DNA of 64,000 nucleotides. Source: Bosea sp. PAMC 26642. Its GTDB lineage: Bacteria > Pseudomonadota > Alphaproteobacteria > Rhizobiales > Beijerinckiaceae. Shown in pieces: positions 1 to 64,000 of the stretch. The stretch is from positions 5,301,501-5,365,500 of the forward strand of contig NZ_CP014301.1 of assembly GCF_001562255.1 (NCBI RefSeq), written 5' to 3'. The notes under the pieces were generated by a model. It did not search any database. It was not told the DNA's origin and saw only the letters and a program-made list of their open reading frames with translations. How positions within the stretch are numbered: position 1 is the first letter of the stretch; each line of letters starts with the position of its first letter. The translations under genes were made by a program, and so were the position numbers.

Positions 1-1
1 G

Positions 2-967
2 GAGGTGGACCTCGACAACCCTGACAAGGACATCCAATCGCTCGATATCGAACTGCCGGTTCTGACGCGCCGGCTGGAGCGCGAATACAAGAACCTGGAG
101 CAGCTCGATCCGGCGAGCATCGAACACCGCACCATGCCGCTGAAGGCTTTCAGCCCGGCGGAGCAGCGGCAGATCGTCTTCAAGCATATCGACGACGACA
201 CGGTGAGCCACGTCACCGAAATGGGCGAAGGCTTCACGCCGACGCCGCAGAACGTAATCGGCTTCTTCGCCAACGCCATCCGCCGCGATATGCGGCTGGT
301 GGGGGGCTTCGAAATCCTCTTCGGCAAACTGAAGGGCTTCGTGTCGGAACGGCTCTTCGGAAAGCTGGTGCCGCTCGACGACCTGAACGTGCTGCGCAAT
401 CTCTCCGAACCGGAGGTGGTGGCCACGATCATGCGCGGCTTCAAGAAGGCGATCAACGAACTGACAGTGGTGGATCGCGGCACGTCTCGCGTGGAGAACC
501 GGATCAAGCTGTCGCACGCCCGGCCGATGGTGGTGAAGCAGCAAGATGACATGCGGCCCAAGCGCAGCCTATTCAACCGCGTGGTAGGCGACAGCGCTCT
601 GGAGCTGGCGTTCGCGGGCTTTCTCGACGATTGCCCGGACATCCTGTCATTCGCCAAGAATGCGCAGCACACCGGCTTCAGCATCGAATACCGGACGGCG
701 GACGGATCGATATCGTCTTACATCCCCGACTTCCTGGTGAAGCGATCGGACAAGGAAGTCTGGATCGTCGAAACCAAAGGTCGCGAGGACGTAAACGATC
801 CGGAGAAATGGCGACGCCTGAAGCTCTGGTGCGCCGACGCCAGCGCCACCGAAGACGGTGTTGTCTATCGGGCGCTCTTCGTGCCGGAGGAGGAATGGGA
901 AAAGCGGGCGCTGAAGCGCTTCGATCAGGCGGTGGCGGTTTTTGACGGGGTGGAGCCGTTGGGCTGA
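2..967 (+). CDS. Type III restriction-type nuclease/helicase subunit, C-terminal part (5' end outside window)
   Basis: This is the C-terminal part of a large DEAD/DEAH-type restriction protein; the frame is open to the left edge, so the start lies outside the window. A PD-(D/E)XK nuclease core is visible near the end: IPDFLV with Asp242, then WIVETKGRED with Glu256 and Lys258 (numbered from the GTG at 5). This matches the C-terminal endonuclease domain of type III Res subunits and related helicase-nucleases. The helicase motifs and any Mod methylase partner would lie upstream, so the system type cannot be settled here. No gene follows on the same strand until 11.7 kb, so this looks like the last gene of a defence module. 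Confidence 0.75.
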   Translation, partial: EVDLDNPDKDIQSLDIELPVLTRRLEREYKNLEQLDPASIEHRTMPLKAFSPAEQRQIVFKHIDDDTVSHVTEMGEGFTPTPQNVIGFFANAIRRDMRLVGGFEILFGKLKGFVSERLFGKLVPLDDLNVLRNLSEPEVVATIMRGFKKAINELTVVDRGTSRVENRIKLSHARPMVVKQQDDMRPKRSLFNRVVGDSALELAFAGFLDDCPDILSFAKNAQHTGFSIEYRTADGSISSYIPDFLVKRSDKEVWIVETKGREDVNDPEKWRRLKLWCADASATEDGVVYRALFVPEEEWEKRALKRFDQAVAVFDGVEPLG

Positions 968-1316
968 TTGGTGCGACGATCTGCCGTCCGTGATCGCTGG
1001 CGGCCGCTCTAAACCGCTTCCATTCGCCCGGAATGTTGGCCTTTTTGTTGGCCTTTACACGATAAAATGCCTTCAAGTATGATACAAATCAATAATTTAA
1101 CTCGTTTCTGAGGTTCCCTCAAGCGCACCATTTTCCCGATATGCCCCGTCAGCGAGACGGCCTGTGGATATGGCGCTTCTTCGGCCAACCGGGAGAGGCC
1201 AGTCTGCGTTCACCGACGATGACCGCTACTGATCGCCAAAGCGGGTTTGGGCCGCCTTGTCGCTCTTCGGTTCGAATCCGGCGCCTGACCCGGCGCCGGG
1301 CGTCATCGGACCCGCG
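968..1316. other. Intergenic stretch without a recognisable gene; contains a tRNA T-arm-like motif
   Basis: About 350 bases between the restriction gene and the TRAP operon hold no ORF I can support. Bases around 1060-1110 are clearly richer in A/T than the surroundings. At 1269-1279 the sequence GGTTCGAATCC is identical to a tRNA T-loop, but no acceptor stem or anticodon arm can be paired with it, so it is at most a tRNA 3' fragment. This would fit an attachment-site remnant beside a defence island, but that is speculation. Confidence 0.4.
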
Positions 1317-2723
1317 CTAGCGCAACATCCCCATCGTTCGCGGCAGCCAGAGCGTCAGCTCGGGGATGAAGGTGATCGCGAAGAGTGCCGCAAAGAGCGG
1401 GATCAGCCACGGCAGGATCGCCATCGTGGTCCGCTCCACCGAGAGGTTGGCCACGCGCGACAGCACGAACAGCACCATGCCGAGCGGCGGATGCAGCAGG
1501 CCGATCATCAGGTTCAGCGTCATGATCAGCCCGAAATGGATCGGATCGACGCCGAGCTTGAGGGCGATTGGCAAAAGTATCGGCACCACGATGGTGATCG
1601 CCGCGATGGTGTCGAGGAAGCAGCCGATGAAGAGCAGCAGCAAGTTGACCAGGATCAGGAAGACCCATTTGTTCTGGGTCAGGCTGAGGATGGCGTCCGA
1701 CATGATCTGCGCGGTGTTCGACACCGTCAGCAGCCAGGCGAAGATCGAGGCGGCGGTGACGATGAACAGCACGGAGGCCGTGGTTTCGATCGTGTCGAAG
1801 GTCGCCTTCGTCAGCGTCCGCAGGGTCATCGACCGGTAGCGCACGAGACCCAGGAACAGCGACCAGATCACGGCGGCTGCCGCAGCTTCGGTCGGCGTAA
1901 ACCAACCCATCGTCATGCCGCCGATCAGGATGACCGGCGTCATCAGCGCCATCACGGCCGAGAAGTCGAAATAATAGTCGAGGCCGAGCAGCAGCGCGAG
2001 CGCAAGCCCGATGGCGAGGTTGTCCGACAGGCCTGCCCAGATCAGACCATAGGCTACGATCGGAAATCCGAGTACCACCGCGACCTCGATGCCGGCCGTT
2101 CCGATTTCGCGCCACGAGAATGCCGAGTCCGAGCCCCATTTGTAGATGCGCGCGAAGATCGCCACCGTCGCCATCATGAACAGCGTCATCACCACGCCGG
2201 GGATGACGCCGCCGAGGAAGAGCGCGCCGATCGAGGTGTTCGACATCATGCCGTAGATGACGAAGGGCAGCGAGGGCGGGATGATCGGCCCCAGCGTGGC
2301 GGAAGCCGCGGTGACGCCGACCGCGACCTCGGCGGAATAACCGTGGTCCTTCATCGCCTTGATCTCGATCGTGCCGATGCCGGCGGCATCCGCGATGGCG
2401 GTGCCGGACATGCCCGAGAAGATCACCGAGCCGATGATGTTGACCTGGGCCAGGCCGCCGCGCATCCAGCCGACGAGCGCGACCGCGAAGGCATAGATGC
2501 GGCCGGTGACGCCTGCGATGTTCATCAGGTTGCCGGCCAGGATGAAGAACGGCACGGCCAGCAGCGGGAAGCTCTCGACGCCGGCGATCATGCGCTGCGC
2601 CAGGATGACATCGGGAACGGTGCCCGAGATCAGGATGAAGGTCAGAGAAGCGACGGCCATGGCGATCGCCACCGGCACGCCGAGGATCATCAGGGCAAGG
2701 AAGGAACCGAGCAGGATCAGCAT
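1317..2723 (-). CDS. dctM: TRAP transporter large permease, DctM family
   Basis: Integral membrane subunit that carries out sodium-coupled uptake of an organic acid delivered by the DctP binding protein. The 468-residue protein is hydrophobic throughout, with the usual DctM pattern of roughly a dozen membrane segments and the conserved GMSGTAIADAAGIG and LGPIIPPSLPFVIYG regions. I chose the ATG at 2723 (MLILLGSF) because upstream codons in this frame are polar and the next gene, dctQ, ends only 7 bases away. It is the third gene of a dctP-dctQ-dctM set. The substrate is unknown; DctM sequence does not reveal it. Confidence 0.92.
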   Translation of the reverse strand: MLILLGSFLALMILGVPVAIAMAVASLTFILISGTVPDVILAQRMIAGVESFPLLAVPFFILAGNLMNIAGVTGRIYAFAVALVGWMRGGLAQVNIIGSVIFSGMSGTAIADAAGIGTIEIKAMKDHGYSAEVAVGVTAASATLGPIIPPSLPFVIYGMMSNTSIGALFLGGVIPGVVMTLFMMATVAIFARIYKWGSDSAFSWREIGTAGIEVAVVLGFPIVAYGLIWAGLSDNLAIGLALALLLGLDYYFDFSAVMALMTPVILIGGMTMGWFTPTEAAAAAVIWSLFLGLVRYRSMTLRTLTKATFDTIETTASVLFIVTAASIFAWLLTVSNTAQIMSDAILSLTQNKWVFLILVNLLLLFIGCFLDTIAAITIVVPILLPIALKLGVDPIHFGLIMTLNLMIGLLHPPLGMVLFVLSRVANLSVERTTMAILPWLIPLFAALFAITFIPELTLWLPRTMGMLR

Positions 2724-2730
2724 GGTGGTC

Positions 2731-3309
2731 TCAGGCCTCCGAGCCGTCGAAAGCTTCCGGCTTCTCCAGCACGGAATAGCCGCGCTGCCAGTTCTGCCAG
2801 GCGACATGGAGTGCCCGCAGCGTCATCAGCGCGAAGGCAAGAACGACCGTGTTGAAGATGACCGACTTCGGAAAGTCGATCGTCGTCATCATCTCGTCGG
2901 GGATGAGGGAGGCGTATTTGTACATCAGCCAGGTGCCGTAGGCGAAGAAGCCGACGCGGACGACATCGACGAAGGTCGCCATGACGCGGCCGAGCCCCGG
3001 CGACATGTAGCGGTAAAGGAAATCGACCTGGATATGGCGCGAGGCCCGCACGCAGAGCGATGCGCCGAGGAAGACCACGACGACCAGAGCGTAGATCGCG
3101 ATCTCCTCGGTCCAAGCGAAGGAGTTGTTCAGGACGTAGCGGGTGAAGAACTGCAGGATGACGGAGCCGACCATGACCCAGAAGGCGGCGAGCGTGATCC
3201 AGTCCTCGATGCCGTAGCCTGAGAGATCGGCCGGCGGCGCCGCCTCGTCGAAGACGTGGGCGAGTTCCTCGCTGGTGACCGGCGTGTGGATTTCGGGCGT
3301 TGTCGTCAT
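2731..3309 (-). CDS. dctQ: TRAP transporter small permease, DctQ family
   Basis: The small membrane subunit of the tripartite transporter, which holds the large permease and the periplasmic binding protein together. It has 192 residues with four hydrophobic segments, and the second is followed by the WTEEIAIYALVVVVFLGASLCVR stretch typical of DctQ (an acidic EE pair next to a membrane helix). Its N-terminus carries an unusually long polar extension of about 35 residues. It sits 7 bases before dctM and is separated from dctP by a palindromic repeat at 3347-3433, so the repeat lies inside the operon. Confidence 0.9.
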   Translation of the reverse strand: MTTTPEIHTPVTSEELAHVFDEAAPPADLSGYGIEDWITLAAFWVMVGSVILQFFTRYVLNNSFAWTEEIAIYALVVVVFLGASLCVRASRHIQVDFLYRYMSPGLGRVMATFVDVVRVGFFAYGTWLMYKYASLIPDEMMTTIDFPKSVIFNTVVLAFALMTLRALHVAWQNWQRGYSVLEKPEAFDGSEA

Positions 3310-3346
3310 GGGCCGGTCCAGTCTTAAGGTCGGTCGAGGTCTTGGC

Positions 3347-3433
3347 CGTCATTGCGAGCGTAGCGAAGCAACCCAGGCGATCCCGCTTGGCGGCTCTGGA
3401 TTGCTTCGTCGGCTTCGCCTCCTCGCAATGACG
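3347..3433. repeat. Palindromic intergenic repeat (REP-like, CATTGCGAG family)
   Basis: The ends CGTCATTGCGAGCG and CCTCGCAATGACG are complementary, and the inner parts around GAAGCAA and TTGCTTCG continue the hairpin. Elements with these ends are common between genes in rhizobia. This one lies between dctP and dctQ, so the transcript would carry a large stem-loop after the dctP message, which could raise dctP level relative to the permeases. Confidence 0.85.
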
Positions 3434-3463
3434 GGCGGGTCACCGCGAGGAGCCGGTCGAGGC

Positions 3464-4435
3464 TTACTTGATCGCCTGGATGCGATCCCAGTCGGCCTTG
3501 CGATAGCCGAACTGCTCGAAGGTGACGTTCTTCTGCACATTGGCGAGGAAGTCGGCCTTGTCGATCTCGGTCACGGTCAGGCCCTTGTCCTTGAAGAACT
3601 GCACCAGCTTGACCTCGTCGGCCTGGATCTTCTTCGTTGCGCGGGCGGAGGCTTCCTGCGCGACCTCGCTGAAGATCTTGCGGTCCTCGGGCGAGAGCTT
3701 GTCCCAGAGTTGCTTGGCGACGACCGTGTTGAGGTGATCGACGATGTGGCCGGTCAGGACGATGTGCTTCTGGACCTCGAAGAATTTCTTCGCTTCGATC
3801 GTCGTCAGCGGGTTCTCCTGCGCCTCGACGGTGCCGTTCTGCAGCGCGAGATAAACCTCGGCGAAGGCGATCGGGGCGGTGTTGGCGCCGCAGGCGCGCG
3901 GCATGGCGAGATAGGCCGGCACGTCGGGCACGCGGATCTTGAGGCCCTTCATGTCGGCGCAAGCCTTGATCGGCTTGTTCGAGGTGGTGTGGCGCGTGCC
4001 GTAATAGGTCACCGAAACGATCTGGTGGCCGCTCTTCTCCTGATAGCCCTTGGCCATCTCGGTGAAGACGTCGCTCTTGGTGTAGGCGAGCAGGTGGTCG
4101 GGACCCCGGAAGGTGAAGGGATAATAGGTCACGCCGATCGGCGGATAGGCGCGCGCCGCGAAGCTCGAACCCGAGATGATGATATCGACGGTCCCGAGCG
4201 TCAGGCCCTGGTTGATGTCGGTTTCCTTGCCCAGCTGAGAGGCCGGATACACGGTGATCTCGTAGCGGCCATTGGTGCGCTTCTTGAATTCGTCTGCAGC
4301 CCAGACCGACTCGGTGTGGAAGGGCTCGGACGTCTCGTAGACATGCGCCCATTTCAGCTTGGTCTGCGCCTGTGCGGGCGCGCCGAGCAGGCTGAGTCCG
4401 GCAGCCAGTGCCGCGAGTGTCAGATAGGTCTTCAT
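3464..4435 (-). CDS. dctP: TRAP transporter periplasmic substrate-binding protein, DctP family
   Basis: Periplasmic receptor of the TRAP system. The first 23 residues are a Sec signal peptide ending in AQAQ. The mature part contains the family's conserved arginine region GLKIRVPDVPAYL and the following QNGTVEAQENPLTTI region, where the arginine normally clamps the ligand carboxylate. Its 323 residues are normal for the family. It is the first structural gene of the dctPQM unit and follows the GntR regulator gene by about 40 bases, so all four are probably one operon. The ligand is likely an organic or sugar acid; the kinase and RuBisCO-like genes upstream suggest a sugar-acid substrate. Confidence 0.92.
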   Translation of the reverse strand: MKTYLTLAALAAGLSLLGAPAQAQTKLKWAHVYETSEPFHTESVWAADEFKKRTNGRYEITVYPASQLGKETDINQGLTLGTVDIIISGSSFAARAYPPIGVTYYPFTFRGPDHLLAYTKSDVFTEMAKGYQEKSGHQIVSVTYYGTRHTTSNKPIKACADMKGLKIRVPDVPAYLAMPRACGANTAPIAFAEVYLALQNGTVEAQENPLTTIEAKKFFEVQKHIVLTGHIVDHLNTVVAKQLWDKLSPEDRKIFSEVAQEASARATKKIQADEVKLVQFFKDKGLTVTEIDKADFLANVQKNVTFEQFGYRKADWDRIQAIK

Positions 4436-4472
4436 TGTCGTCTCCTCCCTGGAGTGTTGTTGTAGGTCGGCG

Positions 4473-5225
4473 TCAATTCTGTCTGCGCGGACGGGCGCTG
4501 ACGCTCGCCTGTCCGTTGATCGGTCCAGCTTCGCCGAAGCTCTGCGAAAAGCGCTCCTGCGAATTGCTCAGATGGCGCGACATGGCCTCGCCGGCTGCCC
4601 TTGCATCGTGGCCGGCGAGCGCATTCCTGATGTCGTGATGCTCGACGAGAGCGGCTCGCCAGGACGCCACATTCTCGAAATAGCGGGCAAGCTGCTGGAA
4701 ATACGGGTTTATGCGCTTGTCGAAGAGCTCGCCGACGAAGCGCACGAGCACGGCATTGCGCATGATGCCGGTGACCGCGACATGAAAGGCCCGGTCGAGC
4801 GCGACGAGTTCGTCTCCCGACAGGTCCGGATCGCTCATCCGGTGCAGGATATCGTCGATCGTAACGAGATCCGCGGGTGAAACACTGCCAGCCGCGGCGA
4901 CGCAGACGGCGCTCTCGATCAGCTCGCGGGCCTTGAGCAGTTCGAAGGGCCCCTCGGAGGGCGTTTCGGACAAGGCGGTCGCGGGCATTGGCGGCCGGTC
5001 GACGACATAGACGCCGGACCCCATGCGGATGCGAACCCGCCCCTCGACCTCGAGCGCAATCAAGGCCTCGCGGACCGAGGGCCGCGACACGCCAAGCTTC
5101 TCCGCCAGCTCCCTCTCGGCAGGCAGGCGCGAGCCGACGGGGAATTCCCGCCGCTCGATCAGCCCGCGCAGCTGGTCGGCGATCTGGCGATACAGACGTG
5201 GCGACTCGACAGCCTCGAGCGGCAC
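4473..5225 (-). CDS. GntR-family transcriptional regulator, FadR/FCD subfamily
   Basis: N-terminal winged helix-turn-helix (LYRQIADQLRGLIER through SRPSVREALIALEVEGRV) followed by an all-helical FCD ligand-binding domain. This is the class that senses small organic acids, often with a metal ion. The frame is open up to an ATG at 5372, but I place the start at the GTG at 5225: an AAGGGG ribosome site lies 6 bases before it, the typical FadR start PLEAVESPRLYRQIADQL begins there, and a strong inverted repeat at 5266-5288 would otherwise fall inside the gene. It probably autoregulates and controls the downstream dctPQM genes, and perhaps the kinase/RuBisCO-like genes upstream. Confidence 0.9.
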   Translation of the reverse strand: MPLEAVESPRLYRQIADQLRGLIERREFPVGSRLPAERELAEKLGVSRPSVREALIALEVEGRVRIRMGSGVYVVDRPPMPATALSETPSEGPFELLKARELIESAVCVAAAGSVSPADLVTIDDILHRMSDPDLSGDELVALDRAFHVAVTGIMRNAVLVRFVGELFDKRINPYFQQLARYFENVASWRAALVEHHDIRNALAGHDARAAGEAMSRHLSNSQERFSQSFGEAGPINGQASVSARPRRQN

Positions 5226-5265
5226 AGCGAACCCCTTGGCGTTTCCTGTCCCGACATTGCGGGTT

Positions 5266-5288
5266 ATTGGCCAGTTGGTCAGGCCAAT
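5266..5288. promoter_or_regulatory. Probable operator of the FadR-type regulator
   Basis: ATTGGCC and GGCCAAT form a perfect inverted repeat separated by 9 bases, and nested in the right half is the near-palindrome TTGGTCAGGCCAA. TTGG/CCAA-type palindromes are typical FadR-family operators. It lies about 40 bases upstream of the GTG chosen for the regulator gene. Confidence 0.55.
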
Positions 5289-5429
5289 TTCTGTAACGGA
5301 ACATTCGAAGTGGCCGAAGTCAAGTTTCGATGCGAACGCGGCTTTCGGCAGAAAGGTTGTCCGCGGATGCATGGCTCGATCAGGCTCTTGCTGACGATCG
5401 AAGTGGCACCGGTCGCCGGAACCGACAGT

Positions 5430-6710
5430 TCATTGCCTGGCCGCCACGTCGAAGAAATCCGGCGGTCCCATCTGGCCGCCCTTCAGGATGATGTCGAGGC
5501 CGTCCAGCTGCGGCAGGTCGCTGTGGACGCGGCAGAGCGGTGCGCCGGGTACGCAGGCGGCGCGGTAGCCGAGCCCCCAGATATCCAGCGCCTGGATCGC
5601 CTGGCTCGACGTGTCGCCGCCGGCCACGATCAGGCGAGACAGCGTCACGCGCTCGACGATCGCACGCAGCAGCGCGGCCGTCGCCGCCGCGACGGAGGCG
5701 GCGTCCTGCGGGGCGCCGTCGGGCCGATCCGTGATCAGCATGACGTCGCCCGTGCCGAGGTGTGAGATGGTCGCGTCGAGCAGATCGTTCCGGTAGCCGG
5801 CATCGCCGAGGCGGCCGGGATCGATCGCCAGCTTGTGGTATCCCGAGGCGGCCTCGACCTGCTCGCGCGTCACGGGCGAAAGGCTTCCGACTAGGGTAAG
5901 CACGGGACCGTCGCGACGCGGCGTCGCCGCGACGACGGCGGTGCGGCCGGAGACATCGACCATCGACCCGGCCAAAAAGGCCTGGGCGACCGAACTCGGA
6001 CCGACGGCGAGCAGCGCCCCTGCTGCGAGTTGCTGCGTCAGCAGCCTGCCGACGACGGCGATATCCGCTTGGCGCGAGACGTCGAGTAGCACTGCTTCGG
6101 GGCCGCTCGCGAACTTTTCAACCCAAAGAGCCTCGACGCTGCCGTCATAAGCCCGGTAGTCCAGCAACTCGATGGGCCCGACACCCTGACCCGCGAGATG
6201 GCGCCGCAGGTCGGCTTCGTGCATCGGCGTCACCGGATGTACGCTCATCGTCGGATGGCGGTCGATCCTGTGGACGGCGCCGCCGATACCGGCGGCCGCG
6301 AAGAGCTGGCCGAAAAGACAGTAGCGGCGGAGATTGGGCTGGCCGCCGACGATTGGGACCGGGCCCTGGGGGAAATGCCGTCGCAGCGCCCGGATCGCCG
6401 CGCCGAGACTGCCGGTCCCGGGAGCGCTGTCGAAGGTCGAGCAGCATTTGTAATGCATCAGGGCGACGCCCTGCGCCGCGAAGAATGCGCCTGCGGGGTC
6501 GAGCTCCGCCGTCATGGCGTCGGGAGCCATGGCTCGGGTCGCCCCTGCGACGCCGATCGCGTCGAGCGGGCCGGCGGCGGCCAGATGCGCGGGCGTCGGA
6601 AGGCCGAGGAACAGCAGGGCGCGCAGCCCGCCTTCGACCAGTGTCGCCAGCGTATCCGTCGCGCCGGTGAAATCGTCGCCATACCAGCCATAGAGCGGAA
6701 CGCGCGCCAT
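5430..6710 (-). CDS. Four-carbon acid sugar kinase family protein (DUF1537; 3-oxo-isoapionate kinase-like)
   Basis: ATP-dependent kinase of the DUF1537 family, which phosphorylates short sugar acids such as threonate, erythronate or 3-oxo-isoapionate. The N-terminal domain begins with WYGDDFTGATD (Asp12, Asp13), the signature of this family. The C-terminal nucleotide domain has a VAGGDTSSQAI loop and a final LKGGQMGPPDFF segment. At 426 residues it is full length. It lies 8 bases after the RuBisCO-like gene and is surely co-transcribed with it. In D-apionate catabolism the kinase OiaK acts just before a RuBisCO-like enzyme, so OiaK is the closest known parallel. The exact substrate is inference. 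Confidence 0.85.
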   Translation of the reverse strand: MARVPLYGWYGDDFTGATDTLATLVEGGLRALLFLGLPTPAHLAAAGPLDAIGVAGATRAMAPDAMTAELDPAGAFFAAQGVALMHYKCCSTFDSAPGTGSLGAAIRALRRHFPQGPVPIVGGQPNLRRYCLFGQLFAAAGIGGAVHRIDRHPTMSVHPVTPMHEADLRRHLAGQGVGPIELLDYRAYDGSVEALWVEKFASGPEAVLLDVSRQADIAVVGRLLTQQLAAGALLAVGPSSVAQAFLAGSMVDVSGRTAVVAATPRRDGPVLTLVGSLSPVTREQVEAASGYHKLAIDPGRLGDAGYRNDLLDATISHLGTGDVMLITDRPDGAPQDAASVAAATAALLRAIVERVTLSRLIVAGGDTSSQAIQALDIWGLGYRAACVPGAPLCRVHSDLPQLDGLDIILKGGQMGPPDFFDVAARQ

Positions 6711-6718
6711 CGCAGACC

Positions 6719-7990
6719 TCAGCCTGCCTTGCCGAAGAAATCCAGCGCCTGGCGCAGCTCGGGATGCCTACCCGCTGCTTCCTGCAGAGGGGTGCCGCTC
6801 GCCACGGCCGCCCAGGCCTGGCGGATGCTGGCGACGCCGGCCGCCGGGCCGCCTGGATGAGCGAGAATGCCGCCGCCCGCCATGAACAGGAGATCGTCGT
6901 TGCCGATCGCATCCCAGGTCGGCTGCGCCGTGCCGGCCCACTGCCCCGATGAGAACGCCGGCAGCACGCGGTCGTCGATGCCATCGCTCAGTGGCGTGAT
7001 GCAATCGCGGGCCGAGGAGACCACTTCCTCGTCCGCCTGTGCGAATTTCCCCTGCAGGCCATGGACATGCAGGTGGTCGATGCCCGCCAGCCGCCAGAGT
7101 GTCTGATAGGCCTGGAAGGAAATGCCGAGCATGGGGTGGCGCGAGAGAGCGCCGAACCCGTTGCGGTGGCCGTGGAGCGCCAGATCGGTGGCGCTGCGCA
7201 AGGTCTCGATCGCCGAAAACCCGCACCAATTCAGGCTCGCCATGACGCAGGTGCCGCCCTCGCGCGTCACCAGATCGGCATGGCGGCGCATCGCATCGGT
7301 CTCGTCGGTGATATTGAAGGCCACCATCACCGCCTTGCCGGTGCGGTCCTGGTGCCTCCGCACCGCCTCCATCACGGCGGGTACGCGCTGTGCCAGCGGG
7401 GCATGGACGGGGTCGGCCGAGATCTCGTCGTCCTTGATGAAGTCGAGCCCGGCTTCGCAGAGCTTTGCAACCAGCGCTGCGGTCTCCTGCGGGCTCAGGC
7501 CGACATTGGGCTTGATGATCGAGCCGACCAGCGGGCCTTCCATCACGCCTGTCAGAGTGCGTGTTCCGGCGATGCCCTGACGCGGCATCGCAAATCGACT
7601 GCGGAACGAGGCCGGCAAGGTGATCGTGTCGAGCCGCAGACCGGTGACCTCGCCCAGATCGTAGAGATTGCCGGCGACGATGGAGGCCAGAGTCGCGAGA
7701 TTGGCGCCGACATTGTCGATCGGGAACGAGATCGCGACGCGGGCGCGGCGCCAGGGGCCGGAGACGCCCTTCTTCGCCAGCCAGGCATTGGGCAGGCTAG
7801 CCGTGGCGACGGAGTCCAGCTCATCGATGCGGGTCACGACGGCGCGAGTGCGGCTGCGCAACTCGTCGGTCTCGCCGGCGACGCGGGTGAAGGTGCCGCT
7901 CGACTGCTCCCCCGCCATGATCTCTGCGACCTTCGCAGGGTCGAGCGGGGTTTCGATCAGATAGGTGGCTTCGAAACGGTTTGGATTCAT
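6719..7990 (-). CDS. RuBisCO-like protein (form IV type), candidate phosphorylated sugar-acid decarboxylase/hydrolase
   Basis: A RuBisCO large-subunit homologue in a heterotroph. Counting from the ATG at 7990, active-site positions are largely kept: Lys160 in IIKPNVGLS, the carbamylated-lysine motif FIKDDE (Lys186, Asp188, Glu189), His275-Arg276, loop-6 Lys315 in GKF, the SSG phosphate contact near 347, and the GGGILAHPGG phosphate loop near 372. Retention of the metal site means it should still do enolisation chemistry. Paired with an OiaK-type kinase it resembles OiaX or OiaT of D-apionate degradation, which act on 3-oxo-isoapionate-4-phosphate. Upstream apionate enzymes are absent here, so the substrate may differ. 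In-frame ATGs at 7999 and 8017 are alternatives; 7990 has GGATG upstream and gives the usual N-terminus. Confidence 0.9.
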   Translation of the reverse strand: MNPNRFEATYLIETPLDPAKVAEIMAGEQSSGTFTRVAGETDELRSRTRAVVTRIDELDSVATASLPNAWLAKKGVSGPWRRARVAISFPIDNVGANLATLASIVAGNLYDLGEVTGLRLDTITLPASFRSRFAMPRQGIAGTRTLTGVMEGPLVGSIIKPNVGLSPQETAALVAKLCEAGLDFIKDDEISADPVHAPLAQRVPAVMEAVRRHQDRTGKAVMVAFNITDETDAMRRHADLVTREGGTCVMASLNWCGFSAIETLRSATDLALHGHRNGFGALSRHPMLGISFQAYQTLWRLAGIDHLHVHGLQGKFAQADEEVVSSARDCITPLSDGIDDRVLPAFSSGQWAGTAQPTWDAIGNDDLLFMAGGGILAHPGGPAAGVASIRQAWAAVASGTPLQEAAGRHPELRQALDFFGKAG

Positions 7991-8057
7991 CGGCATCATC
8001 CGTTCGTGAAGCGTCATGCTCGGGCTTGGCCTGAAAATCTCATGACTGGTATCCGAG

Positions 8058-8079
8058 ATGGTCGGGTCAGCCCGACCAT
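8058..8079. promoter_or_regulatory. Strong inverted repeat between VOC and RuBisCO-like genes
   Basis: ATGGTCGGG and CCCGACCAT form nine perfect base pairs around the four bases TCAG. The core TGGTC/GACCA resembles FadR-type operators and the site at 5275-5287. There is no T-rich tail on either strand, so an operator is more likely than a terminator. It lies in the only gap (8018-8098) within this minus-strand set. Confidence 0.45.
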
Positions 8080-8098
8080 GACGCGCTTTGCTATGAGA

Positions 8099-8638
8099 TC
8101 AAAGCTTGCTCAGATCCGGAAACGGCCGCACCGGGTCGCTGCCGTCCCAGGTCGCTGCGGCCTCGCGGATCAGGCGGAACATCTCGCCCTTGGGGCCTGC
8201 GACCTCCGAGAGTTCGATCACCGTGCCGGGGTGGTAATGCGTGTCGAAATAGATGAAGCGGCCGCGCTCGCCGACCTCGCCCGACATCACCGCCTTGAAG
8301 CCCTGCTTCGTCAACCGCTCGAGATCGGCGTCGTAGTCCGAGGTCCAGTAGGCGACGTGCTGCAGGCCGGAATGGCCGGCATCGGTGAAGTCCTTGTACA
8401 TCGACGGCACGTCGTTGCGGCACTGGATCAGCTCGATCTGGAGCGGGCCGGAATTGGCCAGCGCGACCGAGTTGTGCGGCTCGTAGGCCTCGCCCTTGTA
8501 GCGGTAGTTTCTGATCGGCACCTTGGGATTGTAGAAGAACGGCCCGACGCCGAGCACGCTGCTCCAATAGTCCATCGCCGCCTCGATATCGGGGACGACG
8601 TATCCGGCCTGGCGGATCTCGCCGAAGAAGCGGCTCAT
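8099..8638 (-). CDS. VOC (glyoxalase/methylmalonyl-CoA epimerase fold) family protein
   Basis: A 179-residue metal-dependent protein of the vicinal oxygen chelate superfamily with two beta-alpha-beta-beta-beta units. Candidate metal ligands are Gln10 in the first strand (RQAGYVVPDIEAA), a His in LQHVAYW, and a Glu in VIELSE. Glutamine in the first ligand position occurs in some glyoxalase-type enzymes. It lies between the fused TRAP permease and the RuBisCO-like protein in the same orientation, so an epimerase, isomerase or lyase step acting on the transported sugar acid is plausible. The exact reaction cannot be read from the sequence. Confidence 0.8.
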   Translation of the reverse strand: MSRFFGEIRQAGYVVPDIEAAMDYWSSVLGVGPFFYNPKVPIRNYRYKGEAYEPHNSVALANSGPLQIELIQCRNDVPSMYKDFTDAGHSGLQHVAYWTSDYDADLERLTKQGFKAVMSGEVGERGRFIYFDTHYHPGTVIELSEVAGPKGEMFRLIREAAATWDGSDPVRPFPDLSKL

Positions 8639-8671
8639 GGGGATACCTTTGTGATTACGCGATGACGGGGG

Positions 8672-10558
8672 TCAGAATTTCAGGAAGCCGGTGGAGAACC
8701 ACGGCACGGCAGCAACGAGGAGCAGGCCCAAAAACAGCGCCAGCATGTAGCCGCCGATATATTTCAGGCCCTCGTCGGGATTGACCTTGCTGATCGCGCA
8801 GGCGCCGTAATAGCCGACGCCGAAAGGCGGGGCGAAGAGGCCGATGCCCATCGCGAAGATCACCACCATGGCGTAGTGGACCTCATGGACGCCGATCTGC
8901 TTGGCGATCGGGAACAGCAGCGGCCCGAACAGCACGATCGCGGGAATGCCCTCGAGCACCGAGCCGAGGATGATGAAGGCGACGATCGAGATGCCGAGGA
9001 ACCCCCAGGTTCCGCCGGGCACCGACGCCATGGCCCGCGCCAGATCCTGCGAGAAGCCAGACTGCGTCAGCCCCCAGGCCATCGCAGTGGCGCAGCCGAC
9101 GATGAAGATGATCGCGCCGGTCAGCGAGGCCGTGTCGATCAGCATCTTGGGCAGGCGCCGCCAGTCGAACTGGCGGTAGAGCAGCAGCCCGGCCAGGATC
9201 GAATAGACGATGCCGATGGTCGAGACTTCGGTCGCGGTCGCGACGCCTTCGACCACCGCGGCGCGGATGACGAAGGGCAGCGCCACGGCCGGCAGCGCGA
9301 TCAGTGCGAGCTTGCCGATCTCGCGCTTGGACTGCCGCACGACATGGCTGAGATCTTCGCCGCGATAGCGCCACCAGACGACGACGCAGAGCGCCGCTCC
9401 CAGCACGAGCGCCGGCAGCAGCCCACCGGTAAACAGCGCCGCGATCGAGACGCCGGTGACGGAGCCGATGGTGATCAGCACGATCGAGGGCGGGATCGTC
9501 TCGGTCTGCGCGCCCGTCGCCGAGAGCAGGGCGACGAGGTCGCCGGGCTTGGCGCCGCGCTTCTGCATCTCTGGGAAGAGCACGGGCGCGATCGCGGCCA
9601 TGTCGGCGATCTTCGAGCCCGAGATGCCCGACACCAGATACATCGCGCCGACCAGCACATAGGACAGGCCGCCGCGCACATGGCCGAGCAGCGAGGCGAG
9701 GAACTGGATCATGGCCTTGGCCATGCCGGTCATCTCGATCAGCGCGCCCAGAAAGATGAACAGCGGCACGGCGAGGAGGATGAGATGGCTCATGCCCTCG
9801 TCGAGCCGGCCGACCATGACGATCAGCGGCGTCGTCGTGGTGAGCGAGAGATAGCCGAAGGTGGCGAGTGCGAAGGAGAACGCGATCGGCACGCCCGAAA
9901 AGACGTTGAGCGCCACGACGCCCACGAAGAAGACGATCAGGTTGAGCTTGCCGAGCGGCTTCAGCATCGGGCCGGCGAGCCAGAACAGCGCGACGAGCAC
10001 AGCCGTCACCACCACGGCCATCAGGACGGGTTTGAGCGAGCCGAACCGCAGCAGCCTGACGCTGGCCGCCAGCAGCATCAGCCCCATGCCGACGGGCAAC
10101 GCCGCCGCGCGCCAGGCATTGCTGATCTCGAGTGCCGGCGTGACGATGAAGCTTTCTTCCTCGGCATATTCGATTGCGTGCGGGATGATCATCAACAGGA
10201 ACGCGATCGCGGCCGTGATCGCGAGCGCTTCCAGCAGGGCGCGTGTGCCGGGCGAGACGCGGCTGACGAGGCCGGTCATGCGCATATGCTCGCCGCGCCG
10301 CAGTGCTACGACGGTGCCCAGCATGGACAGCCAGAGGAATAGGATCGAGGCCAGTTCGTCCGACCACACCAACGGAGCATGGAAGACGTAGCGCGCCGTC
10401 ACGCCCGCCGCGAGAATGATCATCTCCACAAGCACGAGAGTGGCCGCGGCCGCCTCGACGACACCGCCGATCACGCGGTCGAGGCGGTTCGCGATCCGAC
10501 CGAACCCGCTTACGGGCACGGTCGTCTGCACGGGCAATGTCGCTGCCTGGATATCCAT
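8672..10558 (-). CDS. TRAP transporter fused permease (DctQ-DctM)
   Basis: One 628-residue membrane protein in which the small and large TRAP permeases are joined. Residues about 1-165 form the DctQ part (WSDELASILFLWLSMLGTVVALRRGEHMRM, four membrane segments). A linker with two hydrophobic segments follows, and about 210-628 form the DctM part with GISGSKIADMAAIAPV and TETIPPSIVLITIGS. Fused permeases of this kind are well known. It follows dctP (10616-11632) by about 57 bases and leads into the VOC, RuBisCO-like and kinase genes. Confidence 0.93.
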   Translation of the reverse strand: MDIQAATLPVQTTVPVSGFGRIANRLDRVIGGVVEAAAATLVLVEMIILAAGVTARYVFHAPLVWSDELASILFLWLSMLGTVVALRRGEHMRMTGLVSRVSPGTRALLEALAITAAIAFLLMIIPHAIEYAEEESFIVTPALEISNAWRAAALPVGMGLMLLAASVRLLRFGSLKPVLMAVVVTAVLVALFWLAGPMLKPLGKLNLIVFFVGVVALNVFSGVPIAFSFALATFGYLSLTTTTPLIVMVGRLDEGMSHLILLAVPLFIFLGALIEMTGMAKAMIQFLASLLGHVRGGLSYVLVGAMYLVSGISGSKIADMAAIAPVLFPEMQKRGAKPGDLVALLSATGAQTETIPPSIVLITIGSVTGVSIAALFTGGLLPALVLGAALCVVVWWRYRGEDLSHVVRQSKREIGKLALIALPAVALPFVIRAAVVEGVATATEVSTIGIVYSILAGLLLYRQFDWRRLPKMLIDTASLTGAIIFIVGCATAMAWGLTQSGFSQDLARAMASVPGGTWGFLGISIVAFIILGSVLEGIPAIVLFGPLLFPIAKQIGVHEVHYAMVVIFAMGIGLFAPPFGVGYYGACAISKVNPDEGLKYIGGYMLALFLGLLLVAAVPWFSTGFLKF

Positions 10559-10615
10559 GGTGGAGCGTTTCCTGTGGTGCTTTTGACGCGCCCTTTTAGG
10601 CTCGCCCCAGGATTG

Positions 10616-11632
10616 TCAGGCGAGTTTTCCGACCGCCTCTTCCAGCAGGCCCCAGGCCTCGGTGCCGAAGCGGCCCTGCCACTCCTTGTAGAAGCCCGCA
10701 TCGCGCAGTTTTGCGCGGAAGCTCTCGGGGTCGGTTTTGTTGAAGGCCAGCCCCTTGGACTGCAGATCGGCCTGCACGGTCTCGTTCAGAGCCTTGATGT
10801 CGCCGCGCTGCTTGACGCCCGCATCGTTGATGGCGTTGCCGACGATCGTCTGGATATCGGGCGGCAGGCCGCGCCAGGCGCGGCCATTGGCGATGAACCA
10901 GAAGCCGTCCCAGATATGATTCGAGATCGCGCAGTTCTTCTGCACTTCGAAGAGCTTGGCGACCTGGATGATCGGCAGCGGGTTTTCCTGCGCATCGACG
11001 ACCTTGGTCTGCAGCGAGGAATAGACTTCGGAGAACTGCAGGCTGGCGGGTGCGGCATCGAGCGACTTGAACATCGAGATCGAGAGCGGGCTGACGGGCA
11101 CGCGGATCTTGAGGCCGGCCATGTCCTTGGCGGCCTCGATCGGCTTGCCGCTGGTGGTCATCTGGCGGAAGCCGTTGTCCCACATTTTCTCGAAGGCGAA
11201 GAGGTTGAGCTTGGAGATCGCCTCGCGGACATGGGCGCCGAGCTTGCCGTCCATCGCCTTCCAGACCTGGTCGTAATCGGCGAAAGCGAAGCCGACCGCG
11301 TTGATCGCGGCGACCGGAACCAGCGTCGCGATGACCAGCGCGGAGGGCGTGAAAAAAGTAATGCCGCCATTGCGGACCTGGCTCAGCATGTCGGTGTCGC
11401 CGCCAAGCTGGTTGTTCGGGAAGATCTTGATCTCGACCCGGCCGTTGGTTTCCTTGGCGACGCGTTCGGCGGCTTCCTGTGCGCGGATGTTGAGCGGGTG
11501 GCTGAGCGGCAGGTTGTTGCCGTATTTCAGCTCGATCTCGGCGGCGCGCGCGACATGCGGCATCCCGATGAGCGGCAGCGCGGACGAGACGGCAAGCGTG
11601 CGCAGAACCCTGCGGCGGGTCAATTCAGTCAT
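10616..11632 (-). CDS. TRAP transporter periplasmic substrate-binding protein, DctP family (Tat-type signal)
   Basis: Periplasmic receptor for the fused TRAP permease that follows. The start at 11632 gives MTELTRRRVLRTLA, a twin-arginine signal peptide ending near AARAA; an open frame continues much further upstream but only as an antisense shadow of the LacI gene. The mature part has the conserved ligand-clamping region GLKIRVPVSPLS and the QTKVVDAQENPLPII region. The 338-residue length is normal. It is transcribed divergently from the LacI-type regulator with a shared 96-base control region that contains a long inverted repeat, so repression by that regulator is likely. Confidence 0.9.
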   Translation of the reverse strand: MTELTRRRVLRTLAVSSALPLIGMPHVARAAEIELKYGNNLPLSHPLNIRAQEAAERVAKETNGRVEIKIFPNNQLGGDTDMLSQVRNGGITFFTPSALVIATLVPVAAINAVGFAFADYDQVWKAMDGKLGAHVREAISKLNLFAFEKMWDNGFRQMTTSGKPIEAAKDMAGLKIRVPVSPLSISMFKSLDAAPASLQFSEVYSSLQTKVVDAQENPLPIIQVAKLFEVQKNCAISNHIWDGFWFIANGRAWRGLPPDIQTIVGNAINDAGVKQRGDIKALNETVQADLQSKGLAFNKTDPESFRAKLRDAGFYKEWQGRFGTEAWGLLEEAVGKLA

Positions 11633-11694
11633 CGTAACCTCCCTTGGTCGCGGCGCGACCTGATTGATCGTCGTCTTCTTGCCTCGACGATAGG

Positions 11695-11724
11695 AATTGT
11701 GCTTGATGGTCGGCAAGCTCAATT
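11695..11724. promoter_or_regulatory. Probable LacI-family operator between divergent genes
   Basis: AATTGTGCTTG and CAAGCTCAATT are inverted repeats of 11 bases with one mismatch around 8 central bases. The site ends 4 bases before the regulator's ATG and lies 63 bases before the dctP start, so binding there would affect both directions. Confidence 0.65.
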
Positions 11725-11728
11725 TTTG

Positions 11729-12832
11729 ATGGGTTTTGATTGGATGAACGGCCCGGCCCTCGATGATCTCGACGCAGCCGAGGCCCTGGCGGACACTGTG
11801 CCCAAGCGAAGGCAGACGGCGCGGATCGATGACGTCGCGTGGCTGGCCGGCGTCTCGACCGCGACCGTCGACCGCGTGCTCAACCAGCGTCCGGGCGTGC
11901 GCAGCATCACGGTACAGCGCGTGCTGAAGGCAGCCGGCGAGCTCGGCTATGTGATGGAGGGCGCGCTGCCGGCGAGTGCGCTGAAGCCGCTGCGTCTCGC
12001 CTTCCTGCTGCCGGCCGGCACGAACCGCTTCCTGGGTCTGCTCGGGCGGCTGATCGGCGGCTCCCAGGACCAGCTCGCCTCCTTCAACATGCGGGCGCGG
12101 GTCGATTTCATCGAGAGTTTCAAGCCGGACCTGCTCGCACAGCATCTCCGGCGCGTCGGCCGCGACGTCGACGGCATCGCCTTCATGGCGCTGGAGCATC
12201 CGACGGTGCGCGAGGCGGTCGATATGCTGGCCGATCGCGGCATCCCGGCCGTGACCTTGATCTCGGATGTCGCCAATACGCGGCGGGCGGCCTATGTCGG
12301 GCTCGATAATCGCTCGGTGGGGCGAACCGCGGCGCAGTTGATCGCGCGTTTCATCGGCCCGCGCCCGGCGAAGGTCGCGATGATCGCCGGCAGCCTGAGC
12401 TACCGCGCCCATGAAGAGCGCGAGATGGGCTTCCTGCATCTGTTCCAGGAGCTCTATCCAGCCATCGAGGTCGTCGGCCTGCGCGAAGGCCATGACGAGG
12501 AGGCCAGGAACTATCGCCAGACCAAGACGCTGCTCGCCCAGCATCCCGACCTCGCCGGGATCTACAATATCGGCGGCGGGCCCGAAGGCATCGCGCGGGC
12601 CTTGAAGGAGGTCGGCCGGCAAAGCGAGGTCGTCTTCGTCGGCCACGGGCTTACGCCCGAGACGCGCGGCCTCCTGATCGACGGAGCGATGGACGCGGTC
12701 ATCACCCAGAACCCGCAGGCGACGCTGATGGACTGCATCGCGATCTTCGCCAATCTCAGGGCAGGGCGGCCCGCGATGCAGGGCATCGAGCGGCCCCGTA
12801 CCGAGATCGTTTTGCGGGAAAACCTGCCATAG
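11729..12832 (+). CDS. LacI-family transcriptional regulator
   Basis: DNA-binding regulator with an N-terminal LacI helix-turn-helix after a polar lead of about 30 residues (IDDVAWLAGVSTATVDRVLNQRPGV, then the hinge helix VLKAAGELGYV). The rest is a periplasmic-binding-protein-like sugar-sensing domain ending with VITQNPQATLMDCIAIF, typical of the subgroup that resembles sugar-binding proteins. An ATG at 11744 is an alternative start. It faces away from the dctP-dctQM-VOC-RuBisCO-like-kinase genes, which are its probable targets. Its effector is likely the sugar or sugar acid taken up by that transporter. Confidence 0.9.
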   Translation: MGFDWMNGPALDDLDAAEALADTVPKRRQTARIDDVAWLAGVSTATVDRVLNQRPGVRSITVQRVLKAAGELGYVMEGALPASALKPLRLAFLLPAGTNRFLGLLGRLIGGSQDQLASFNMRARVDFIESFKPDLLAQHLRRVGRDVDGIAFMALEHPTVREAVDMLADRGIPAVTLISDVANTRRAAYVGLDNRSVGRTAAQLIARFIGPRPAKVAMIAGSLSYRAHEEREMGFLHLFQELYPAIEVVGLREGHDEEARNYRQTKTLLAQHPDLAGIYNIGGGPEGIARALKEVGRQSEVVFVGHGLTPETRGLLIDGAMDAVITQNPQATLMDCIAIFANLRAGRPAMQGIERPRTEIVLRENLP

Positions 12833-12866
12833 ACAGTCTGTTCGTCAGGTCGCCTTGGACGGCGGC

Positions 12867-14102
12867 CTATTCGTCCATCGCAAGCCGCATGACGACGTCG
12901 AGCAGGACCTGAATGCCCGCAACGAGATCCGCCTCGGCCGTGAACTCCGCGGGATTATGGCTGATCCCGCCGACGCTTGGCACGAAGATCATCGCGGAAG
13001 GCGCGATCCGCGCCATCATCTGCGCATCATGGCCGGCGCCAGACACCATACGCCTGCAGCTGAGCCCACGCGCCCTCGCGGCCGCCTCGATCGCGACGAC
13101 GATGCCCTCGTCGAAGACGACGGGCTCGAAGCGGGCAAGCCGCTCGACGGATACGCTCACCTCCTCGCCCGCCGCGACCTCGTCGAGAAACGCCGCCAGC
13201 GCCGCCTCCTCATCGCGCAGGCGCTGCGGATCGGGGTCGCGCAGATCGACCGTGAAGGTCGCGCGCGATGGTATGACGTTGATCGCATTGGGCTCGAAAG
13301 CCATGGTCCCGACTGTCGCGACGGTCGGTGTATTGGCGGTGCGAGCCCGGTCGCGCAGGAAGGTGACGACGCGTGCCGCGGCGACGCCGGCATCGCGGCG
13401 CATCGCCATCGGCGTCGTCCCGGCATGGTTGGCCACGCCGTCGATGGCGATGCGCTGCCAGGAGATCCCCTGCAGGCTGGCGACCGCGCCGATCGTGAAA
13501 CCCTCGCGTTCCAGCACCGGCCCTTGCTCGATATGCAGCTCGATATAGGCATGGGGTTTCAGGAACCCGGGCTCGAGTCGTCCAGAATAGCCGATGCGAG
13601 CGAGTTCGGCACCGAGTACGCTGCCGTCGGTTCCGGTGACGGCGAGCGCCGTCTCGATGTCGAGGCCGCCGGCATGGACCAGCGAGCCGAGCATGTCGGG
13701 CGCATAGCGCACGCCCTCCTCGTTGGTGAAGGCCGCGACTGCCAGCGGCCGTGCCGGCGCGAGGCCCGCCTGCTTCATCGCGGCGATCACTTCGAGGCCG
13801 GCCAGCACGCCGTAGCAGCCGTCATAGATGCCGGCGTCGATCACGGTGTCGATATGCGATCCGATCAGCACCGGCGCGCGCGCTGCATTGCCAAGCGTGG
13901 ACCAGACTCCGAAGATGTTGCCGATCCGGTCGATCGCGACATCAAGGCCGGTCTCCCCCAGCCAGGCGACGATCTGGTCGCGCCCGGCCTTGTCCGCGTC
14001 CGAAGCTGCCAGCCGGATGAGACGGTCGCTGTCGCGCCCGATCCCGCCTAGTTCCCGGATGCGCGAGAGCAGACGATCGGTATCGAGCAGTGGCGCGGTC
14101 AC
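12867..14102 (-). CDS. M20-family Zn-dependent amidohydrolase (hydantoinase/carbamoylase, allantoate amidohydrolase-like)
   Basis: Cytosolic binuclear metal hydrolase that cleaves N-carbamoyl or similar amide bonds. The metal-site motifs are all present: GSHIDTVIDAGIYDG (His and bridging Asp), NEEGVRY (Glu), ELHIEQGP (His) and SGAGHDAQMMA with a final His in GGISHNPAE. The 411-residue length fits the family. The GTG start at 14102 overlaps the stop of the ammonia-lyase gene (GTGA), so the two are translationally coupled. The same enzyme pair occurs in the E. coli ygeX-ygeY region, suggesting a shared pathway for a diaminopropionate derivative or a ureido compound. Confidence 0.87.
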   Translation of the reverse strand: MTAPLLDTDRLLSRIRELGGIGRDSDRLIRLAASDADKAGRDQIVAWLGETGLDVAIDRIGNIFGVWSTLGNAARAPVLIGSHIDTVIDAGIYDGCYGVLAGLEVIAAMKQAGLAPARPLAVAAFTNEEGVRYAPDMLGSLVHAGGLDIETALAVTGTDGSVLGAELARIGYSGRLEPGFLKPHAYIELHIEQGPVLEREGFTIGAVASLQGISWQRIAIDGVANHAGTTPMAMRRDAGVAAARVVTFLRDRARTANTPTVATVGTMAFEPNAINVIPSRATFTVDLRDPDPQRLRDEEAALAAFLDEVAAGEEVSVSVERLARFEPVVFDEGIVVAIEAAARARGLSCRRMVSGAGHDAQMMARIAPSAMIFVPSVGGISHNPAEFTAEADLVAGIQVLLDVVMRLAMDE

Positions 14103-15301
14103 GCGGCGCTTCCAGCCGCCAGCACCGCCTCGGGCGTCAGTCCGACAAGCTCGTGGTACCGGCCCGGATCGGTGGCGCCCTCGGTGTTGACGACCCAGAT
14201 GCGCGACTGTCCGTCGAGCTTGAGAGCGGCTCGGATGGCAGGGTCGGCCGTCGCGCGGACCGCTCCGGCGAGACCGGCGCCGCCGCTCTCGCCCGCGACG
14301 ATGGCGGGGTCGCCGGCCTGTGGCCGGGCAAGCCGGTTCATCGCCGCGACCGCGTCCTCGTCCTCGACCGTCATGAACGCATCCGCCACGCGCGAGAGCA
14401 CCCGCCAGGCCAGCGGGGAGGGCTCGTAGCATTCCAGCATCGCCATCACGGTCGCCTCGCCATGGGCGACCTTGACCGGATGACCGGCCTTGGCCGTCTC
14501 GAAGATACAGGCCGCGCGGGACGGATCGACCACGATGAAAACGGGCCGCTGCTCGCCGAGTACAAGCGAGAGATGCGCGGCGACGGCCGCCGCGACGCCG
14601 CCGACGCCGGCCTGGACGAAGACATGGGTCGGCGGTGCCGGCAGCTGGCGCAGGCTCTCGCGCACTAGCGCCGTATAGCCCTGCATCACCAGGCCCGGAA
14701 TGCGCTCATATCCCGGCCATGACGTGTCGGAGACGACCGCCCATCCATTCTCATCGGCCATGCGGGCCGCCTCGACGACCGAGTCGTCATAGGTGCCGCC
14801 GACGCGGATCATCCGGGCGCCGAAGCGCGCGATCGCCGCGATTCGCTCCTCGCTGACGCCGCCATGCACGACGATCGCAGCCTGCGCACCGACGAGTTGC
14901 GCGCCCTGCGCCACCGAGCGGCCGTGATTGCCGTCCGTCGCGCAGGCGAAGGTCATCTCCGATGCGATGGCGCGAACCTCAGGCGCGGCTATCTCGGAGA
15001 CCGCGACGCCGCGTCCCAGCCGTTCTTCGGCAGCCTCCAGCACCAGACGGACAACGGCATAGGCGCCGCCGAGCGCCTTGAAACTGCCGAGACCGAGCCG
15101 GAAGCCCTCGTCCTTGACATGCAGCGCGCCGATTCCAAGCTCGGACGCGAGCCCCGGCAAGGCGTGCAGCGGCGTCGCAACGTGGCCGTCGCGTTGCACG
15201 AGATGGCTCTCGACGGCGTCGGCCCCTTCCGGGCCGAGCATTTCCGCATCGAACGGGTGCAGGGCGGAGCTGTATTCGGAATGCCGGTTGAGCAGGAACA
15301 T
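14099..15301 (-). CDS. dpaL: Diaminopropionate ammonia-lyase, PLP-dependent
   Basis: Fold-type II pyridoxal-phosphate enzyme that splits 2,3-diaminopropionate to pyruvate and ammonia. The Schiff-base lysine lies in GSFKALGGAYA; the asparagine that holds the cofactor ring is in ATDGNHGRSVA; a glycine-rich phosphate loop AGVGGVAAAV and the later AGESGGAGLAG follow. The ATG at 15301 (MFLLNRHSEY) has GAGG 5 bases upstream and is preferred to an upstream start at 15340. It overlaps the M20 gene by 4 bases. About 70 bases separate it from the small unknown gene upstream, so it may be the distal part of the sugar-transport operon. Confidence 0.87.
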   Translation of the reverse strand: MFLLNRHSEYSSALHPFDAEMLGPEGADAVESHLVQRDGHVATPLHALPGLASELGIGALHVKDEGFRLGLGSFKALGGAYAVVRLVLEAAEERLGRGVAVSEIAAPEVRAIASEMTFACATDGNHGRSVAQGAQLVGAQAAIVVHGGVSEERIAAIARFGARMIRVGGTYDDSVVEAARMADENGWAVVSDTSWPGYERIPGLVMQGYTALVRESLRQLPAPPTHVFVQAGVGGVAAAVAAHLSLVLGEQRPVFIVVDPSRAACIFETAKAGHPVKVAHGEATVMAMLECYEPSPLAWRVLSRVADAFMTVEDEDAVAAMNRLARPQAGDPAIVAGESGGAGLAGAVRATADPAIRAALKLDGQSRIWVVNTEGATDPGRYHELVGLTPEAVLAAGSAA

Positions 15302-15374
15302 CGCAGCCTCGTTTCGATCGCTTGCCGACCGATACCGCATCTTCTGCGAGATGAAAGCCTGCTCGCGGTCGCCC

Positions 15375-15710
15375 TCAGGCCTTCAGATGAAGTGTGACCA
15401 GGACGACGATTTCCGCGCCTGTCGGCAGCGATGCCGCCACGCGAAGGAAATTGCCGAAATGGGCGACGCGCTGGAAGACCACCGCATCCTTGGCCCCCGG
15501 CAGGGCGAACTCCGATCCTTCCGGCGCCCAATGCATGCCGTCGGCCGAGATTTCGATGCGCGCTTTCGGCAACGCCCCTTTCGGCTCCTTCAGCGCTCGA
15601 ACGAAGACGACCGCCTCCTTGGCCCAGCCGGCTTCATACGGCTCCGTTGCGGATTCCCCGGTCCAGATCTCGTTGCGGGCGACGACGGCTGTGAGGTTTT
15701 CGGGCAGCAT
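15375..15710 (-). CDS. Small conserved-looking protein of unknown function
   Basis: A 111-residue soluble protein with no signal peptide or membrane segment; I do not recognise the family. It is rich in beta-forming stretches (AVVFVRAL, AVVFQRVA, EIVVLVTLHLKA). Its ATG overlaps the stop codon of the larger unknown gene upstream (ATGA at 15709-15712), so the two are coupled and probably act together. The larger protein also looks all-beta. The position between ABC sugar permeases and amino-acid-type catabolic enzymes gives no firm function. Confidence 0.7.
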   Translation of the reverse strand: MLPENLTAVVARNEIWTGESATEPYEAGWAKEAVVFVRALKEPKGALPKARIEISADGMHWAPEGSEFALPGAKDAVVFQRVAHFGNFLRVAASLPTGAEIVVLVTLHLKA

Positions 15711-16597
15711 CAGAAGTCTCCCGACAGGCAGACGGAATCGAGATAGGCGAAGGCGCGCTTGTCCGTATCGGTCTCGGCGAAGAAGCCGATATTGAGCATG
15801 CACCAGAGGTTCTTCATCGCTGGGATGCGGATCGGCTCGTAGCCGCTCATGTCGAAGGCCCGGTCGTTCACCTGCAGCCCTGTGGCCTGCATCGTTTCCA
15901 GGTCGAAGTCGAAGCGCAGATAGTGCCAGTTCACCTTGGTCGGGATCTCGTTGTAGCAGAGCCGCTGCTCGCCGCCGGGCAGGTCCTCCCAGTCGGTCGG
16001 CGCGAGGTGGTAATGCGTGATCGTCTTGCCGGCGGCGCCGATCGGCTGGATCGGCGTGGTCTTGCGCTTGAACTGCCATTTCTGCAGATGCACGCCGTTC
16101 TCGGCGTTGAGGAAGCGCAGATGAGGCATCACGCGGTTGCCGCCGGCCCCATGCCGGTCGCCGACCTGGAGATCGTACAGGAAGCCGAAGGAGCGGATGT
16201 CGGTTTCCGACAAAGCGAGGTCGGTCGCTTCCGGCTTGAAGGTGAAATAGGTCTCGATCCGGATCGGCCCGGCCTTGCGGAAGGTCAGCCGCTTGATCGC
16301 AACGTTCTGCGCGCCTTTTTTGGGCCGTGTCGCGATCTTCAGCGCATAAGAGCCGTCGAAGCCGCCATGCGAGCCGAAATCCCAGTTCGGCAGGGTCGAG
16401 AGCATGGCGTGGCTGTGCTGGGCATAGCCCGGCAGCATGGCGTCGAGCGTGTCCTCGTAATTGCCGACGAGCTGGGTCCAGCCGCACATGCCACGGTCAA
16501 AATCGTCGAGGCAGATGATCCGCGGCAGCGGGTCGAAGCGGCTCAAAGCCGGATCGGATTCGCGGATGGCGCGGCGCATGTCGTCGAGCTGGGTCAT
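15710..16597 (-). CDS. Uncharacterised protein encoded with sugar ABC permeases
   Basis: A 295-residue protein without signal peptide or membrane segments, rich in aromatic residues and beta-type segments (LDDFDRGMCGWTQLVGNYED, IRIETYFTFKPEA, VNWHYLRFDFDLE). The pattern suggests a beta-sandwich of the lectin or glucanase-like kind. It starts only 4 bases after the permease gene and ends inside the next gene's start codon, so it belongs to the transporter operon. A carbohydrate-binding or carbohydrate-modifying role is an inference from fold impression and neighbourhood. I cannot name a family with confidence. Confidence 0.75.
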   Translation of the reverse strand: MTQLDDMRRAIRESDPALSRFDPLPRIICLDDFDRGMCGWTQLVGNYEDTLDAMLPGYAQHSHAMLSTLPNWDFGSHGGFDGSYALKIATRPKKGAQNVAIKRLTFRKAGPIRIETYFTFKPEATDLALSETDIRSFGFLYDLQVGDRHGAGGNRVMPHLRFLNAENGVHLQKWQFKRKTTPIQPIGAAGKTITHYHLAPTDWEDLPGGEQRLCYNEIPTKVNWHYLRFDFDLETMQATGLQVNDRAFDMSGYEPIRIPAMKNLWCMLNIGFFAETDTDKRAFAYLDSVCLSGDF

Positions 16598-16601
16598 GGG
16601 C

Positions 16602-17435
16602 TTATCCCTTCACTGCGCCGGCGGTCAGGCCCGCCACGAGGTGCTTCTGCATGAGGATGACGAAGGCGAGAACCGGCAGCAGCTGGATGGTCGAGGCGGC
16701 GAAGAGCACGCCCCATTCGACGCCCTCGACCGCGCCGATCATCTCCGAGATCACCAGAGGCGCGGTCTTGGCCTTGGTCGTCGTGAAGATGAAGGCGAAC
16801 AGGAACTCGTTCCAGGCGTAGACGATGACGAAGACCGCGACCGCCAGCATGCCCTGCGCCGCCAGCGGGAAGATCACGCGCCGGATGATCTGGAACTGCG
16901 AGGCACCGTCGATCATCGCGGCTTCGTCCAGCTCTCGCGGAATCTGGTCGATGAAGGTGCGCATCACGATGGTCCCGAGCGAGACGAAGAAGGTCGCGTA
17001 GAGCACGATCAGGATGAGATGCGTGTCGTTGAGGCCGAGCCGGTTCACGACCGGGAACAGCGGCAGGGTGATCACGATCGGCGGAATCAGCCGGATGAAG
17101 ATCAGGAAGAAGGCGCTGGCCTGCAGGCCCTTCGAGGCGTGGCGCGAATAGGCGAAACCGGCGAGCAGCGAGACGGCGACCGCCAGCACGGTCGCGCCCA
17201 GCGTCACCAGGAAGCTGTTCCAGAGCCCGAAGAAGAAATCGCCCCAGCGGCTCCAGAGCATCTCGTAATTTGCCAGCGTCGGCATGAAGCTGAAGCGCGA
17301 GGTCAGGGAGAAGATGTCGCGGTCGGACTTGAACGACGACATCACGATCAGCGCGATCGGCAGCAGCGACCAGGCGACGATCGCGATCACGCCGGCGAGC
17401 TTCAGGAGGAGGCGTGGGAGCGAGAGCTTACGCAT
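16602..17435 (-). CDS. Sugar ABC transporter permease, MalG type
   Basis: Inner-membrane permease of a CUT1-type carbohydrate importer, 277 residues with about six membrane segments. The cytoplasmic EAA loop that contacts the ATPase is visible as DEAAMIDGASQFQIIRRVIFPLA. It overlaps the partner permease by 8 bases and is followed by the two unknown genes. No ATP-binding subunit is encoded in the cluster, so the transporter probably borrows a shared MsmK/UgpC-like ATPase from elsewhere. The divergent tandem binding proteins at 20.5-23.1 kb are its likely receptors. Confidence 0.9.
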   Translation of the reverse strand: MRKLSLPRLLLKLAGVIAIVAWSLLPIALIVMSSFKSDRDIFSLTSRFSFMPTLANYEMLWSRWGDFFFGLWNSFLVTLGATVLAVAVSLLAGFAYSRHASKGLQASAFFLIFIRLIPPIVITLPLFPVVNRLGLNDTHLILIVLYATFFVSLGTIVMRTFIDQIPRELDEAAMIDGASQFQIIRRVIFPLAAQGMLAVAVFVIVYAWNEFLFAFIFTTTKAKTAPLVISEMIGAVEGVEWGVLFAASTIQLLPVLAFVILMQKHLVAGLTAGAVKG

Positions 17436-18303
17436 TCTTGCGGAACATCTCTTTGTAGATGCTGCGGAGATAGACCAGCGCGAGCAGCAGCGAGGCCAGC
17501 ACCAGGAGCCAGCCGGTGGCCGCAGCCGAGCCGAAGGCGTTGTAGCGAAACGCTTCGAGATAGAGGTAGACGGCCATCACCTCCGTGGTGCGGGCCGGGC
17601 CGCCGCCTGTCATCAGCCAGACCTCGGAGAACAGCCGGAAAGCGAAGATGTAGCGAAACAGCGCTGCGATCAGCAAAGCCGGCATCAGCAGCGGCAGGGT
17701 GATGCGGCGGAACGCCGCCCAGCCGGTCGCACCGTCGATGGCGGCGGCCTCGTAGAGCTCGTCGGAAATCGAGAGCCGGGCGGCGTAGATGATGATGAAG
17801 CTGAAGGGCAGATGCAGCCAGATCGAGAGCAGGCTGACCATGGCGAGGCCGTGATTGGGGTTCACCGCCCATTCGATCGGCGGCAGCCCGAAAAAGCCGA
17901 GCATCTGGCTCATCATCCCGACTTCGGGCTCGAACAGATAGCGCCACATCACCACCGCCGAGACTTCGCTGACCGCATAGGGGGCGAGCACGATGGCGAG
18001 CAGGATCGGCCGGAACGGCACGCCCGACGCGAAGAACAGCGCCATGCCGAGGCCGATCAGCAATTCGACATGCACGACGATCGCGACGACGATCACGGTG
18101 TTGACCAGCGCCCGCCAGAAATAGGGATCGCCCAGCACCTTCGCGTAATTCGCTAATCCGACGAATGTCGCCGCCTGGCCGAAGGAGGACTGGTTCAGGC
18201 TGAGCCAGAACACGTAGATCGCCGGCAGGAAGATGACGCAGCCGACCATGAGCTGAACAGGGCCGACGAGCGCGATGGCTGACAGTGGCGTGCGGGCGGT
18301 CAT
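17428..18303 (-). CDS. Sugar ABC transporter permease, MalF/UgpA type
   Basis: Partner permease of the CUT1-type importer, 291 residues with six membrane segments. The EAA loop reads YEAAAIDGATGWAAFRRITLPLL. It overlaps the MalG-type gene by 8 bases, so the two are translated together. Upstream lies a palindromic repeat (18333-18440) and then the dehydratase gene in the same direction, so the enzyme and the permeases may share one promoter at about 19.65 kb. Confidence 0.9.
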   Translation of the reverse strand: MTARTPLSAIALVGPVQLMVGCVIFLPAIYVFWLSLNQSSFGQAATFVGLANYAKVLGDPYFWRALVNTVIVVAIVVHVELLIGLGMALFFASGVPFRPILLAIVLAPYAVSEVSAVVMWRYLFEPEVGMMSQMLGFFGLPPIEWAVNPNHGLAMVSLLSIWLHLPFSFIIIYAARLSISDELYEAAAIDGATGWAAFRRITLPLLMPALLIAALFRYIFAFRLFSEVWLMTGGGPARTTEVMAVYLYLEAFRYNAFGSAAATGWLLVLASLLLALVYLRSIYKEMFRKNA

Positions 18304-18332
18304 GGGTTGCCAACCCTTGCGATCAAACGCGC

Positions 18333-18440
18333 CGTCATCCCGGGCAAGCGAAGCGCAGACCCGGGATCCATCCTAGAACGCCGACGAGCCTTATGATGGA
18401 TCCCGGATCGGCGCGGCTGCGCCGCTTGTCCGGGATGACG
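18333..18440. repeat. Palindromic intergenic repeat (REP-like, CGTCATCCCGG family)
   Basis: Begins CGTCATCCCGGGCAAGCG and ends TTGTCCGGGATGACG, with internal copies of GGGATCCATC and GATGGATCCC that pair with each other. It closely resembles the elements at 31013 and 46908. It sits between the dehydratase gene and the permease genes of the same strand. Confidence 0.85.
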
Positions 18441-18484
18441 GCGGAGGTTGGAACAGCTGGTGGTGCTGGAATCCATAGCCCGCC

Positions 18485-19609
18485 TCACGCGATCCGGAAG
18501 CGCTTGAGCGCGTCGCGATCGATCGCGATCCCCAGCCCCGGACCCTGCGGCACGGCGAGCCTGCCATCCACCAGCTGAAAGCCCTCGCCCACTACCGGCT
18601 GCGTGAAGGCGTCGCGCAGCGGGTTCGCATAGACCATGCACTCGAAGGTGCGGAAGGTCTCGGCTGCCGCCGCGAGCTGCAGGCTGGCGGCGACGCAGAT
18701 CGCGCCCGACCAGCCGACATGCGGGGCGTAAGCGGTGTTGAAGCTCGCAGCGAGTTCGGCGATGCGCCAGGTCTCGGTGATGCCGCCCGAGCGCGTCACA
18801 TCGGGCTGGATCAGCCCGATCGAGCGGTCCTGCAGCATGTTCAGCGCCTCGGAGGCGACATAGTCGCTCTCGCCCGCAGCGAGCCGGATCGGCAGATGCT
18901 GCGCCAGCCGCCGATAGCCATCGCGGTCATGCGGCAGGATCGGCTCCTCGAAGAAGCCGTAGCCGAGATCGCACAATGCCTTGCCGACGACCATCGCGTC
19001 ATCGACGTCATAGGCCCAATTGGCATCGACATAGAGGGCGATGTCGTCGCCGGCGAGCTTGCGGATGAACTTCGCGCGCGCCACGGCGTCCTTCAGCGGG
19101 TGGCCGAGCTTTACCTTGATCTCGCGGAAGCCGGCCTGCAGCGCAGCGGTGACCTCGGCCTCGACCGTGGTGTCGTCGAGCCAGTTGATCGAGGAGGCAT
19201 AGGCTGCGACGTCGGTTCTGCCGATGCCGCCGAGCAGCTTGTGGATCGGAACGCCTGCCGCCTTGCCGGCGATGTCCCAGAGCGCGATGTCGATCGCCGA
19301 GATCGCCTCGACGAGCTGGCCGCCGGGCCGGCCTGTGAGCGCGCCGCGCATCGCCTTCCAATGCGCGCGCCGGTCGGCCGGGTCCTTGCCGAGCAGCCGC
19401 GGCGTCAGCACCTCGTCGATCAGCCGCGCATAGCCGGCCGCGCCCCGCCGCGCCAGCGCCTCGCCGACGCCGACGAGTCCGTCGCTGGTCGTCACCTCCA
19501 CGACGACGATCTCGATCGCCGGAAAGTCGCCTTGCGAGGTGCGCTGCGCCTTGGCGAGCGTAACCCGCAGCGGATGGGATTCGATTCTGGCGATGCAGCG
19601 GGCGGTCAT
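18485..19609 (-). CDS. Enolase-superfamily sugar-acid dehydratase/racemase (mandelate racemase/muconate lactonizing enzyme family)
   Basis: Mg-dependent enzyme that abstracts a proton next to a carboxylate. The N-terminal capping domain (about 1-125) is followed by a barrel with the KxK motif REIKVKLG, metal ligands in VDANWAYD, FFEEPI and AGESD, then QPDVTRSGG, and a catalytic histidine in APHVGWSG. The KxK plus His arrangement fits the mandelate-racemase-like group, many of which dehydrate aldonic acids. Length 374 is normal. It is transcribed away from the GntR regulator, with an operator-like palindrome between them. Its substrate is probably the acid form of the sugar imported by the adjacent ABC system. 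Confidence 0.87.
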   Translation of the reverse strand: MTARCIARIESHPLRVTLAKAQRTSQGDFPAIEIVVVEVTTSDGLVGVGEALARRGAAGYARLIDEVLTPRLLGKDPADRRAHWKAMRGALTGRPGGQLVEAISAIDIALWDIAGKAAGVPIHKLLGGIGRTDVAAYASSINWLDDTTVEAEVTAALQAGFREIKVKLGHPLKDAVARAKFIRKLAGDDIALYVDANWAYDVDDAMVVGKALCDLGYGFFEEPILPHDRDGYRRLAQHLPIRLAAGESDYVASEALNMLQDRSIGLIQPDVTRSGGITETWRIAELAASFNTAYAPHVGWSGAICVAASLQLAAAAETFRTFECMVYANPLRDAFTQPVVGEGFQLVDGRLAVPQGPGLGIAIDRDALKRFRIA

Positions 19610-19641
19610 GCGGTCTCGCGGCTCTGTGTCCGATTGAGTTC

Positions 19642-19658
19642 AACCTAACTGATAGGTT
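19642..19658. promoter_or_regulatory. Probable GntR operator between dehydratase and regulator genes
   Basis: AACCTA and TAGGTT form a perfect inverted repeat around ACTGA. It lies 32 bases before the dehydratase start and 42 bases before the regulator start, so one bound regulator could control both directions. Confidence 0.6.
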
Positions 19659-19700
19659 ACTCAGTTGCAAACATGAGCGGTATCTGTCAATCATCTGGCT

Positions 19701-20504
19701 ATGGAGACCGTGCTGAACCGCGCCGACGTGCTTGCCGATATCGACGCCGACCCGTTCGGCGGCACCGATGTCGTGCCGACGCGGCTGGGCGACGCCCTGA
19801 TCGCCCGCATCACCGAGGCGATCCATGACGGCAGGCTGAAGCCGGGCGATGCACTGCCTTCGGAGGCGCGCATCGCCGCCTCCTTCGGCGTCAGCAAGCC
19901 GATCGCGCGCGAGGCCATCCGCCAGCTCGCTGCGATGGGGGTGGTCAACATCCAGCAGGGCAAGGTCACCCGGGTCCAGGCGCTCGACGCCGCTCCGCTC
20001 GACCGCTTTTTTCGCTTCGCCGTGCGCGGCCGCAAGACCGGCCTGACCGAGGCCGTCGAGCTGCGCCGCATCCTCGAGCCGCCGATTGCCGCCCATAGCG
20101 CGCAGCGGCGCTCCGACGCCGATGTCGAACGGCTCGATTTCATCCTCGCAAGAATGGAGGCGGCGCTCGGTGACGTGCCACGCTGGATCGAGGCCGATCT
20201 CGACTTTCACGAGGCGGTCGCGGCCTCCTCCGGCAATCGCCTGCTCGACTTCCAGATCAGGGGCTTGAGGCCGGTGATCCGCGAGGTCATGGAAATCTTC
20301 AATTCGCGCGAGGCGCGCACGCAGGCCGACTGGCGCCGGACCTATCAACGTCATGTCCTCGTCGTGGATGCCATCCGGGCAGGCGACGCGCAGGCGGCTA
20401 CCCTCGCCATGAACAAGCATTTCGAAGCGGCAGAAGCCGCCATCGCGGAACTCGCGACATCCCGGGAGGATACTCATGACCAGAAGCACAGGGCTCGACC
20501 GTAG
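19701..20504 (+). CDS. GntR-family transcriptional regulator, FadR/FCD subfamily
   Basis: Winged helix-turn-helix at about residues 28-95 (LGDALIARITEAIHDGRLKPGD, then SEARIAASFGVSKPIAREAIRQLAAMGVV) followed by a helical FCD domain with RWIEADLDFHEAVAASSGN, where the Asp and His are typical metal or ligand contacts. It is the first gene of a plus-strand set with two binding proteins and an SDR; its end overlaps the first binding-protein gene by 29 bases. It probably represses both this set and the divergent dehydratase-permease set until the sugar acid is present. Confidence 0.9.
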   Translation: METVLNRADVLADIDADPFGGTDVVPTRLGDALIARITEAIHDGRLKPGDALPSEARIAASFGVSKPIAREAIRQLAAMGVVNIQQGKVTRVQALDAAPLDRFFRFAVRGRKTGLTEAVELRRILEPPIAAHSAQRRSDADVERLDFILARMEAALGDVPRWIEADLDFHEAVAASSGNRLLDFQIRGLRPVIREVMEIFNSREARTQADWRRTYQRHVLVVDAIRAGDAQAATLAMNKHFEAAEAAIAELATSREDTHDQKHRARP

Positions 20505-21771
20505 GCAGCTTATCGGCGGCATGGCAGGCGTCAGCCTCGCCGGATTCGGTGCTCCGGCCTTCGCACAGGCCGGGCCGCTCAACGTCTTCGCGCACCGCGT
20601 CATGCAGACGGTCTCGACCGGCGCGCAGGGCGGCGACATCACGAAGGACTGGGCCCAAAAGAACGGTACCACGATCCAGTGGACCACCTTCGACACCGGC
20701 CCGTTGCAGGAGCGCCTGTTCCGCGAGGCGAGCCTGTCGGAAAGCTCGGTCGATGTCGGCTTCCTGCTCAACACGCAGGCCATTCCGCGCGCCGCCAACC
20801 TGTTCGAGCCGCTCGACGATTATCTCAGGCGCGATCCGATCGAGGATGCCGCAGACATCTTTCCGGGGCTGACGGAGGGCATGAAGGTCGGCGGCAAGCA
20901 GCTCGCCGTGCCGTTCCGCCACGCCTCGTCGGGGCTGCACTACAATGAGGAGATCCTGGCCGAAAAGGGTTTCTCCAGGCCGCCGGCCTCGATCGAGGAA
21001 ATGGTCGAGATCGCCAAGGCCTGCACCTATCGCCGGGCGGACGGCACCGCCACCGTCGGCCTGTGCATGCCGGGCGTGACCTATCCCAACGTGATCGACA
21101 TCGCCCGCGCCTGGGACGGCGATTTCATCACGCCCGATTTCAAATGCGTCGCCGATCAGCCGCCGATGCTGAACGCGATCAAGCTGCTGCGCGCCCTGTT
21201 CGAGGCGGGTGCCTTCCCGCGCATCTTCGCGACGCTCTCACCCGAGGACGTCAATGTCTGGATGCAGACCGGCCGCGCCGCGATGAGCCTGCAGAGCATG
21301 GGCCGCAACCGGATCTACAACGATCCGCAGAAGTCGAAATTCCCCGGCAGGATCAAGACGGTCGCGGTGCCGACCTCGAAGACGCTGGCGGGCAAATATG
21401 CCGCTGCGCCCGCAAAGGTCGAGTTCTGGGGCCTCGTCATCCCGAAGAACGCGAAGCGCAAGGATCTCGCCTGGAGCTTCATCAAGGCGATGGTCTCGAA
21501 GGAGGCGACCCTGAAGGCGGCGCTCAACGGCAACGGCCCGGTGCGCGCCTCGACCTATGCCGACGAGGCCTTCAGCAAGACCGTGCCCTATGCGGCCGAG
21601 GAACTGAAGGTGCTCAAGGTCGCGCGCGTGCCGCTGCCGGCTTTCGACGAGGCGGCGCGCGCCGGCGATCTGTTCAAGGAGGAAGCCGAAGCCGCGGTTC
21701 TCGGCATGAAGACGCCCGAGGAGGCGATGGCCTCGCTGGTCAAGCGCGTGCAGCCGCTGCTCCCCGCCTGA
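20476..21771 (+). CDS. Sugar ABC transporter solute-binding protein (first of a tandem pair)
   Basis: Periplasmic receptor of the carbohydrate ABC system. It starts with a twin-arginine type signal (LDRRQLIGGMAG) and an AFAQA cleavage site. The mature part has the usual binding-protein features, including a Trp/Tyr-rich region and a C-terminal helix pair. A GGGAGGA ribosome site precedes the ATG, which lies inside the end of the regulator gene. Its C-terminal third is clearly related to that of the next gene, for example LNGNGPVRASTY against LNGNGPTRVSTY and AAVLGMKTP against AAVLGIKPP, so the two arose by duplication. Confidence 0.9.
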   Translation: MTRSTGLDRRQLIGGMAGVSLAGFGAPAFAQAGPLNVFAHRVMQTVSTGAQGGDITKDWAQKNGTTIQWTTFDTGPLQERLFREASLSESSVDVGFLLNTQAIPRAANLFEPLDDYLRRDPIEDAADIFPGLTEGMKVGGKQLAVPFRHASSGLHYNEEILAEKGFSRPPASIEEMVEIAKACTYRRADGTATVGLCMPGVTYPNVIDIARAWDGDFITPDFKCVADQPPMLNAIKLLRALFEAGAFPRIFATLSPEDVNVWMQTGRAAMSLQSMGRNRIYNDPQKSKFPGRIKTVAVPTSKTLAGKYAAAPAKVEFWGLVIPKNAKRKDLAWSFIKAMVSKEATLKAALNGNGPVRASTYADEAFSKTVPYAAEELKVLKVARVPLPAFDEAARAGDLFKEEAEAAVLGMKTPEEAMASLVKRVQPLLPA

Positions 21772-21826
21772 GAGACCGAACCGCCAGCACGCGACACAGC
21801 GTGGGCTAAACATCCGGAGGAAACCC

Positions 21827-23116
21827 ATGTCCAAACTCATCTCGCGTCGCGCTTTCGGCCTGATGGCCGGCAGCGCAACAGCCGCGCTCGGACTGCCTGG
21901 AATCGCGCGCGCCCAAGCAAAGACCGTCACTGCGCTGGGCCACCGCGTCCACCAGACCTCGGCGACCACCGGCCCCGGCGGCGACGCCACCGAAGCCTGG
22001 CGCAAGCAGTCCGGCGCATCCGTCAACTGGGTGACGTTCGGGGACGTCAACGCGATCCACGAACGCCTGTTGCGTGAGGTCACGCTCAGCGAGACCACGA
22101 TCGACGTCGCCTATCTGCTCAACGGCCGCGCCGTGCCGCGCAATCTCAAGCTGTTCGAGCCGCTCGATGCGCTGATGAAGGATGCGCCGATCGAAGCCTT
22201 CGAGGATTTCGCGCCCGGACTGGTCGCGCCGATGAGGCTCGACGGCGCGTTGCACGCGATCCCCGTGCGACACGCCACCAACGCGCTGATCTACAACGAG
22301 GCGCTGCTGGAGGAGCGCGGCGTCTCCACGCTGCCGGCGAGCTTCGAGGAGCTGGCGGAACTCGCCCGCAAGCTGACCTTCAAGCGCGACGACGGCAGCC
22401 AGGTCCATGGCCTGGCCTTCACCGCAATCTTCGCCTCGAACTTCCTGACGCTCGCGCGCTGCTTCGGCGGTGACTACATGACCACGGATGGCAAGCTCGT
22501 CGCCAACGAGCCGCCGATGATAAAGGCCCTGACGGTGCTGGCGGAGTTCTACAAGGCCGGCGTACTGCCACGGAACTTCGCGACGGTGAACAACGAGGAG
22601 ATCACCACCGTGATGCAGCAGGGGCGGGCGGCCATGACCATCAACCCCTTCGCCCGGCTAGTGACCTATAACGACCCGAGCAAGGGCAAATATGGCGGGC
22701 GCTTCAAGTCGCTCCTGCCGCCGATGGCAGCCGATCTCAAGGGCAAGACGCCCTACGCGCCCACGACCGAGTTCTGGTCACTGGCAATCCCGAAGAACGC
22801 GAAGCAGAAGCCGTTGGCTTGGGAGATGATCCGCGCGCTTTCCGCCAGATCCGGGACGCTGGCGATGGCCCTGAACGGCAACGGCCCGACCCGTGTCTCG
22901 ACCTATTCCGACGAGAAACTGAAGGCGGCGATGCCCTATGCGGCCGACGAGGCGGCGGCGCTCAAGGCCTCGCGCATCCATCTGCCGGCCTTCGACGAGC
23001 AGGCCCGCGCCCACGACATTTTCCTTGAGGAAACGCAGGCCGCGGTGCTCGGCATCAAGCCGCCGCAGACCGCGATGGACGATGCGGTGAAGCGCGTGAA
23101 GCCGCTGCTCGGCTGA
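21827..23116 (+). CDS. Sugar ABC transporter solute-binding protein (second of a tandem pair)
   Basis: Paralogue of the preceding gene, with its own twin-arginine-like signal (ISRRAFGLMAGSA, cleavage near ARAQA). It has 429 residues and a GGAGGAAA ribosome site. The two proteins have diverged considerably outside shared blocks such as PAFDEQARAHDIF, so they probably bind different or overlapping ligands and feed the same permease pair. Its stop codon overlaps the start of the SDR gene by one base (TGATG), which links transport to the enzyme. Confidence 0.9.
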   Translation: MSKLISRRAFGLMAGSATAALGLPGIARAQAKTVTALGHRVHQTSATTGPGGDATEAWRKQSGASVNWVTFGDVNAIHERLLREVTLSETTIDVAYLLNGRAVPRNLKLFEPLDALMKDAPIEAFEDFAPGLVAPMRLDGALHAIPVRHATNALIYNEALLEERGVSTLPASFEELAELARKLTFKRDDGSQVHGLAFTAIFASNFLTLARCFGGDYMTTDGKLVANEPPMIKALTVLAEFYKAGVLPRNFATVNNEEITTVMQQGRAAMTINPFARLVTYNDPSKGKYGGRFKSLLPPMAADLKGKTPYAPTTEFWSLAIPKNAKQKPLAWEMIRALSARSGTLAMALNGNGPTRVSTYSDEKLKAAMPYAADEAAALKASRIHLPAFDEQARAHDIFLEETQAAVLGIKPPQTAMDDAVKRVKPLLG

Positions 23117-23868
23117 TGGCGGCAGAGCTTGCAGGACGCGTCGCGCTGGTCACCGGCGGCGCACGCGGGATCGGACTGGCGATCGCCACGGCGCTGGCGC
23201 AGGCCGGGGCCCATGCGGTCCTGCATGATCGCGACCGCGAAGCGACCGAGTCGGCGGCCGCGACGCTGCTCGCAGATGGCGCCTCGGCGTCGAGCCTGAT
23301 CGCCGATCTCGTAGATTCGGCGGCGCCAGCCGCCATGCTGGCCGAACTGCAGGCGGCGCAACGCGAGCCCGATATCCTCATCCTCTGCGCCTCGGTAGAA
23401 ATTCGCGAAAGCTGGGACGCGGTCAGTGACGAGGCTCTTCAGATCCAGAGCGAGGTCAACCTGTTCGCGACGGCCCGCCTCATCCGCGCTTTTCTTCCCG
23501 GGATGATCGCACGTGGGTTCGGCCGGGTCGTTGCGATCGGCTCGGTTCAGGAGACTCGCCCCAACGCCGACTGCCTGTTCTACGCCGCCACCAAGGCGGC
23601 GCAGACGAGCATGATCCTCAACCTTGCCCGGACGCTGCGTGCGCCCGACGTGACGCTCAACATCGTCCAGCCGGGCGCGATCGCCACGGATCGCAACCGG
23701 GCCGTGCTCGCAAAACCCGGCTACGGGCAGATCGTCCGCGAGCGCATTCCGCTTGGCCGGATCGGCACACCGGAGGATTGCGCCGGTGCCGTTATGCTGC
23801 TGTGCTCGGCTTCCGGAAGCTACATCAACGGCGCGGAAATCGCCGTCGACGGCGGCGCGAGATTGTAG
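23116..23868 (+). CDS. Short-chain dehydrogenase/reductase (SDR)
   Basis: NAD(P)-dependent oxidoreductase of the classical SDR family, 250 residues. The nucleotide loop reads TGGARGIG, and the catalytic Ser and the YAATK pair (Tyr and Lys) are in place; the C-terminus ends in VDGGARL. It is coupled to the second binding-protein gene. By position it should oxidise or reduce the imported sugar or sugar acid, upstream or downstream of the enolase-superfamily enzyme. Substrate is not readable from sequence. Confidence 0.88.
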   Translation: MAAELAGRVALVTGGARGIGLAIATALAQAGAHAVLHDRDREATESAAATLLADGASASSLIADLVDSAAPAAMLAELQAAQREPDILILCASVEIRESWDAVSDEALQIQSEVNLFATARLIRAFLPGMIARGFGRVVAIGSVQETRPNADCLFYAATKAAQTSMILNLARTLRAPDVTLNIVQPGAIATDRNRAVLAKPGYGQIVRERIPLGRIGTPEDCAGAVMLLCSASGSYINGAEIAVDGGARL

Positions 23869-23877
23869 TTTCTCCCG

Positions 23878-25866
<1,989 letters not shown>

Positions 25867-25877
25867 CAGCGCACGCC

Positions 25878-26006
25878 TGTCATTCCGGGGCTTCGCGCAG
25901 CGAAGAACCCGGAACCCACGACCGGGCGAGCCTTTGCTGTTGCGCTTTCAGGGCACTTGCCCAGTCGTGGGTTCCGGGTTCGGCCTTTGGCCGCCCCGGA
26001 ATGACA
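25878..26006. repeat. Palindromic intergenic repeat (REP-like, GTCATTCCGGGG family)
   Basis: Ends TGTCATTCCGGGGC and GCCCCGGAATGACA are complementary; inside, GGAACCCACGACCGGG pairs with the later CAGTCGTGGGTTCC. Related elements are at 29052 and 41722. It separates the two carboxylase subunit genes inside one operon. Confidence 0.87.
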
Positions 26007-26029
26007 GAGGTGGTTCGCCGCCATCACCG

Positions 26030-27604
<1,575 letters not shown>

Positions 27605-27638
27605 GCGGCCCACGCCTCGACGTTTCATATCAAAGGCG

Positions 27639-27746
27639 CGTCATTCCGGGCGAAGCGCAGCGAAGACCCGGAATCCATCATAGGGCGCGGCGGGCTCTAT
27701 GATGGATTCCGGATCAGCGCCGCTGCGCGGCTTGTCCGGAATGACG
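27639..27746. repeat. Palindromic intergenic repeat (REP-like)
   Basis: Starts CGTCATTCCGGGCGAAGCG and ends TTGTCCGGAATGACG; internal GGAATCCATCATA pairs with TATGATGGATTCC. It lies in the control region between the divergent carboxylase and acyl-CoA dehydrogenase genes. Confidence 0.87.
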
Positions 27747-27804
27747 GCGCGTCTTGTCTCTCTGCGAGCGAACTGAAAGCGGCTTGATCTCCCCGTTCCG
27801 TTCA

Positions 27805-27824
27805 CCTACCGTCCGTTAGGTAGG
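27805..27824. promoter_or_regulatory. Probable TetR operator upstream of acyl-CoA dehydrogenase
   Basis: CCTACC and GGTAGG form a perfect inverted repeat around GTCCGTTA. It ends 37 bases before the ATG chosen for the acyl-CoA dehydrogenase gene (27862), whose ribosome site is GGGAG at 27851. The TetR gene at 29210 is the obvious candidate to bind it. Confidence 0.6.
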
Positions 27825-27861
27825 CGGAATGAACCGCGCAGGTCAAGCACGGGAGTGCATC

Positions 27862-29043
27862 ATGTCGGCAGTCGAGAAGCTGAACGCGGGCGAAGCTCCG
27901 CGCCGCTCGCCTTACTTCACCGAAGAACACGAGGCGCTGCGCGACCAGGTCCGCCGCTTCGTCGAGACCGAGATCAAGCCCCATGCCGACGCGTGGGAGG
28001 AGCAGGGCTTCGTGCCGCGCGAGGTCCTGAAGCGCATGGGCGCGCTCGGCTTCTTCGGCATCCGCTATCCGGCCGAATATGGCGGGTCCGAGATGGACAC
28101 GATGGCCACCGTCGTGCTCGCCGAGGAATTCGGCCGCTCGACCTATTCGGGCGTCGCCATCACGGCGCTCGTCCACACCGACATGGCCTCGGTTCACATC
28201 GCCAATGCCGGCAGCCAGGCCCAGCGCGATGCGCATATGCCCGGCATCATCGCCGGCGAGAAGATCGTCGCGGTCGCGGTCACCGAGCCTGATGCCGGCT
28301 CGGACGTGAAGGGCATCCGCACCACGGCGCGGCGCGAGGGCGACAGCTATGTGCTCAACGGCGCAAAAATGTTCATCACCAATGGCGTTCATGCCGATCT
28401 CTACTGCGTCGCCGCCAAGACCGACCTCTCGGCCAAGCCGTCGCAATCGGTCTCGATCTTTCTCGTTGAGAAGGGCACGCCGGGCTTCCGCGTCTCGCGC
28501 GCGCTCGACAAGCATGGCTGGCGCTCGTCGGACACCGCCGAGCTGGTCTTCGAGGATTGCCGCATCCCGGCGGAAAACATCCTCGGCCAGGAGGGGCGCG
28601 GCTTCTACGCGATCATGAGCAACTTCCAGAACGAGCGCACCGTGATCGGCGCTATGGCGATCGGCGAGGCCCAGGCCGCGATCGATCTCACCCTCGATTA
28701 TGTCCGCACGCGAAAGGCCTTCGGCGCGCCGCTCTGGGACAAGCAGGCGATCCGCCAGAAGCTCGCCATGCTGGCCGCCAGGGTCGAGGCCGGGCGCCAG
28801 CTCGTCTATCACGCGGCCTGGCTCGACGCGCAGGGCTTCGACGCCACCAAGGAAGTATCCATGGTCAAGGCGCTCTGCGGAGAGCTCGTCAACGAGGTGA
28901 TGTATGCTTGCCTGCAGTTCCATGGCGGCATGGGTTTCATGCGCGAAAGCACGATCGAGCGCATGACCCGCGACGCCCGCGTCCAGTCGATCGGCGGCGG
29001 CGCGACGGAAGTCATGCTGGAAGAGGTCGCAAAGCGGCTGTGA
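27862..29043 (+). CDS. Acyl-CoA dehydrogenase (FAD-dependent)
   Basis: Introduces the alpha-beta double bond in an acyl-CoA. The three-domain layout is clear: the N-terminal helical domain, the middle FAD-binding region with VAVTEPDAGSDVKGI and KMFITNG, and the C-terminal helical domain with NERTVIGAMAIGEAQAA and FHGGMGFMRESTIER. The catalytic base is probably the Glu in GGGATEVM near the end. An in-frame ATG at 27829 would place the operator close to the start; the ATG at 27862 has the better ribosome site. Together with the divergent biotin carboxylase it suggests breakdown of a branched-chain or isoprenoid acyl-CoA. Confidence 0.92.
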   Translation: MSAVEKLNAGEAPRRSPYFTEEHEALRDQVRRFVETEIKPHADAWEEQGFVPREVLKRMGALGFFGIRYPAEYGGSEMDTMATVVLAEEFGRSTYSGVAITALVHTDMASVHIANAGSQAQRDAHMPGIIAGEKIVAVAVTEPDAGSDVKGIRTTARREGDSYVLNGAKMFITNGVHADLYCVAAKTDLSAKPSQSVSIFLVEKGTPGFRVSRALDKHGWRSSDTAELVFEDCRIPAENILGQEGRGFYAIMSNFQNERTVIGAMAIGEAQAAIDLTLDYVRTRKAFGAPLWDKQAIRQKLAMLAARVEAGRQLVYHAAWLDAQGFDATKEVSMVKALCGELVNEVMYACLQFHGGMGFMRESTIERMTRDARVQSIGGGATEVMLEEVAKRL

Positions 29044-29051
29044 GCATTCCT

Positions 29052-29199
29052 CGTCATTCCGGGGCACTGCGCAGCAGCGAGCCCGGAACCCATAAACACT
29101 GGCTCCTTAGAAAAATGCACGACGTTGTCCGCGCCACTTCTGTCGGGACCCGTGCTTATGGGTTCCGGGCTCGCGCCTTCGGCGCGCCCCGGAATGACG
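29052..29199. repeat. Palindromic intergenic repeat (REP-like, GTCATTCCGGGG family)
   Basis: Outer ends CGTCATTCCGGGG and CCCCGGAATGACG pair; inside, GGAACCCATAA pairs with TTATGGGTTCC. It lies between the acyl-CoA dehydrogenase and TetR genes and fills almost the whole gap. Confidence 0.87.
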
Positions 29200-29209
29200 A
29201 AGGTGCTGC

Positions 29210-29830
29210 ATGAGCGTGGCGGTCGAGAAATCTCCGCGCGAGAAGACAGAAAGCCCCTCCCGTCGGCTCATCCTCGACACCGCCGCGCGGCTGCTGCGCT
29301 CGGGTGGCTATCACCAGACGACCTTGCGCGAGGTGGCCGAAGCGGTCGGCATCGCCAAGGCGAGCCTCTACTACCATTTCGCTTCGAAGGAGGAGATCGT
29401 CGAAGCTGTCGCCAATGACGGCGTCCGCTTCGTCCATGAGGCGGTCTCACTCGCCTTGGCGGAGACCGTCGAGGCCTCGCCTCGCTCCCGCCTGGAAGCG
29501 GCGATCTGCGCCCATCTCACCGCGCTGCACGGGCATGGCGATTACACCTCGGCCAGCATCAAGGCGTTCCCCTTCGGCCCCGTCGCCGCGCCCGAGAGCG
29601 TCCGCCAGGTCCGCCGCGCCTATGAAGACGTATGGCGCGACCTCATCGCCGAGCTTCAGGCTTCGGGCGCGATTCCACCCGAGCGTGCGCCGGAGACGTT
29701 GCGCTATTTCCTGCTCGGCGCGCTCAACGGATCGACCGACTGGTACCGGCCCGGCCGCTTCGACATCGCCGGCCTCGCTGGCGAATTCGCGGTCCTGATC
29801 GCGCCGCGTAACGATGCCGTGAGACCATAG
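29210..29830 (+). CDS. TetR-family transcriptional regulator
   Basis: DNA-binding repressor of 206 residues. The N-terminal helix-turn-helix reads RLILDTAARLLRSGGYHQTTLREVAEAVGIAKASLYYHFASKEEI; its recognition helix AKASLYYHF is typical of TetR proteins that govern acyl-CoA metabolism. The C-terminal domain is helical and probably binds an acyl-CoA. It lies just after the acyl-CoA dehydrogenase gene, and a matching palindrome (27805-27824) sits upstream of that gene, so control of the dehydrogenase and perhaps of the carboxylase genes is likely. Confidence 0.9.
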   Translation: MSVAVEKSPREKTESPSRRLILDTAARLLRSGGYHQTTLREVAEAVGIAKASLYYHFASKEEIVEAVANDGVRFVHEAVSLALAETVEASPRSRLEAAICAHLTALHGHGDYTSASIKAFPFGPVAAPESVRQVRRAYEDVWRDLIAELQASGAIPPERAPETLRYFLLGALNGSTDWYRPGRFDIAGLAGEFAVLIAPRNDAVRP

Positions 29831-29916
29831 CCGAACCGCCGTCGACCGTGCTGTGATGCGGTACAGATCTCGCAGCTGCGTCGCCTTGTCTTGGCGCAGC
29901 AGCCTACGGAGCCCGC

Positions 29917-30984
29917 ATGGAATCCATCTACTGGTCGATCACCTGGGCCTGCCACCGCAAATGCGTGCATTGCTACGAGGACAAATTCCGGCCCTATATC
30001 CGCAACGCGCTCGGTGACGTGGTCGGCCAGACGCTGCAGAACTGGCCGCGCGTTGTCGAGAACCTGCCCGAGCGCATGAGCTATCTCGACCTCGAGCAGC
30101 CTGTCCCGGGCGGTGGCTGGCAGGAGCGGCGCGGCCGGATCATCCTGTCGGGCGGCGAGGTGCTGATCGACCCGATCCGAGAGCCGGCGCTCTATCCTCT
30201 GCTCGACGCGCTGCGGGCGCGCTATGCCGACAGGGGCGGCGTCAATGTCGTGGTCCAGACGACCGGCGACCTGCTGACCGAAAAGATCATCAACGAACTC
30301 GTCGCGCGCGGCGTCTGGATGATCTCTGTTGCTGGCATGGACGATTTCCATGTCGGCCTCGAAGGCGCCAAGCGAGACCCGCTGCAGGCCCGCCTCGTCG
30401 ACTGGTTCGAGGCCGTCGGTATGCAGCGCTCCGGCCTGCAGCATCAGACGCGGCGCTGGCACGAGGAGGATGGACCGCTCTTCTCTTTTTTCGGGGCCAC
30501 GCCCGATGCCTGGATCGGAAAACTCTGGCCGCGCGGGCGGGCCTGGAAAAACGGCCTCTCGACTGCGACCATGTCCGACAACTTCTGCAACCGCTGGTCG
30601 GGAGGCCTTGGCTTCCTGAACCATCGCTATTCTGGCTCCGAGGTCGCGATCGATGCGGCGGGCGACATCTATCCCTGCTGCATGAAAACGAAGCTCCCGA
30701 TCGGCAATCTGACCGAGGAGCCTCTCGAGGGCATCCTCGATTCGCTCGTCGGCAATCCGGTCTACGAAGCGATCAATTCCGGCCATCCCGAGCGTATGGG
30801 TCTGCATAACGGCTGGAGCCTCGACACCTACCTCGCCAAGTCGCAGACGGTGCAGCCGAAAGGTGGCGAATACCGCAATCTCTGCATCGGCTGCGACAGG
30901 TTCCACGAGGAGGTGCTTGGGCCCGTCATCGCCCGCATCCGCGAGGAGCGCTTGGTCGGCGGGCGCAGGATGGCAGCAGAATGA
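29917..30984 (+). CDS. Radical SAM/SPASM-like protein of unknown function
   Basis: Iron-sulfur enzyme that uses S-adenosylmethionine to start radical chemistry. The 4Fe-4S motif CxxxCxxC is at Cys12, Cys16 and Cys19, right at the N-terminus, followed by a glycine-rich GGE segment (ILSGGEVLIDP) that contacts SAM. A C-terminal cysteine-rich part (IYPCCMKTKLPIGNLTEE and LCIGCDRFH) resembles a SPASM region with extra clusters. It is not the ArsS family by its motif spacing. It begins a plus-strand run containing a YnjBCD-type transporter and two transferases, so it may modify a peptide or sugar-like metabolite handled by them. The product is unknown. Confidence 0.85.
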   Translation: MESIYWSITWACHRKCVHCYEDKFRPYIRNALGDVVGQTLQNWPRVVENLPERMSYLDLEQPVPGGGWQERRGRIILSGGEVLIDPIREPALYPLLDALRARYADRGGVNVVVQTTGDLLTEKIINELVARGVWMISVAGMDDFHVGLEGAKRDPLQARLVDWFEAVGMQRSGLQHQTRRWHEEDGPLFSFFGATPDAWIGKLWPRGRAWKNGLSTATMSDNFCNRWSGGLGFLNHRYSGSEVAIDAAGDIYPCCMKTKLPIGNLTEEPLEGILDSLVGNPVYEAINSGHPERMGLHNGWSLDTYLAKSQTVQPKGGEYRNLCIGCDRFHEEVLGPVIARIREERLVGGRRMAAE

Positions 30985-31012
30985 TGCCGTTGTTCGTCAC
31001 CATAAAATCAGC

Positions 31013-31121
31013 CGTCATCCCGGACAAGCGGCGAAGCCGCGCCGATCCGGGATCCATCCTAAGGCTCGACGGCACTCTATGATGGATCCCGGATCTCCGC
31101 TGCGCTGCGTCCGGGATGACG
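31013..31121. repeat. Palindromic intergenic repeat (REP-like, CGTCATCCCGG family)
   Basis: Begins CGTCATCCCGGACAAGCGGC and ends GTCCGGGATGACG; internal GGGATCCATCCTA pairs with TATGATGGATCCC. It lies between the radical SAM and the binding-protein genes. Confidence 0.85.
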
Positions 31122-31158
31122 GTGTTCGTCGAGCAGATTTGTTGCAAGGGGCCTGCCC

Positions 31159-32391
31159 ATGATCACCCGTCGCGACACGCTTCGCCTCGCCGCCGGCGCT
31201 GGGGTCCTGCACCTCGCCGCCTCAGCTCAAGCCCAGACCAAATCAGTCGCCGCAGCGGACTGGCCGACGATCCTCGACAAGGCGCGCGGCCAGACCGTCT
31301 ATTTCAACGCCTGGGCCGGTGACGAGCGCACCAACAGCTTCATCGCCTGGGCCGGCGAGGAGGTGAAGAAGGCCTTTGGGATCACGATCGAGCATGTCCG
31401 CCTGCGCGACACCTCGGAGGCCGTCACCCGCGTCGTCGCCGAGAAGCAGGCCGGGCGCGACAGCGGCGGCAGCGTCGACCTGATCTGGATCAACGGCCCC
31501 AACTTCCTGGCGATGAAGAACCAGAAGCTGCTCTACGGCCCCTATACCGAGGCGCTGCCGAACTGGGCCTATGTCGATACCACGAAGAAGCGCTCCAACA
31601 TCGTCGATTTCACGGTCCCGGTCGATGGGCTGGCGACGCCCTGGCGCATGGCGCAGGTGGTCTATGTCTACGACAACGCCCGCAGCAGCCGCGCCAGCCT
31701 GCCCTATTCGACGCAGGACATGGTCGCCTGGGCCAAGACCAACCCCGGCCGACTGACCCATCCCAATATCCGCAACTTCCTCGGCTCGACTTTCCTGAAG
31801 CAGGCGCTCTACGAGTTGGCGCCCAATCCGGAAATCCTCGACGGCATTGCCGACGATAACGTCTTCGCCGCCATGACCGCGCCGCTCTGGGCCTGGTACG
31901 ACGAAATTCGCCCAAGCCTCTGGCGGCAGGGCCGCGAGTTCCCCGAGACCGGCCCGGCCCAGCGCCAGCTCTTCGTCGATGGCGAGATCGACTTCTATAT
32001 CTCCTTCAGCCCGGCGGACGCGGCGACCGGCATCGCCAACAAACAGTTGCCCACCAGCGCCCGCGTCTTCGTTCTCAAGCGCGGCACCATCGGCAACACC
32101 TCCTTCGTCGCGATTCCCTACAACGCCGCCCATGCCGAGGCGGCGATGGTGGTCTCCAACTTCCTGCTCGAACCGGCGACTCAAGGACGCGCGCAGAACC
32201 CGCGCAACATGGGCAACTTCACCGTGCTTGATCTCGACAAGGTGCCGCAGGACAAGCGCTCTCTGTTCGCGCGCCCCGACGGCGTTCCCGCCCTGCCGAC
32301 CAATGCGGAGCTCGGCACCGTCCTGCCCGAGCCGCACCCCTCCTGGATGACCCGCATCACGGCCGAGTGGGAGAAGCGCTATGTGCGGTGA
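31159..32391 (+). CDS. ynjB: ABC transporter solute-binding protein, YnjB family
   Basis: Periplasmic receptor with a twin-arginine-like signal (ITRRDTLRLAAGAG, cleavage near SAQAQ). The mature part has features of the uncharacterised YnjB group, such as VYFNAWAGDERTNSFIAW, DLIWINGPNFLAMK and a late EFPETGPAQRQLFVDGEIDFYISF. YnjBCD transporters have been guessed to carry thiamine in some annotations, but there is no experimental substrate that I can rely on. It is followed, after a palindromic repeat, by two transferase genes and then by the permease and ATPase genes of the same transporter. Confidence 0.87.
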   Translation: MITRRDTLRLAAGAGVLHLAASAQAQTKSVAAADWPTILDKARGQTVYFNAWAGDERTNSFIAWAGEEVKKAFGITIEHVRLRDTSEAVTRVVAEKQAGRDSGGSVDLIWINGPNFLAMKNQKLLYGPYTEALPNWAYVDTTKKRSNIVDFTVPVDGLATPWRMAQVVYVYDNARSSRASLPYSTQDMVAWAKTNPGRLTHPNIRNFLGSTFLKQALYELAPNPEILDGIADDNVFAAMTAPLWAWYDEIRPSLWRQGREFPETGPAQRQLFVDGEIDFYISFSPADAATGIANKQLPTSARVFVLKRGTIGNTSFVAIPYNAAHAEAAMVVSNFLLEPATQGRAQNPRNMGNFTVLDLDKVPQDKRSLFARPDGVPALPTNAELGTVLPEPHPSWMTRITAEWEKRYVR

Positions 32392-32415
32392 GGGCGCTCG
32401 CCGCATCCCGTCCTC

Positions 32416-32521
32416 AGCCCTCATCCTGAGGAGCCGCAAAGCGGCGTCTCGAAGGATGCTCCAGCGCCCACTGAAGCATCCTTCGAGACGCGGACTGCGT
32501 CCGCTCCTCAGGATGAGGGCT
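32416..32521. repeat. Palindromic intergenic repeat (CCTCATCCTGAGGA family)
   Basis: Ends AGCCCTCATCCTGAGGAGC and GCTCCTCAGGATGAGGGCT are exact inverted repeats, and inner GTCTCGAAGGATGCT pairs with AGCATCCTTCGAGAC. This is a different repeat family from the other elements. It fills the gap between the binding-protein gene and the first transferase gene. Confidence 0.9.
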
Positions 32522-32537
32522 GTGGGATTTTGATCAA

Positions 32538-33236
32538 GTGGCGGCTGCTTCGGTTTCCCTTGTCAGCATTGTCATCCCCACGCTGAACGCCGCAGCCTTG
32601 CTGCCGCCCGCGCTCGCGCAGTTCGACGCAGCCCGGACGGAAGGACTCATTGCCGAGATCATCGTCAGCGACGGCGGCTCGCGCGACGACACGGTTGCAC
32701 TCGCGCAAGCGGCCGGCGCGGCAGTCCTCCCCGGCCCGGCAGGACGGGGCGAACAGCTTGCACGCGGGGCGAGCGCCGCCCGCGCCGACTGGCTGCTGTT
32801 CCTCCACGCCGACACGACGTTCGACGCGGGCTGGCTTCAGGCCGTCTCCACCTTCATCACGCGCGAGGGCGAGGACCGCGCCGCAGCCTTCGCCTTCGCG
32901 CTCGATGACGACGCGCCTGCCGCGCGCCGGCTCGAACGCATCGTCGCCTGGCGCAGTCGCATTCTGGCGCTGCCCTATGGCGATCAGGGCCTGCTGATCT
33001 CGCGAAAACTCTACGACGAAATCGGCGGCTTCCGGCCGCTGCCGCTGATGGAAGATGTCGACCTCGTCCGCCGGATCGGCCGCCGCCGCCTGCACATTCT
33101 TGACGTTCGGGCCGTGACCAGCGCCGCCCGCTATCGCCGCGACGGCTACCGCCGCCGCTCCCTGCGCAATCTTGTCTGCCTGTCGCTCTGGTTCGCCGGC
33201 GTGCCGCCGCGCCTGATCGCAAAACTCTACGGCTGA
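32538..33236 (+). CDS. Family 2 glycosyltransferase-like protein (TIGR04283 type)
   Basis: GT-A fold transferase of 232 residues. It has the N-terminal nucleotide region SIVIPTLNAAALLPPAL, SDGGSRDDTVALAQ, the metal-site region LLFLHADTTFDAGW and a late MEDVDLVRRIG, typical of GT2 enzymes. TIGR04283 proteins are named after arsenosugar biosynthesis clusters, but no arsM or ArsS-type gene is present here, so that name may mislead. It is followed 4 bases later by a TIGR04282-type gene. The pair is embedded between the binding-protein and permease genes of the ABC transporter. Confidence 0.82.
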   Translation: MAAASVSLVSIVIPTLNAAALLPPALAQFDAARTEGLIAEIIVSDGGSRDDTVALAQAAGAAVLPGPAGRGEQLARGASAARADWLLFLHADTTFDAGWLQAVSTFITREGEDRAAAFAFALDDDAPAARRLERIVAWRSRILALPYGDQGLLISRKLYDEIGGFRPLPLMEDVDLVRRIGRRRLHILDVRAVTSAARYRRDGYRRRSLRNLVCLSLWFAGVPPRLIAKLYG

Positions 33237-33239
33237 GCG

Positions 33240-33848
33240 ATGCAGACCCGCACGCTCGTGATCATGGTCAAGGCTCCGATCGTCGGACGCGCCAAGACGC
33301 GGCTCGCCCGGCAGATCGGCGCCATCGAGGCGCTGCGGTTCTACCGGACCGCAATGGCGGCTCTGTTGCGCCGCCTCGGTGGTGATCCGCGCTGGCGTAC
33401 GATCCTGGCCGTCGATCCGCCTCGCGCGACCAGAGCCTGCTTCTGGCCGCCCACGCTCGCCCGTCGCCCGCAGGCGCGCGGCGATCTCGGGGTCCGCATG
33501 TTGGAGCAGTTCGTTGCGGCCCCCCACGGGCCTGTCGTGCTGGTCGGTTCGGACATTCCGGGTATTACGGCGGCCCATATAGCGGCCGCCTTCGACGCGC
33601 TGCGCAGCCACGATGCCGTCTTCGGCCCGGCGGAAGATGGCGGCTACTGGCTGGTCGGCCTCAGGGCCGGTTTCCGGCCGGCCGGCGTTTTCGAGCGTGT
33701 TCGCTGGTCGAGCCCGCACGCCCTTGCAGACACGCGCGCCAATCTCGCCAGCCGCAGCGTCGCGCTCGCGGCAACCCTGTTCGATGTCGACGACGCCAAC
33801 GACTGGCGCCGCTGGAAGCGCCTGCCGGTCCATGGCAGGACGCGCTGA
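33240..33848 (+). CDS. GT-A fold nucleotidyl/glycosyltransferase-like protein (TIGR04282, DUF2064)
   Basis: A 202-residue protein with the Rossmann-like start VMVKAPIVGRAKTRLARQIG, which resembles CofC and MobA nucleotidyltransferases, followed by VVLVGSDIPGI and the FGPAEDGGYWLVG motif of DUF2064. Members often stand beside TIGR04283 proteins. The stop overlaps the start of the permease gene (TGATG), which couples it to the transporter. A joint role in building a nucleotide-activated or glycosylated small molecule is inference. Confidence 0.82.
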   Translation: MQTRTLVIMVKAPIVGRAKTRLARQIGAIEALRFYRTAMAALLRRLGGDPRWRTILAVDPPRATRACFWPPTLARRPQARGDLGVRMLEQFVAAPHGPVVLVGSDIPGITAAHIAAAFDALRSHDAVFGPAEDGGYWLVGLRAGFRPAGVFERVRWSSPHALADTRANLASRSVALAATLFDVDDANDWRRWKRLPVHGRTR

Positions 33849-35524
33849 TGCTGCGCCTCGTGCCACCCTTGACGTTGTTCCTGTTCCTCTGCCCCGTCCT
33901 CGTCGGGCTCGCGGGCACGATCGCGCCGGCCTTCGGCTATCTCCCTGCCATCGGCGCGGTCGAGCTCTCGCTCGATCCCTTCCGCACCCTCTTCGCCTGG
34001 CCGGGCTTCGCCTCGGCGCTAAAACTGACGCTGGGCGTCGGCGCCTTGGCGAGCCTGCTGTCACTGCTCGGGGCGGTGTCGCTCGTCGCCATGCTCTCGG
34101 GAACGCGCTGGTTCGCCCGCATCCAGACCGCATTGACGCCGCTTCTCGCCTCGCCGCACGCCTCCGTCGCGCTCGGCCTCGCCTTCGTCCTGGCGCCCTC
34201 GGGCTGGATCGTCCGCGTGATCTCGCCCGAACTCACCGGCTGGACCCGCCCGCCGGGCGATCTCGTCACCATTCGCGATCCCCATGGGCTGGCGCTGGTC
34301 GCAGGTCTGCTCGTCAAGGAGATACCCTATCTCGCGATCACGCTGACGGCCGCGCTCGGCCAGGTTCCGGCCCTCCGACTCGTCGCCTGCGCCCGCGCCA
34401 TGGGCTATGCTCCCACGACGGCCTGGCTGAAGCTCGTCCTGCCCCAGCTCTGGCCGCAGATCCGCCTGCCCTTCTATGCCGTCATCGCCTATTCGCTGTC
34501 GGTGGTCGATCAGGCGCTGGTACTTGGGCCGGGCACCCCGCCGCCGCTTGCCGTGCTCGCGACGCGCTGGTTCTCAGACTACGACCTCGCGCAATATCTG
34601 CCCGCCGCCGCGACGGGTGTCCTCCAGCTCGGCATCGTCATCGCCGGACTGGTCCTGTCGCTGTTAGTCGAGCATCTGATCGCGCGCGCCGGCCGCCGCT
34701 GGATTACGCGAGGCGGGCGCTCTGGCCTCGCCGATTTCGTCCTACCGATGCTCGCCGGCCTCGCCACGCTCATCCTCAGCCTCGGCCTGCTCGCGCTGCT
34801 GGGGCTCGCTCTCTGGTCGATCGCGGGCAGCTGGCCATTCGCATCCTCCCTGCCGCGTGTCTGGAGCTTCGATGCCTGGATGGGGATGTCCGGACGTCTT
34901 GCCACGGGGCTCGCGACCACGCTGACCATCGCCTGCGCCGCGACGCTGGTCGCGCTGGCCCTGTGTCTCGGCTGCCTCGAACATGAATCGCGAAAAGCCC
35001 GCAGGCCCGGCAATGGTGTGCTCTGGCTGCTCTATCTGCCGCTGCTCGTGCCGCAGATCGCCTTCCTGTTCGGCCTGCAGGTCGCGCTCGTGCGCCTGCG
35101 GCTCGACGGCACGCTGCTGGCCGTCGTTTGGGCGCACCTCGTCTTCGTGCTGCCTTACGTCTTCCTGAGCCTTGCCGATCCCTGGCGCGCGCTCGATCCG
35201 CGCTTGGCGCGCAGCGCAACGAGCCTTGGAGCGTCGCCCGGGCGCGTCCTGCTGGCGATCAAGCTGCCGATGCTGCTGCGGCCGATCCTGATCGCGGCTG
35301 CGGTCGGAATCGCCGTCAGCATCGGGCAGTATCTGGCGACGATCTTCGCGGGCGCCGGCCGCATATCGACCATCACGACCGATGCCCTGACGCTGTCGAG
35401 CGGGGCTGACCGCGCCACCATCGGAGTCCTCGGCTTCATGCAATCGGTCGTGCCGCTGGCCTGCTACGGCATCGCGCTGACGCTCCCGCGCCTCGTCTTC
35501 CGCAACCGCAGAGGTTTGTTGTGA
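33848..35524 (+). CDS. ynjC: ABC transporter permease with two tandem domains, YnjC family
   Basis: A 558-residue membrane protein made of two fused permease units (about 1-280 and 290-558), each with about six segments and a cytoplasmic ATPase-contact loop (CARAMGYAPTTAWLKLVLPQL and SATSLGASPGRVLLAIKLPML). This arrangement is as in the YnjC and Fe(III)/thiamine-type permeases. Its start overlaps the preceding transferase gene by one base and its end overlaps the ATPase gene (GTGA). It works with the YnjB-type receptor at 31159. Confidence 0.9.
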   Translation: MLRLVPPLTLFLFLCPVLVGLAGTIAPAFGYLPAIGAVELSLDPFRTLFAWPGFASALKLTLGVGALASLLSLLGAVSLVAMLSGTRWFARIQTALTPLLASPHASVALGLAFVLAPSGWIVRVISPELTGWTRPPGDLVTIRDPHGLALVAGLLVKEIPYLAITLTAALGQVPALRLVACARAMGYAPTTAWLKLVLPQLWPQIRLPFYAVIAYSLSVVDQALVLGPGTPPPLAVLATRWFSDYDLAQYLPAAATGVLQLGIVIAGLVLSLLVEHLIARAGRRWITRGGRSGLADFVLPMLAGLATLILSLGLLALLGLALWSIAGSWPFASSLPRVWSFDAWMGMSGRLATGLATTLTIACAATLVALALCLGCLEHESRKARRPGNGVLWLLYLPLLVPQIAFLFGLQVALVRLRLDGTLLAVVWAHLVFVLPYVFLSLADPWRALDPRLARSATSLGASPGRVLLAIKLPMLLRPILIAAAVGIAVSIGQYLATIFAGAGRISTITTDALTLSSGADRATIGVLGFMQSVVPLACYGIALTLPRLVFRNRRGLL

Positions 35525-36177
35525 GCGATCAAACCCCGAATGGCGCGCTCGAACTGCGCAACGTCGCAATCGGCCTCGGTCGCGAGCCGCTGATCGGGCG
35601 GTTGGCCCTGACCGTCGCGCCCGGTTCGGTCGCGACCGTCATGGGTCCCAGTGGGTCCGGCAAGTCGAGCCTGCTCGCTTATATCGCCGGTTTCCTCGAC
35701 ACCCGGGTCTTCCGCGCAGAAGGCGCCGTGCTGCTCGACGGCGTCGACGTGGCGGCGCTGAGGCCGGAGAGGCGCCGCATCGGCCTGCTCTTCCAGGATG
35801 ATCTGCTGTTCCCGCACCTCTCGGTCGCGGGGAATCTGCTGTTCGGCGTGCCGGCGCAGATCAGGGACAAGGCCGAACGGCATCGGTTCGTCGAGCAGGC
35901 GCTGGCGGATGCCGACCTGTCGGGCTTCGGCGAACGCGATCCCGCCACCCTCTCGGGCGGGCAGCGCGCCCGCATCGCTTTGATGCGTGTCCTGCTTTCG
36001 CAGCCGCGTGCGCTCCTGCTCGACGAGCCGTTCTCGAAGCTCGACAGCGAACTCAGGGCCGCTTTTCGCGAGATGATCTTTGCGCAGGCGCGGCGTCGCG
36101 CGCTGCCTGTCCTCATGGTCACGCACGATCCGCAGGATGCGCAGGCCGCGGGCGGGGATGTGCTCCGGCTTGCATGA
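35521..36177 (+). CDS. ynjD: ABC transporter ATP-binding protein, YnjD family
   Basis: Short ABC ATPase of 218 residues that powers the YnjBC components. Walker A is MGPSGSGKSS, the signature is LSGGQRARIAL, and Walker B is ALLLDEPF. The Q-loop reads GLLFQDDLLFPHLSV, and the switch His is in VTHDPQDA. The GTG start overlaps the permease stop codon by four bases. It lacks the C-terminal regulatory extension seen in MalK-like ATPases. It closes the transporter unit; a GC-rich stem-loop follows at 36205. Confidence 0.92.
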   Translation: MSDQTPNGALELRNVAIGLGREPLIGRLALTVAPGSVATVMGPSGSGKSSLLAYIAGFLDTRVFRAEGAVLLDGVDVAALRPERRRIGLLFQDDLLFPHLSVAGNLLFGVPAQIRDKAERHRFVEQALADADLSGFGERDPATLSGGQRARIALMRVLLSQPRALLLDEPFSKLDSELRAAFREMIFAQARRRALPVLMVTHDPQDAQAAGGDVLRLA

Positions 36178-36204
36178 TCGGAGCCTGGTCTGTTTCAGGC
36201 GCAG

Positions 36205-36226
36205 GCCCTGGCCGCGCGGCCGGGGC
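36205..36226 (+). terminator. GC-rich stem-loop after the YnjD gene (possible terminator)
   Basis: GCCCTGGCC and GGCCGGGGC form nine pairs (one T-G) around GCGC, 28 bases after the ATPase stop. There is no T-run after it, so a role as an intrinsic terminator is doubtful. Confidence 0.3.
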
Positions 36227-36299
36227 TGACCGCGCCGCGTGGCGTTGCTAGCATCGGCCGCCGAACCATTCACGTCACGTCGTCGAGGATCTGACCCGC

Positions 36300-37346
36300 A
36301 TGCGCGCCTTCTACCATCCCGAACAGGCTCTCCACGATCCCCAGCAATATATGCGCTTCGGCCGCATCGTCGCGCCCAAGGACCTGCCGGAACGAACGGC
36401 GCAACTGCTCGGCGCGTTGGACAAGCACGGGATCGTGCCAGAGCTGCCGGCCGCGCACGGCGTCGATCCGATCCTGGCGATCCACGACGCCGGCTTCGTG
36501 CGTTTCCTCGAGACCATCTGGCAGCGTTGGCAGGAACTGCCCGAGCGTGGGCCGGAAGCCTGGCCCAACACCTTTCCCTATTGGAGCGGCCGGACCGACG
36601 AGGCGGTGCGCCCGCCCTGCCGCCCGACCGGCATCATGGGCCAGCTCGGCTGGTATCTCGGCGATCTCTCGGTGCCGGTCGGCGAGCATTGCTGGCTTTC
36701 GACCCTGCGCTCGGCCGAGACCGCCGTCTCCGCGGCAGACGCCGTGCTGGCCGGCGATCGCGCCGTCTACGCGCTGTGCCGCCCCTCCGGCCATCACGCC
36801 CGCGCCGACCGTGCGACGGGCTTCTGCTACGTCAACAACACGGCCGTCGCGGCGCAGCGCCTCCGCTCGACATTCGCCAAGGTCGCGATCCTGGATGTCG
36901 ACGCCCACCACGGCGATGGCACGCAGCAGATCTTCTACCGCCGCGACGACGTGCTGACGGTCTCGATCCATGCCGACCCCACGAACTATTACCCCTTCTT
37001 CACCGGCTATGACGACGAGCGCGGAAACGGGCCCGGCGAAGGCTTCAACCTGAATCTCCCACTGTCGCATGGGGCGGGCGGCGCCGAGATGGATGCCGCC
37101 GTCGATCGGGCCGGGCGGGCGATCCGTGACTTCGGCGCGCAGGCTCTTGTCGTCGCGCTCGGCTACGACGCCCACAAGGACGACCCGATCGGCGTTCTGA
37201 AGCTGGAGAGCGCCGATTTCGGCACGATCGGCGCCAAGGTCGCGGCGCTTCGCCTGCCGACGCTGGTCGTGCAGGAGGGCGGCTATGCGATCGAGGCTAT
37301 CGGCAGCTGCCTCGATGCCTTCATTGCCGGGTTCGACGGCGTCTGA
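36300..37346 (+). CDS. Histone-deacetylase-family protein, acetylpolyamine amidohydrolase-like
   Basis: Zn-dependent deacetylase with 348 residues. The catalytic His pair is in PSGHHARAD, the metal ligands are in DVDAHHGDGTQQ and GYDAHKDDP, and the transition-state Tyr is in EGGYAIE. The N-terminus RAFYHPEQALHDP and the long loop with WPNTFPYWSGRTDE match the acetylpolyamine amidohydrolases of Pseudomonas and relatives, which remove acetyl groups from acetylated putrescine, cadaverine or spermidine. It stands 122 bases after the ABC transporter. Co-function is possible but not shown. Confidence 0.88.
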   Translation: MRAFYHPEQALHDPQQYMRFGRIVAPKDLPERTAQLLGALDKHGIVPELPAAHGVDPILAIHDAGFVRFLETIWQRWQELPERGPEAWPNTFPYWSGRTDEAVRPPCRPTGIMGQLGWYLGDLSVPVGEHCWLSTLRSAETAVSAADAVLAGDRAVYALCRPSGHHARADRATGFCYVNNTAVAAQRLRSTFAKVAILDVDAHHGDGTQQIFYRRDDVLTVSIHADPTNYYPFFTGYDDERGNGPGEGFNLNLPLSHGAGGAEMDAAVDRAGRAIRDFGAQALVVALGYDAHKDDPIGVLKLESADFGTIGAKVAALRLPTLVVQEGGYAIEAIGSCLDAFIAGFDGV

Positions 37347-37364
37347 CCTTAAGTCTGTCACCCG

Positions 37365-38549
37365 TTACGGCCCCGCCAGCAGCGCTCGCGCCGCACGGCC
37401 GAGCAGGGGCGCGGCGGCACCGTGGATTTCGTAGCTCTGGCTGGCGCGGACTGCCGAGAGCTGCGGGACCGCGAGCCCCTCCATAGCGCCCTCCTGCCGA
37501 AACAGCGCATCGAAATGCGCCCAGAGCGCTGCGTTGGCGACGAGCGGCCCGCTGACGACGATCCGGCTGGGGAAAAGCAGCCGGCAGACGTTGGCAAGCG
37601 CCCGCGCCAGGATGCGCGCCGCCTCCTTGACCTCGGGAACGCCCAGCAGATCGCAGGCGGGCAGCGCCTCGGCCAGCCCGTCTTCGTCCTCTCCGAGTTC
37701 AGGCCAGCGTTCCTGCAGCACCGGCAGCAGCGCCCAGAGCGCCGCCCCTGTTTCGAGGCAAGCGGTGTTGCCGCAGCCGCAGCGACGCTTGTCCAATACT
37801 GAAAAGCGCCAATGACCGATCTCGCCGAACGGTCCCCCCGCCGGCGCCAGCGGCTCGCCATCGACAGCGTGCGCCAGCCCGATACCCCAGCCCCAGTGCA
37901 GCAGCAATGTCCCCCCGGAAAAGCGCTCCGGTTCGCGTGCCACCCGCGCCCGCAGCTCGGCATCCAGGTTGCGGCAGATCTCGACCGGTCCGGCGATGGG
38001 TTCGAGCAGCGCGGCGATGTCGAGGCTGCGCATGCGAGGCCAGCGCGAGGCCATGACCCATTGCTTGTGCCGCAGGTCGATCAGCCCCGAGAGCGACACG
38101 ACCGTGCCAGCATGGGCCATGCCGTGGGGAGTCGCTGCAAGCAGGTCGGCGGCCAGGCTCGCCATCGCTTGTGCCATCGCGCCGTTGTCGGCCTCGCGCG
38201 CGATCGGCACCATCCGCTCCGCGATGACCTGACCATTGAGATCGACCAGCGCGCCTGCGAGCGATTGGCTCACCACATGGATCACCGAGCCGCCGATGCG
38301 CCGCGCATTGGCGATGAGCACGCCCGCCGGCCGGCCTCGCCCGGCATTGCCGCCGACGCTCTCGATCAGGAGTCCGCGTTCAACGAGATCTGCAACGACG
38401 CGCGAGATCGTGGTCGAGCGCAGGCCCGAAAGCCGCCCTGCCTCGGCGCGTGACTGGGCGAGCCCGCCGGCGACGAGCCCGTAGACCCGGGCGCGGTCGC
38501 GCTCCTGCGGATTGGCGAGGGCGATGTCCTCGATCGTCACCAGCGCCAT
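37365..38549 (-). CDS. ROK-family transcriptional regulator (NagC-like)
   Basis: Repressor with an N-terminal winged helix (RVYGLVAGGLAQSRAEAGRLSGLRSTTISRVVADLVERGLL) joined to a ROK sugar-kinase-like domain. The zinc site CGCGNTACLE is intact, and the sugar-binding stretch VEICRNLDAELRARV and the HWGWGIGLAHAVDG region are present. It is divergent from nagB and separated by a 115-base region with two copies of an A/T-rich repeat. It most likely senses N-acetylglucosamine-6-phosphate or a related amino sugar and represses the nag genes. Confidence 0.9.
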   Translation of the reverse strand: MALVTIEDIALANPQERDRARVYGLVAGGLAQSRAEAGRLSGLRSTTISRVVADLVERGLLIESVGGNAGRGRPAGVLIANARRIGGSVIHVVSQSLAGALVDLNGQVIAERMVPIAREADNGAMAQAMASLAADLLAATPHGMAHAGTVVSLSGLIDLRHKQWVMASRWPRMRSLDIAALLEPIAGPVEICRNLDAELRARVAREPERFSGGTLLLHWGWGIGLAHAVDGEPLAPAGGPFGEIGHWRFSVLDKRRCGCGNTACLETGAALWALLPVLQERWPELGEDEDGLAEALPACDLLGVPEVKEAARILARALANVCRLLFPSRIVVSGPLVANAALWAHFDALFRQEGAMEGLAVPQLSAVRASQSYEIHGAAAPLLGRAARALLAGP

Positions 38550-38559
38550 GATTGCCTCA

Positions 38560-38665
38560 TTTCAAACCAATCAGTTCAAAAATAGTGATTGCGGAATCCG
38601 AGGGCTTTTCTAGACTGGTATCGCAAGTTTCCAAACCAATTCGATCAATACGGTTCAAAAATACA
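38560..38665. promoter_or_regulatory. Control region of the nag genes with repeated CAAACCAAT/GTTCAAAAATA elements
   Basis: CAAACCAAT followed by GTTCAAAAATA occurs at 38562-38584, and again as CCAAACCAAT at 38631-38640 and GGTTCAAAAATA at 38652-38663. The second copy ends at the nagB start codon. These A/T-rich sites are good candidates for the ROK regulator. The two pairs would allow looping between regulator and nag promoters. Confidence 0.6.
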
Positions 38666-39408
38666 TGCTCGATATCCGCGTCGTTCCCGATAAGAACAGC
38701 CTTGGCGCACAGGCCGCCGCGCTCGGCGCTGCGGCGATCCGCGATGCGATTGCCCGGCATGGCGAATCGACGATCATCGTTGCGACCGGCGCCAGCCAGT
38801 TCGAGGTACTTCAGCAACTCGTCGCGGCGCCTGATATCGACTGGAGCAAGGTCACAGCCTTCCATCTCGATGAATATGTCGGTTTGAGCGAGGCCCATCC
38901 GGCGAGCTTCCGACGCTATCTGCGCCTGCGCTTCATGGCGCCCCTGAGCGACGTGCCGACCTTTATCCCGGTCGATGGCGAGGGCGATCCGGAGGCCGAG
39001 ACGCGGCGCCTGAATGCGCTGATCGCGGGCCGGCGTATCGATGTCTGCTTCGCGGGCATCGGCGAGAACTGCCACCTCGCCTTCAACGATCCCCCCGCCG
39101 ATTTCGACACGGACGAGCCCTATATCGTCGTGACGCTCGACGAGGCCTGCCGCCAGCAGCAGTTCGGCGAGGGCTGGTTCCCGACTTTCGAGTCGGTTCC
39201 CGAGCGTGCGATCTCGATGAGCGTGCGCCAGATCATGAAGAGCGCGTTGATCGTCCTGTCAGTCTCCGACGAACGCAAGGCGAAGGCCGCGCGCGATGCG
39301 ATCGAGGGGCCTGTCAGCCCGCTGCATCCGGCCTCGATCCTGCAGACGCACCCCAACACGATGCTGTTCCTCGATCCGCCGGCAGCCTCGCTGCTGCGCA
39401 AGGGCTGA
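38665..39408 (+). CDS. nagB: Glucosamine-6-phosphate deaminase
   Basis: Converts glucosamine-6-phosphate to fructose-6-phosphate and ammonia. Key motifs are IIVATGAS (phosphate loop), FHLDEYVGL (catalytic Asp), [14 protein letters not shown] and the closing [10 protein letters not shown]. The 247-residue length fits. It is divergent from the ROK regulator and 9 bases from nagA, so nagB and nagA form one operon. Confidence 0.92.
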
Positions 39409-39417
39409 GGGCGATCG

Positions 39418-40458
39418 ATGACGATCTCGGCCGGCCTTGTCGATCTCCAGGTCAACGGCTTCGCCGGCATCGATTTCAATTCCGGCACGATCACCCCGGC
39501 CGAAATGGATCACGCGCTGGAGGCGATGCTCGCCACCGGCGTCACCACCTGCCTGCCGACGATCATCACCGCCCATCCCGACGAATTGGAAGCACGCTTC
39601 CTTGCCCTCGATGCCGCCATCTCCGGCAGCCGGCTCGGGTCCGCGATGTGTCCCGGCTATCATCTCGAAGGCCCGTTCCTGAACCCGGCGCCGGGCCATC
39701 GTGGCTGCCATCCGCCCGAGGCGATGACGGCCGCCGATCCCGCGCTCGTCGCCCGGTTGCAAGGGCTGGTGTCGCGGCCGATCCTGATGGTCACGCTTGC
39801 CCCGGAGATCGATGGCGCACTCGCCCTGACCGCGACGCTTGCCGACCAGGGAGTCATCGTCGCTCTCGGCCACAGTGCCGCCGATTTCGCCCAGGTCGCC
39901 GCCGCAACTGATGCCGGCGCGCGCCTGGTGACGCATCTCGGCAACGGCATGCCGCAGTCCATGCACAAGCTCGAAAATCCGATCTTCGCGCAACTGGCCG
40001 AGGACCGGCTGCAGGCGAGCTTCATCGCCGACGGCATCCATCTTCATCCCAAGGCGCTGCAATCGCTGTTGCGCGCCAAGGGGCTGGCCCGCTCCATCCT
40101 GGTGACGGACGCCGTCGCCGCTGCCGCGGCAAAGCCCGGCCGCTATCGCTTCGCCGGCATGGAGATCGACCGCACGCCCAGTGGCGCGGTCCGCTTGCCC
40201 GGTGCTACTTCCCTTGCAGGTTCGGCACTTTGCCTCGACCAAGCAGTCCGCAATCTCGTTGCCTGGGGATTGGCTACAGTCGAGGAGGCGCTGGCTATGG
40301 CCTCGAGGACCCCGCTCGCTTTGCTTGCTTCCGCGCTCGCCGCTTACGGCTTGGCCGAGCCCGAAAGCGAGGTCGAATGGAGCGCGGATCTCGCGGTTCG
40401 GCGCATACGCATCGGCCCGATCGAACGCCGCTACGGCCTGGACATGGCCGTCAGCTAG
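39418..40458 (+). CDS. nagA: N-acetylglucosamine-6-phosphate deacetylase (N-terminally short form)
   Basis: Removes the acetyl group from N-acetylglucosamine-6-phosphate, giving the substrate of NagB. Metal and catalytic motifs are present: DLQVNGFAGID, HLEGPFLNP (Glu), ALGHSAAD (His), THLGNGM (His) and the catalytic Asp in VTDAVA. The protein begins directly at the DLQVNG strand, so it lacks most of the N-terminal beta-sandwich of typical NagA (about 380 residues). No upstream start is possible because nagB ends 9 bases before. The barrel itself looks complete. Confidence 0.9.
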   Translation: MTISAGLVDLQVNGFAGIDFNSGTITPAEMDHALEAMLATGVTTCLPTIITAHPDELEARFLALDAAISGSRLGSAMCPGYHLEGPFLNPAPGHRGCHPPEAMTAADPALVARLQGLVSRPILMVTLAPEIDGALALTATLADQGVIVALGHSAADFAQVAAATDAGARLVTHLGNGMPQSMHKLENPIFAQLAEDRLQASFIADGIHLHPKALQSLLRAKGLARSILVTDAVAAAAAKPGRYRFAGMEIDRTPSGAVRLPGATSLAGSALCLDQAVRNLVAWGLATVEEALAMASRTPLALLASALAAYGLAEPESEVEWSADLAVRRIRIGPIERRYGLDMAVS

Positions 40459-40489
40459 CCTGTCGCAAACACATAAGGGGAGAGCCGGG

Positions 40490-41683
40490 ATGAAACGCGA
40501 TACAATGGGACTGGACCGCCGCACCGTCTTGGGCGGCATCGGCGCGATCGCCGCCGGCGGGCCGGCCGCCTTCGCGGCCTCGCCGGCACTGCCGAGCGCG
40601 CCCGTCACGATCAGCGTGATCGATGTCGGCGGTGCTCTTGCGCTGATGCAGAAGGCCTTCGAGGACTACCGAACCGCCAACCCCAAGCTGGTCTCGCGCA
40701 TCGCCTTCGTGAAGGCCCCGGCGCCCGAACTCGCCAGCAAGATCAAGGCGCAGCAGGAGGCCGGCCGCGCCGATCTCGATCTCGTCCTGACCGGCAGCGA
40801 CGGGCTGGCCGCCGGTCTCGACCAGAAGCTCTGGCTCAAGATCCTGCCCGATTACGCCGACAAATTCCCGAACATCGAGGCGAATTACGAGCCCGCCGCG
40901 CTGAACCTGCACAAGGTCCAGGGCGACGGCTTCGGCGTCGTCGTGAACTACTATCCCTCCGGGCCGCTGCTCGAATACATGCCCGATCGGGTCAAGGCGC
41001 CGCCGACCACGGCCGAGGAACTGCTCGCCTGGGCCAAGGCCAACCCCAACCGCTTCATGTATGCCCGCCCGGCCAATTCCGGCCCCGGCCGCACCTTCAT
41101 GATGGGGCTGCCCTACATCCTCGGCGACAAGGATCCCCAGGACCCGGTCGGCGGCTGGGACAAGACCTGGGCTTATCTCGCCGAACTTGGAAAATACGTC
41201 GAATATTACCCGGCGGGCACGGGCGCGACGATGAAGGAGTTCGGCGAGGGCTCGCGCGACATCATCATCTCGACCACCGGCTGGGACATCAACCCGCGCG
41301 CGCTCGGCATCGTGCCGAAGGAAGCGAAGATCCAGACCCTGAAGGGCTTCCACTGGGTCTCCGACGCCTTCTTCATGTGCGTACCCAAAGGCGTGCCGGA
41401 CGACCGCCTCGCGGTGGTGCTCGACATGATGGCCTTCGTTCTGACGCCGAAGATGCAGGCCTATTCCTATGACGAGGGCTATCTCTATCCCGGCCCGGCT
41501 GTGAAGAACGTGCCGCTCTCGCTTGCGCCCGAAGCCAGCCAGAAGGTCATCGCCGAGTTTGGCCGGCCCGAATATGCCGACCTGATCGCCAACAACCCGA
41601 TCGAACTGCCGCTGAAGCCCGAGAAGATGGTTGTGGCCTTCCGCAAATGGGACGAACTGGTCGGTTCGAAGCGCGCGAAGTAG
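40490..41683 (+). CDS. ABC transporter solute-binding protein, orphan in the nag operon
   Basis: Periplasmic receptor with a twin-arginine-like signal (GLDRRTVLGGIGAIAAGG, cleavage near AFAAS). The ATG at 40490 has AAGGGGAGAG upstream; the frame is open further 5' only as a shadow of nagA. Regions such as VIDVGGALALMQKAFEDY and WDINPRALGI fit the spermidine/putrescine or Fe(III)-type binding-protein class. No permease or ATPase follows, since the next gene is on the other strand after a palindromic repeat. It may serve an amino-sugar transporter located elsewhere. Confidence 0.85.
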   Translation: MKRDTMGLDRRTVLGGIGAIAAGGPAAFAASPALPSAPVTISVIDVGGALALMQKAFEDYRTANPKLVSRIAFVKAPAPELASKIKAQQEAGRADLDLVLTGSDGLAAGLDQKLWLKILPDYADKFPNIEANYEPAALNLHKVQGDGFGVVVNYYPSGPLLEYMPDRVKAPPTTAEELLAWAKANPNRFMYARPANSGPGRTFMMGLPYILGDKDPQDPVGGWDKTWAYLAELGKYVEYYPAGTGATMKEFGEGSRDIIISTTGWDINPRALGIVPKEAKIQTLKGFHWVSDAFFMCVPKGVPDDRLAVVLDMMAFVLTPKMQAYSYDEGYLYPGPAVKNVPLSLAPEASQKVIAEFGRPEYADLIANNPIELPLKPEKMVVAFRKWDELVGSKRAK

Positions 41684-41721
41684 GGCGCCCGATCGGCATC
41701 GAGTTGATCGGTGCCACCTTG

Positions 41722-41852
41722 GTCATTCCGGGGCTTCGCGTAGCGAAGAACCCGGAACCCACGACCGGGCTCCGTGAGAACGGATACCCGGTCAATCAAC
41801 CTCACCCGGTCGTGGGTTCCGCGTTCGGCCCTTCGGGCCGCCCCGGAATGAC
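41722..41852. repeat. Palindromic intergenic repeat (REP-like, GTCATTCCGGGG family)
   Basis: Ends GTCATTCCGGGGC and GCCCCGGAATGAC pair, and inner GGAACCCACGACCGGG pairs with CCGGTCGTGGGTTCC. It lies between the convergent binding-protein and hydrolase genes, where it could act as a bidirectional transcription end. Confidence 0.87.
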
Positions 41853-41870
41853 GGCGGTGGTGCCGCCTGC

Positions 41871-42491
41871 TCAGCCCTTGACGAGCCAGTCCCGAACCAG
41901 CCCGACATCGGCCTGCGACAGGCCATGCCCGGTCGGCAGGATGCGGTGATCGACAATGGCCCCGTTGCCCGACAGCGTTCTCGCCAGCCACTCGGAATCT
42001 GCGGCCGGAATGATCGGGTCGAGCGCGCCCGACAGCATCAACACGCGTTTGCCGGCGAGATCGGCGCTCGGCGGCTGCCGGAATGGCGACATGGCCCGCA
42101 GAAGCGCAGCCCCCGCCAGCACCTCCGGCCGCAGCAGCAAAAGGCTCGCGGCGATGTTGGCGCCGTTCGAGAAGCCCAGCGCGATCGGTGCCGGCAGGCC
42201 GTGACGCTCGCGCGATTCCATCACGAAATCCGCGAGTTCATGCGTGCGGGCGGTCAGGTCGGCCTCGTCGAAGACGCCCTCGGCCAGCCGCCGGAAGAAG
42301 CGCGGCATCGCCCCTTCCAGTACCTTTCCGCGCGGCGAGAGCAGGCTCGCGCCCGGCGCCACCATGCGCCCGAGCGGCAGCAGGTCGCGTTCGTCGCCCC
42401 CGGTGCCGTGAAGCAGCAGCAAGGGCGCGCGGCCTGCGTCCGTGCCCGGCTCGAAGACGTGGATGAAGTTCGTGGTCGCGACAGCGTCCAT
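41871..42491 (-). CDS. Alpha/beta hydrolase, phospholipase/carboxylesterase family (MhqD-like)
   Basis: A 206-residue serine hydrolase. The nucleophile elbow reads GFSNGAN; the catalytic Asp lies in LSGALDPIIP and the His in TGHGLS. The oxyanion region is LLHGTGGDE. In Bacillus the similar hydrolase MhqD belongs to the quinone-stress regulon with MhqO and MhqP; here the next genes are a MhqO-like dioxygenase and a DoxX protein, which supports the same role. The specific substrate is unknown. Confidence 0.88.
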   Translation of the reverse strand: MDAVATTNFIHVFEPGTDAGRAPLLLLHGTGGDERDLLPLGRMVAPGASLLSPRGKVLEGAMPRFFRRLAEGVFDEADLTARTHELADFVMESRERHGLPAPIALGFSNGANIAASLLLLRPEVLAGAALLRAMSPFRQPPSADLAGKRVLMLSGALDPIIPAADSEWLARTLSGNGAIVDHRILPTGHGLSQADVGLVRDWLVKG

Positions 42492-42559
42492 CGTGATTCT
42501 CCAGATAAGAGGGCAGGGCAGTTGCCGCCCCGCATCGCAGGGACGCGGGGCGGCAGATG

Positions 42560-43492
42560 TCAGGCGAGTTCCGGCAGCAGTGTCTCGATGCGGGCGCGCT
42601 GGGCTTCCAGCCCTGCCGGCAGCTTCAACGCCTGCCCGAGGGTCGCTGCAGGCTCGTCGACGGCAAAACCGGGGACGTCGGTCGCGATCTCGAACAGGAC
42701 GCGGCCCGGCTCGCGGAAGTAGACGGAGCGGAAGTAGTTCCGGTCCCTCTGCTCCGTCGTGCGGATGCCGTGGTTCTCGGCCAGCAGCCGCACCATCTCC
42801 TCCTGCGCCGCATCGTCGGCGGCGCGGAAGGCGATATGGTGCACCGAGCCCGCGCCCTGCCGGGCCGGCAGGAACCCGCCTGCGACCCGCAGGTCGACCA
42901 CCTTGCCGAGGACACCGCCATCCACGCCATAGCGGATGGTGGTGTCCTCGCGGCCGATCTCCCTGAAGCCGAAGACGTCGCTCAGGATAGTGCCGGTCGC
43001 GGCGGCGTCGTCGAGCAGCAGGCTGACGCTGTGGAAGCCGCGGATCGCCGACTCGGGCGGGATGTCGCTGCCGTCCCAGGCGGTCTCGTTCTCGATGCCC
43101 GGAACACCGACCAGCGCCAGCCGCATCCCGTCGGGATCGCGGAAGGACAGGACGGTCTCGCCGAAGCGCTTCACCGGCGCATCATGGGGAACGCCATGCG
43201 CCACGAGGCGATGCGTCCAGTAGCCGATCGCGCCTGCCGGAACCCGGAACACAGTCTCCTGCGTCTCGCCGACACCGAGCCGGCCGGGAGCGGCATGCTC
43301 CCAGGGAAAGAACGTCAGGATGGTGCCCGGCGCGCCGGCGGCGTCGCCATAGTAAAGATGATAAGTGCCGGGATCGTCGAAATTGACGGTCTTCTTGACC
43401 AGGCGCAGGCTGAGCACGCGGCCGTAGAAGTCGAGATTGCGGCGCGCGGGGCCGGCGATCGCGGTAACGTGGTGGATGCCGTTGATCTGCAT
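42560..43492 (-). CDS. Ring-cleaving dioxygenase of the VOC superfamily (MhqO/LinE-like)
   Basis: Extradiol-type dioxygenase proposed to open hydroquinones or catechols. Two VOC modules are visible: N-terminal GIHHVTAIAGPARRNLDFY (metal His) and C-terminal with SVHHIAFRAADD (His) and VLFEIATDVPGFAVDE (Glu). The 310-residue length and the GPARRN start match the MhqO/YkcA group. The start is at 43492 (MQINGIHH). It is divergent from the DoxX gene, with a LysR-type palindrome between them, and co-directional with the hydrolase. Confidence 0.9.
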   Translation of the reverse strand: MQINGIHHVTAIAGPARRNLDFYGRVLSLRLVKKTVNFDDPGTYHLYYGDAAGAPGTILTFFPWEHAAPGRLGVGETQETVFRVPAGAIGYWTHRLVAHGVPHDAPVKRFGETVLSFRDPDGMRLALVGVPGIENETAWDGSDIPPESAIRGFHSVSLLLDDAAATGTILSDVFGFREIGREDTTIRYGVDGGVLGKVVDLRVAGGFLPARQGAGSVHHIAFRAADDAAQEEMVRLLAENHGIRTTEQRDRNYFRSVYFREPGRVLFEIATDVPGFAVDEPAATLGQALKLPAGLEAQRARIETLLPELA

Positions 43493-43583
43493 GATGCTGA
43501 TCCTCCAGGTGAGAAAGGCCAAGGCCGAAGCCCCGTTGGCGCTGAAGATTGGCTCTGCGGACCGAAAACGCCAGTGGCGGTAC

Positions 43584-43635
43584 ATTGCGTTGACGCAATA
43601 CCGAGATTGAATTCGAGCTTCTTGCATTGCGTTGA
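43584..43635. promoter_or_regulatory. Probable LysR-type operator between dioxygenase and doxX genes
   Basis: ATTGCGTTGACGCAAT at 43584-43599 is a perfect palindrome (6-base arms around TTGA), and a further half copy ATTGCGTTGA lies at 43626-43635. A strong site plus a weaker half site closer to the promoter is typical for LysR regulators. Confidence 0.6.
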
Positions 43636-43688
43636 GATTGGATCATTTTCTGAACCGAGACCAGCCCGGTCTCTTTGGAGACTGACCC

Positions 43689-44114
43689 ATGATCGACAAT
43701 CGCCTCGCCCCTTACGGCGCGCTGGCCTTGCGCGTCGCGCTCGGCCTGATGTTCATCGCCCACGCCTATCTCAAGCTCGTGATCTTCACGCCCGCCGGCT
43801 TTGCCGGCTTCCTTGGACAGGTCGGCCTGCCGGCGTTCCTTGCCTGGCCGATCATCCTGGCCGAGCTTCTCGGCGGCCTCGCCATCCTGACCGGCTTCTA
43901 CGGCCGCTATGTCTCGCTGCTGCTGCTGCCGGTGCTGCTCGGCGCCCTGATGGTTCATGCCCCCAATGGCTGGGTCTTCAAGGCCCCCAATGGCGGCTGG
44001 GAGTACCCGGCTTTCCTGGCGCTCGCAGCGCTCGCCCATGGCCTGATCGGCGACGGCGCCTTAGCGCTGAAGCCGGCACGCCTTGCCTGGGCGGGCACGC
44101 CCGTCTCGGCCTGA
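43689..44114 (+). CDS. DoxX family membrane protein (MhqP-like)
   Basis: A 141-residue membrane protein with four hydrophobic helices. The first helix has RVALGLMFIAHAYLKL, and the third contains the GRYVSLLLLPVLLGAL stretch typical of the DoxX/DoxD family. Such proteins often accompany redox or quinone detoxification enzymes. A GGAG ribosome site lies 8 bases before the ATG. It is divergent from the dioxygenase gene and followed by the LysR gene in the same direction. Confidence 0.88.
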   Translation: MIDNRLAPYGALALRVALGLMFIAHAYLKLVIFTPAGFAGFLGQVGLPAFLAWPIILAELLGGLAILTGFYGRYVSLLLLPVLLGALMVHAPNGWVFKAPNGGWEYPAFLALAALAHGLIGDGALALKPARLAWAGTPVSA

Positions 44115-44196
44115 GACTGCCTGTCCCTACGCTGCGTTTCGCCGCCATCGAGGCTTGCCCTTGATGGCGGCGAAGCCATGCCCGAGAGTGCCGCAC

Positions 44197-45129
44197 ATGA
44201 ACCTTGCGACGAAGACGCTGGCCTGGGACGACTTCCGACTGATCAAGGCGATCGCCGAAACACGCGCCTTGCCGGCAGCAGCGACCTCGCTCGGGCTGAA
44301 CCATTCGACGGTGTTCCGCCGCCTCGGCCAGATCGAGGAGGCGATCGGCCTGAAGCTGTTCGAGCGCCATCGCAGCGGCTATGTCGCAACGCCAGCCGGC
44401 GAGGAGATGACGCTGCTCGCAGAGCGCTTCGACAGCGACATCAGCGCTTTCGCGATCAGGCTCGCCGGCCAGGAGATCAAGCCGGCCGGCGAATTGCGCG
44501 TCACCACCAACGACACGCTGCTGGTGGATCTGCTCACGCCGATCTTCGCCGCCTTCCTCGCGCAATGTCCCGATATCCGGCTCGACCTGTTGCTCAGCAA
44601 CCAGTCTCTCAATCTTTCCAAGCGCGATGCGGATGTCGCGATCCGCGCCACCGACCGCCCGCCGGAGACGCTGGTCGGCCGCCGCGCCGCCCGCATCGCC
44701 TGGGCGCTCTATGGTCGCGCTTCCGATTTTGTCGGTGAGACGGATGCTGGGATCGAGGCGCTGTGGGGCCGCAACTGGGTCTCGCTCGGCGATCAGTTCA
44801 CCGGCCTCAAGGCGGTCAAATACCTTGCCGAGCATGTCGCGCCCGAGCGCATCGTCTATAAGGTCAACACCGTGCTCGGGCTGGCGGAGGCGGTGGAGGC
44901 GGGCATCGGCATCGGCTTCCTGCCCTGCTTCATCGCCGACACGAAACCCGGCCTGATCCGGCTGGCGGCGCCCGATCCCGGCTTCTCGGCCGATCTCTGG
45001 CTCCTGACCCATCCCGATCTGAGGCATTCGCCCCGCGTGCGGCTGTTCCTCGACTTCGTCGCAGCCGAGATCGGCCGGCTGAAGCCGCTGATCGAGGGCG
45101 GGAAGGGGATTTCGGCGACGGTCGTTTGA
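44197..45129 (+). CDS. LysR-family transcriptional regulator
   Basis: N-terminal winged helix (WDDFRLIKAIAETRALPAAATSLGLNHSTVFRRLGQIEEAIGLKLFER) and a C-terminal periplasmic-binding-like effector domain. The start at 44197 (MNLATKTL) is chosen since earlier in-frame codons are a shadow of doxX. The class with LNHSTVFRRL recognition helices is common near oxidoreductase genes. It probably activates the dioxygenase/hydrolase and doxX promoters through the palindrome at 43584, using a quinone or electrophile signal. Confidence 0.9.
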   Translation: MNLATKTLAWDDFRLIKAIAETRALPAAATSLGLNHSTVFRRLGQIEEAIGLKLFERHRSGYVATPAGEEMTLLAERFDSDISAFAIRLAGQEIKPAGELRVTTNDTLLVDLLTPIFAAFLAQCPDIRLDLLLSNQSLNLSKRDADVAIRATDRPPETLVGRRAARIAWALYGRASDFVGETDAGIEALWGRNWVSLGDQFTGLKAVKYLAEHVAPERIVYKVNTVLGLAEAVEAGIGIGFLPCFIADTKPGLIRLAAPDPGFSADLWLLTHPDLRHSPRVRLFLDFVAAEIGRLKPLIEGGKGISATVV

Positions 45130-45139
45130 CACGCGGAAT

Positions 45140-45949
45140 TCAGGAGGCCGGGCGGCTCAGCATCCACTCATGCGCCGGGTCGTTGGCGAATTTCCATACG
45201 CGTTTCGGCCCGGCCATCACGTTGAGATAGTAAAGCTCGTAGCCATGCGGCGCCGCGACCGGATGGTAGCCCTTCGGCACCAGAACGACATCGCCATCCT
45301 CAGCCGCAAGCGTCTCGTCGAGCGAGCGGTCGTCTGTATAGACGCGCTGCAGGGCAAAGCCCTGCGGCGGCGAGAGCCGATGGTAATAGGTCTCCTCCAG
45401 CAGAGATTCCTGTGGCAGAGCGTCCCGGTCGTGCTTGTGCGGCGGATAGCTCGACCAGCTGCCGGAGGGCGTGATCACCTCGACGACCAGCAATCCGTCC
45501 GCGAGCTCGGTCTCGGGCAGGATGTTGCGGACATGGCGGGTGTTGGTGCCGCTGCCGCGCGTCAGGCATTCGACTCGGCCGGGCGCTATCAGGCGCGGCT
45601 CGCGCCCCGGTTTGCCCGGCGCCGAGCAGATCGCGAATTCGCAAGGCCCCTGCGCCGTGACGCGCCAGGACGAGCCCGCCGGCACATAGAGCGACCACGG
45701 ATCGGGCTCGAAGGGCGAATTGCGTCCGCCGATTACGCCGAACTCCGCCCCGCCGGCGCTGGCGGCGACCTTGCCAGAGAGCAGCACGAGGCAGATTTCC
45801 CGGTCGCCTGTCTCGCGCGACAGGCTCTGGCCGTCGGTCAGCCGGTGGACGGCGAACCCGACATGGCTCCAGCCGGCCGATTGCGGCGTGACCTCATGGA
45901 TGCAGCCCTCAGTATCGGGAGCGCAGGGTTTGATGAGAAGTTTCGACAT
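45140..45949 (-). CDS. iolB: 5-deoxy-glucuronate isomerase
   Basis: Fourth-stage enzyme of myo-inositol catabolism: it isomerises 5-deoxy-D-glucuronate to 2-deoxy-5-keto-gluconate. It is a double-cupin protein of 269 residues with the motif SYPPHKHDRDALPQESLLEETYYHR, which carries the metal-binding His and Glu residues, and the later GYHPVAAPHGYELYYLNVMAG region. It is the last gene of the iol run and converges on the LysR gene with only 10 bases between the stops. Confidence 0.93.
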   Translation of the reverse strand: MSKLLIKPCAPDTEGCIHEVTPQSAGWSHVGFAVHRLTDGQSLSRETGDREICLVLLSGKVAASAGGAEFGVIGGRNSPFEPDPWSLYVPAGSSWRVTAQGPCEFAICSAPGKPGREPRLIAPGRVECLTRGSGTNTRHVRNILPETELADGLLVVEVITPSGSWSSYPPHKHDRDALPQESLLEETYYHRLSPPQGFALQRVYTDDRSLDETLAAEDGDVVLVPKGYHPVAAPHGYELYYLNVMAGPKRVWKFANDPAHEWMLSRPAS

Positions 45950-45963
45950 GGCGGTCTCCGGGC

Positions 45964-46863
45964 TTAGATCAGCCCGGCCTCCTTCAGGCTCTGCTTGAGA
46001 TGGGCGACGCCCTTCTTGGCATAGGTCAGCGGGTGCGCTTTCTCCGGATCCTGCTCGGCCTCGACCACGACCCAGCCGGAATAGCCGGGCAGCGCCCGAA
46101 ACACCGCCGGATAGTCGACCACGCCGTCGCCCGGCACGGTGTAGACGCCGAGTTCATCGCCCTTGCCCAGCACGGCGTCGAGGAAGCTCCAGTTTCCGGT
46201 CGCCGCCTGCGCCATCACCGCCTTGCGCACGTCCTTGGCATGGACATGGCTGATCCGCTCGCGATAGCGCGCCGCCAGCACGGCCGGATCGGCCCCGCCC
46301 CAGGTCGCGTGGCCGGTGTCTAGCAGCAGATGCACCGCATCGCCGGTCGAAGCCATCAGGGCGTCGATATCGGCCTCGCTCTCGACCACGGTTCCCATGT
46401 GATGGTGATAGACCAGCCGGACGCCCTCGGCCCATGTCCGTTCGGCCACCTGCGTCATCCGCTCGCCGAAGCGCGCCCACTCGCTCGCCTTCAGGATCGG
46501 CCGCTGCGATAGCGGCTTCGACCGGTCGCCATGGATCGCGTTCGAGGTCTCGGCGAAGACCAGCACGGTCGAGCCCATCGCCTTGAGCAGGTCGAGATGC
46601 GGCCGCAGATGCGTCATCTCCGCATCGGCATCGCGCAGCAGCAGTTCGGCCGAATACCAGCCCGAGATGCAGGCCATTCCGAACGGTTCGAGAGCCGCTT
46701 TCAGAGCCGCAGGCTCGCGCGGAAACTTGTGGCCGAGCTCCATGCCGACGAAGCCGGCCTCCTTTGCCTCGGCAAGACAGGTTTCGAGCGAGGTCGCCCC
46801 GCCGATCTCCTGAAGATCGTCGTTCGACCAGCCGATGGGGTTGGCGCCGATGCGGATAGGCAT
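45964..46863 (-). CDS. iolE: Myo-inosose-2 dehydratase
   Basis: Dehydrates 2-keto-myo-inositol to the dione that IolD hydrolyses. A TIM-barrel of the AP-endonuclease-2/sugar isomerase fold, 299 residues: N-terminal RIGANPIGWSNDD is characteristic of IolE, and metal-ligand motifs such as GMELGHKFP, VYHHHMG, LLDTGHATW and HVHAKDVR are present. The ATG at 46863 has AAGGA 8 bases upstream; a longer open frame continues only into the repeat. It follows iolD after a palindromic element. Confidence 0.92.
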   Translation of the reverse strand: MPIRIGANPIGWSNDDLQEIGGATSLETCLAEAKEAGFVGMELGHKFPREPAALKAALEPFGMACISGWYSAELLLRDADAEMTHLRPHLDLLKAMGSTVLVFAETSNAIHGDRSKPLSQRPILKASEWARFGERMTQVAERTWAEGVRLVYHHHMGTVVESEADIDALMASTGDAVHLLLDTGHATWGGADPAVLAARYRERISHVHAKDVRKAVMAQAATGNWSFLDAVLGKGDELGVYTVPGDGVVDYPAVFRALPGYSGWVVVEAEQDPEKAHPLTYAKKGVAHLKQSLKEAGLI

Positions 46864-46907
46864 GTCTTGGTCCTTCTGCGGCCTGTCATGATGCGATGGA
46901 AACACGC

Positions 46908-47014
46908 CGTCATCCCGGGCAAGCGAAGCGCAGACCCGGGATCCATCGTAGAGCACCGGCGTACCCTATGATGGATCCCGGATCGGCGCCGCTACGCGGC
47001 TTGTCCGGGATGAC
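46908..47014. repeat. Palindromic intergenic repeat (REP-like, CGTCATCCCGG family)
   Basis: Begins CGTCATCCCGGGCAAGCG and ends TTGTCCGGGATGACG; inner GGGATCCATCGTA pairs with TATGATGGATCCC. It is inserted inside the iol operon between iolD and iolE, and its ends nearly match the element at 18333. Confidence 0.87.
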
Positions 47015-47050
47015 GCGGGATTTCCACGGCAAGACACATATCAGCTTGGG

Positions 47051-48889
47051 TCATAGGCGCTTGCGCAGCGCGTCTTCATAACGCTCGCGTGCATCGACAA
47101 CCTGCGCCCGCTCAGAAACCTCCGGCACGGCCACCTCCCACCAATGCCCGCCGGCATCGGTCGAAAGAGCCGGGTCGGTGTCGATCACGACGACGCTGGT
47201 GCGCTTATGCGACCGGCTCTCGGCCAGCGCGGCGTCGAGTTCGGCGAGGTTTCCGACCTTGCGCGCGATCGCGCCGAGCGAGGCGGCATGGGCCGCGAAA
47301 TCGATCGCCGGCAGCGTCTCGTGGCGGCTGTCGGCGAGCAGGTTGTTGAAGGGTGCTCCCCCTGTCGCATTCTGCAGCCGGTTGATGCAGCCGAAGCCGC
47401 GATTGTCGAGCACGACGATGGTGAGCTTCAGGCCCAGCATCACCGAGGTCGCGATCTCGGAATTCATCATCAGATAGGAGCCGTCGCCGACCATGACGAC
47501 GACCTCGCGCGCCGGGTCGGCCATCTTGACGCCGAGCCCGCCCGCGATCTCGTAGCCCATGCAAGAGAAGCCGTATTCCATATGGTAGCCGCCGGCTGCG
47601 CCCGCCTGCCAAAGCTTGTGCAACTCGCCCGGCAGGCCGCCGGCTGCGCAGAGCACGACATCCGACGGTTCACTCCAGCGCTGCACGGCGCCGACCACCT
47701 GCGCATCGCTCGGCAAAGGCTGGTTGCCCGGCGCGGTATAGCGCGCCGCCGTTGTGAGCCAATCGGTGCGCGCGGCCTGCGCTTGCGCGGTCCAGCCCGC
47801 CGGTGCGCGATATCCCGAAAGCGCGCGCGTCAGTTCGGCGAGCCCGGCCCGCGCGTCGCAGACCAGGGGCTGCGCCTTGTGCTTGGCGGCATCGAAAGCT
47901 TGCAGGTTCAGCCCGACGATCCTGCAGTCCGGGTTGGAAAAGAGCGAGCGCGATCCCGTGGTAAAATCCTGCAGCCGCGTGCCGACGGCGAGGACCAGAT
48001 CCGCCTCCTGCGCCAGCGCATTGGCCGCGCCGGTCCCGGTCACGCCGATCGCGCCAAGATTCAGCGGGTGGCCGTGGGGCAGGGCGCTCTTTCCGGCCTG
48101 CGTCTCGCCGGCGGGAACGCCATGCGCCGCGCAGAATGCGGCAAGCTGCGTTTCGGCCTCGCTGTAGAGCACGCCGCCGCCGGCCACGACGTAAGGTCTC
48201 TTCGCCGCCCTGATCAGCGCGACCGCCTCCGCCAGTTCGGCCTCGTCGGGACGCGGCCGGCGCGGGCTCCAGACCCGTTCGGCGAAGAGGCTTTCGGGAT
48301 AATCGAAGGCTTCCGTCTGGACATCCTGGCACAGCGCCAGCGTCACCGGCCCGCATTCGGCCGGGTCGGTCAGCACGGTCATGGCCCGCTCGAAGGCAGG
48401 GATCAGCTGCTCGGGCCGCGTCAGTCGGTCGAAATAGCGCGAGACCGGCCTGAAGCAGTCATTGGCCGAGACGGTGCCGTCGCCGAAATCCTCGATCTGC
48501 TGCAGCACCGGGTCGGGCCGGCGGCTCGCAAAGACATCGCCCGGCAACAGCAGTACCGGCAACCGGTTGACATGGGCGACGGCGGCGGCCGTGACCATGT
48601 TGGTCGCGCCCGGGCCGATCGAACTCGTCACCGCCATCATCCGACGCCGGCGCGACGCCTTTGCGAAGGCGATCGCCGCATGCGCCATCGCCTGCTCGTT
48701 ATGGGCGCGGAAGGTCTGCAGCGTGTCGCGCGCGCCATGCAGCGCCTCGCCCAGCCCCGCGACGTTGCCGTGTCCGAAGATCGCCCAGACGCCCGCGAAC
48801 AGCGGCAGGGTCTCGCCGTCGATGACGGTCTTCTGTTGGCCGAGCGCCCTGACGAGCGCCTGCGCCATGGTGAGCCTGATCGTGCCCAT
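47051..48889 (-). CDS. iolD: 3D-(3,5/4)-trihydroxycyclohexane-1,2-dione acylhydrolase
   Basis: Thiamine-diphosphate enzyme that opens the ring of the inositol-derived dione to give 5-deoxy-D-glucuronate. It has the three-domain layout of the acetolactate-synthase family: N-terminal pyrimidine-binding domain with the Glu-containing region FRAHNEQAMAHAAIAFAKA, the middle domain, and the C-terminal cofactor domain with VGDGSYLMMNSEIATSVMLGLKLTIVVLDN (GDG...N metal motif). Its 612 residues match IolD. It lies 9 bases after iolC and is co-transcribed with it. Confidence 0.93.
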   Translation of the reverse strand: MGTIRLTMAQALVRALGQQKTVIDGETLPLFAGVWAIFGHGNVAGLGEALHGARDTLQTFRAHNEQAMAHAAIAFAKASRRRRMMAVTSSIGPGATNMVTAAAVAHVNRLPVLLLPGDVFASRRPDPVLQQIEDFGDGTVSANDCFRPVSRYFDRLTRPEQLIPAFERAMTVLTDPAECGPVTLALCQDVQTEAFDYPESLFAERVWSPRRPRPDEAELAEAVALIRAAKRPYVVAGGGVLYSEAETQLAAFCAAHGVPAGETQAGKSALPHGHPLNLGAIGVTGTGAANALAQEADLVLAVGTRLQDFTTGSRSLFSNPDCRIVGLNLQAFDAAKHKAQPLVCDARAGLAELTRALSGYRAPAGWTAQAQAARTDWLTTAARYTAPGNQPLPSDAQVVGAVQRWSEPSDVVLCAAGGLPGELHKLWQAGAAGGYHMEYGFSCMGYEIAGGLGVKMADPAREVVVMVGDGSYLMMNSEIATSVMLGLKLTIVVLDNRGFGCINRLQNATGGAPFNNLLADSRHETLPAIDFAAHAASLGAIARKVGNLAELDAALAESRSHKRTSVVVIDTDPALSTDAGGHWWEVAVPEVSERAQVVDARERYEDALRKRL

Positions 48890-48898
48890 GTCCGTCTC

Positions 48899-50827
48899 CT
48901 ACCGCGCCTTCCAGGCTTCGACCAGCCGGCCGAAGCGCTGCGCCATCATCGCGGTCGCGGCCTCGTCGTCGATCGCGCCCGACAGCCAGTCGCGCGCCAC
49001 CTCGCCGAAGATCGTGCGCCCGACGGCGAATCCCTTGACCGTGGCGGCCGCAGCGGAATCGCGAAATGCTTGCACGACGATCTCTTCAGGCGCATCGAGC
49101 CCGAGCAACAGCACGCCGCGGCAGGCCGGGTCGCGCCGCGCGATCACGGCGTCGATCGCCTCCCAGGCGGCGGCCGAGGGCTGGCCCTCCAGCTTCCACC
49201 AGTCGGGCCTGATCCCGATGGCATAGAGCCGCTCCATCACCGTGGCCGTGGTGTCGTCGCCGAGCAGGCCGTGCTTCGAAACGATGATCTCGACCAGCAG
49301 CTCCCGCCCGACCTGCCGGCAGGCCAGCGCGACGCGCTTCAGCACCGCCTCCTGCGCAGCCTTCATCGCGGGCTCGTCGTCGGGATGGTAGAAGCAAAGG
49401 CACTTCGCGACATGATCGACCGGCCATTCGGCGAGGCTCGCGCCGAGCGAGCCTGTCACGTCGGTCTCCAATGCCAGCGGGCGCGAGCCGGGCAGTTCGA
49501 GCGGCCGCGCGATCCAGAAGCCGTGGTCGCCGGCCTGAAACAGCGCCTCGCGGCCATGGCTGCCGTCGATCAGCATGCCGAAGCCGGGTCGTCCGGCCGC
49601 AACGCGCGCGGCGGCCGCGACGGCCAGCGTCTTGAAGGCCGCGATCTGTTCGCGCAGGGCCCCTGCGGCGTCGGCCATCTCCTCCAGCTGGGAGCGATGG
49701 TCGATGGCGAGCGCCATGATCGCGGGCGATTGCGGCCGCCGCGTCGTCGTCCAATGGATGTGATTGATCTCGATATCGTTGCGCAGCGCGCGATACGGCG
49801 AGCCGTGTTTCAGGAAATACTGCAATTCCGGAAAGGTCGGGCTCTCGGGCGAGCACAGCAGCCGCGATACCGCAAAGGCGCCGCAGGCATTGGCCCAGGC
49901 GCAACAGGTCTCGATGGGCTCGTCGCGCAGCCAGCCGCGCAGGAAGCCCGACATGAAGGCATCGCCAGCGCCGAGCACATTGTAGACCTCGACCGGGAAG
50001 CCCGGTCCCTTGACGCCGTCCTCGATCGAGCCGGGGATGGCGCCGGGAAACACCACGCAGCCCATCGGCCCGCGTTTGCAGACGATGGTCGCGGAACTCA
50101 GGCCGCGGATCGTGCGGATGGCCGCAAGCGTGTCTTCCGAGCCGCCGGCGGCGTGGAGTTCCTCTTCCGTGCCGACGACGAGGTCGCAATCAGGAAGGAT
50201 CTGCTGGAGATGGCGTGTGACGTCGTCGGAGCGAACATAGCGCTCCTCGCCCGCGGCGTGGCCGGCCAGGCCCCAGAGGTTCGGACGGTAGTCGACATCG
50301 AACACGACTTTGCGGCCATGCTGGCGGGCCAGCGCAATCGCCTTCTTCTGCGCGGCGGCGGGGCCGGGCATGGCGAAATGAGTGCCCGTGACGACGATCG
50401 CCTTGGCCGATGCGATGAAGGCCTCGTCGATCTCGCTCTCCGCCAGCGCCGCGTCGGCGCAATCGGTCCGGTAGAAGATCAGCGGAAAGGTCTTTTCGTC
50501 GCGCACGCCCAGGATCACCAGCGCGGTCAGGCGCGTCGGGTCGGTGACGACGCCCTTCGTTTCGACGCCCTCTCGCGCAAGCTGTTCGAGGATGAAGCGC
50601 CCCATCTGCTCGTCACCGACGCGGGTGATCACCGCCGATTGCAGGCCGAGCCGCGCCGTGCCGATGGCGATGTTGGTCGGGCAGCCGCCGACAGCCTTGA
50701 CGAAGGAGCCCATATCCTCGAGCCGGCCGCCGATCTGCTGGCCGTAGAGATCGACCGAAGATCGGCCGATGGCGATCACGTCCAGAGCAGGAGCGAGGGA
50801 GGTCGACATGCGCGTTTCGGCCTTCAT
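48899..50827 (-). CDS. iolC: 5-dehydro-2-deoxygluconokinase fused to a DUF2090 aldolase-like domain
   Basis: Bifunctional inositol-pathway protein. Residues about 8-340 form a PfkB-type sugar kinase (GGCPTNIAIGTARLG, and the signature NVLGAGDAFMSGFLRG with the catalytic Asp). Residues about 345-642 form the DUF2090 domain, related to class I aldolases, which probably performs the IolJ aldol cleavage of the phosphorylated product. Such fusions are common in alphaproteobacteria. The ATG at 50827 overlaps the stop of the RpiR gene (ATGA); MSTS at 50809 is an alternative start. Fusion explains why no separate iolJ is needed. Confidence 0.92.
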   Translation of the reverse strand: MKAETRMSTSLAPALDVIAIGRSSVDLYGQQIGGRLEDMGSFVKAVGGCPTNIAIGTARLGLQSAVITRVGDEQMGRFILEQLAREGVETKGVVTDPTRLTALVILGVRDEKTFPLIFYRTDCADAALAESEIDEAFIASAKAIVVTGTHFAMPGPAAAQKKAIALARQHGRKVVFDVDYRPNLWGLAGHAAGEERYVRSDDVTRHLQQILPDCDLVVGTEEELHAAGGSEDTLAAIRTIRGLSSATIVCKRGPMGCVVFPGAIPGSIEDGVKGPGFPVEVYNVLGAGDAFMSGFLRGWLRDEPIETCCAWANACGAFAVSRLLCSPESPTFPELQYFLKHGSPYRALRNDIEINHIHWTTTRRPQSPAIMALAIDHRSQLEEMADAAGALREQIAAFKTLAVAAAARVAAGRPGFGMLIDGSHGREALFQAGDHGFWIARPLELPGSRPLALETDVTGSLGASLAEWPVDHVAKCLCFYHPDDEPAMKAAQEAVLKRVALACRQVGRELLVEIIVSKHGLLGDDTTATVMERLYAIGIRPDWWKLEGQPSAAAWEAIDAVIARRDPACRGVLLLGLDAPEEIVVQAFRDSAAAATVKGFAVGRTIFGEVARDWLSGAIDDEAATAMMAQRFGRLVEAWKAR

Positions 50828-51699
50828 CCGGCGAGGTCGGGAGCGGCGGAAACGCCTGATGTCTCGGCTGTCGCGACGGCGAGAGTCATGGCCAGCGCGA
50901 AGGTCGCGGCCATGGAGCGGAAGGCGCCGTAATCGGCCTCCGCAACCTCCAGCCAGTGCGTGCAGTTCTCGGCGAGTGGGCTGAGTGCGCTGTCGGTCAG
51001 CGCCAGTACCGGCACGCCCCGGCGATGTGCGGCTGCCGCGATCTCGACGGTGGCCGGTGCGTAAGGCGCGCAGCTTACCGCCAGCACGACGTCGTCGAGA
51101 GCGGCGATCGCGGCCTGTTCTGGGCCGAGGCCCGCGATCTGATCGACTAGCACGGCACGGATGCCGAGCTTGCCGAAGGCATAGGCGAGATAGGAGACGA
51201 CCGGGAACATCCGCCGCGAGCCGATGAGCACGATGGTGCGCGCACCGGCCAGCAGCGTCACCGCCGCATCGAGCCGTTCGCCGTCGATCGTCGCTCGCAA
51301 TTGGCCAAGCGATGCCTCGCCAGCGGCGATGAAGCCTTCCAGCAGTTTGGCGGAGCCGCCTTCGCCCGCCTCGCCGGCACGCAACGCCGCCAGGCGCTCA
51401 CGGTGATCGACGGCCTGTCGCCGCAGTCGTGCCCGAAAGACCTCCTGCAACTCGCTGAAACCGGAATAGTCGAGCGCCTGCGCGAAACGGACCAGGGTCG
51501 ATGCCTGCACGCCAGCCTTCTCGGCGATCTGCGCCGTTGAGCCGAAAGCCATGTCGTCGAGATGGGCCAGCGCATGGTCGGCGACCTGCTTCAGCCGCTT
51601 CGGCAATCGCGCCCTGCGCTCGCGCAAAAGCGTGACGAAGCCGTCGAAATCGGGCTCTGAAACGGTTTTTGATGCGACGGGGAGGGGCGCAACTGGCAT
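50824..51699 (-). CDS. RpiR-family transcriptional regulator of the iol genes
   Basis: Regulator with an N-terminal RpiR helix-turn-helix (AQIAEKAGVQASTLVRFAQALDYSGFSELQEVFRARL) and a C-terminal SIS domain that binds a phosphosugar (VLIGSRRMFPVVSYLAYAF, AVSCAPYAPATVEIAAAAHRRGVPVLALTDS). RpiR/IolR proteins control inositol genes in rhizobia. The ATG at 51699 has GGAA 8 bases upstream and is preferred to a TTG at 51720. It heads the minus-strand run through iolC, and an operator-like palindrome lies 45 bases upstream, between it and the divergent SDR gene. Confidence 0.9.
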   Translation of the reverse strand: MPVAPLPVASKTVSEPDFDGFVTLLRERRARLPKRLKQVADHALAHLDDMAFGSTAQIAEKAGVQASTLVRFAQALDYSGFSELQEVFRARLRRQAVDHRERLAALRAGEAGEGGSAKLLEGFIAAGEASLGQLRATIDGERLDAAVTLLAGARTIVLIGSRRMFPVVSYLAYAFGKLGIRAVLVDQIAGLGPEQAAIAALDDVVLAVSCAPYAPATVEIAAAAHRRGVPVLALTDSALSPLAENCTHWLEVAEADYGAFRSMAATFALAMTLAVATAETSGVSAAPDLAG

Positions 51700-51743
51700 G
51701 AAGCATTCCGGCAGGAGCAACCTTGACTTCGGCTGCGGATGGA

Positions 51744-51759
51744 TGGAATGAATATTCCA
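51744..51759. promoter_or_regulatory. Probable RpiR/IolR operator
   Basis: TGGAATGAATATTCCA is a perfect inverted repeat (TGGAAT and ATTCCA around GAAT). GGAAT/ATTCC palindromes are the known kind of site for rhizobial IolR. A related half, GGAGAATAAAACAATCC, follows at about 51763-51779. It lies between the divergent iol operons. Confidence 0.65.
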
Positions 51760-51817
51760 ATCGGAGAATAAAACAATCCATTCGTATCAAAATTATGCAG
51801 TGGGAGCGTGACGCAAG

Positions 51818-52615
51818 GTGGCCAGCGAAGGCTTTGCCAGAGACCTGACCGGCAAGACCGCCATCGTGACCGGCGGCAGCCAGGGACTGGGCGAAGCCAT
51901 TGCACGCGAATTCGCGAGCCGAGGCCTCGGCGGCCTGCTGCTGACCGGCCGCAACCGCGAGCGCGGCGAGGCGGTCGCAGCCTCGCTTCGCAGCGCCACC
52001 TGCGACGCCCGCTTCCATGCCGCCGACCTCGCCGATCTCGAATCGGTCCGGGCGATCGTGCCCTTTACGGAAGCGAGCTTTGGCCGCATCGACATTCTCG
52101 TCAACGCCGCAGGCGACACCGACCGAGGCTCGATCTTCGATACCTCGCCGGACCTTTACGAGCGCATCATGGCGGTCAATCTGCGTGCGCCTTTCTTCCT
52201 GATCCAGGATGCAGCCGAAGCGATGCGCCGCCTGTCGATCGAAGGCGCGATCGTCAACATCCAGTCGATGTCGGCCCATGGCGGCCAGCCTTTCCTGTCG
52301 GCCTACAGCGTCTCGAAAGCCGCGCTGGCGGCGCTGACGAAGAACGCGGCCTATGGGCTGCTCGCGCACCGCATCCGCGTCAACGGCCTCAATATCGGCT
52401 GGATGGCGACGCCGGGCGAGGACGCGATCATGCGCAAGCGGCATGGCGCGCAGGATGGCTGGCTCGAAGAGGCCCAAGGCAAGCAGCCCTTCGGACGCCT
52501 GCTCGATCCGCGCGAGGTCGCCAAGGCGGTGGCCTATCTCGCTTCGGCCGAATCCGGCCTGATGACGGGTGCCAATATCGATTTCGACCAGTCGATCCTC
52601 GGAGCACATGACTGA
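51818..52615 (+). CDS. SDR-family oxidoreductase linked to inositol catabolism
   Basis: Classical SDR of 265 residues with a GTG start. The nucleotide loop is TGGSQGLGEAIA, NAAG stabilises the fold, and the catalytic Ser (QSMSAHG) and YSVSK pair are present. It lies just downstream of the RpiR-type palindrome and overlaps the following dehydrogenase gene's earliest possible start. It probably oxidises or epimerises an inositol isomer or related cyclitol so that it can enter the pathway. The exact substrate is not readable. Confidence 0.87.
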   Translation: MASEGFARDLTGKTAIVTGGSQGLGEAIAREFASRGLGGLLLTGRNRERGEAVAASLRSATCDARFHAADLADLESVRAIVPFTEASFGRIDILVNAAGDTDRGSIFDTSPDLYERIMAVNLRAPFFLIQDAAEAMRRLSIEGAIVNIQSMSAHGGQPFLSAYSVSKAALAALTKNAAYGLLAHRIRVNGLNIGWMATPGEDAIMRKRHGAQDGWLEEAQGKQPFGRLLDPREVAKAVAYLASAESGLMTGANIDFDQSILGAHD

Positions 52616-52661
52616 TGCCGAGGCTCTCTTTTCGACCATGACGACAGGACAGAAGACGACG

Positions 52662-53660
52662 ATGCGATTTGGATTGCTGGGCGCCGGGCGGATCGGCCGG
52701 ATTCACGGGATGAACGTCGCCGCGCGCGCCGATTCTACTCTGGTTGCGGTGGCCGACGCCTCTCAGGAGGCCGCAGCCTCGCTGGCGGCCGCCACGGGCG
52801 CGAAGGTTGCGACCGCTGAGGCCATCCTGGCCGACGCCTCGATCGACGCCGTCCTGATCTGCACGCCGACCGACACCCATGCCGACCTGATCGAGGCCGC
52901 CGTCTCGGCCGGAAAGGCGGTCTTCTGCGAAAAACCGGTCGATCTCGACGCCGGCCGCATCCGCCGCTGCCTCGCCATCGTGGAGACATCCGGCAAGCCG
53001 CTGATGATCGGCTTCAACCGCCGCTTCGATCCGAATTTCGCCGCCCTTGAAAGCCGCCTGCGGGCGGGCGAGGCCGGCGCGATCGAGATCGTCAGCGTGA
53101 TCTCGCGCGATCCCTCGCCGCCGCCGGTCGAATACGTTGCGCGCTCCGGCGGGCTCTTCCGCGACATGATGATCCATGATTTCGACATGGCCCGTTTCCT
53201 TCTGGCCGAGGAGCCGATCGAGGTTTTCGCGCTGGGTTCGGCCCTGGTCGATCCGGCGATCGGCGAAGCCGGCGACGTCGACACCGCAGCGGTGCTGATG
53301 AAGACGGCATCGGGCCGGATCGCCCAGATCTCGAATTCGCGCCGCGCGACGTATGGCTACGACCAGCGCATCGAGGTCCACGGCTCGAAGGGCATGCTGC
53401 GCGCCGGCAACATCCACGAGACCACGGTCGAGAGCGCGACGGGGCAGGGCTTCCGCGCCGATCCGGTGCAGAACTTCTTCCTCGAGCGCTATGCCGCCGC
53501 CTATCGCGCCGAACTCGACGCCTTCGTCACGGCTTGCACAGGGGGCAAGGCGCCGACGCCCTCGGGCCGAGATGGCCTCAGGGCCCAGATCCTCGCCGAT
53601 GCGGCCACCGAGTCCTTCCGAACGGGCAAGCCCGTCGCCGTCGCGCTGGAGACGATCTGA
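52662..53660 (+). CDS. Gfo/Idh/MocA-family dehydrogenase, inositol 2-dehydrogenase-like
   Basis: NAD-dependent oxidoreductase that would oxidise myo-inositol or scyllo-inositol to the keto form. The Rossmann start is RFGLLGAGRIGRIHGMN, followed by CTPTDTHADLI, the EKPVDLD motif with the catalytic Lys, and DMMIHDFDMARFL with the catalytic Asp and His. This set is typical of IolG/Idh. In-frame ATGs at 52608 and 52638 are possible, but AGGAC and the conserved N-terminus favour 52662. It is the second gene of the plus-strand iol operon, ahead of an inositol-phosphatase-like gene. Confidence 0.9.
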   Translation: MRFGLLGAGRIGRIHGMNVAARADSTLVAVADASQEAAASLAAATGAKVATAEAILADASIDAVLICTPTDTHADLIEAAVSAGKAVFCEKPVDLDAGRIRRCLAIVETSGKPLMIGFNRRFDPNFAALESRLRAGEAGAIEIVSVISRDPSPPPVEYVARSGGLFRDMMIHDFDMARFLLAEEPIEVFALGSALVDPAIGEAGDVDTAAVLMKTASGRIAQISNSRRATYGYDQRIEVHGSKGMLRAGNIHETTVESATGQGFRADPVQNFFLERYAAAYRAELDAFVTACTGGKAPTPSGRDGLRAQILADAATESFRTGKPVAVALETI

Positions 53661-53662
53661 CC

Positions 53663-54445
53663 ATGACCCCGGCCGAACTCGACCTGCGCCAATACGCCGT
53701 GCTCGGCCTCGTCGCCGAGGCAAGCGTCATGGCGTTCGACTATTTCAACAAGCGCGACAGCCTCGGCATCACGATGAAGGGCGCGCAGGACTGGCTGACC
53801 GTCGCCGACGGCGCGGTGGAGGAGTTCCTGCGCCAGCGGCTCTCCGTGCTGTTCCCGGCCGATGCCGTGATCGGCGAGGAGGGCGGCGGCGAGGCCTCAG
53901 ACGCGGTCTGGATCATCGACCCGATCGATGGCACCTCGAATTTCGCCCGCGGCGACCGCAACTGGTGCATCTCGATCGGCTTCCTGTTGAAAGGCGTGCC
54001 CGAGATCGGCATCATCGCGGCGCCCGCGCTCGACGAGGTCTATGTCGGCCGGCGCGGCCGGGGCGCGACCATGAACGGCCAGCCGATCCGGGTGTCGGGC
54101 GGCAGCGACATCACCCGCGCCTATGTCGAACTCGGCTGGTCGACGCGCATTCCGGCCGCGAATTACCTCGCCACGATCGAACGCGGCTATGCGGCGGGCG
54201 CCTCGATCAAGCGATCGGGCTCGGGCGCGCTCGGCATCTGCCATGTCGCCAATGGACGTACCGACGGCTATGGCGAACTCCACATCAACGCCTGGGACGT
54301 GGCGGCGGGCATCGTCATCGCCTCTGAGGCCGGTGCGGCGGTCAATGATTTTTTTGCTGGCGACGGGATCAGGACCGGCAATCCGATCCTGTGCTGTACG
54401 CCCGGTCTTGCCGAGGACCTCAGGGCGATCACGGGGATTTTTTAA
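53663..54445 (+). CDS. Inositol monophosphatase family protein
   Basis: Mg-dependent phosphatase of 260 residues. Metal motifs are GEEGGGE (Glu), IIDPIDGTSNF (two Asp and the Thr), and NAWDVAAGIVI (Asp). It would hydrolyse inositol-1-phosphate or a similar sugar phosphate. The ATG is 2 bases after the dehydrogenase stop, so it is co-transcribed with it. The link to inositol genes supports a role in producing free inositol, though members of the family also act on other phosphorylated compounds. Confidence 0.9.
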   Translation: MTPAELDLRQYAVLGLVAEASVMAFDYFNKRDSLGITMKGAQDWLTVADGAVEEFLRQRLSVLFPADAVIGEEGGGEASDAVWIIDPIDGTSNFARGDRNWCISIGFLLKGVPEIGIIAAPALDEVYVGRRGRGATMNGQPIRVSGGSDITRAYVELGWSTRIPAANYLATIERGYAAGASIKRSGSGALGICHVANGRTDGYGELHINAWDVAAGIVIASEAGAAVNDFFAGDGIRTGNPILCCTPGLAEDLRAITGIF

Positions 54446-55053
54446 CCGGCACGATAAAAGTCGATCTTTGCATCGACTGGATCGAACTTCGTGAATTCTC
54501 CTCTGCCAGCAGCGTCGCTTCTGATGCCCGCGCCGCAACCGGGCGGATGACGCCACGCGTAGAACGTGGCCTGCAAGTTCATCGATCGCTTGCGCTTTCA
54601 GGCTCGGCTGCCGGAACACGCGGTGGATACGATCGTTGTGCTGCTGGGGGGCAACCGGGAGGTCGCCATGCGAGACGGTCAGGGAAACAAGCTTTCGTCG
54701 GACGAAGTCGACAAGATCAGGTCGCCCCAGGCTGCGGTGAGCGACATGTCGGTCAAGCTTACATCGATCCGCGTCCCGAGAAGGCCGAGCCTGTCCGCGA
54801 GAAAGATGCCAAGCGGGAGTTCGAGACGGATCCAAAGCCTGTATTCTAGGCGTGCTTGCCAGCATGCGCGCCGGCCAAAGTCGCTCAGCCGGCAAGCCCG
54901 GCGCTTTCAGCTTCAGTCTTGTGGCACGCATCCTTTCGCGCAGCTCTATTGGAACAGTCACCAGTGGCGAGCGGTGCTTTGACCTGACTTGAGATGGGCT
55001 GACGAGTTCGTTCATTCTTGACATCTGGGTGAAGCACACCTCATCCTGACTCT
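54446..55053. other. Long intergenic region upstream of the TPP riboswitch, no supported gene
   Basis: About 600 bases with no ORF that I can assign. A plus-strand open frame at 54566-54982 and overlapping minus-strand frames exist, but they show no recognisable family and no good ribosome sites. This would fit degraded sequence or an old insertion. The promoter of the riboswitch operon should lie near its right end. TTCTTGACA at about 55015-55023 resembles a -35 box, but I see no clear -10. Confidence 0.4.
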
Positions 55054-55166
55054 GTTCCCAGGGGGGCCTCGCTAGGAGGCTGAGATTCCGCCGGCCCGGA
55101 CGCTGTCCGGACAACGCGGTGACCCTCCGAACCTGATCCGGTTCATACCGGCGTAGGGATGCGGGA
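55054..55166 (+). ncRNA. TPP riboswitch (THI element)
   Basis: Thiamine-pyrophosphate-sensing leader RNA. All conserved blocks of the aptamer are present in order: GGGGGGCC, GGCTGAGA at 55078-55085, ACCCTCCGAACCTGATCCGG around 55131-55150, and CGGCGTAGGGA at 55149-55159. The extra hairpin CCGGAC-GCT-GTCCGG at 55095-55109 is the usual variable arm. The P1 strands are at about 55054-55059 and 55162-55166. It lies about 90 bases upstream of the LuxE-like gene on the same strand, so it governs that operon. When TPP is abundant, expression should fall. Confidence 0.95.
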
Positions 55167-55170
55167 CATC

Positions 55171-55199
55171 GGGCGTTGCGACGCCCCATTTCCATCTTT
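55171..55199 (+). promoter_or_regulatory. Expression-platform hairpin of the TPP riboswitch (terminator-like)
   Basis: GGGCGT and ACGCCC form six pairs around TGCG, followed by CATTTCCATCTTTG, which is T-rich but interrupted. This could be a weak intrinsic terminator or a ribosome-access switch. It starts just after the aptamer, so it is placed to respond to TPP binding. Confidence 0.5.
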
Positions 55200-55255
55200 G
55201 CGCGGGTTGGTGGACCGACCGCTGTCGTTCGGCCTCGTCGGGGCTGCGGCGGCGC

Positions 55256-56356
55256 ATGTGCGAAGGTGGACTGACGGCCGTGACCGAAGCGACGATCATC
55301 GAGGCCTTGCTGGCGTTCCTGCAACGGCAGGATACCACGGAAGAGGATTTCGACCGGCTGGCGCTGTCGGTCTTCGCCTACCAGTTCGAGCATAACCAGC
55401 CCTATCGCCGGTTCGCGATCCAGCGGGGCCGGACCACGCTGACTGTCCGGCACTGGCGCGACATCCCGGCCGTCCCGATCACCGCCTTCAAGGATTTGAC
55501 ACTGAGCTGCAGGCCGGCGAACGACATCCCGCATGTCTTCATGACCAGCGGCACCACCAGGGCCGTCAGGGGCCGCAGCTATCACCCGACGCTTGCGGTC
55601 TACGACCTCTCGATGATCCTGAATTTCCGGCAGCGCTTCATGCGGGGGCAGGAGCGCATCCGCATGGGCATCCTGTTTCCCGACGAAGTGGCGATGCCGA
55701 ATTCGTCCCTGGCGCATTATCTGGCGCTGGCGCTGCGCGAGTTCGGAATGCCTGACAGCGCCGTCATGATCGGCGACGCCGGCCTCGATATGGACCGGCT
55801 TATGGCGGCCCTGGCTCAGGCGGAAGCCTCCGGCGAACCCTATGCCCTGCTCGGCGCGAGCTACAGTTTCGTGCATCTGATCGACGAGTTGCGCCGTCAG
55901 GGACGCAGCTTTCGTCTCCCGGACGGCAGCCGCATCCTCGATACCGGCGGCTTCAAGGGCCAGTCGCGCGAGGTCGGCGCCGACGATTTCTATGACTCCC
56001 TTTCGGAGACGCTCGGCGTGCCGCGTAGCCTGTGCATCAACATGTACGGCATGACCGAGCTCAGCACCCAGTTCTACGACAGCGGCAACGAGGCCTGCCC
56101 GCCGGTGAAATCGGGACCGCACTGGATCCGCAGCCGGGTGGTCGATCCGCTCACGGGGCAGGACGTGGCGGAGGGCGCGACCGGCGTCCTGGTGCATCAC
56201 GACCTCGCCCATTTCAATTCGGTGTCCGCGATCCTCACGGAAGATGCCGGCGTCGTCGTGCCGGGCGGCTTCCAACTTCTCGGCCGCGTCGATGGCGCCG
56301 ATTCGAAAGGCTGTTCCCTTGCGGTCGAGGAATTCCTCAGGGCCGCGCGGGGCTAG
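55256..56356 (+). CDS. luxE: LuxE-like acyl-protein synthetase
   Basis: Activates a carboxylic acid with ATP to an acyl-adenylate and passes the acyl group through a cysteine to the LuxC-type reductase. The adenylation loop VFMTSGTTRAVRGR is near residue 97, matching the TSGTTG-type motif. The acyl-accepting cysteine is in SKGCSLAVEEF, Cys353, which is 13 residues from the C-terminus as in LuxE. The fold between agrees (NMYGMTELS). The GTG at 55280, preceded by AAGGTGG, is an alternative start. It is the first gene under the TPP riboswitch and is followed by luxC after 3 bases. The substrate here is not expected to be a long fatty acid. Confidence 0.88.
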   Translation: MCEGGLTAVTEATIIEALLAFLQRQDTTEEDFDRLALSVFAYQFEHNQPYRRFAIQRGRTTLTVRHWRDIPAVPITAFKDLTLSCRPANDIPHVFMTSGTTRAVRGRSYHPTLAVYDLSMILNFRQRFMRGQERIRMGILFPDEVAMPNSSLAHYLALALREFGMPDSAVMIGDAGLDMDRLMAALAQAEASGEPYALLGASYSFVHLIDELRRQGRSFRLPDGSRILDTGGFKGQSREVGADDFYDSLSETLGVPRSLCINMYGMTELSTQFYDSGNEACPPVKSGPHWIRSRVVDPLTGQDVAEGATGVLVHHDLAHFNSVSAILTEDAGVVVPGGFQLLGRVDGADSKGCSLAVEEFLRAARG

Positions 56357-56359
56357 GCG

Positions 56360-57808
56360 GTGAACGAGGTCGCAGGCCATCTGCCGGGGCTCTCAGTGGG
56401 CGACGTGGCCTGGCGGACGCTGAGCTTCGGCGCGCGGGGCGAGAGCGTGGATGTCAGCGTGCCGATGCTGACGCCCGAACAGGGCGAGGCACTCGCCGCG
56501 CGCATCCGCGCCAATGCGCGCGCCTATCTCGCGACACTAAGCGTCACCCAGATCGTCGCCGTCATCGACGAGGCGATCGCGCAGCTGCTCGATCGCGCCC
56601 ACCCCCTGCGCCGCAAGGCCGAACGGCTGTTGCCGATCGTCACCGGATACGATCCCGAGATGGTCCGGCTCGGACTGACCGGCTACCTGAAGACCTTCCG
56701 CCAGCCTCAGCTTAAGCGCTTCTTGGCGGAGGATTTCGCCGATCCGCCGATCCTCGACGAATTCCAGCCGCGCCCCAAGGGTGGCTTCGCGAAGGCCTAC
56801 GGACCCGAACTCCTGCTGCATGTCTGGGCCGGCAATGTGCCCGGCCTGCCGCTGTGGAGCCTGATCTCCGGCCTGCTGGTCAAGGCCGGAACCATCGGCA
56901 AGCTGCCCAGCGCCGAGCCGCTGATGGCCGGCTGGTTCGCAAAGCTGCTGGCCGAGATCGACCCCAGGCTGGGCGAGTGCCTCGCCGTGATCTGGTGGAA
57001 GGGCGGCGACGAGGCTCAGGAGCGCGCATGGTTCGCGCAAGCCGACGTGATCGTTGCCTATGGCGGGAACGACGCGCTCTCTGCGATGCGAGAGCGCGTG
57101 CCCGTCACGACGCGCTTCCTGCCGCACGGACACAAGATCGGCTTCGGCCTAGTCTCGCGGACGGCCCTCGACACGCGCAAGGCCGGAGAGCTGGCGCGCC
57201 GCGCCGCCCATGACGTGATGAGCTACGATCAGCAGGGCTGCTATTCGCCCCAGATGCTGTTCGTCGAACGCGGGGGCCGCGTTTCGCCACGCGAGTTTGC
57301 GGCCTATGTCGCGCATGAGCTGGCCAGCATCTCGCGAAAGCATCCCCGCGGCCCACTGTCGATCGCGGAGGCAAGTGGCGTCGCGTTATGGCGAAATGCA
57401 GAGGAACTTCGCGTGCTCGCCGGCGCCCGCGAACTGCTTGGCGATCCGGCCGACGACTGGGCCGTGGTTTGCGTCGACGGGCCTGAAGCCCTGTCGCCAA
57501 GTGCTCTCGGCCGCACGATCAAGATTGTCGCGGTCGATACCCTGGCCGAGGCCGTTGCGCTGGTCGCGCCGCATCGCCGCTTTCTGCAGACCGCCGGCGT
57601 GGCCGCCGCCCCCGAAGAGCTCTTCCACCTCGCGAACCTGCTGGGACAGGCCGGGGTCACCCGCATTGCGGCGTTCGGCGCTATGACCTCGCCGGAGGCC
57701 GGCTGGCATCACGACGGTCGCTTCAACCTGCTCGACCTCGTTACCATGACGGAGATTGAGCAGTCCGCCGAGGCGGCGGCCGAGGGATTTGCCCCTTATG
57801 TCGATTGA
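56360..57808 (+). CDS. luxC: LuxC-like acyl reductase (NADPH-dependent, aldehyde-forming)
   Basis: Reduces an acyl group carried as a thioester to the aldehyde. A 482-residue member of the aldehyde-dehydrogenase-like LuxC family with a GTG start. The catalytic cysteine is Cys294 in YDQQGCYSPQMLFVE, which matches the LuxC active-site segment. The cofactor and fold regions HVWAGNVPGLPLWSL and VIVAYGGNDALSAMRE are present. It ends inside the start of the ABC ATPase gene (11-base overlap). With LuxE it forms a complete carboxylate reductase. No luxA or luxB is nearby, so it is not a luminescence system. Confidence 0.9.
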   Translation: MNEVAGHLPGLSVGDVAWRTLSFGARGESVDVSVPMLTPEQGEALAARIRANARAYLATLSVTQIVAVIDEAIAQLLDRAHPLRRKAERLLPIVTGYDPEMVRLGLTGYLKTFRQPQLKRFLAEDFADPPILDEFQPRPKGGFAKAYGPELLLHVWAGNVPGLPLWSLISGLLVKAGTIGKLPSAEPLMAGWFAKLLAEIDPRLGECLAVIWWKGGDEAQERAWFAQADVIVAYGGNDALSAMRERVPVTTRFLPHGHKIGFGLVSRTALDTRKAGELARRAAHDVMSYDQQGCYSPQMLFVERGGRVSPREFAAYVAHELASISRKHPRGPLSIAEASGVALWRNAEELRVLAGARELLGDPADDWAVVCVDGPEALSPSALGRTIKIVAVDTLAEAVALVAPHRRFLQTAGVAAAPEELFHLANLLGQAGVTRIAAFGAMTSPEAGWHHDGRFNLLDLVTMTEIEQSAEAAAEGFAPYVD

Positions 57809-58559
57809 AGCCTCGGAGAGCTTCGTCGCGATCGAGCGAGTCAGCTTCTCGCATGGAGCGGAGCCCGCAACGGTCGATGGCGTCGATTGGACGATCCCCC
57901 GCGGCGCCGTCCATTGTCTGGTCGGGCGCAGTGGTTGCGGCAAGACGACCCTGCTGAAGCTCGCTGCCGGGCTGCTCCTGCCCGACGAGGGCGACGTGCG
58001 TATCGACGGCCTCGTCCTGCGTGGCCCGGGCCCCCGCATCGGCTTCGTCTTCCAGTCATCGACCCTGCTTGATTGGCTTACCGTACTCGACAACGTCCTG
58101 CTGCCGATCTCGCTGAAACGACGGCTGCGCCCGCAAGACCATGACAAGGCGTTAGACCTGCTGGCGCGCGTTTCGCTGGAGGGTCTGGCGGCCCGTTACC
58201 CGCACGAGCTGTCCGGCGGGCAGCAGAGCCGCGTGGCGGTCGCGCGCGCGCTCGTCGCCGATCCAGCCCTGCTGCTGCTCGACGAGCCCTTCGCCGCGCT
58301 CGATGCGCTGACCCGCGAGGAGTTGCAGGACGACCTGCTCGCGCTCTGCGCCGAGCACAGCATGACCGCGCTTTTCGTCACGCACGACATTGCGGAGGCG
58401 GTCTATCTTGGCGATCGCGTCGCCGTCATGGCGGCCGGGCGGCTCCACCATCAGCTGACGATCGACCTGCCCCGCCCGCGCGGACGCGATCTGCGCTACG
58501 GCCAGCCCTTCAACGCGCTCTGCCGGGAGTTGCGGCAGGCGATGGACGCAGCAGCATGA
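57798..58559 (+). CDS. ABC transporter ATP-binding protein (ThiZ/SsuB/TauB-like)
   Basis: ATPase of a nitrate/sulfonate/thiamine-precursor type importer, 253 residues. Walker A GRSGCGKTT is at about 43-51, the signature is LSGGQQSRVAVARAL, Walker B is ALLLLDEPFAALD, and the switch His is in VTHDIAEAV. The ATG at 57798 overlaps the LuxC gene by 11 bases, and its end overlaps the permease gene (ATGA). Riboswitch control and a binding protein of the NMT1/ThiY class make ThiZ the best parallel. Confidence 0.9.
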   Translation: MSIEASESFVAIERVSFSHGAEPATVDGVDWTIPRGAVHCLVGRSGCGKTTLLKLAAGLLLPDEGDVRIDGLVLRGPGPRIGFVFQSSTLLDWLTVLDNVLLPISLKRRLRPQDHDKALDLLARVSLEGLAARYPHELSGGQQSRVAVARALVADPALLLLDEPFAALDALTREELQDDLLALCAEHSMTALFVTHDIAEAVYLGDRVAVMAAGRLHHQLTIDLPRPRGRDLRYGQPFNALCRELRQAMDAAA

Positions 58560-59311
58560 TCGCCCGGCTCTGCTCTGCCCTTCTCTTGCTCGCCCTGCTC
58601 GGTGGCTGGGAACTCTATTGCCGCCTCGCGGGCGTGCCCTCCCTGATCGTCCCGACGCCATCGAGCGTGCTGGCGACGCTATGGTCGGAGATCGCCAGCG
58701 GGCGGCTCTGGCCGCATCTGCGCATCACCGCGACCGAGATGACGCTCGGGCTGGCGCTCGGCTGCGCGATCGGGCTGCTCGCCGGGATCGTACTCGCCGA
58801 GGTCGCTGTCCTGCGCCGCCTGCTTCATCCCTACATCGTCGCGAGCCAGGTCGTGCCCAAGCTCGCGCTCGGGCCGCTCTTCATCATCTGGTTCGGCTTC
58901 GGCATGACCTCGACCGTCGTGATTACGGCGCTGATCTGCTTCTTTCCCCTGATGGAAAACATCGTCACCGGGCTCGCCCAAACCGACCCGGCGCGGCGCG
59001 AACTGTTCCGGATGCTCGGCGCCACGCGCTTTCAGACGCTCTGGCGCCTCAAGCTGCCGAGCGCGCTGCCGGTCATTCTGGCAGGGCTTCGCGTGGCCGT
59101 CGTCCTCGCGCTGGTCGGCGCGGTCGTCGGCGAATTCATCGGCGGCCGGGCGGGGCTGGGAGCCTCGATTATCGCGGCCCAGAGCGTGATGGATTCGAGC
59201 CTGATGTTTGCGCTCTTCATCGTGATCACCCTGCTGGGAATGTCGTTCTATCAAGCCGCACTCGCCCTCGAAGGCGTGCTGTTGCGCCATCATCTGAAAG
59301 GCTCGTCATGA
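58556..59311 (+). CDS. ABC transporter permease (ThiX/SsuC/TauC-like)
   Basis: Inner-membrane permease of 251 residues with about six hydrophobic segments. The ATPase-contact loop reads FRMLGATRFQTLWRLKLPSALP, and GGRAGLGASIIAAQSVMD near the end is typical of the SsuC/TauC/ThiX group. It is coupled on both sides: ATGA with the ATPase gene before and ATGA with the binding-protein gene after. The set probably imports a small aromatic or heterocyclic thiamine precursor, as argued from the riboswitch. Confidence 0.9.
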   Translation: MIARLCSALLLLALLGGWELYCRLAGVPSLIVPTPSSVLATLWSEIASGRLWPHLRITATEMTLGLALGCAIGLLAGIVLAEVAVLRRLLHPYIVASQVVPKLALGPLFIIWFGFGMTSTVVITALICFFPLMENIVTGLAQTDPARRELFRMLGATRFQTLWRLKLPSALPVILAGLRVAVVLALVGAVVGEFIGGRAGLGASIIAAQSVMDSSLMFALFIVITLLGMSFYQAALALEGVLLRHHLKGSS

Positions 59312-60303
59312 CCGCATCCTATCGTCGTCGCACCCTGTTCGCATTGGCCCTCGCCGGCCTGGCCGGAGCGGCCAGCCTCGTGTCCGCATCGGCGCAGACG
59401 CTCGACAAGGTGACCGTCGCGGGCTGGAGCCAGCCGATCAGCGAGATCACGAATCTGCTGGCCGAGCCCGACAAGGGCTTCTTCAAAAAGCAGGGCATCG
59501 CGCTGGACTATGTGCCCGGAACGGGCGGCGGCTCCGCCATCCAGACCATGTTGACGGGCAAGGCCGACATCGCCTTCACCGACCCGGCCGCCTTCTACCT
59601 CGCGCTCGACAAGGGCGAGAAGCTGGTCGCGATCTACAACATCTATCCGCAGAACGTCTTCAACGTGGTCGCGCCGAAATCCAAGGGCATCAGGGGCCCG
59701 GCCGACCTCAAGGGCAAGCGGATCGGCGTCTATAGCCTGTCGAGCGGCACGCGCCAGAACCTGCAGGTGCTGCTCAACCAGGTCGGCCTGACCGAGGCCG
59801 ACGTGACGATCGAGGTCACCGGCCTGCTGAACTTCGCCCCGCTGATCCAGGGCCAGGTCGACGCCACGGCCGCCACCGATACAGGCCTCCTCGTCGGCCG
59901 CATGAAGGGCCTGCCCGAGGTCGACGTGATCGAGGTCAAGGACCATCTCAATCTGCCCAGCGACATCTTCGTCGTCACCCAGGCGACCTATGAGGCGAAG
60001 AAGGATGTGCTGAAGCGCTTCCTCGCCGCCTATCGCGACAGCGCCGCCTGGATGATCGCCGAGCCGCAGGCCGCCGCCAAGATCGCCGTCGAGCGCGCCA
60101 TTAACGGCCGCGACGAGGCCCTCAACCTCGAAATCATCAAGCTGCGCAATCTCTCGAGCGTATCCGCCACCACCGCGAGCAAGGGCCTCGGCCATTTCGA
60201 CGACCATGTCATGCAGCAGGGAGCCGACGCCTTCGCCAAGCTCGGCCTGATCGCAAGGCCGCTCGACATGGCACAGGTCGTCAAGACCGACCTGATCCCA
60301 TAA
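59308..60303 (+). CDS. ABC transporter solute-binding protein, NMT1/ThiY-like
   Basis: Periplasmic receptor with a signal peptide containing YRRRTLFALALAGLAG (Tat or Sec) and cleavage near SASAQT. The mature part belongs to the SsuA/THI5-NMT1-like fold: LDKVTVAGWSQPISEITNLLAEPDKGFFKKQGI, YVPGTGGGSAIQTMLTGKADIAFTDPAAF and the hinge GKRIGVYSLSSGTRQNLQVLL. ThiY proteins of this fold bind formylaminopyrimidine, a thiamine breakdown product. The receptor may instead prefer a carboxylated derivative here. Length 331 is normal. Confidence 0.88.
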   Translation: MTASYRRRTLFALALAGLAGAASLVSASAQTLDKVTVAGWSQPISEITNLLAEPDKGFFKKQGIALDYVPGTGGGSAIQTMLTGKADIAFTDPAAFYLALDKGEKLVAIYNIYPQNVFNVVAPKSKGIRGPADLKGKRIGVYSLSSGTRQNLQVLLNQVGLTEADVTIEVTGLLNFAPLIQGQVDATAATDTGLLVGRMKGLPEVDVIEVKDHLNLPSDIFVVTQATYEAKKDVLKRFLAAYRDSAAWMIAEPQAAAKIAVERAINGRDEALNLEIIKLRNLSSVSATTASKGLGHFDDHVMQQGADAFAKLGLIARPLDMAQVVKTDLIP

Positions 60304-60317
60304 GGCGAACTGGCATC

Positions 60318-61085
60318 ATGAAGTTCAGGGACAGATCCGTCCTGGTCACGGGCGCAAGCCGGGGCATCGGCGCTGCAATCGCAAAGGCCTTCGCAGCCGA
60401 GGGCGCCTTCGTGGTCGTCAACTACCTGCGCAACGAGGCCGCAGCCAACGAGGTGGTCGAGGCTTGCGGGGCTCTCGGCGGGCAGGCGCTGGCCGTGGCG
60501 GCCGATGTGACCTCCGAAGCTCAGGTCGGCGTGATGATGGCGCGCATCGGCGACGAGATCGGCCGGCTCGACGCCGTCGTGAACAACGCCTTCGCGCCCT
60601 ATGTCTTCGATCCCGACGATCGCCAGCGCTTCTGGGAAACGCCATGGTCGGCCTATCAGACCCAGATCGACGGTTCGGTGAAGGCCGCCTACACAATCTG
60701 CCAGGCCGCATTGCCGCTGATGCGCAGGCGCAGCCGCGGCAGCATCGTCAACCTCGCCAGCGATCTCGTGGCGCGCCCCTCGATTCCCTATCACGACTAC
60801 ACCACGGCAAAGGCCGCGCTGATCGGCTTCAGCCGCACGCTCGCAGCCGAACTCGGCCCGCTCGGCATCAGGGTCAACTGCGTGGCGCCGGGGCTGGTCT
60901 ATCCGACCGATGCGAGCCGCTCGACCCGCGAGGACGTCCGTGCCGCCCTGATCGCGCAGACGCCGCTGCGGCGCATCGCGACGGTGGAGGACATTGCTGG
61001 GCCGGTGCTATTCCTCGCCTCCGACTGGAGCGAATTCATGACCGGCCAGACTTTGCATGTCGACGGTGGGCTGGTCATGGCTTGA
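60318..61085 (+). CDS. Short-chain dehydrogenase/reductase at the end of the riboswitch operon
   Basis: NAD(P)-dependent oxidoreductase of 255 residues. The nucleotide loop is TGASRGIGAAIA, the NNAF segment replaces the usual NNAG, and the catalytic Ser (NLASD) and YTTAK pair are in place. It lies 14 bases after the binding-protein gene and is probably the last gene of the operon. In the proposed pathway it would reduce the aldehyde made by LuxC to an alcohol; the opposite direction or an unrelated step cannot be excluded. Confidence 0.85.
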   Translation: MKFRDRSVLVTGASRGIGAAIAKAFAAEGAFVVVNYLRNEAAANEVVEACGALGGQALAVAADVTSEAQVGVMMARIGDEIGRLDAVVNNAFAPYVFDPDDRQRFWETPWSAYQTQIDGSVKAAYTICQAALPLMRRRSRGSIVNLASDLVARPSIPYHDYTTAKAALIGFSRTLAAELGPLGIRVNCVAPGLVYPTDASRSTREDVRAALIAQTPLRRIATVEDIAGPVLFLASDWSEFMTGQTLHVDGGLVMA

Positions 61086-61187
61086 CGCAACAACGCGAAT
61101 GCCGAGGGTCGACTCAACCCAGCATAGCACGAGGTGTGATTTCGCGTGTCGGCACGAAGATACCACCAATGTGACGACCGGAGGTAC

Positions 61188-61730
61188 TCAGCGTATCGGG
61201 ATGTTAGTTTCCGGCCGGCCGATTGGCGCGGTCTGCACAGCTATCGACGCCCCGCCCTGGCATTTCTCTGCCGCTGCCAGGAGGATCGAGAGCGCGATCA
61301 CTTCCGCGGCGAGCCTGACATCCCCCAGCGAAGCGAAGCTGGGCGCAATGCGGATGTTGCTGTCTTGAGGATCGCGGCCGTAGGGCCAGGTCGAACCGGC
61401 GACCGTGAGCATGACGCCCGCCTCGTCGGCCAGGCCCACAGCGCGGCGTGCCGTGCCCGGCAGGGTTTCGACATTGATGAAATAACCACCCTGAGGGGCC
61501 GACCAGGTGGCGGCGCCCGTGCCTGTCAGGCGACGCGACAGGCCGTCCTGGACAGCTGTGAACTTCGGGACAAGGAGCGCCCGATGCTTTTCCATATGCT
61601 TCCGCAGCCCTCCCGCATTCTGGAGGAAGCGGACATGGCGAAGCTGGTTGAGCTTGTCGGGTCCAACGCCGCGCTTGCTGTTGCGCGCCATATACCAGGC
61701 GACGTTAGCCGGAGACGATGCGCTCGGGCC
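61188..61730 (-). pseudogene. C-terminal remnant of a class I/II aminotransferase
   Basis: The minus-strand sequence reads as the last third of a PLP-dependent aminotransferase: SPANVAWYMARNSKRGVGPDKLNQLRHVRFL, GGYFINVETLPGTARRAVGLADEAGVMLTVAG and NIRIAPSFASLGDVRLAAEVIALSI. The large N-terminal part, including the Schiff-base lysine region, is missing. The frame is open for some distance before its first Met (61691), but the homology stops at about 61730. The C-terminal end may also be altered. It is a truncated, non-functional gene within a decay zone after the riboswitch operon. Confidence 0.72.
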
Positions 61731-61795
61731 ACCAGCCGCGGAAATGTGAGAGCGCCGTACGCAGGCACGGCGTTCCGAATGGTCGGTCTGAGGGG

Positions 61796-61996
61796 TCAGA
61801 CCTTACGCTGCAGCGTGTGATAGCCGAGCGCGGCGCGGGATGCGCTCGCGAACTGCCGTTTCGACGGTCTCGATGTTGCGATCAGTGCTGCCCGGCCCAT
61901 GGGATTAGCGATTTTCGTCGCCAGGACCCAATCGTCGCGGTTTCCGTGATTAACGCGATCTCGGTCTTCGGATTTGCCGTCATTATACGAATGCAC
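61796..61996 (-). pseudogene. Fragment of an aldo/keto reductase gene
   Basis: The minus-strand segment at about 61895-61939 encodes RDDWVLATKIANPMG, which matches the strand and loop following the catalytic region of aldo/keto reductases. Nothing before or after continues the family: the following residues look out of frame. This is a short internal remnant with probable deletions or frameshifts. Confidence 0.5.
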
Positions 61997-62119
61997 CGAG
62001 ATTGCGTTAGTTCACCTCAACACTCGGACGTATTGCCACGGGAAAGGGCTCGGTCCAAACACGATCGATTGGCGACCGCGTGCTTCGGAACTGCGTCGTC
62101 AAACTGGTTGATCAATTTT
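61997..62119. other. Non-coding stretch before the IclR gene
   Basis: No ORF of note. Together with 61731-61795 it forms the rest of the decay zone between the aminotransferase remnant and the IclR promoter. A/T content rises toward 62100-62160, as expected for a promoter region. Confidence 0.4.
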
Positions 62120-62134
62120 ATTCTGCTAGACAGA
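62120..62134. promoter_or_regulatory. Probable IclR operator upstream of its own gene
   Basis: TTCTG and CAGAA form a perfect inverted repeat around CTAGA; a further half copy TTCTGTTTCG follows at 62140. IclR proteins commonly regulate themselves from short A/T-rich palindromes just upstream of the start. Confidence 0.45.
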
Positions 62135-62169
62135 ACCGATTTTCTGTTTCGATAATATTTGGAGGTGCC

Positions 62170-62934
62170 ATGGTTGTTAAGAACCGATCGAGCCATGAGG
62201 AAGGGCGCGGCGACATGGCCTCCGAACCCGGCTCCGACGCGAAAGCGTTGGGCGTTGCCTCCGTTCAACGCGCCCTCAATATTCTGACGGCATTTCAGGT
62301 CAACGATAGCGGTTTGACCCTGGCCGAGTTATCGCGGCGCACGGGGTACTATAAAAGTACCCTATTGCGCTTGCTTGCGACGCTTCAGGACCATCGCTTC
62401 GTGTCAAAGCTTCCGGATGGAAGGTATACGCTCGGATCCATTGTTTTCTACCTCGGGCAAGTGTACGATCAGTCGCTTAATCTTCGCGCGGTGATCGAGC
62501 CCGTCCTCAAGGATCTCGCCAAGGAAACCGATGAAGACGCCATGTTCGAGATCAGGGAGAACGATAGCCGTCTCGTGCTCCTGCGGTCCGATGGCCAGCA
62601 ACGTGTCCGGGAGCATGTCATGGTCGGCACGCTGTTGCCGCTGGACGTTGGGGCTCCGGGACATGTGTTGACCCGGTTTGCGAACGGGCCCGGGCGGCAT
62701 ACTGGAGAGGACCTTATTATCGACAGCTTTGGCGAGCGGGATCCGGAGATCGCCGGCGTTGCAGCACCGGTTTTCGGGCCCGGCAGCCGATTGATCGGAT
62801 CGCTCTGTGTGACCGGTACGATCACGCGGTTTCACAACAAAGAGCATTTGCGGGCCATTCGCGCTGCCGTGATGCGGGCTGCACGCCAGCTTACGTCCTC
62901 TCTGGGGGGTGAGGCGCGCTCGATCTTCCCTTAA
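62170..62934 (+). CDS. IclR-family transcriptional regulator
   Basis: N-terminal winged helix-turn-helix (SVQRALNILTAFQVNDSGLTLAELSRRTGYYKSTLLRLLATL) followed by the IclR effector-binding domain with GAPGHVLTRFA and the later VAAPVFGPGSRLIGSLCVTGTI. It has 254 residues. The ATG at 62170 has a perfect GGAGGT ribosome site at 62161-62166. Codon use and base composition look less GC-biased than in the neighbouring genes. It is probably the regulator of an aromatic or acid catabolic gene nearby, the only candidate in view being the pcaC-like gene. Confidence 0.9.
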   Translation: MVVKNRSSHEEGRGDMASEPGSDAKALGVASVQRALNILTAFQVNDSGLTLAELSRRTGYYKSTLLRLLATLQDHRFVSKLPDGRYTLGSIVFYLGQVYDQSLNLRAVIEPVLKDLAKETDEDAMFEIRENDSRLVLLRSDGQQRVREHVMVGTLLPLDVGAPGHVLTRFANGPGRHTGEDLIIDSFGERDPEIAGVAAPVFGPGSRLIGSLCVTGTITRFHNKEHLRAIRAAVMRAARQLTSSLGGEARSIFP

Positions 62935-63302
62935 GCCCCGCGACCCGGTCCCCCGCCGTTTGAGGGGGACGACGGGCGGATCTGGGAACGTGCCTCATCC
63001 GATCTATCCGCCGATGCCGCCGGCATCCGCCGCGGGTATATGCTTGATAAAATCCGTGACGTGACGGTGAGCCGTCGTCCACGGTGCTAACTCGACGGCC
63101 GTGTCAAAAAGTTCGTTGCGAAGGGCTCGGGGCTGCCATGATCGGGACGATTTGAATGCACATTCCGTCGCGAACAACATCTCCGCATCCTGGCGATGGA
63201 ATATCACCTTCGGAAAAAGTCTGTGGTACTTTGGGTCCAGTGTAAAGCTCCGGAGTCTTCCTATGGACCCGGGTCAAGCCGGGATGACGGGAACTACGCT
63301 CT
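62935..63302. other. Intergenic region between IclR and pcaC-like genes
   Basis: About 370 bases. I see no supported gene. A partial copy of the palindromic repeat end is present near 63262-63293 (GACCCGGGTCAAGCCGGGATGACGG), lacking its partner half. The two flanking genes converge, so transcription should end here. Confidence 0.45.
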
Positions 63303-63698
63303 CTACTTCTCGGCGGGGATGGCGCCTTCGGCCTTTAGCACCTCATGGGCCGCCTTGAAGGCGTCGAGACCTGCCGGGATGCCGGAATAGACCGTGGCCT
63401 GAAGCAGGATTTCCTTGATCTCGTCCACCGTCACGCCGTTTGCGAGAGCGCCCTTGACGTGAAGCTTCAGCTCGACCGGCTTGCTGAGCGCCGTCAGCAT
63501 CGCGAGGTTCAGCATGGATCGGGTCTTGAGATCGATGCCCGGCCGCGTCCAGGCATAACCCCAACACCATTCCGTCGTGATTTCCTGGAACGCCATCATG
63601 AAGTCGTCAGCCTTGGCGAGGCTGCCGTCCACATAATCGGCGCCGAGCACCTGGCGGCGGACTTTCAAGCCCTTCTCGAACTGTTCGCTACGGGACAT
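63303..63698 (-). CDS. pcaC: 4-carboxymuconolactone decarboxylase family protein
   Basis: An all-helical AhpD-like protein of 131 residues. The N-terminus FEKGLKVRRQVLGADYVD and the core EWCWGYAWTRPGIDLKTRSMLNLAMLTAL, with the ending GIPAGLDAFKAAHEVL, match the PcaC-type gamma-carboxymuconolactone decarboxylase. That enzyme acts in the protocatechuate branch of the beta-ketoadipate pathway. The ATG at 63698 is chosen since earlier codons show no homology. Other pca genes are not in the window. Proteins of this group also occur in other catabolic clusters, so the substrate is not certain. Confidence 0.82.
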   Translation of the reverse strand: MSRSEQFEKGLKVRRQVLGADYVDGSLAKADDFMMAFQEITTEWCWGYAWTRPGIDLKTRSMLNLAMLTALSKPVELKLHVKGALANGVTVDEIKEILLQATVYSGIPAGLDAFKAAHEVLKAEGAIPAEK

Positions 63699-64000
63699 GG
63701 CAAAACCCTTTTCATCGGTTGCGGAGAACAGGAAGGGGTACCGGCTACAGGCCGGGATGGAACTGCAAACAGCATCGTTGTCGGGAGGACCGTGCTCGCG
63801 GCGGCGAGTACGGTGCGGTCGGATTCCCGTCCCAGCCCGTCGGCGGCCTTGCGCCAGCGGTTCGCGCAAACGCGGGAATATTTCGCCGGCACCCATTCTT
63901 GTTCATCTCACCCCCTATCGCTTTGTCGCATCGCGCCCTCTGTGGAGCGCTTCCCGATCGCGGCTGATCGTCGTCGGACTATCGACCTCCTAGACTTATC
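63699..64000. other. End of window, no supported gene
   Basis: About 300 bases upstream of the pcaC-like gene. Open frames exist on both strands but none has recognisable content. This should be the promoter region of the pcaC-like gene unless it is led by an upstream gene beyond the edge. Confidence 0.35.

What the first reader, a model, noticed from the sequence alone, without database searches (positions are those of the whole stretch)
55054..61085. TPP riboswitch controlling a LuxE-LuxC carboxylate reductase with a ThiXYZ-like importer and an SDR: candidate new thiamine-salvage system
Seen: a complete TPP aptamer followed by six genes coupled by overlaps or tiny gaps (luxE-like, luxC-like, ABC ATPase, permease, NMT1/ThiY-like receptor, SDR). 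Known: TPP riboswitches control thiamine synthesis, salvage and uptake genes, LuxE and LuxC together reduce acids to aldehydes, and ThiY-type receptors bind pyrimidine breakdown products. Inference: the operon imports a carboxylated relative of a thiamine moiety and reduces it acid to aldehyde to alcohol. Candidates are 4-amino-2-methylpyrimidine-5-carboxylate (to HMP), 4-methylthiazole-5-acetate (to the hydroxyethylthiazole) or thiamine acetic acid, all known thiamine catabolites. I know of no description of such a LuxCE-based route.
Basis: partly seen in the sequence, partly recalled or inferred. Interest (0 to 1): 0.95.

Follow-up and report, generated by a model that had tools for sequence, protein, structure and literature searches.

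The report
TPP-switched LuxE-LuxC thiamine-salvage operon
This gene cluster, switched by a vitamin B1-sensing RNA and found in distantly related bacteria, looks like an undescribed way to rescue an oxidised fragment of vitamin B1 by importing it and reducing its acid group back to the alcohol used to build the vitamin.

Summary
A TPP aptamer (RF00059, 66.1 bits) precedes luxE-luxC-ABC ATPase-permease-receptor-SDR. It is a conserved system: I examined 102 related loci from Alpha-, Beta- and Gammaproteobacteria and Bacilli, including Lactobacillus plasmids. LuxC is in 102 and the SDR in 96 (the other six contigs end early). A TPP element heads the operon in 100.

The importer is exchangeable: ABC in 81 loci, a nucleobase (NCS2) permease in 5, neither in 12 uncut loci. 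In 8 loci thiamine genes adjoin (thiD, thiM, ThiW, thiC, tenI-thiO-thiG-thiF).

The parts
55050..55177 (+). TPP riboswitch aptamer (RF00059)
   Evidence: cmscan 66.1 bits, E 9.2e-11, model 1-105 of 105
55280..56356 (+). LuxE-like ATP-dependent acyl-activating/acyl-protein ligase; ORF open from ATG 55256, GTG 55280 is the likelier start
   Evidence: PF04443 71.9 bits; Cys345 (numbered from 55280) in 93 of 93 aligned rows; aligned with LuxE of 7xc6 through the KGCSL motif; 358-aa database copy
56360..57808 (+). LuxC-like NAD(P)H-dependent acyl reductase
   Evidence: PF05893 304 bits; Cys294 in 102 of 102 aligned rows; only PDB sequence relative at E 0.1 is 7xc6 LuxC
57798..58559 (+). ABC transporter ATPase
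   Evidence: PF00005 110.6 bits; start
58556..59311 (+). ABC transporter permease
   Evidence: PF00528 101.2 bits
59308..60303 (+). NMT1/THI5-like periplasmic receptor (ThiY-like fold)
60318..61085 (+). Short-chain dehydrogenase/reductase, proposed aldehyde-to-alcohol reductase
   Evidence: PF13561 212.3 bits; Y161 and K165 in 97 of 97 aligned rows

Best explanation
The operon is a thiamine-pyrimidine salvage module. When TPP is low the riboswitch allows expression. The ThiY-like ABC importer takes up an oxidised (carboxylated) thiamine pyrimidine, most likely 4-amino-2-methylpyrimidine-5-carboxylate. LuxE activates the carboxylate with ATP and passes it as a thioester to the LuxC cysteine. 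LuxC reduces it with NAD(P)H to the aldehyde, and the SDR reduces the aldehyde to HMP, which ThiD and ThiE then use. Shown here: the riboswitch match, the gene order, the conservation across classes, the intact catalytic residues, the ThiY-like receptor fold, and ThiD in each of the 49 carriers tested. Inferred: riboswitch function, the direction of catalysis, and the identity of substrate and product.
For: 1) A TPP element heads the operon in 100 of 102 loci, and LuxE-LuxC-SDR is the constant core. A switch that opens at low TPP argues for making, not degrading, a thiamine part. 2) thiD is the gene directly before luxE in two Burkholderiales loci (L083, gap 9 nt; L126). In L107 the module ends a tenI-thiO-thiG-thiF operon. 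ThiM or ThiW partners occur in L082, L084, L088 and L108. Most of these partners supply the thiazole half, leaving the pyrimidine half to the module. 3) Receptor model: ThiY first, thiamin receptor second. 4) The replacement importer is an NCS2 nucleobase permease in 5 loci; an NCS1 nucleobase transporter is implicated in HMP transport (PMC5874261, abstract read). 5) ThiD in 49 of 49, ThiM in 25 of 49, TPK in 7 of 49. ThiM is not enriched: 9 of 19 carriers of the host's order against 137 of 297 genomes of the order. 6) The acid is a reported thiamine metabolite (title of reference 144 in PMC7780320).
Against: ThiC is present in 57 of 59 carrier genomes, so most do not depend on pyrimidine salvage. 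The window's own host has thiC, thiM and thiD but no ThiG or Thi4 match, so it should need thiazole. Neobacillus niacini (L084) has ThiC and ThiM but only weak ThiG hits. L108 has thiM as the gene after the SDR, and ThiW, usually taken as a thiazole carrier (recalled), sits in three loci. In L062 the neighbour is thiC, a pyrimidine gene. 94 of 102 loci show no thiamine gene in the flank held. One locus (L056) has no TPP element. The receptor is only 18% identical to ThiY; its best NCBIfam match is the SsuA sulfonate family, below cut-off (103.9 of 163.5), and SsuA structures tie with Thi5. The SDR's nearest PDB and NCBIfam entries are FabG-type 3-oxoacyl-ACP reductases. LuxE and LuxC are related to fatty-acyl enzymes and no small-acid specificity is shown.
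Confidence: 0.6

Rival explanations
1. The module makes the thiazole alcohol HET from 4-methylthiazole-5-acetate; ThiM then phosphorylates it.
For: The host lacks ThiG and Thi4 but has ThiM. N. niacini has only weak ThiG hits and has ThiM. thiM follows the SDR in L108. ThiW sits in L082, L084 and L088.
Against: 24 of 49 carriers lack ThiM and ThiM is not enriched among carriers (9 of 19 against 137 of 297). Receptor and permease families are pyrimidine-type. 47 of 49 carriers have a strong ThiG match.
Confidence: 0.14
2. The module reduces thiamine acetic acid back to thiamine, taken up whole.
Against: Thiamine pyrophosphokinase is found in only 7 of 49 carriers, all Bacilli. Thiamine kinase (ThiK) was not searched, so this is incomplete.
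Confidence: 0.06
3. The module acts on another pyrimidine-type acid or conjugate of the HMP half (for example a further breakdown product), still giving HMP or its aldehyde.
For: Receptor fold and NCS2 permease point to the pyrimidine but not to one compound.
Against: No hydrolase or amidase was recognised among the six operon genes.
Confidence: 0.1
4. The enzymes make a non-thiamine aldehyde or alcohol (for example from fatty or aromatic acids), and TPP control reflects something else.
For: LuxE and LuxC belong to Pfam families named for acyl-protein and acyl-CoA chemistry, their only PDB sequence relative is 7xc6, long-chain acyl enzymes, and the SDR is nearest to FabG-type 3-oxoacyl-ACP reductases.
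Against: TPP elements in 100 of 102 loci, thi genes in some of the same operons, ThiY-like receptor, and scores far below the luminous-enzyme cut-offs (81 of 550 and 91 of 750).
Confidence: 0.06

Closest known systems
ThiXYZ (ThiY) / YlmB / TenA salvage of formylaminopyrimidine (FAMP)
   Same: Import of a thiamine pyrimidine breakdown product by an NMT1-type ABC importer and its conversion to HMP; ThiY is the closest structure to the receptor.
   Different: The chemistry would be ATP-driven reduction of a carboxylate (LuxE, LuxC, SDR) instead of deformylation and deamination (recalled). TenA and YlmB are not among the six operon genes and were not searched elsewhere.
LuxC-LuxE fatty acid reductase of luminous bacteria (PDB 7xc6; origin recalled)
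   Same: Same Pfam families, same pair of conserved cysteines.
   Different: No luxA, luxB or luxD in the operon; far below the NCBIfam equivalog cut-offs; a TPP riboswitch, an importer and an SDR instead.
ThiM/ThiW and cHET thiazole salvage
   Same: TPP-controlled next to the module in two Bacilli loci (L082, L084).
   Different: ThiM phosphorylates an alcohol; no carboxylate reduction is involved (recalled). cHET use is reported in PMC5899164 (abstract read).
Thi5/Thi13 HMP synthase of fungi
   Different: An enzyme making HMP from PLP and histidine (recalled); here the protein lies in an ABC operon.

Membership tests
TPP riboswitch RF00059 | Covariance model score at or above the gathering cut-off | tested here: met
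   66.1 against 54.3 bits
TPP riboswitch RF00059 | TPP-dependent control of the downstream genes | not testable with these tools
   Needs reporter or probing experiments; the simple scan of 54700-61400 gave no terminator-like and no promoter-like site
LuxE (PF04443) | Family profile score above cut-off and conserved C-terminal cysteine | tested here: met
   71.9 against 24.9 bits; Cys345 in 93 of 93 aligned rows, 10 of 102 loci not in the alignment
Luminous LuxE, long-chain-fatty-acid-protein ligase (NF052244) | Equivalog cut-off | tested here: not met
   81.4 against 550 bits
LuxC (PF05893) | Family profile score above cut-off and active-site cysteine | tested here: met
   304 against 21 bits; Cys294 in 102 of 102 aligned rows
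Luminous LuxC (NF052251) | Equivalog cut-off | tested here: not met
   91.3 against 750 bits
Bacterial luciferase (lux) operon | luxA and luxB with luxC, luxD, luxE | tested here: not met
   None among the six operon genes
ThiXYZ-type pyrimidine importer | NMT1/THI5 receptor with one permease and one ATPase | tested here: met
ThiXYZ-type pyrimidine importer | Binding of FAMP, HMP or a related pyrimidine | not testable with these tools
   No ligand data; pocket residues were not compared
TenA/YlmB salvage | TenA and YlmB enzymes in the operon | tested here: not met
   None among the six genes; not searched elsewhere in the genome
HET salvage (ThiM route) | ThiM present in carrier genomes | tested here: not met
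   Absent from 24 of 49 genomes, present in 25, the host included

The most novel reading that the evidence does not exclude
A horizontally spread vitamin-salvage cassette uses LuxE-LuxC-type carboxylate reduction plus an SDR to turn the oxidised, supposedly dead-end thiamine pyrimidine carboxylate back into HMP. This would be a further pyrimidine salvage route beside direct HMP uptake and FAMP/TenA, and to my knowledge the first job found for LuxE-LuxC in vitamin metabolism. Importers are swapped freely (ThiY-like ABC, NCS2, or neither).
Probability: 0.58. Interest if true: 0.9.

Novelty: new variant of a known kind. Interest (0 to 1): 0.85.

Why it matters
It would add a new chemical step to vitamin B1 salvage and make an oxidised B1 breakdown product a usable nutrient. 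It would also give a function to a protein pair now often named long-chain fatty acid-CoA ligase and acyl-CoA reductase in public records. The prediction is directly testable: growth tests of thiC and thiG mutants would decide between the main readings.

Tried and rejected
Chance aptamer: rejected. The regex used for TPP elements (nine mismatches) gave 86 hits in 1.83 Mb of loci and 0 in one set of simulated sequence of the same first-order composition. The looser ten-mismatch form that adds L105 and L110 had no such control.

ThiC replacement: I expected carriers to lack ThiC. They do not: 57 of 59 have it. So rescue of auxotrophs cannot be the general role.

Thi4 explaining the missing ThiG of the host: no Thi4 in 6 of 6 genomes tested.

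Genes near the module: tblastn with twelve queries for nine thi families (ThiC, D, E, F, G, M, O, W, TenI) found them in 8 of 102 loci (L062, L082, L083, L084, L088, L107, L108, L126). The other 94 show none at the score used in the flank held, so the context evidence rests on few loci. TenA was not among the queries.

Literature: ten searches were answered. I saw no paper linking LuxE or LuxC to thiamine metabolism; this is judged from listings, plus passages of PMC3219970 and PMC8814607, where the lux genes are reporters, and of PMC3766115 and PMC2258182. The library lacks most subscription journals. The 2002 survey of thiamin biosynthesis genes by Rodionov et al. was not read. I recall, unchecked, that it names an oxidoreductase oarX under TPP control, which could be this SDR; a search for the name found nothing. 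The gene lists in the supplements of PMC3766115 were not available.

Not tested: ThiK, TenA and YlmB across genomes; pocket residues of the receptor; LuxE-LuxC structure models (one of two prediction jobs used).

In the residue counts my script set no LuxE frame in 10 of 102 loci (L026, L027, L049, L064, L074, L084, L104, L106, L126, L127), no LuxC frame in one and no SDR frame in six. The tree used 75 rows after leaving out near-identical ones. Genome inventories used 49 carriers (50 handles given, L080 not held; 31 of the 80 loci were left out beforehand) plus 10 Bacilli for ThiC only. Completeness is unknown for the named genomes, and some are MAGs (the ThiC miss L057 is one). That the 19 carriers belong to the host's order rests on genus names and recalled taxonomy; the 297 control genomes include the host and one other carrier.
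Full report
Check of the observation. The aptamer scores 66.1 bits against RF00059 (cut-off 54.3), covers the whole model and is the only Rfam match at gathering score in the window. The host genome (5.5 Mb, 2 contigs, 99.99% complete) holds one other TPP element, before thiC. Six genes follow within 6 kb on the same strand: LuxE, LuxC, ABC ATPase, permease, NMT1-type receptor, SDR. luxE and luxC are 3 nt apart, luxC overlaps the ATPase by 11 nt, the ATPase and permease overlap by 4 nt, the permease and receptor by 4 nt, and the SDR follows after 14 nt. LuxE and LuxC belong to their Pfam families but score 81 of 550 and 91 of 750 bits on the NCBIfam models of the luminous enzymes, so they are relatives and not members of that system.

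The system is conserved. The LuxE search listed the best 120 of 2535 relatives; besides the host's own copy they are 68-81% identical, with names such as Bosea, Methylobacterium, Azospirillum, Pantoea, Serratia and Enterobacter. In these 102 loci LuxC is present in 102 and the SDR in 96; the six misses lie on contigs that end early. ABC receptor plus permease are present in 81, an NCS2-type permease in 5, and neither in 16, of which four are cut contigs. Nine of the other twelve are Enterobacterales; two Enterobacterales loci (L019, L020) do have the ABC genes.

TPP elements. A pattern search allowing nine mismatches finds one within 2.6 kb upstream of luxE in 80 of 102 loci. Rfam at the gathering score was positive in 18 of 33 scanned loci. 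Of the 15 without such a match, 11 gave a match below the gathering score when scanned again, L056 gave none, L083 and L065 are positive by pattern only, and L044 begins at the contig edge. In all, 12 of 13 loci scanned with an E-value threshold were positive at 42-54 bits. The union is 97. L105 and L110 match with ten mismatches, and L107 has the element, with no mismatch, at the head of its longer thi operon. So 100 of 102 loci have one; many are close relatives of each other.

Thiamine genes beside the module. L083 and L126 (Burkholderiales) read TPP-thiD-luxE-luxC-ABC-SDR, with thiO, thiG and a weak thiE match after it. L107 reads TPP-tenI-thiO-thiG-thiF-luxE-luxC-ABC-SDR (thiO there by a 26% match only). 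L108 ends with thiM. L082 and L084 have TPP-thiM-thiD-thiE and then TPP-ThiW-luxE-luxC-ABC-SDR. L088 has two TPP elements, then ThiW-NCS2-luxE-luxC-SDR. L062 has TPP-thiC and then TPP-luxE. These eight of 102 loci mostly pair the module with the thiazole half of the pathway and with ThiD; L062 pairs it with thiC.

Spread. The LuxE tree (75 rows) puts six Enterobacterales rows inside the alphaproteobacterial group, next to the window (set of seven, 100/94; the program warns of long branches among Bacilli rows). The module also sits on 10 kb and 21 kb plasmids of Lactiplantibacillus and Levilactobacillus and on Pantoea and Priestia plasmids. It is rare within groups. In the host's order 3 of 297 genomes match at E <= 0.001, the third being a 31% relative of unknown role. 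In the class Bacilli 11 of 398 match at E <= 1e-40, the centre included. In Burkholderiales 8 of 399 match, the centre included.

Catalytic residues. LuxE Cys345 is conserved in 93 of 93 aligned rows and lies in a KGCSL motif shared with LuxE of 7xc6; LuxC Cys294 is conserved in 102 of 102; the SDR Tyr161 and Lys165 in 97 of 97 (rows dropped are told under Tried and rejected). The proposed acyl-thioester chemistry is therefore possible. The SDR's nearest families are FabG-type 3-oxoacyl-ACP reductases (NF006393, 287.6 against a cut-off of 292; PDB list), which says little about its substrate.

What can be used. In 49 carrier genomes: ThiD 49, ThiC 48, ThiG 47 with strong matches, ThiM 25, thiamine pyrophosphokinase 7. 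HMP is the product that every one of them could use. HET would be a dead end in 24. ThiM is no commoner in carriers of the host's order (9 of 19) than in the order at large (137 of 297). Ten further Bacilli carriers have ThiC in 9. Against this, the host has thiC and thiM but no ThiG or Thi4, and N. niacini has no strong ThiG match, so for these two a thiazole source would be more useful.

Mechanism. I take the module as an acid-to-alcohol converter for the pyrimidine half of thiamine. TPP control argues against a degradative direction. [quoted passage not shown] passages read). Reduction through acyl-adenylate, LuxE thioester, LuxC thioester and aldehyde follows established LuxE-LuxC chemistry (recalled). 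The SDR step to the alcohol is inferred from its constant presence.

Novelty. Ten answered full-text searches in an open-access library listed no paper on such a route. Known pyrimidine salvage uses ThiY-type import and TenA (passages in PMC10881298 and PMC10470507). The kind of system is known; the enzymes and the chemistry appear new.

Mended against the calls: residue counts and dropped rows, the size of the receptor's lead, the number of thi families searched, and the results against the reading.

Noticed in passing
L128:3665-6980 (host genome): The host's second TPP switch precedes thiC, a divergent thiM and a thiE-like frame (the last read by eye), while no ThiG or Thi4 is found: the host looks like a thiazole auxotroph.
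   Followed up: partly
L088:5718-6014: Two TPP aptamers in tandem (85.0 and 72.9 bits) before ThiW-NCS2-luxE-luxC-SDR on a Niallia megaplasmid.
   Followed up: no
L086:1390-6321 and L090:2947-7878: The same TPP-NCS2-luxE-luxC-SDR cassette with shared protein accessions on two different plasmids, of 10 kb (Lactiplantibacillus) and 21 kb (Levilactobacillus), both from food.
   Followed up: partly
L062:7624-9916: thiC with its own TPP switch lies directly before a second TPP switch and the luxE operon.
   Followed up: no
L005 (G274): A distant LuxE relative (31% identity) in the same order has no TPP motif by the pattern search in the 3.9 kb held: LuxE relatives with other roles may exist.
   Followed up: no
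L102 (G643) and L094 (G426): The genome search reports stop codons inside the LuxE match (1 TAG and 2 TAA; 1 TGA), yet open frames of 355 and 369 aa were found there. Not resolved.
   Followed up: no
window 52569-54445: Gfo/Idh/MocA oxidoreductase and inositol monophosphatase-family genes just upstream on the same strand, apparently unrelated.
   Followed up: no
window 62080-62934 and 63303-63896: IclR-type regulator and a carboxymuconolactone decarboxylase-family gene downstream.
   Followed up: no
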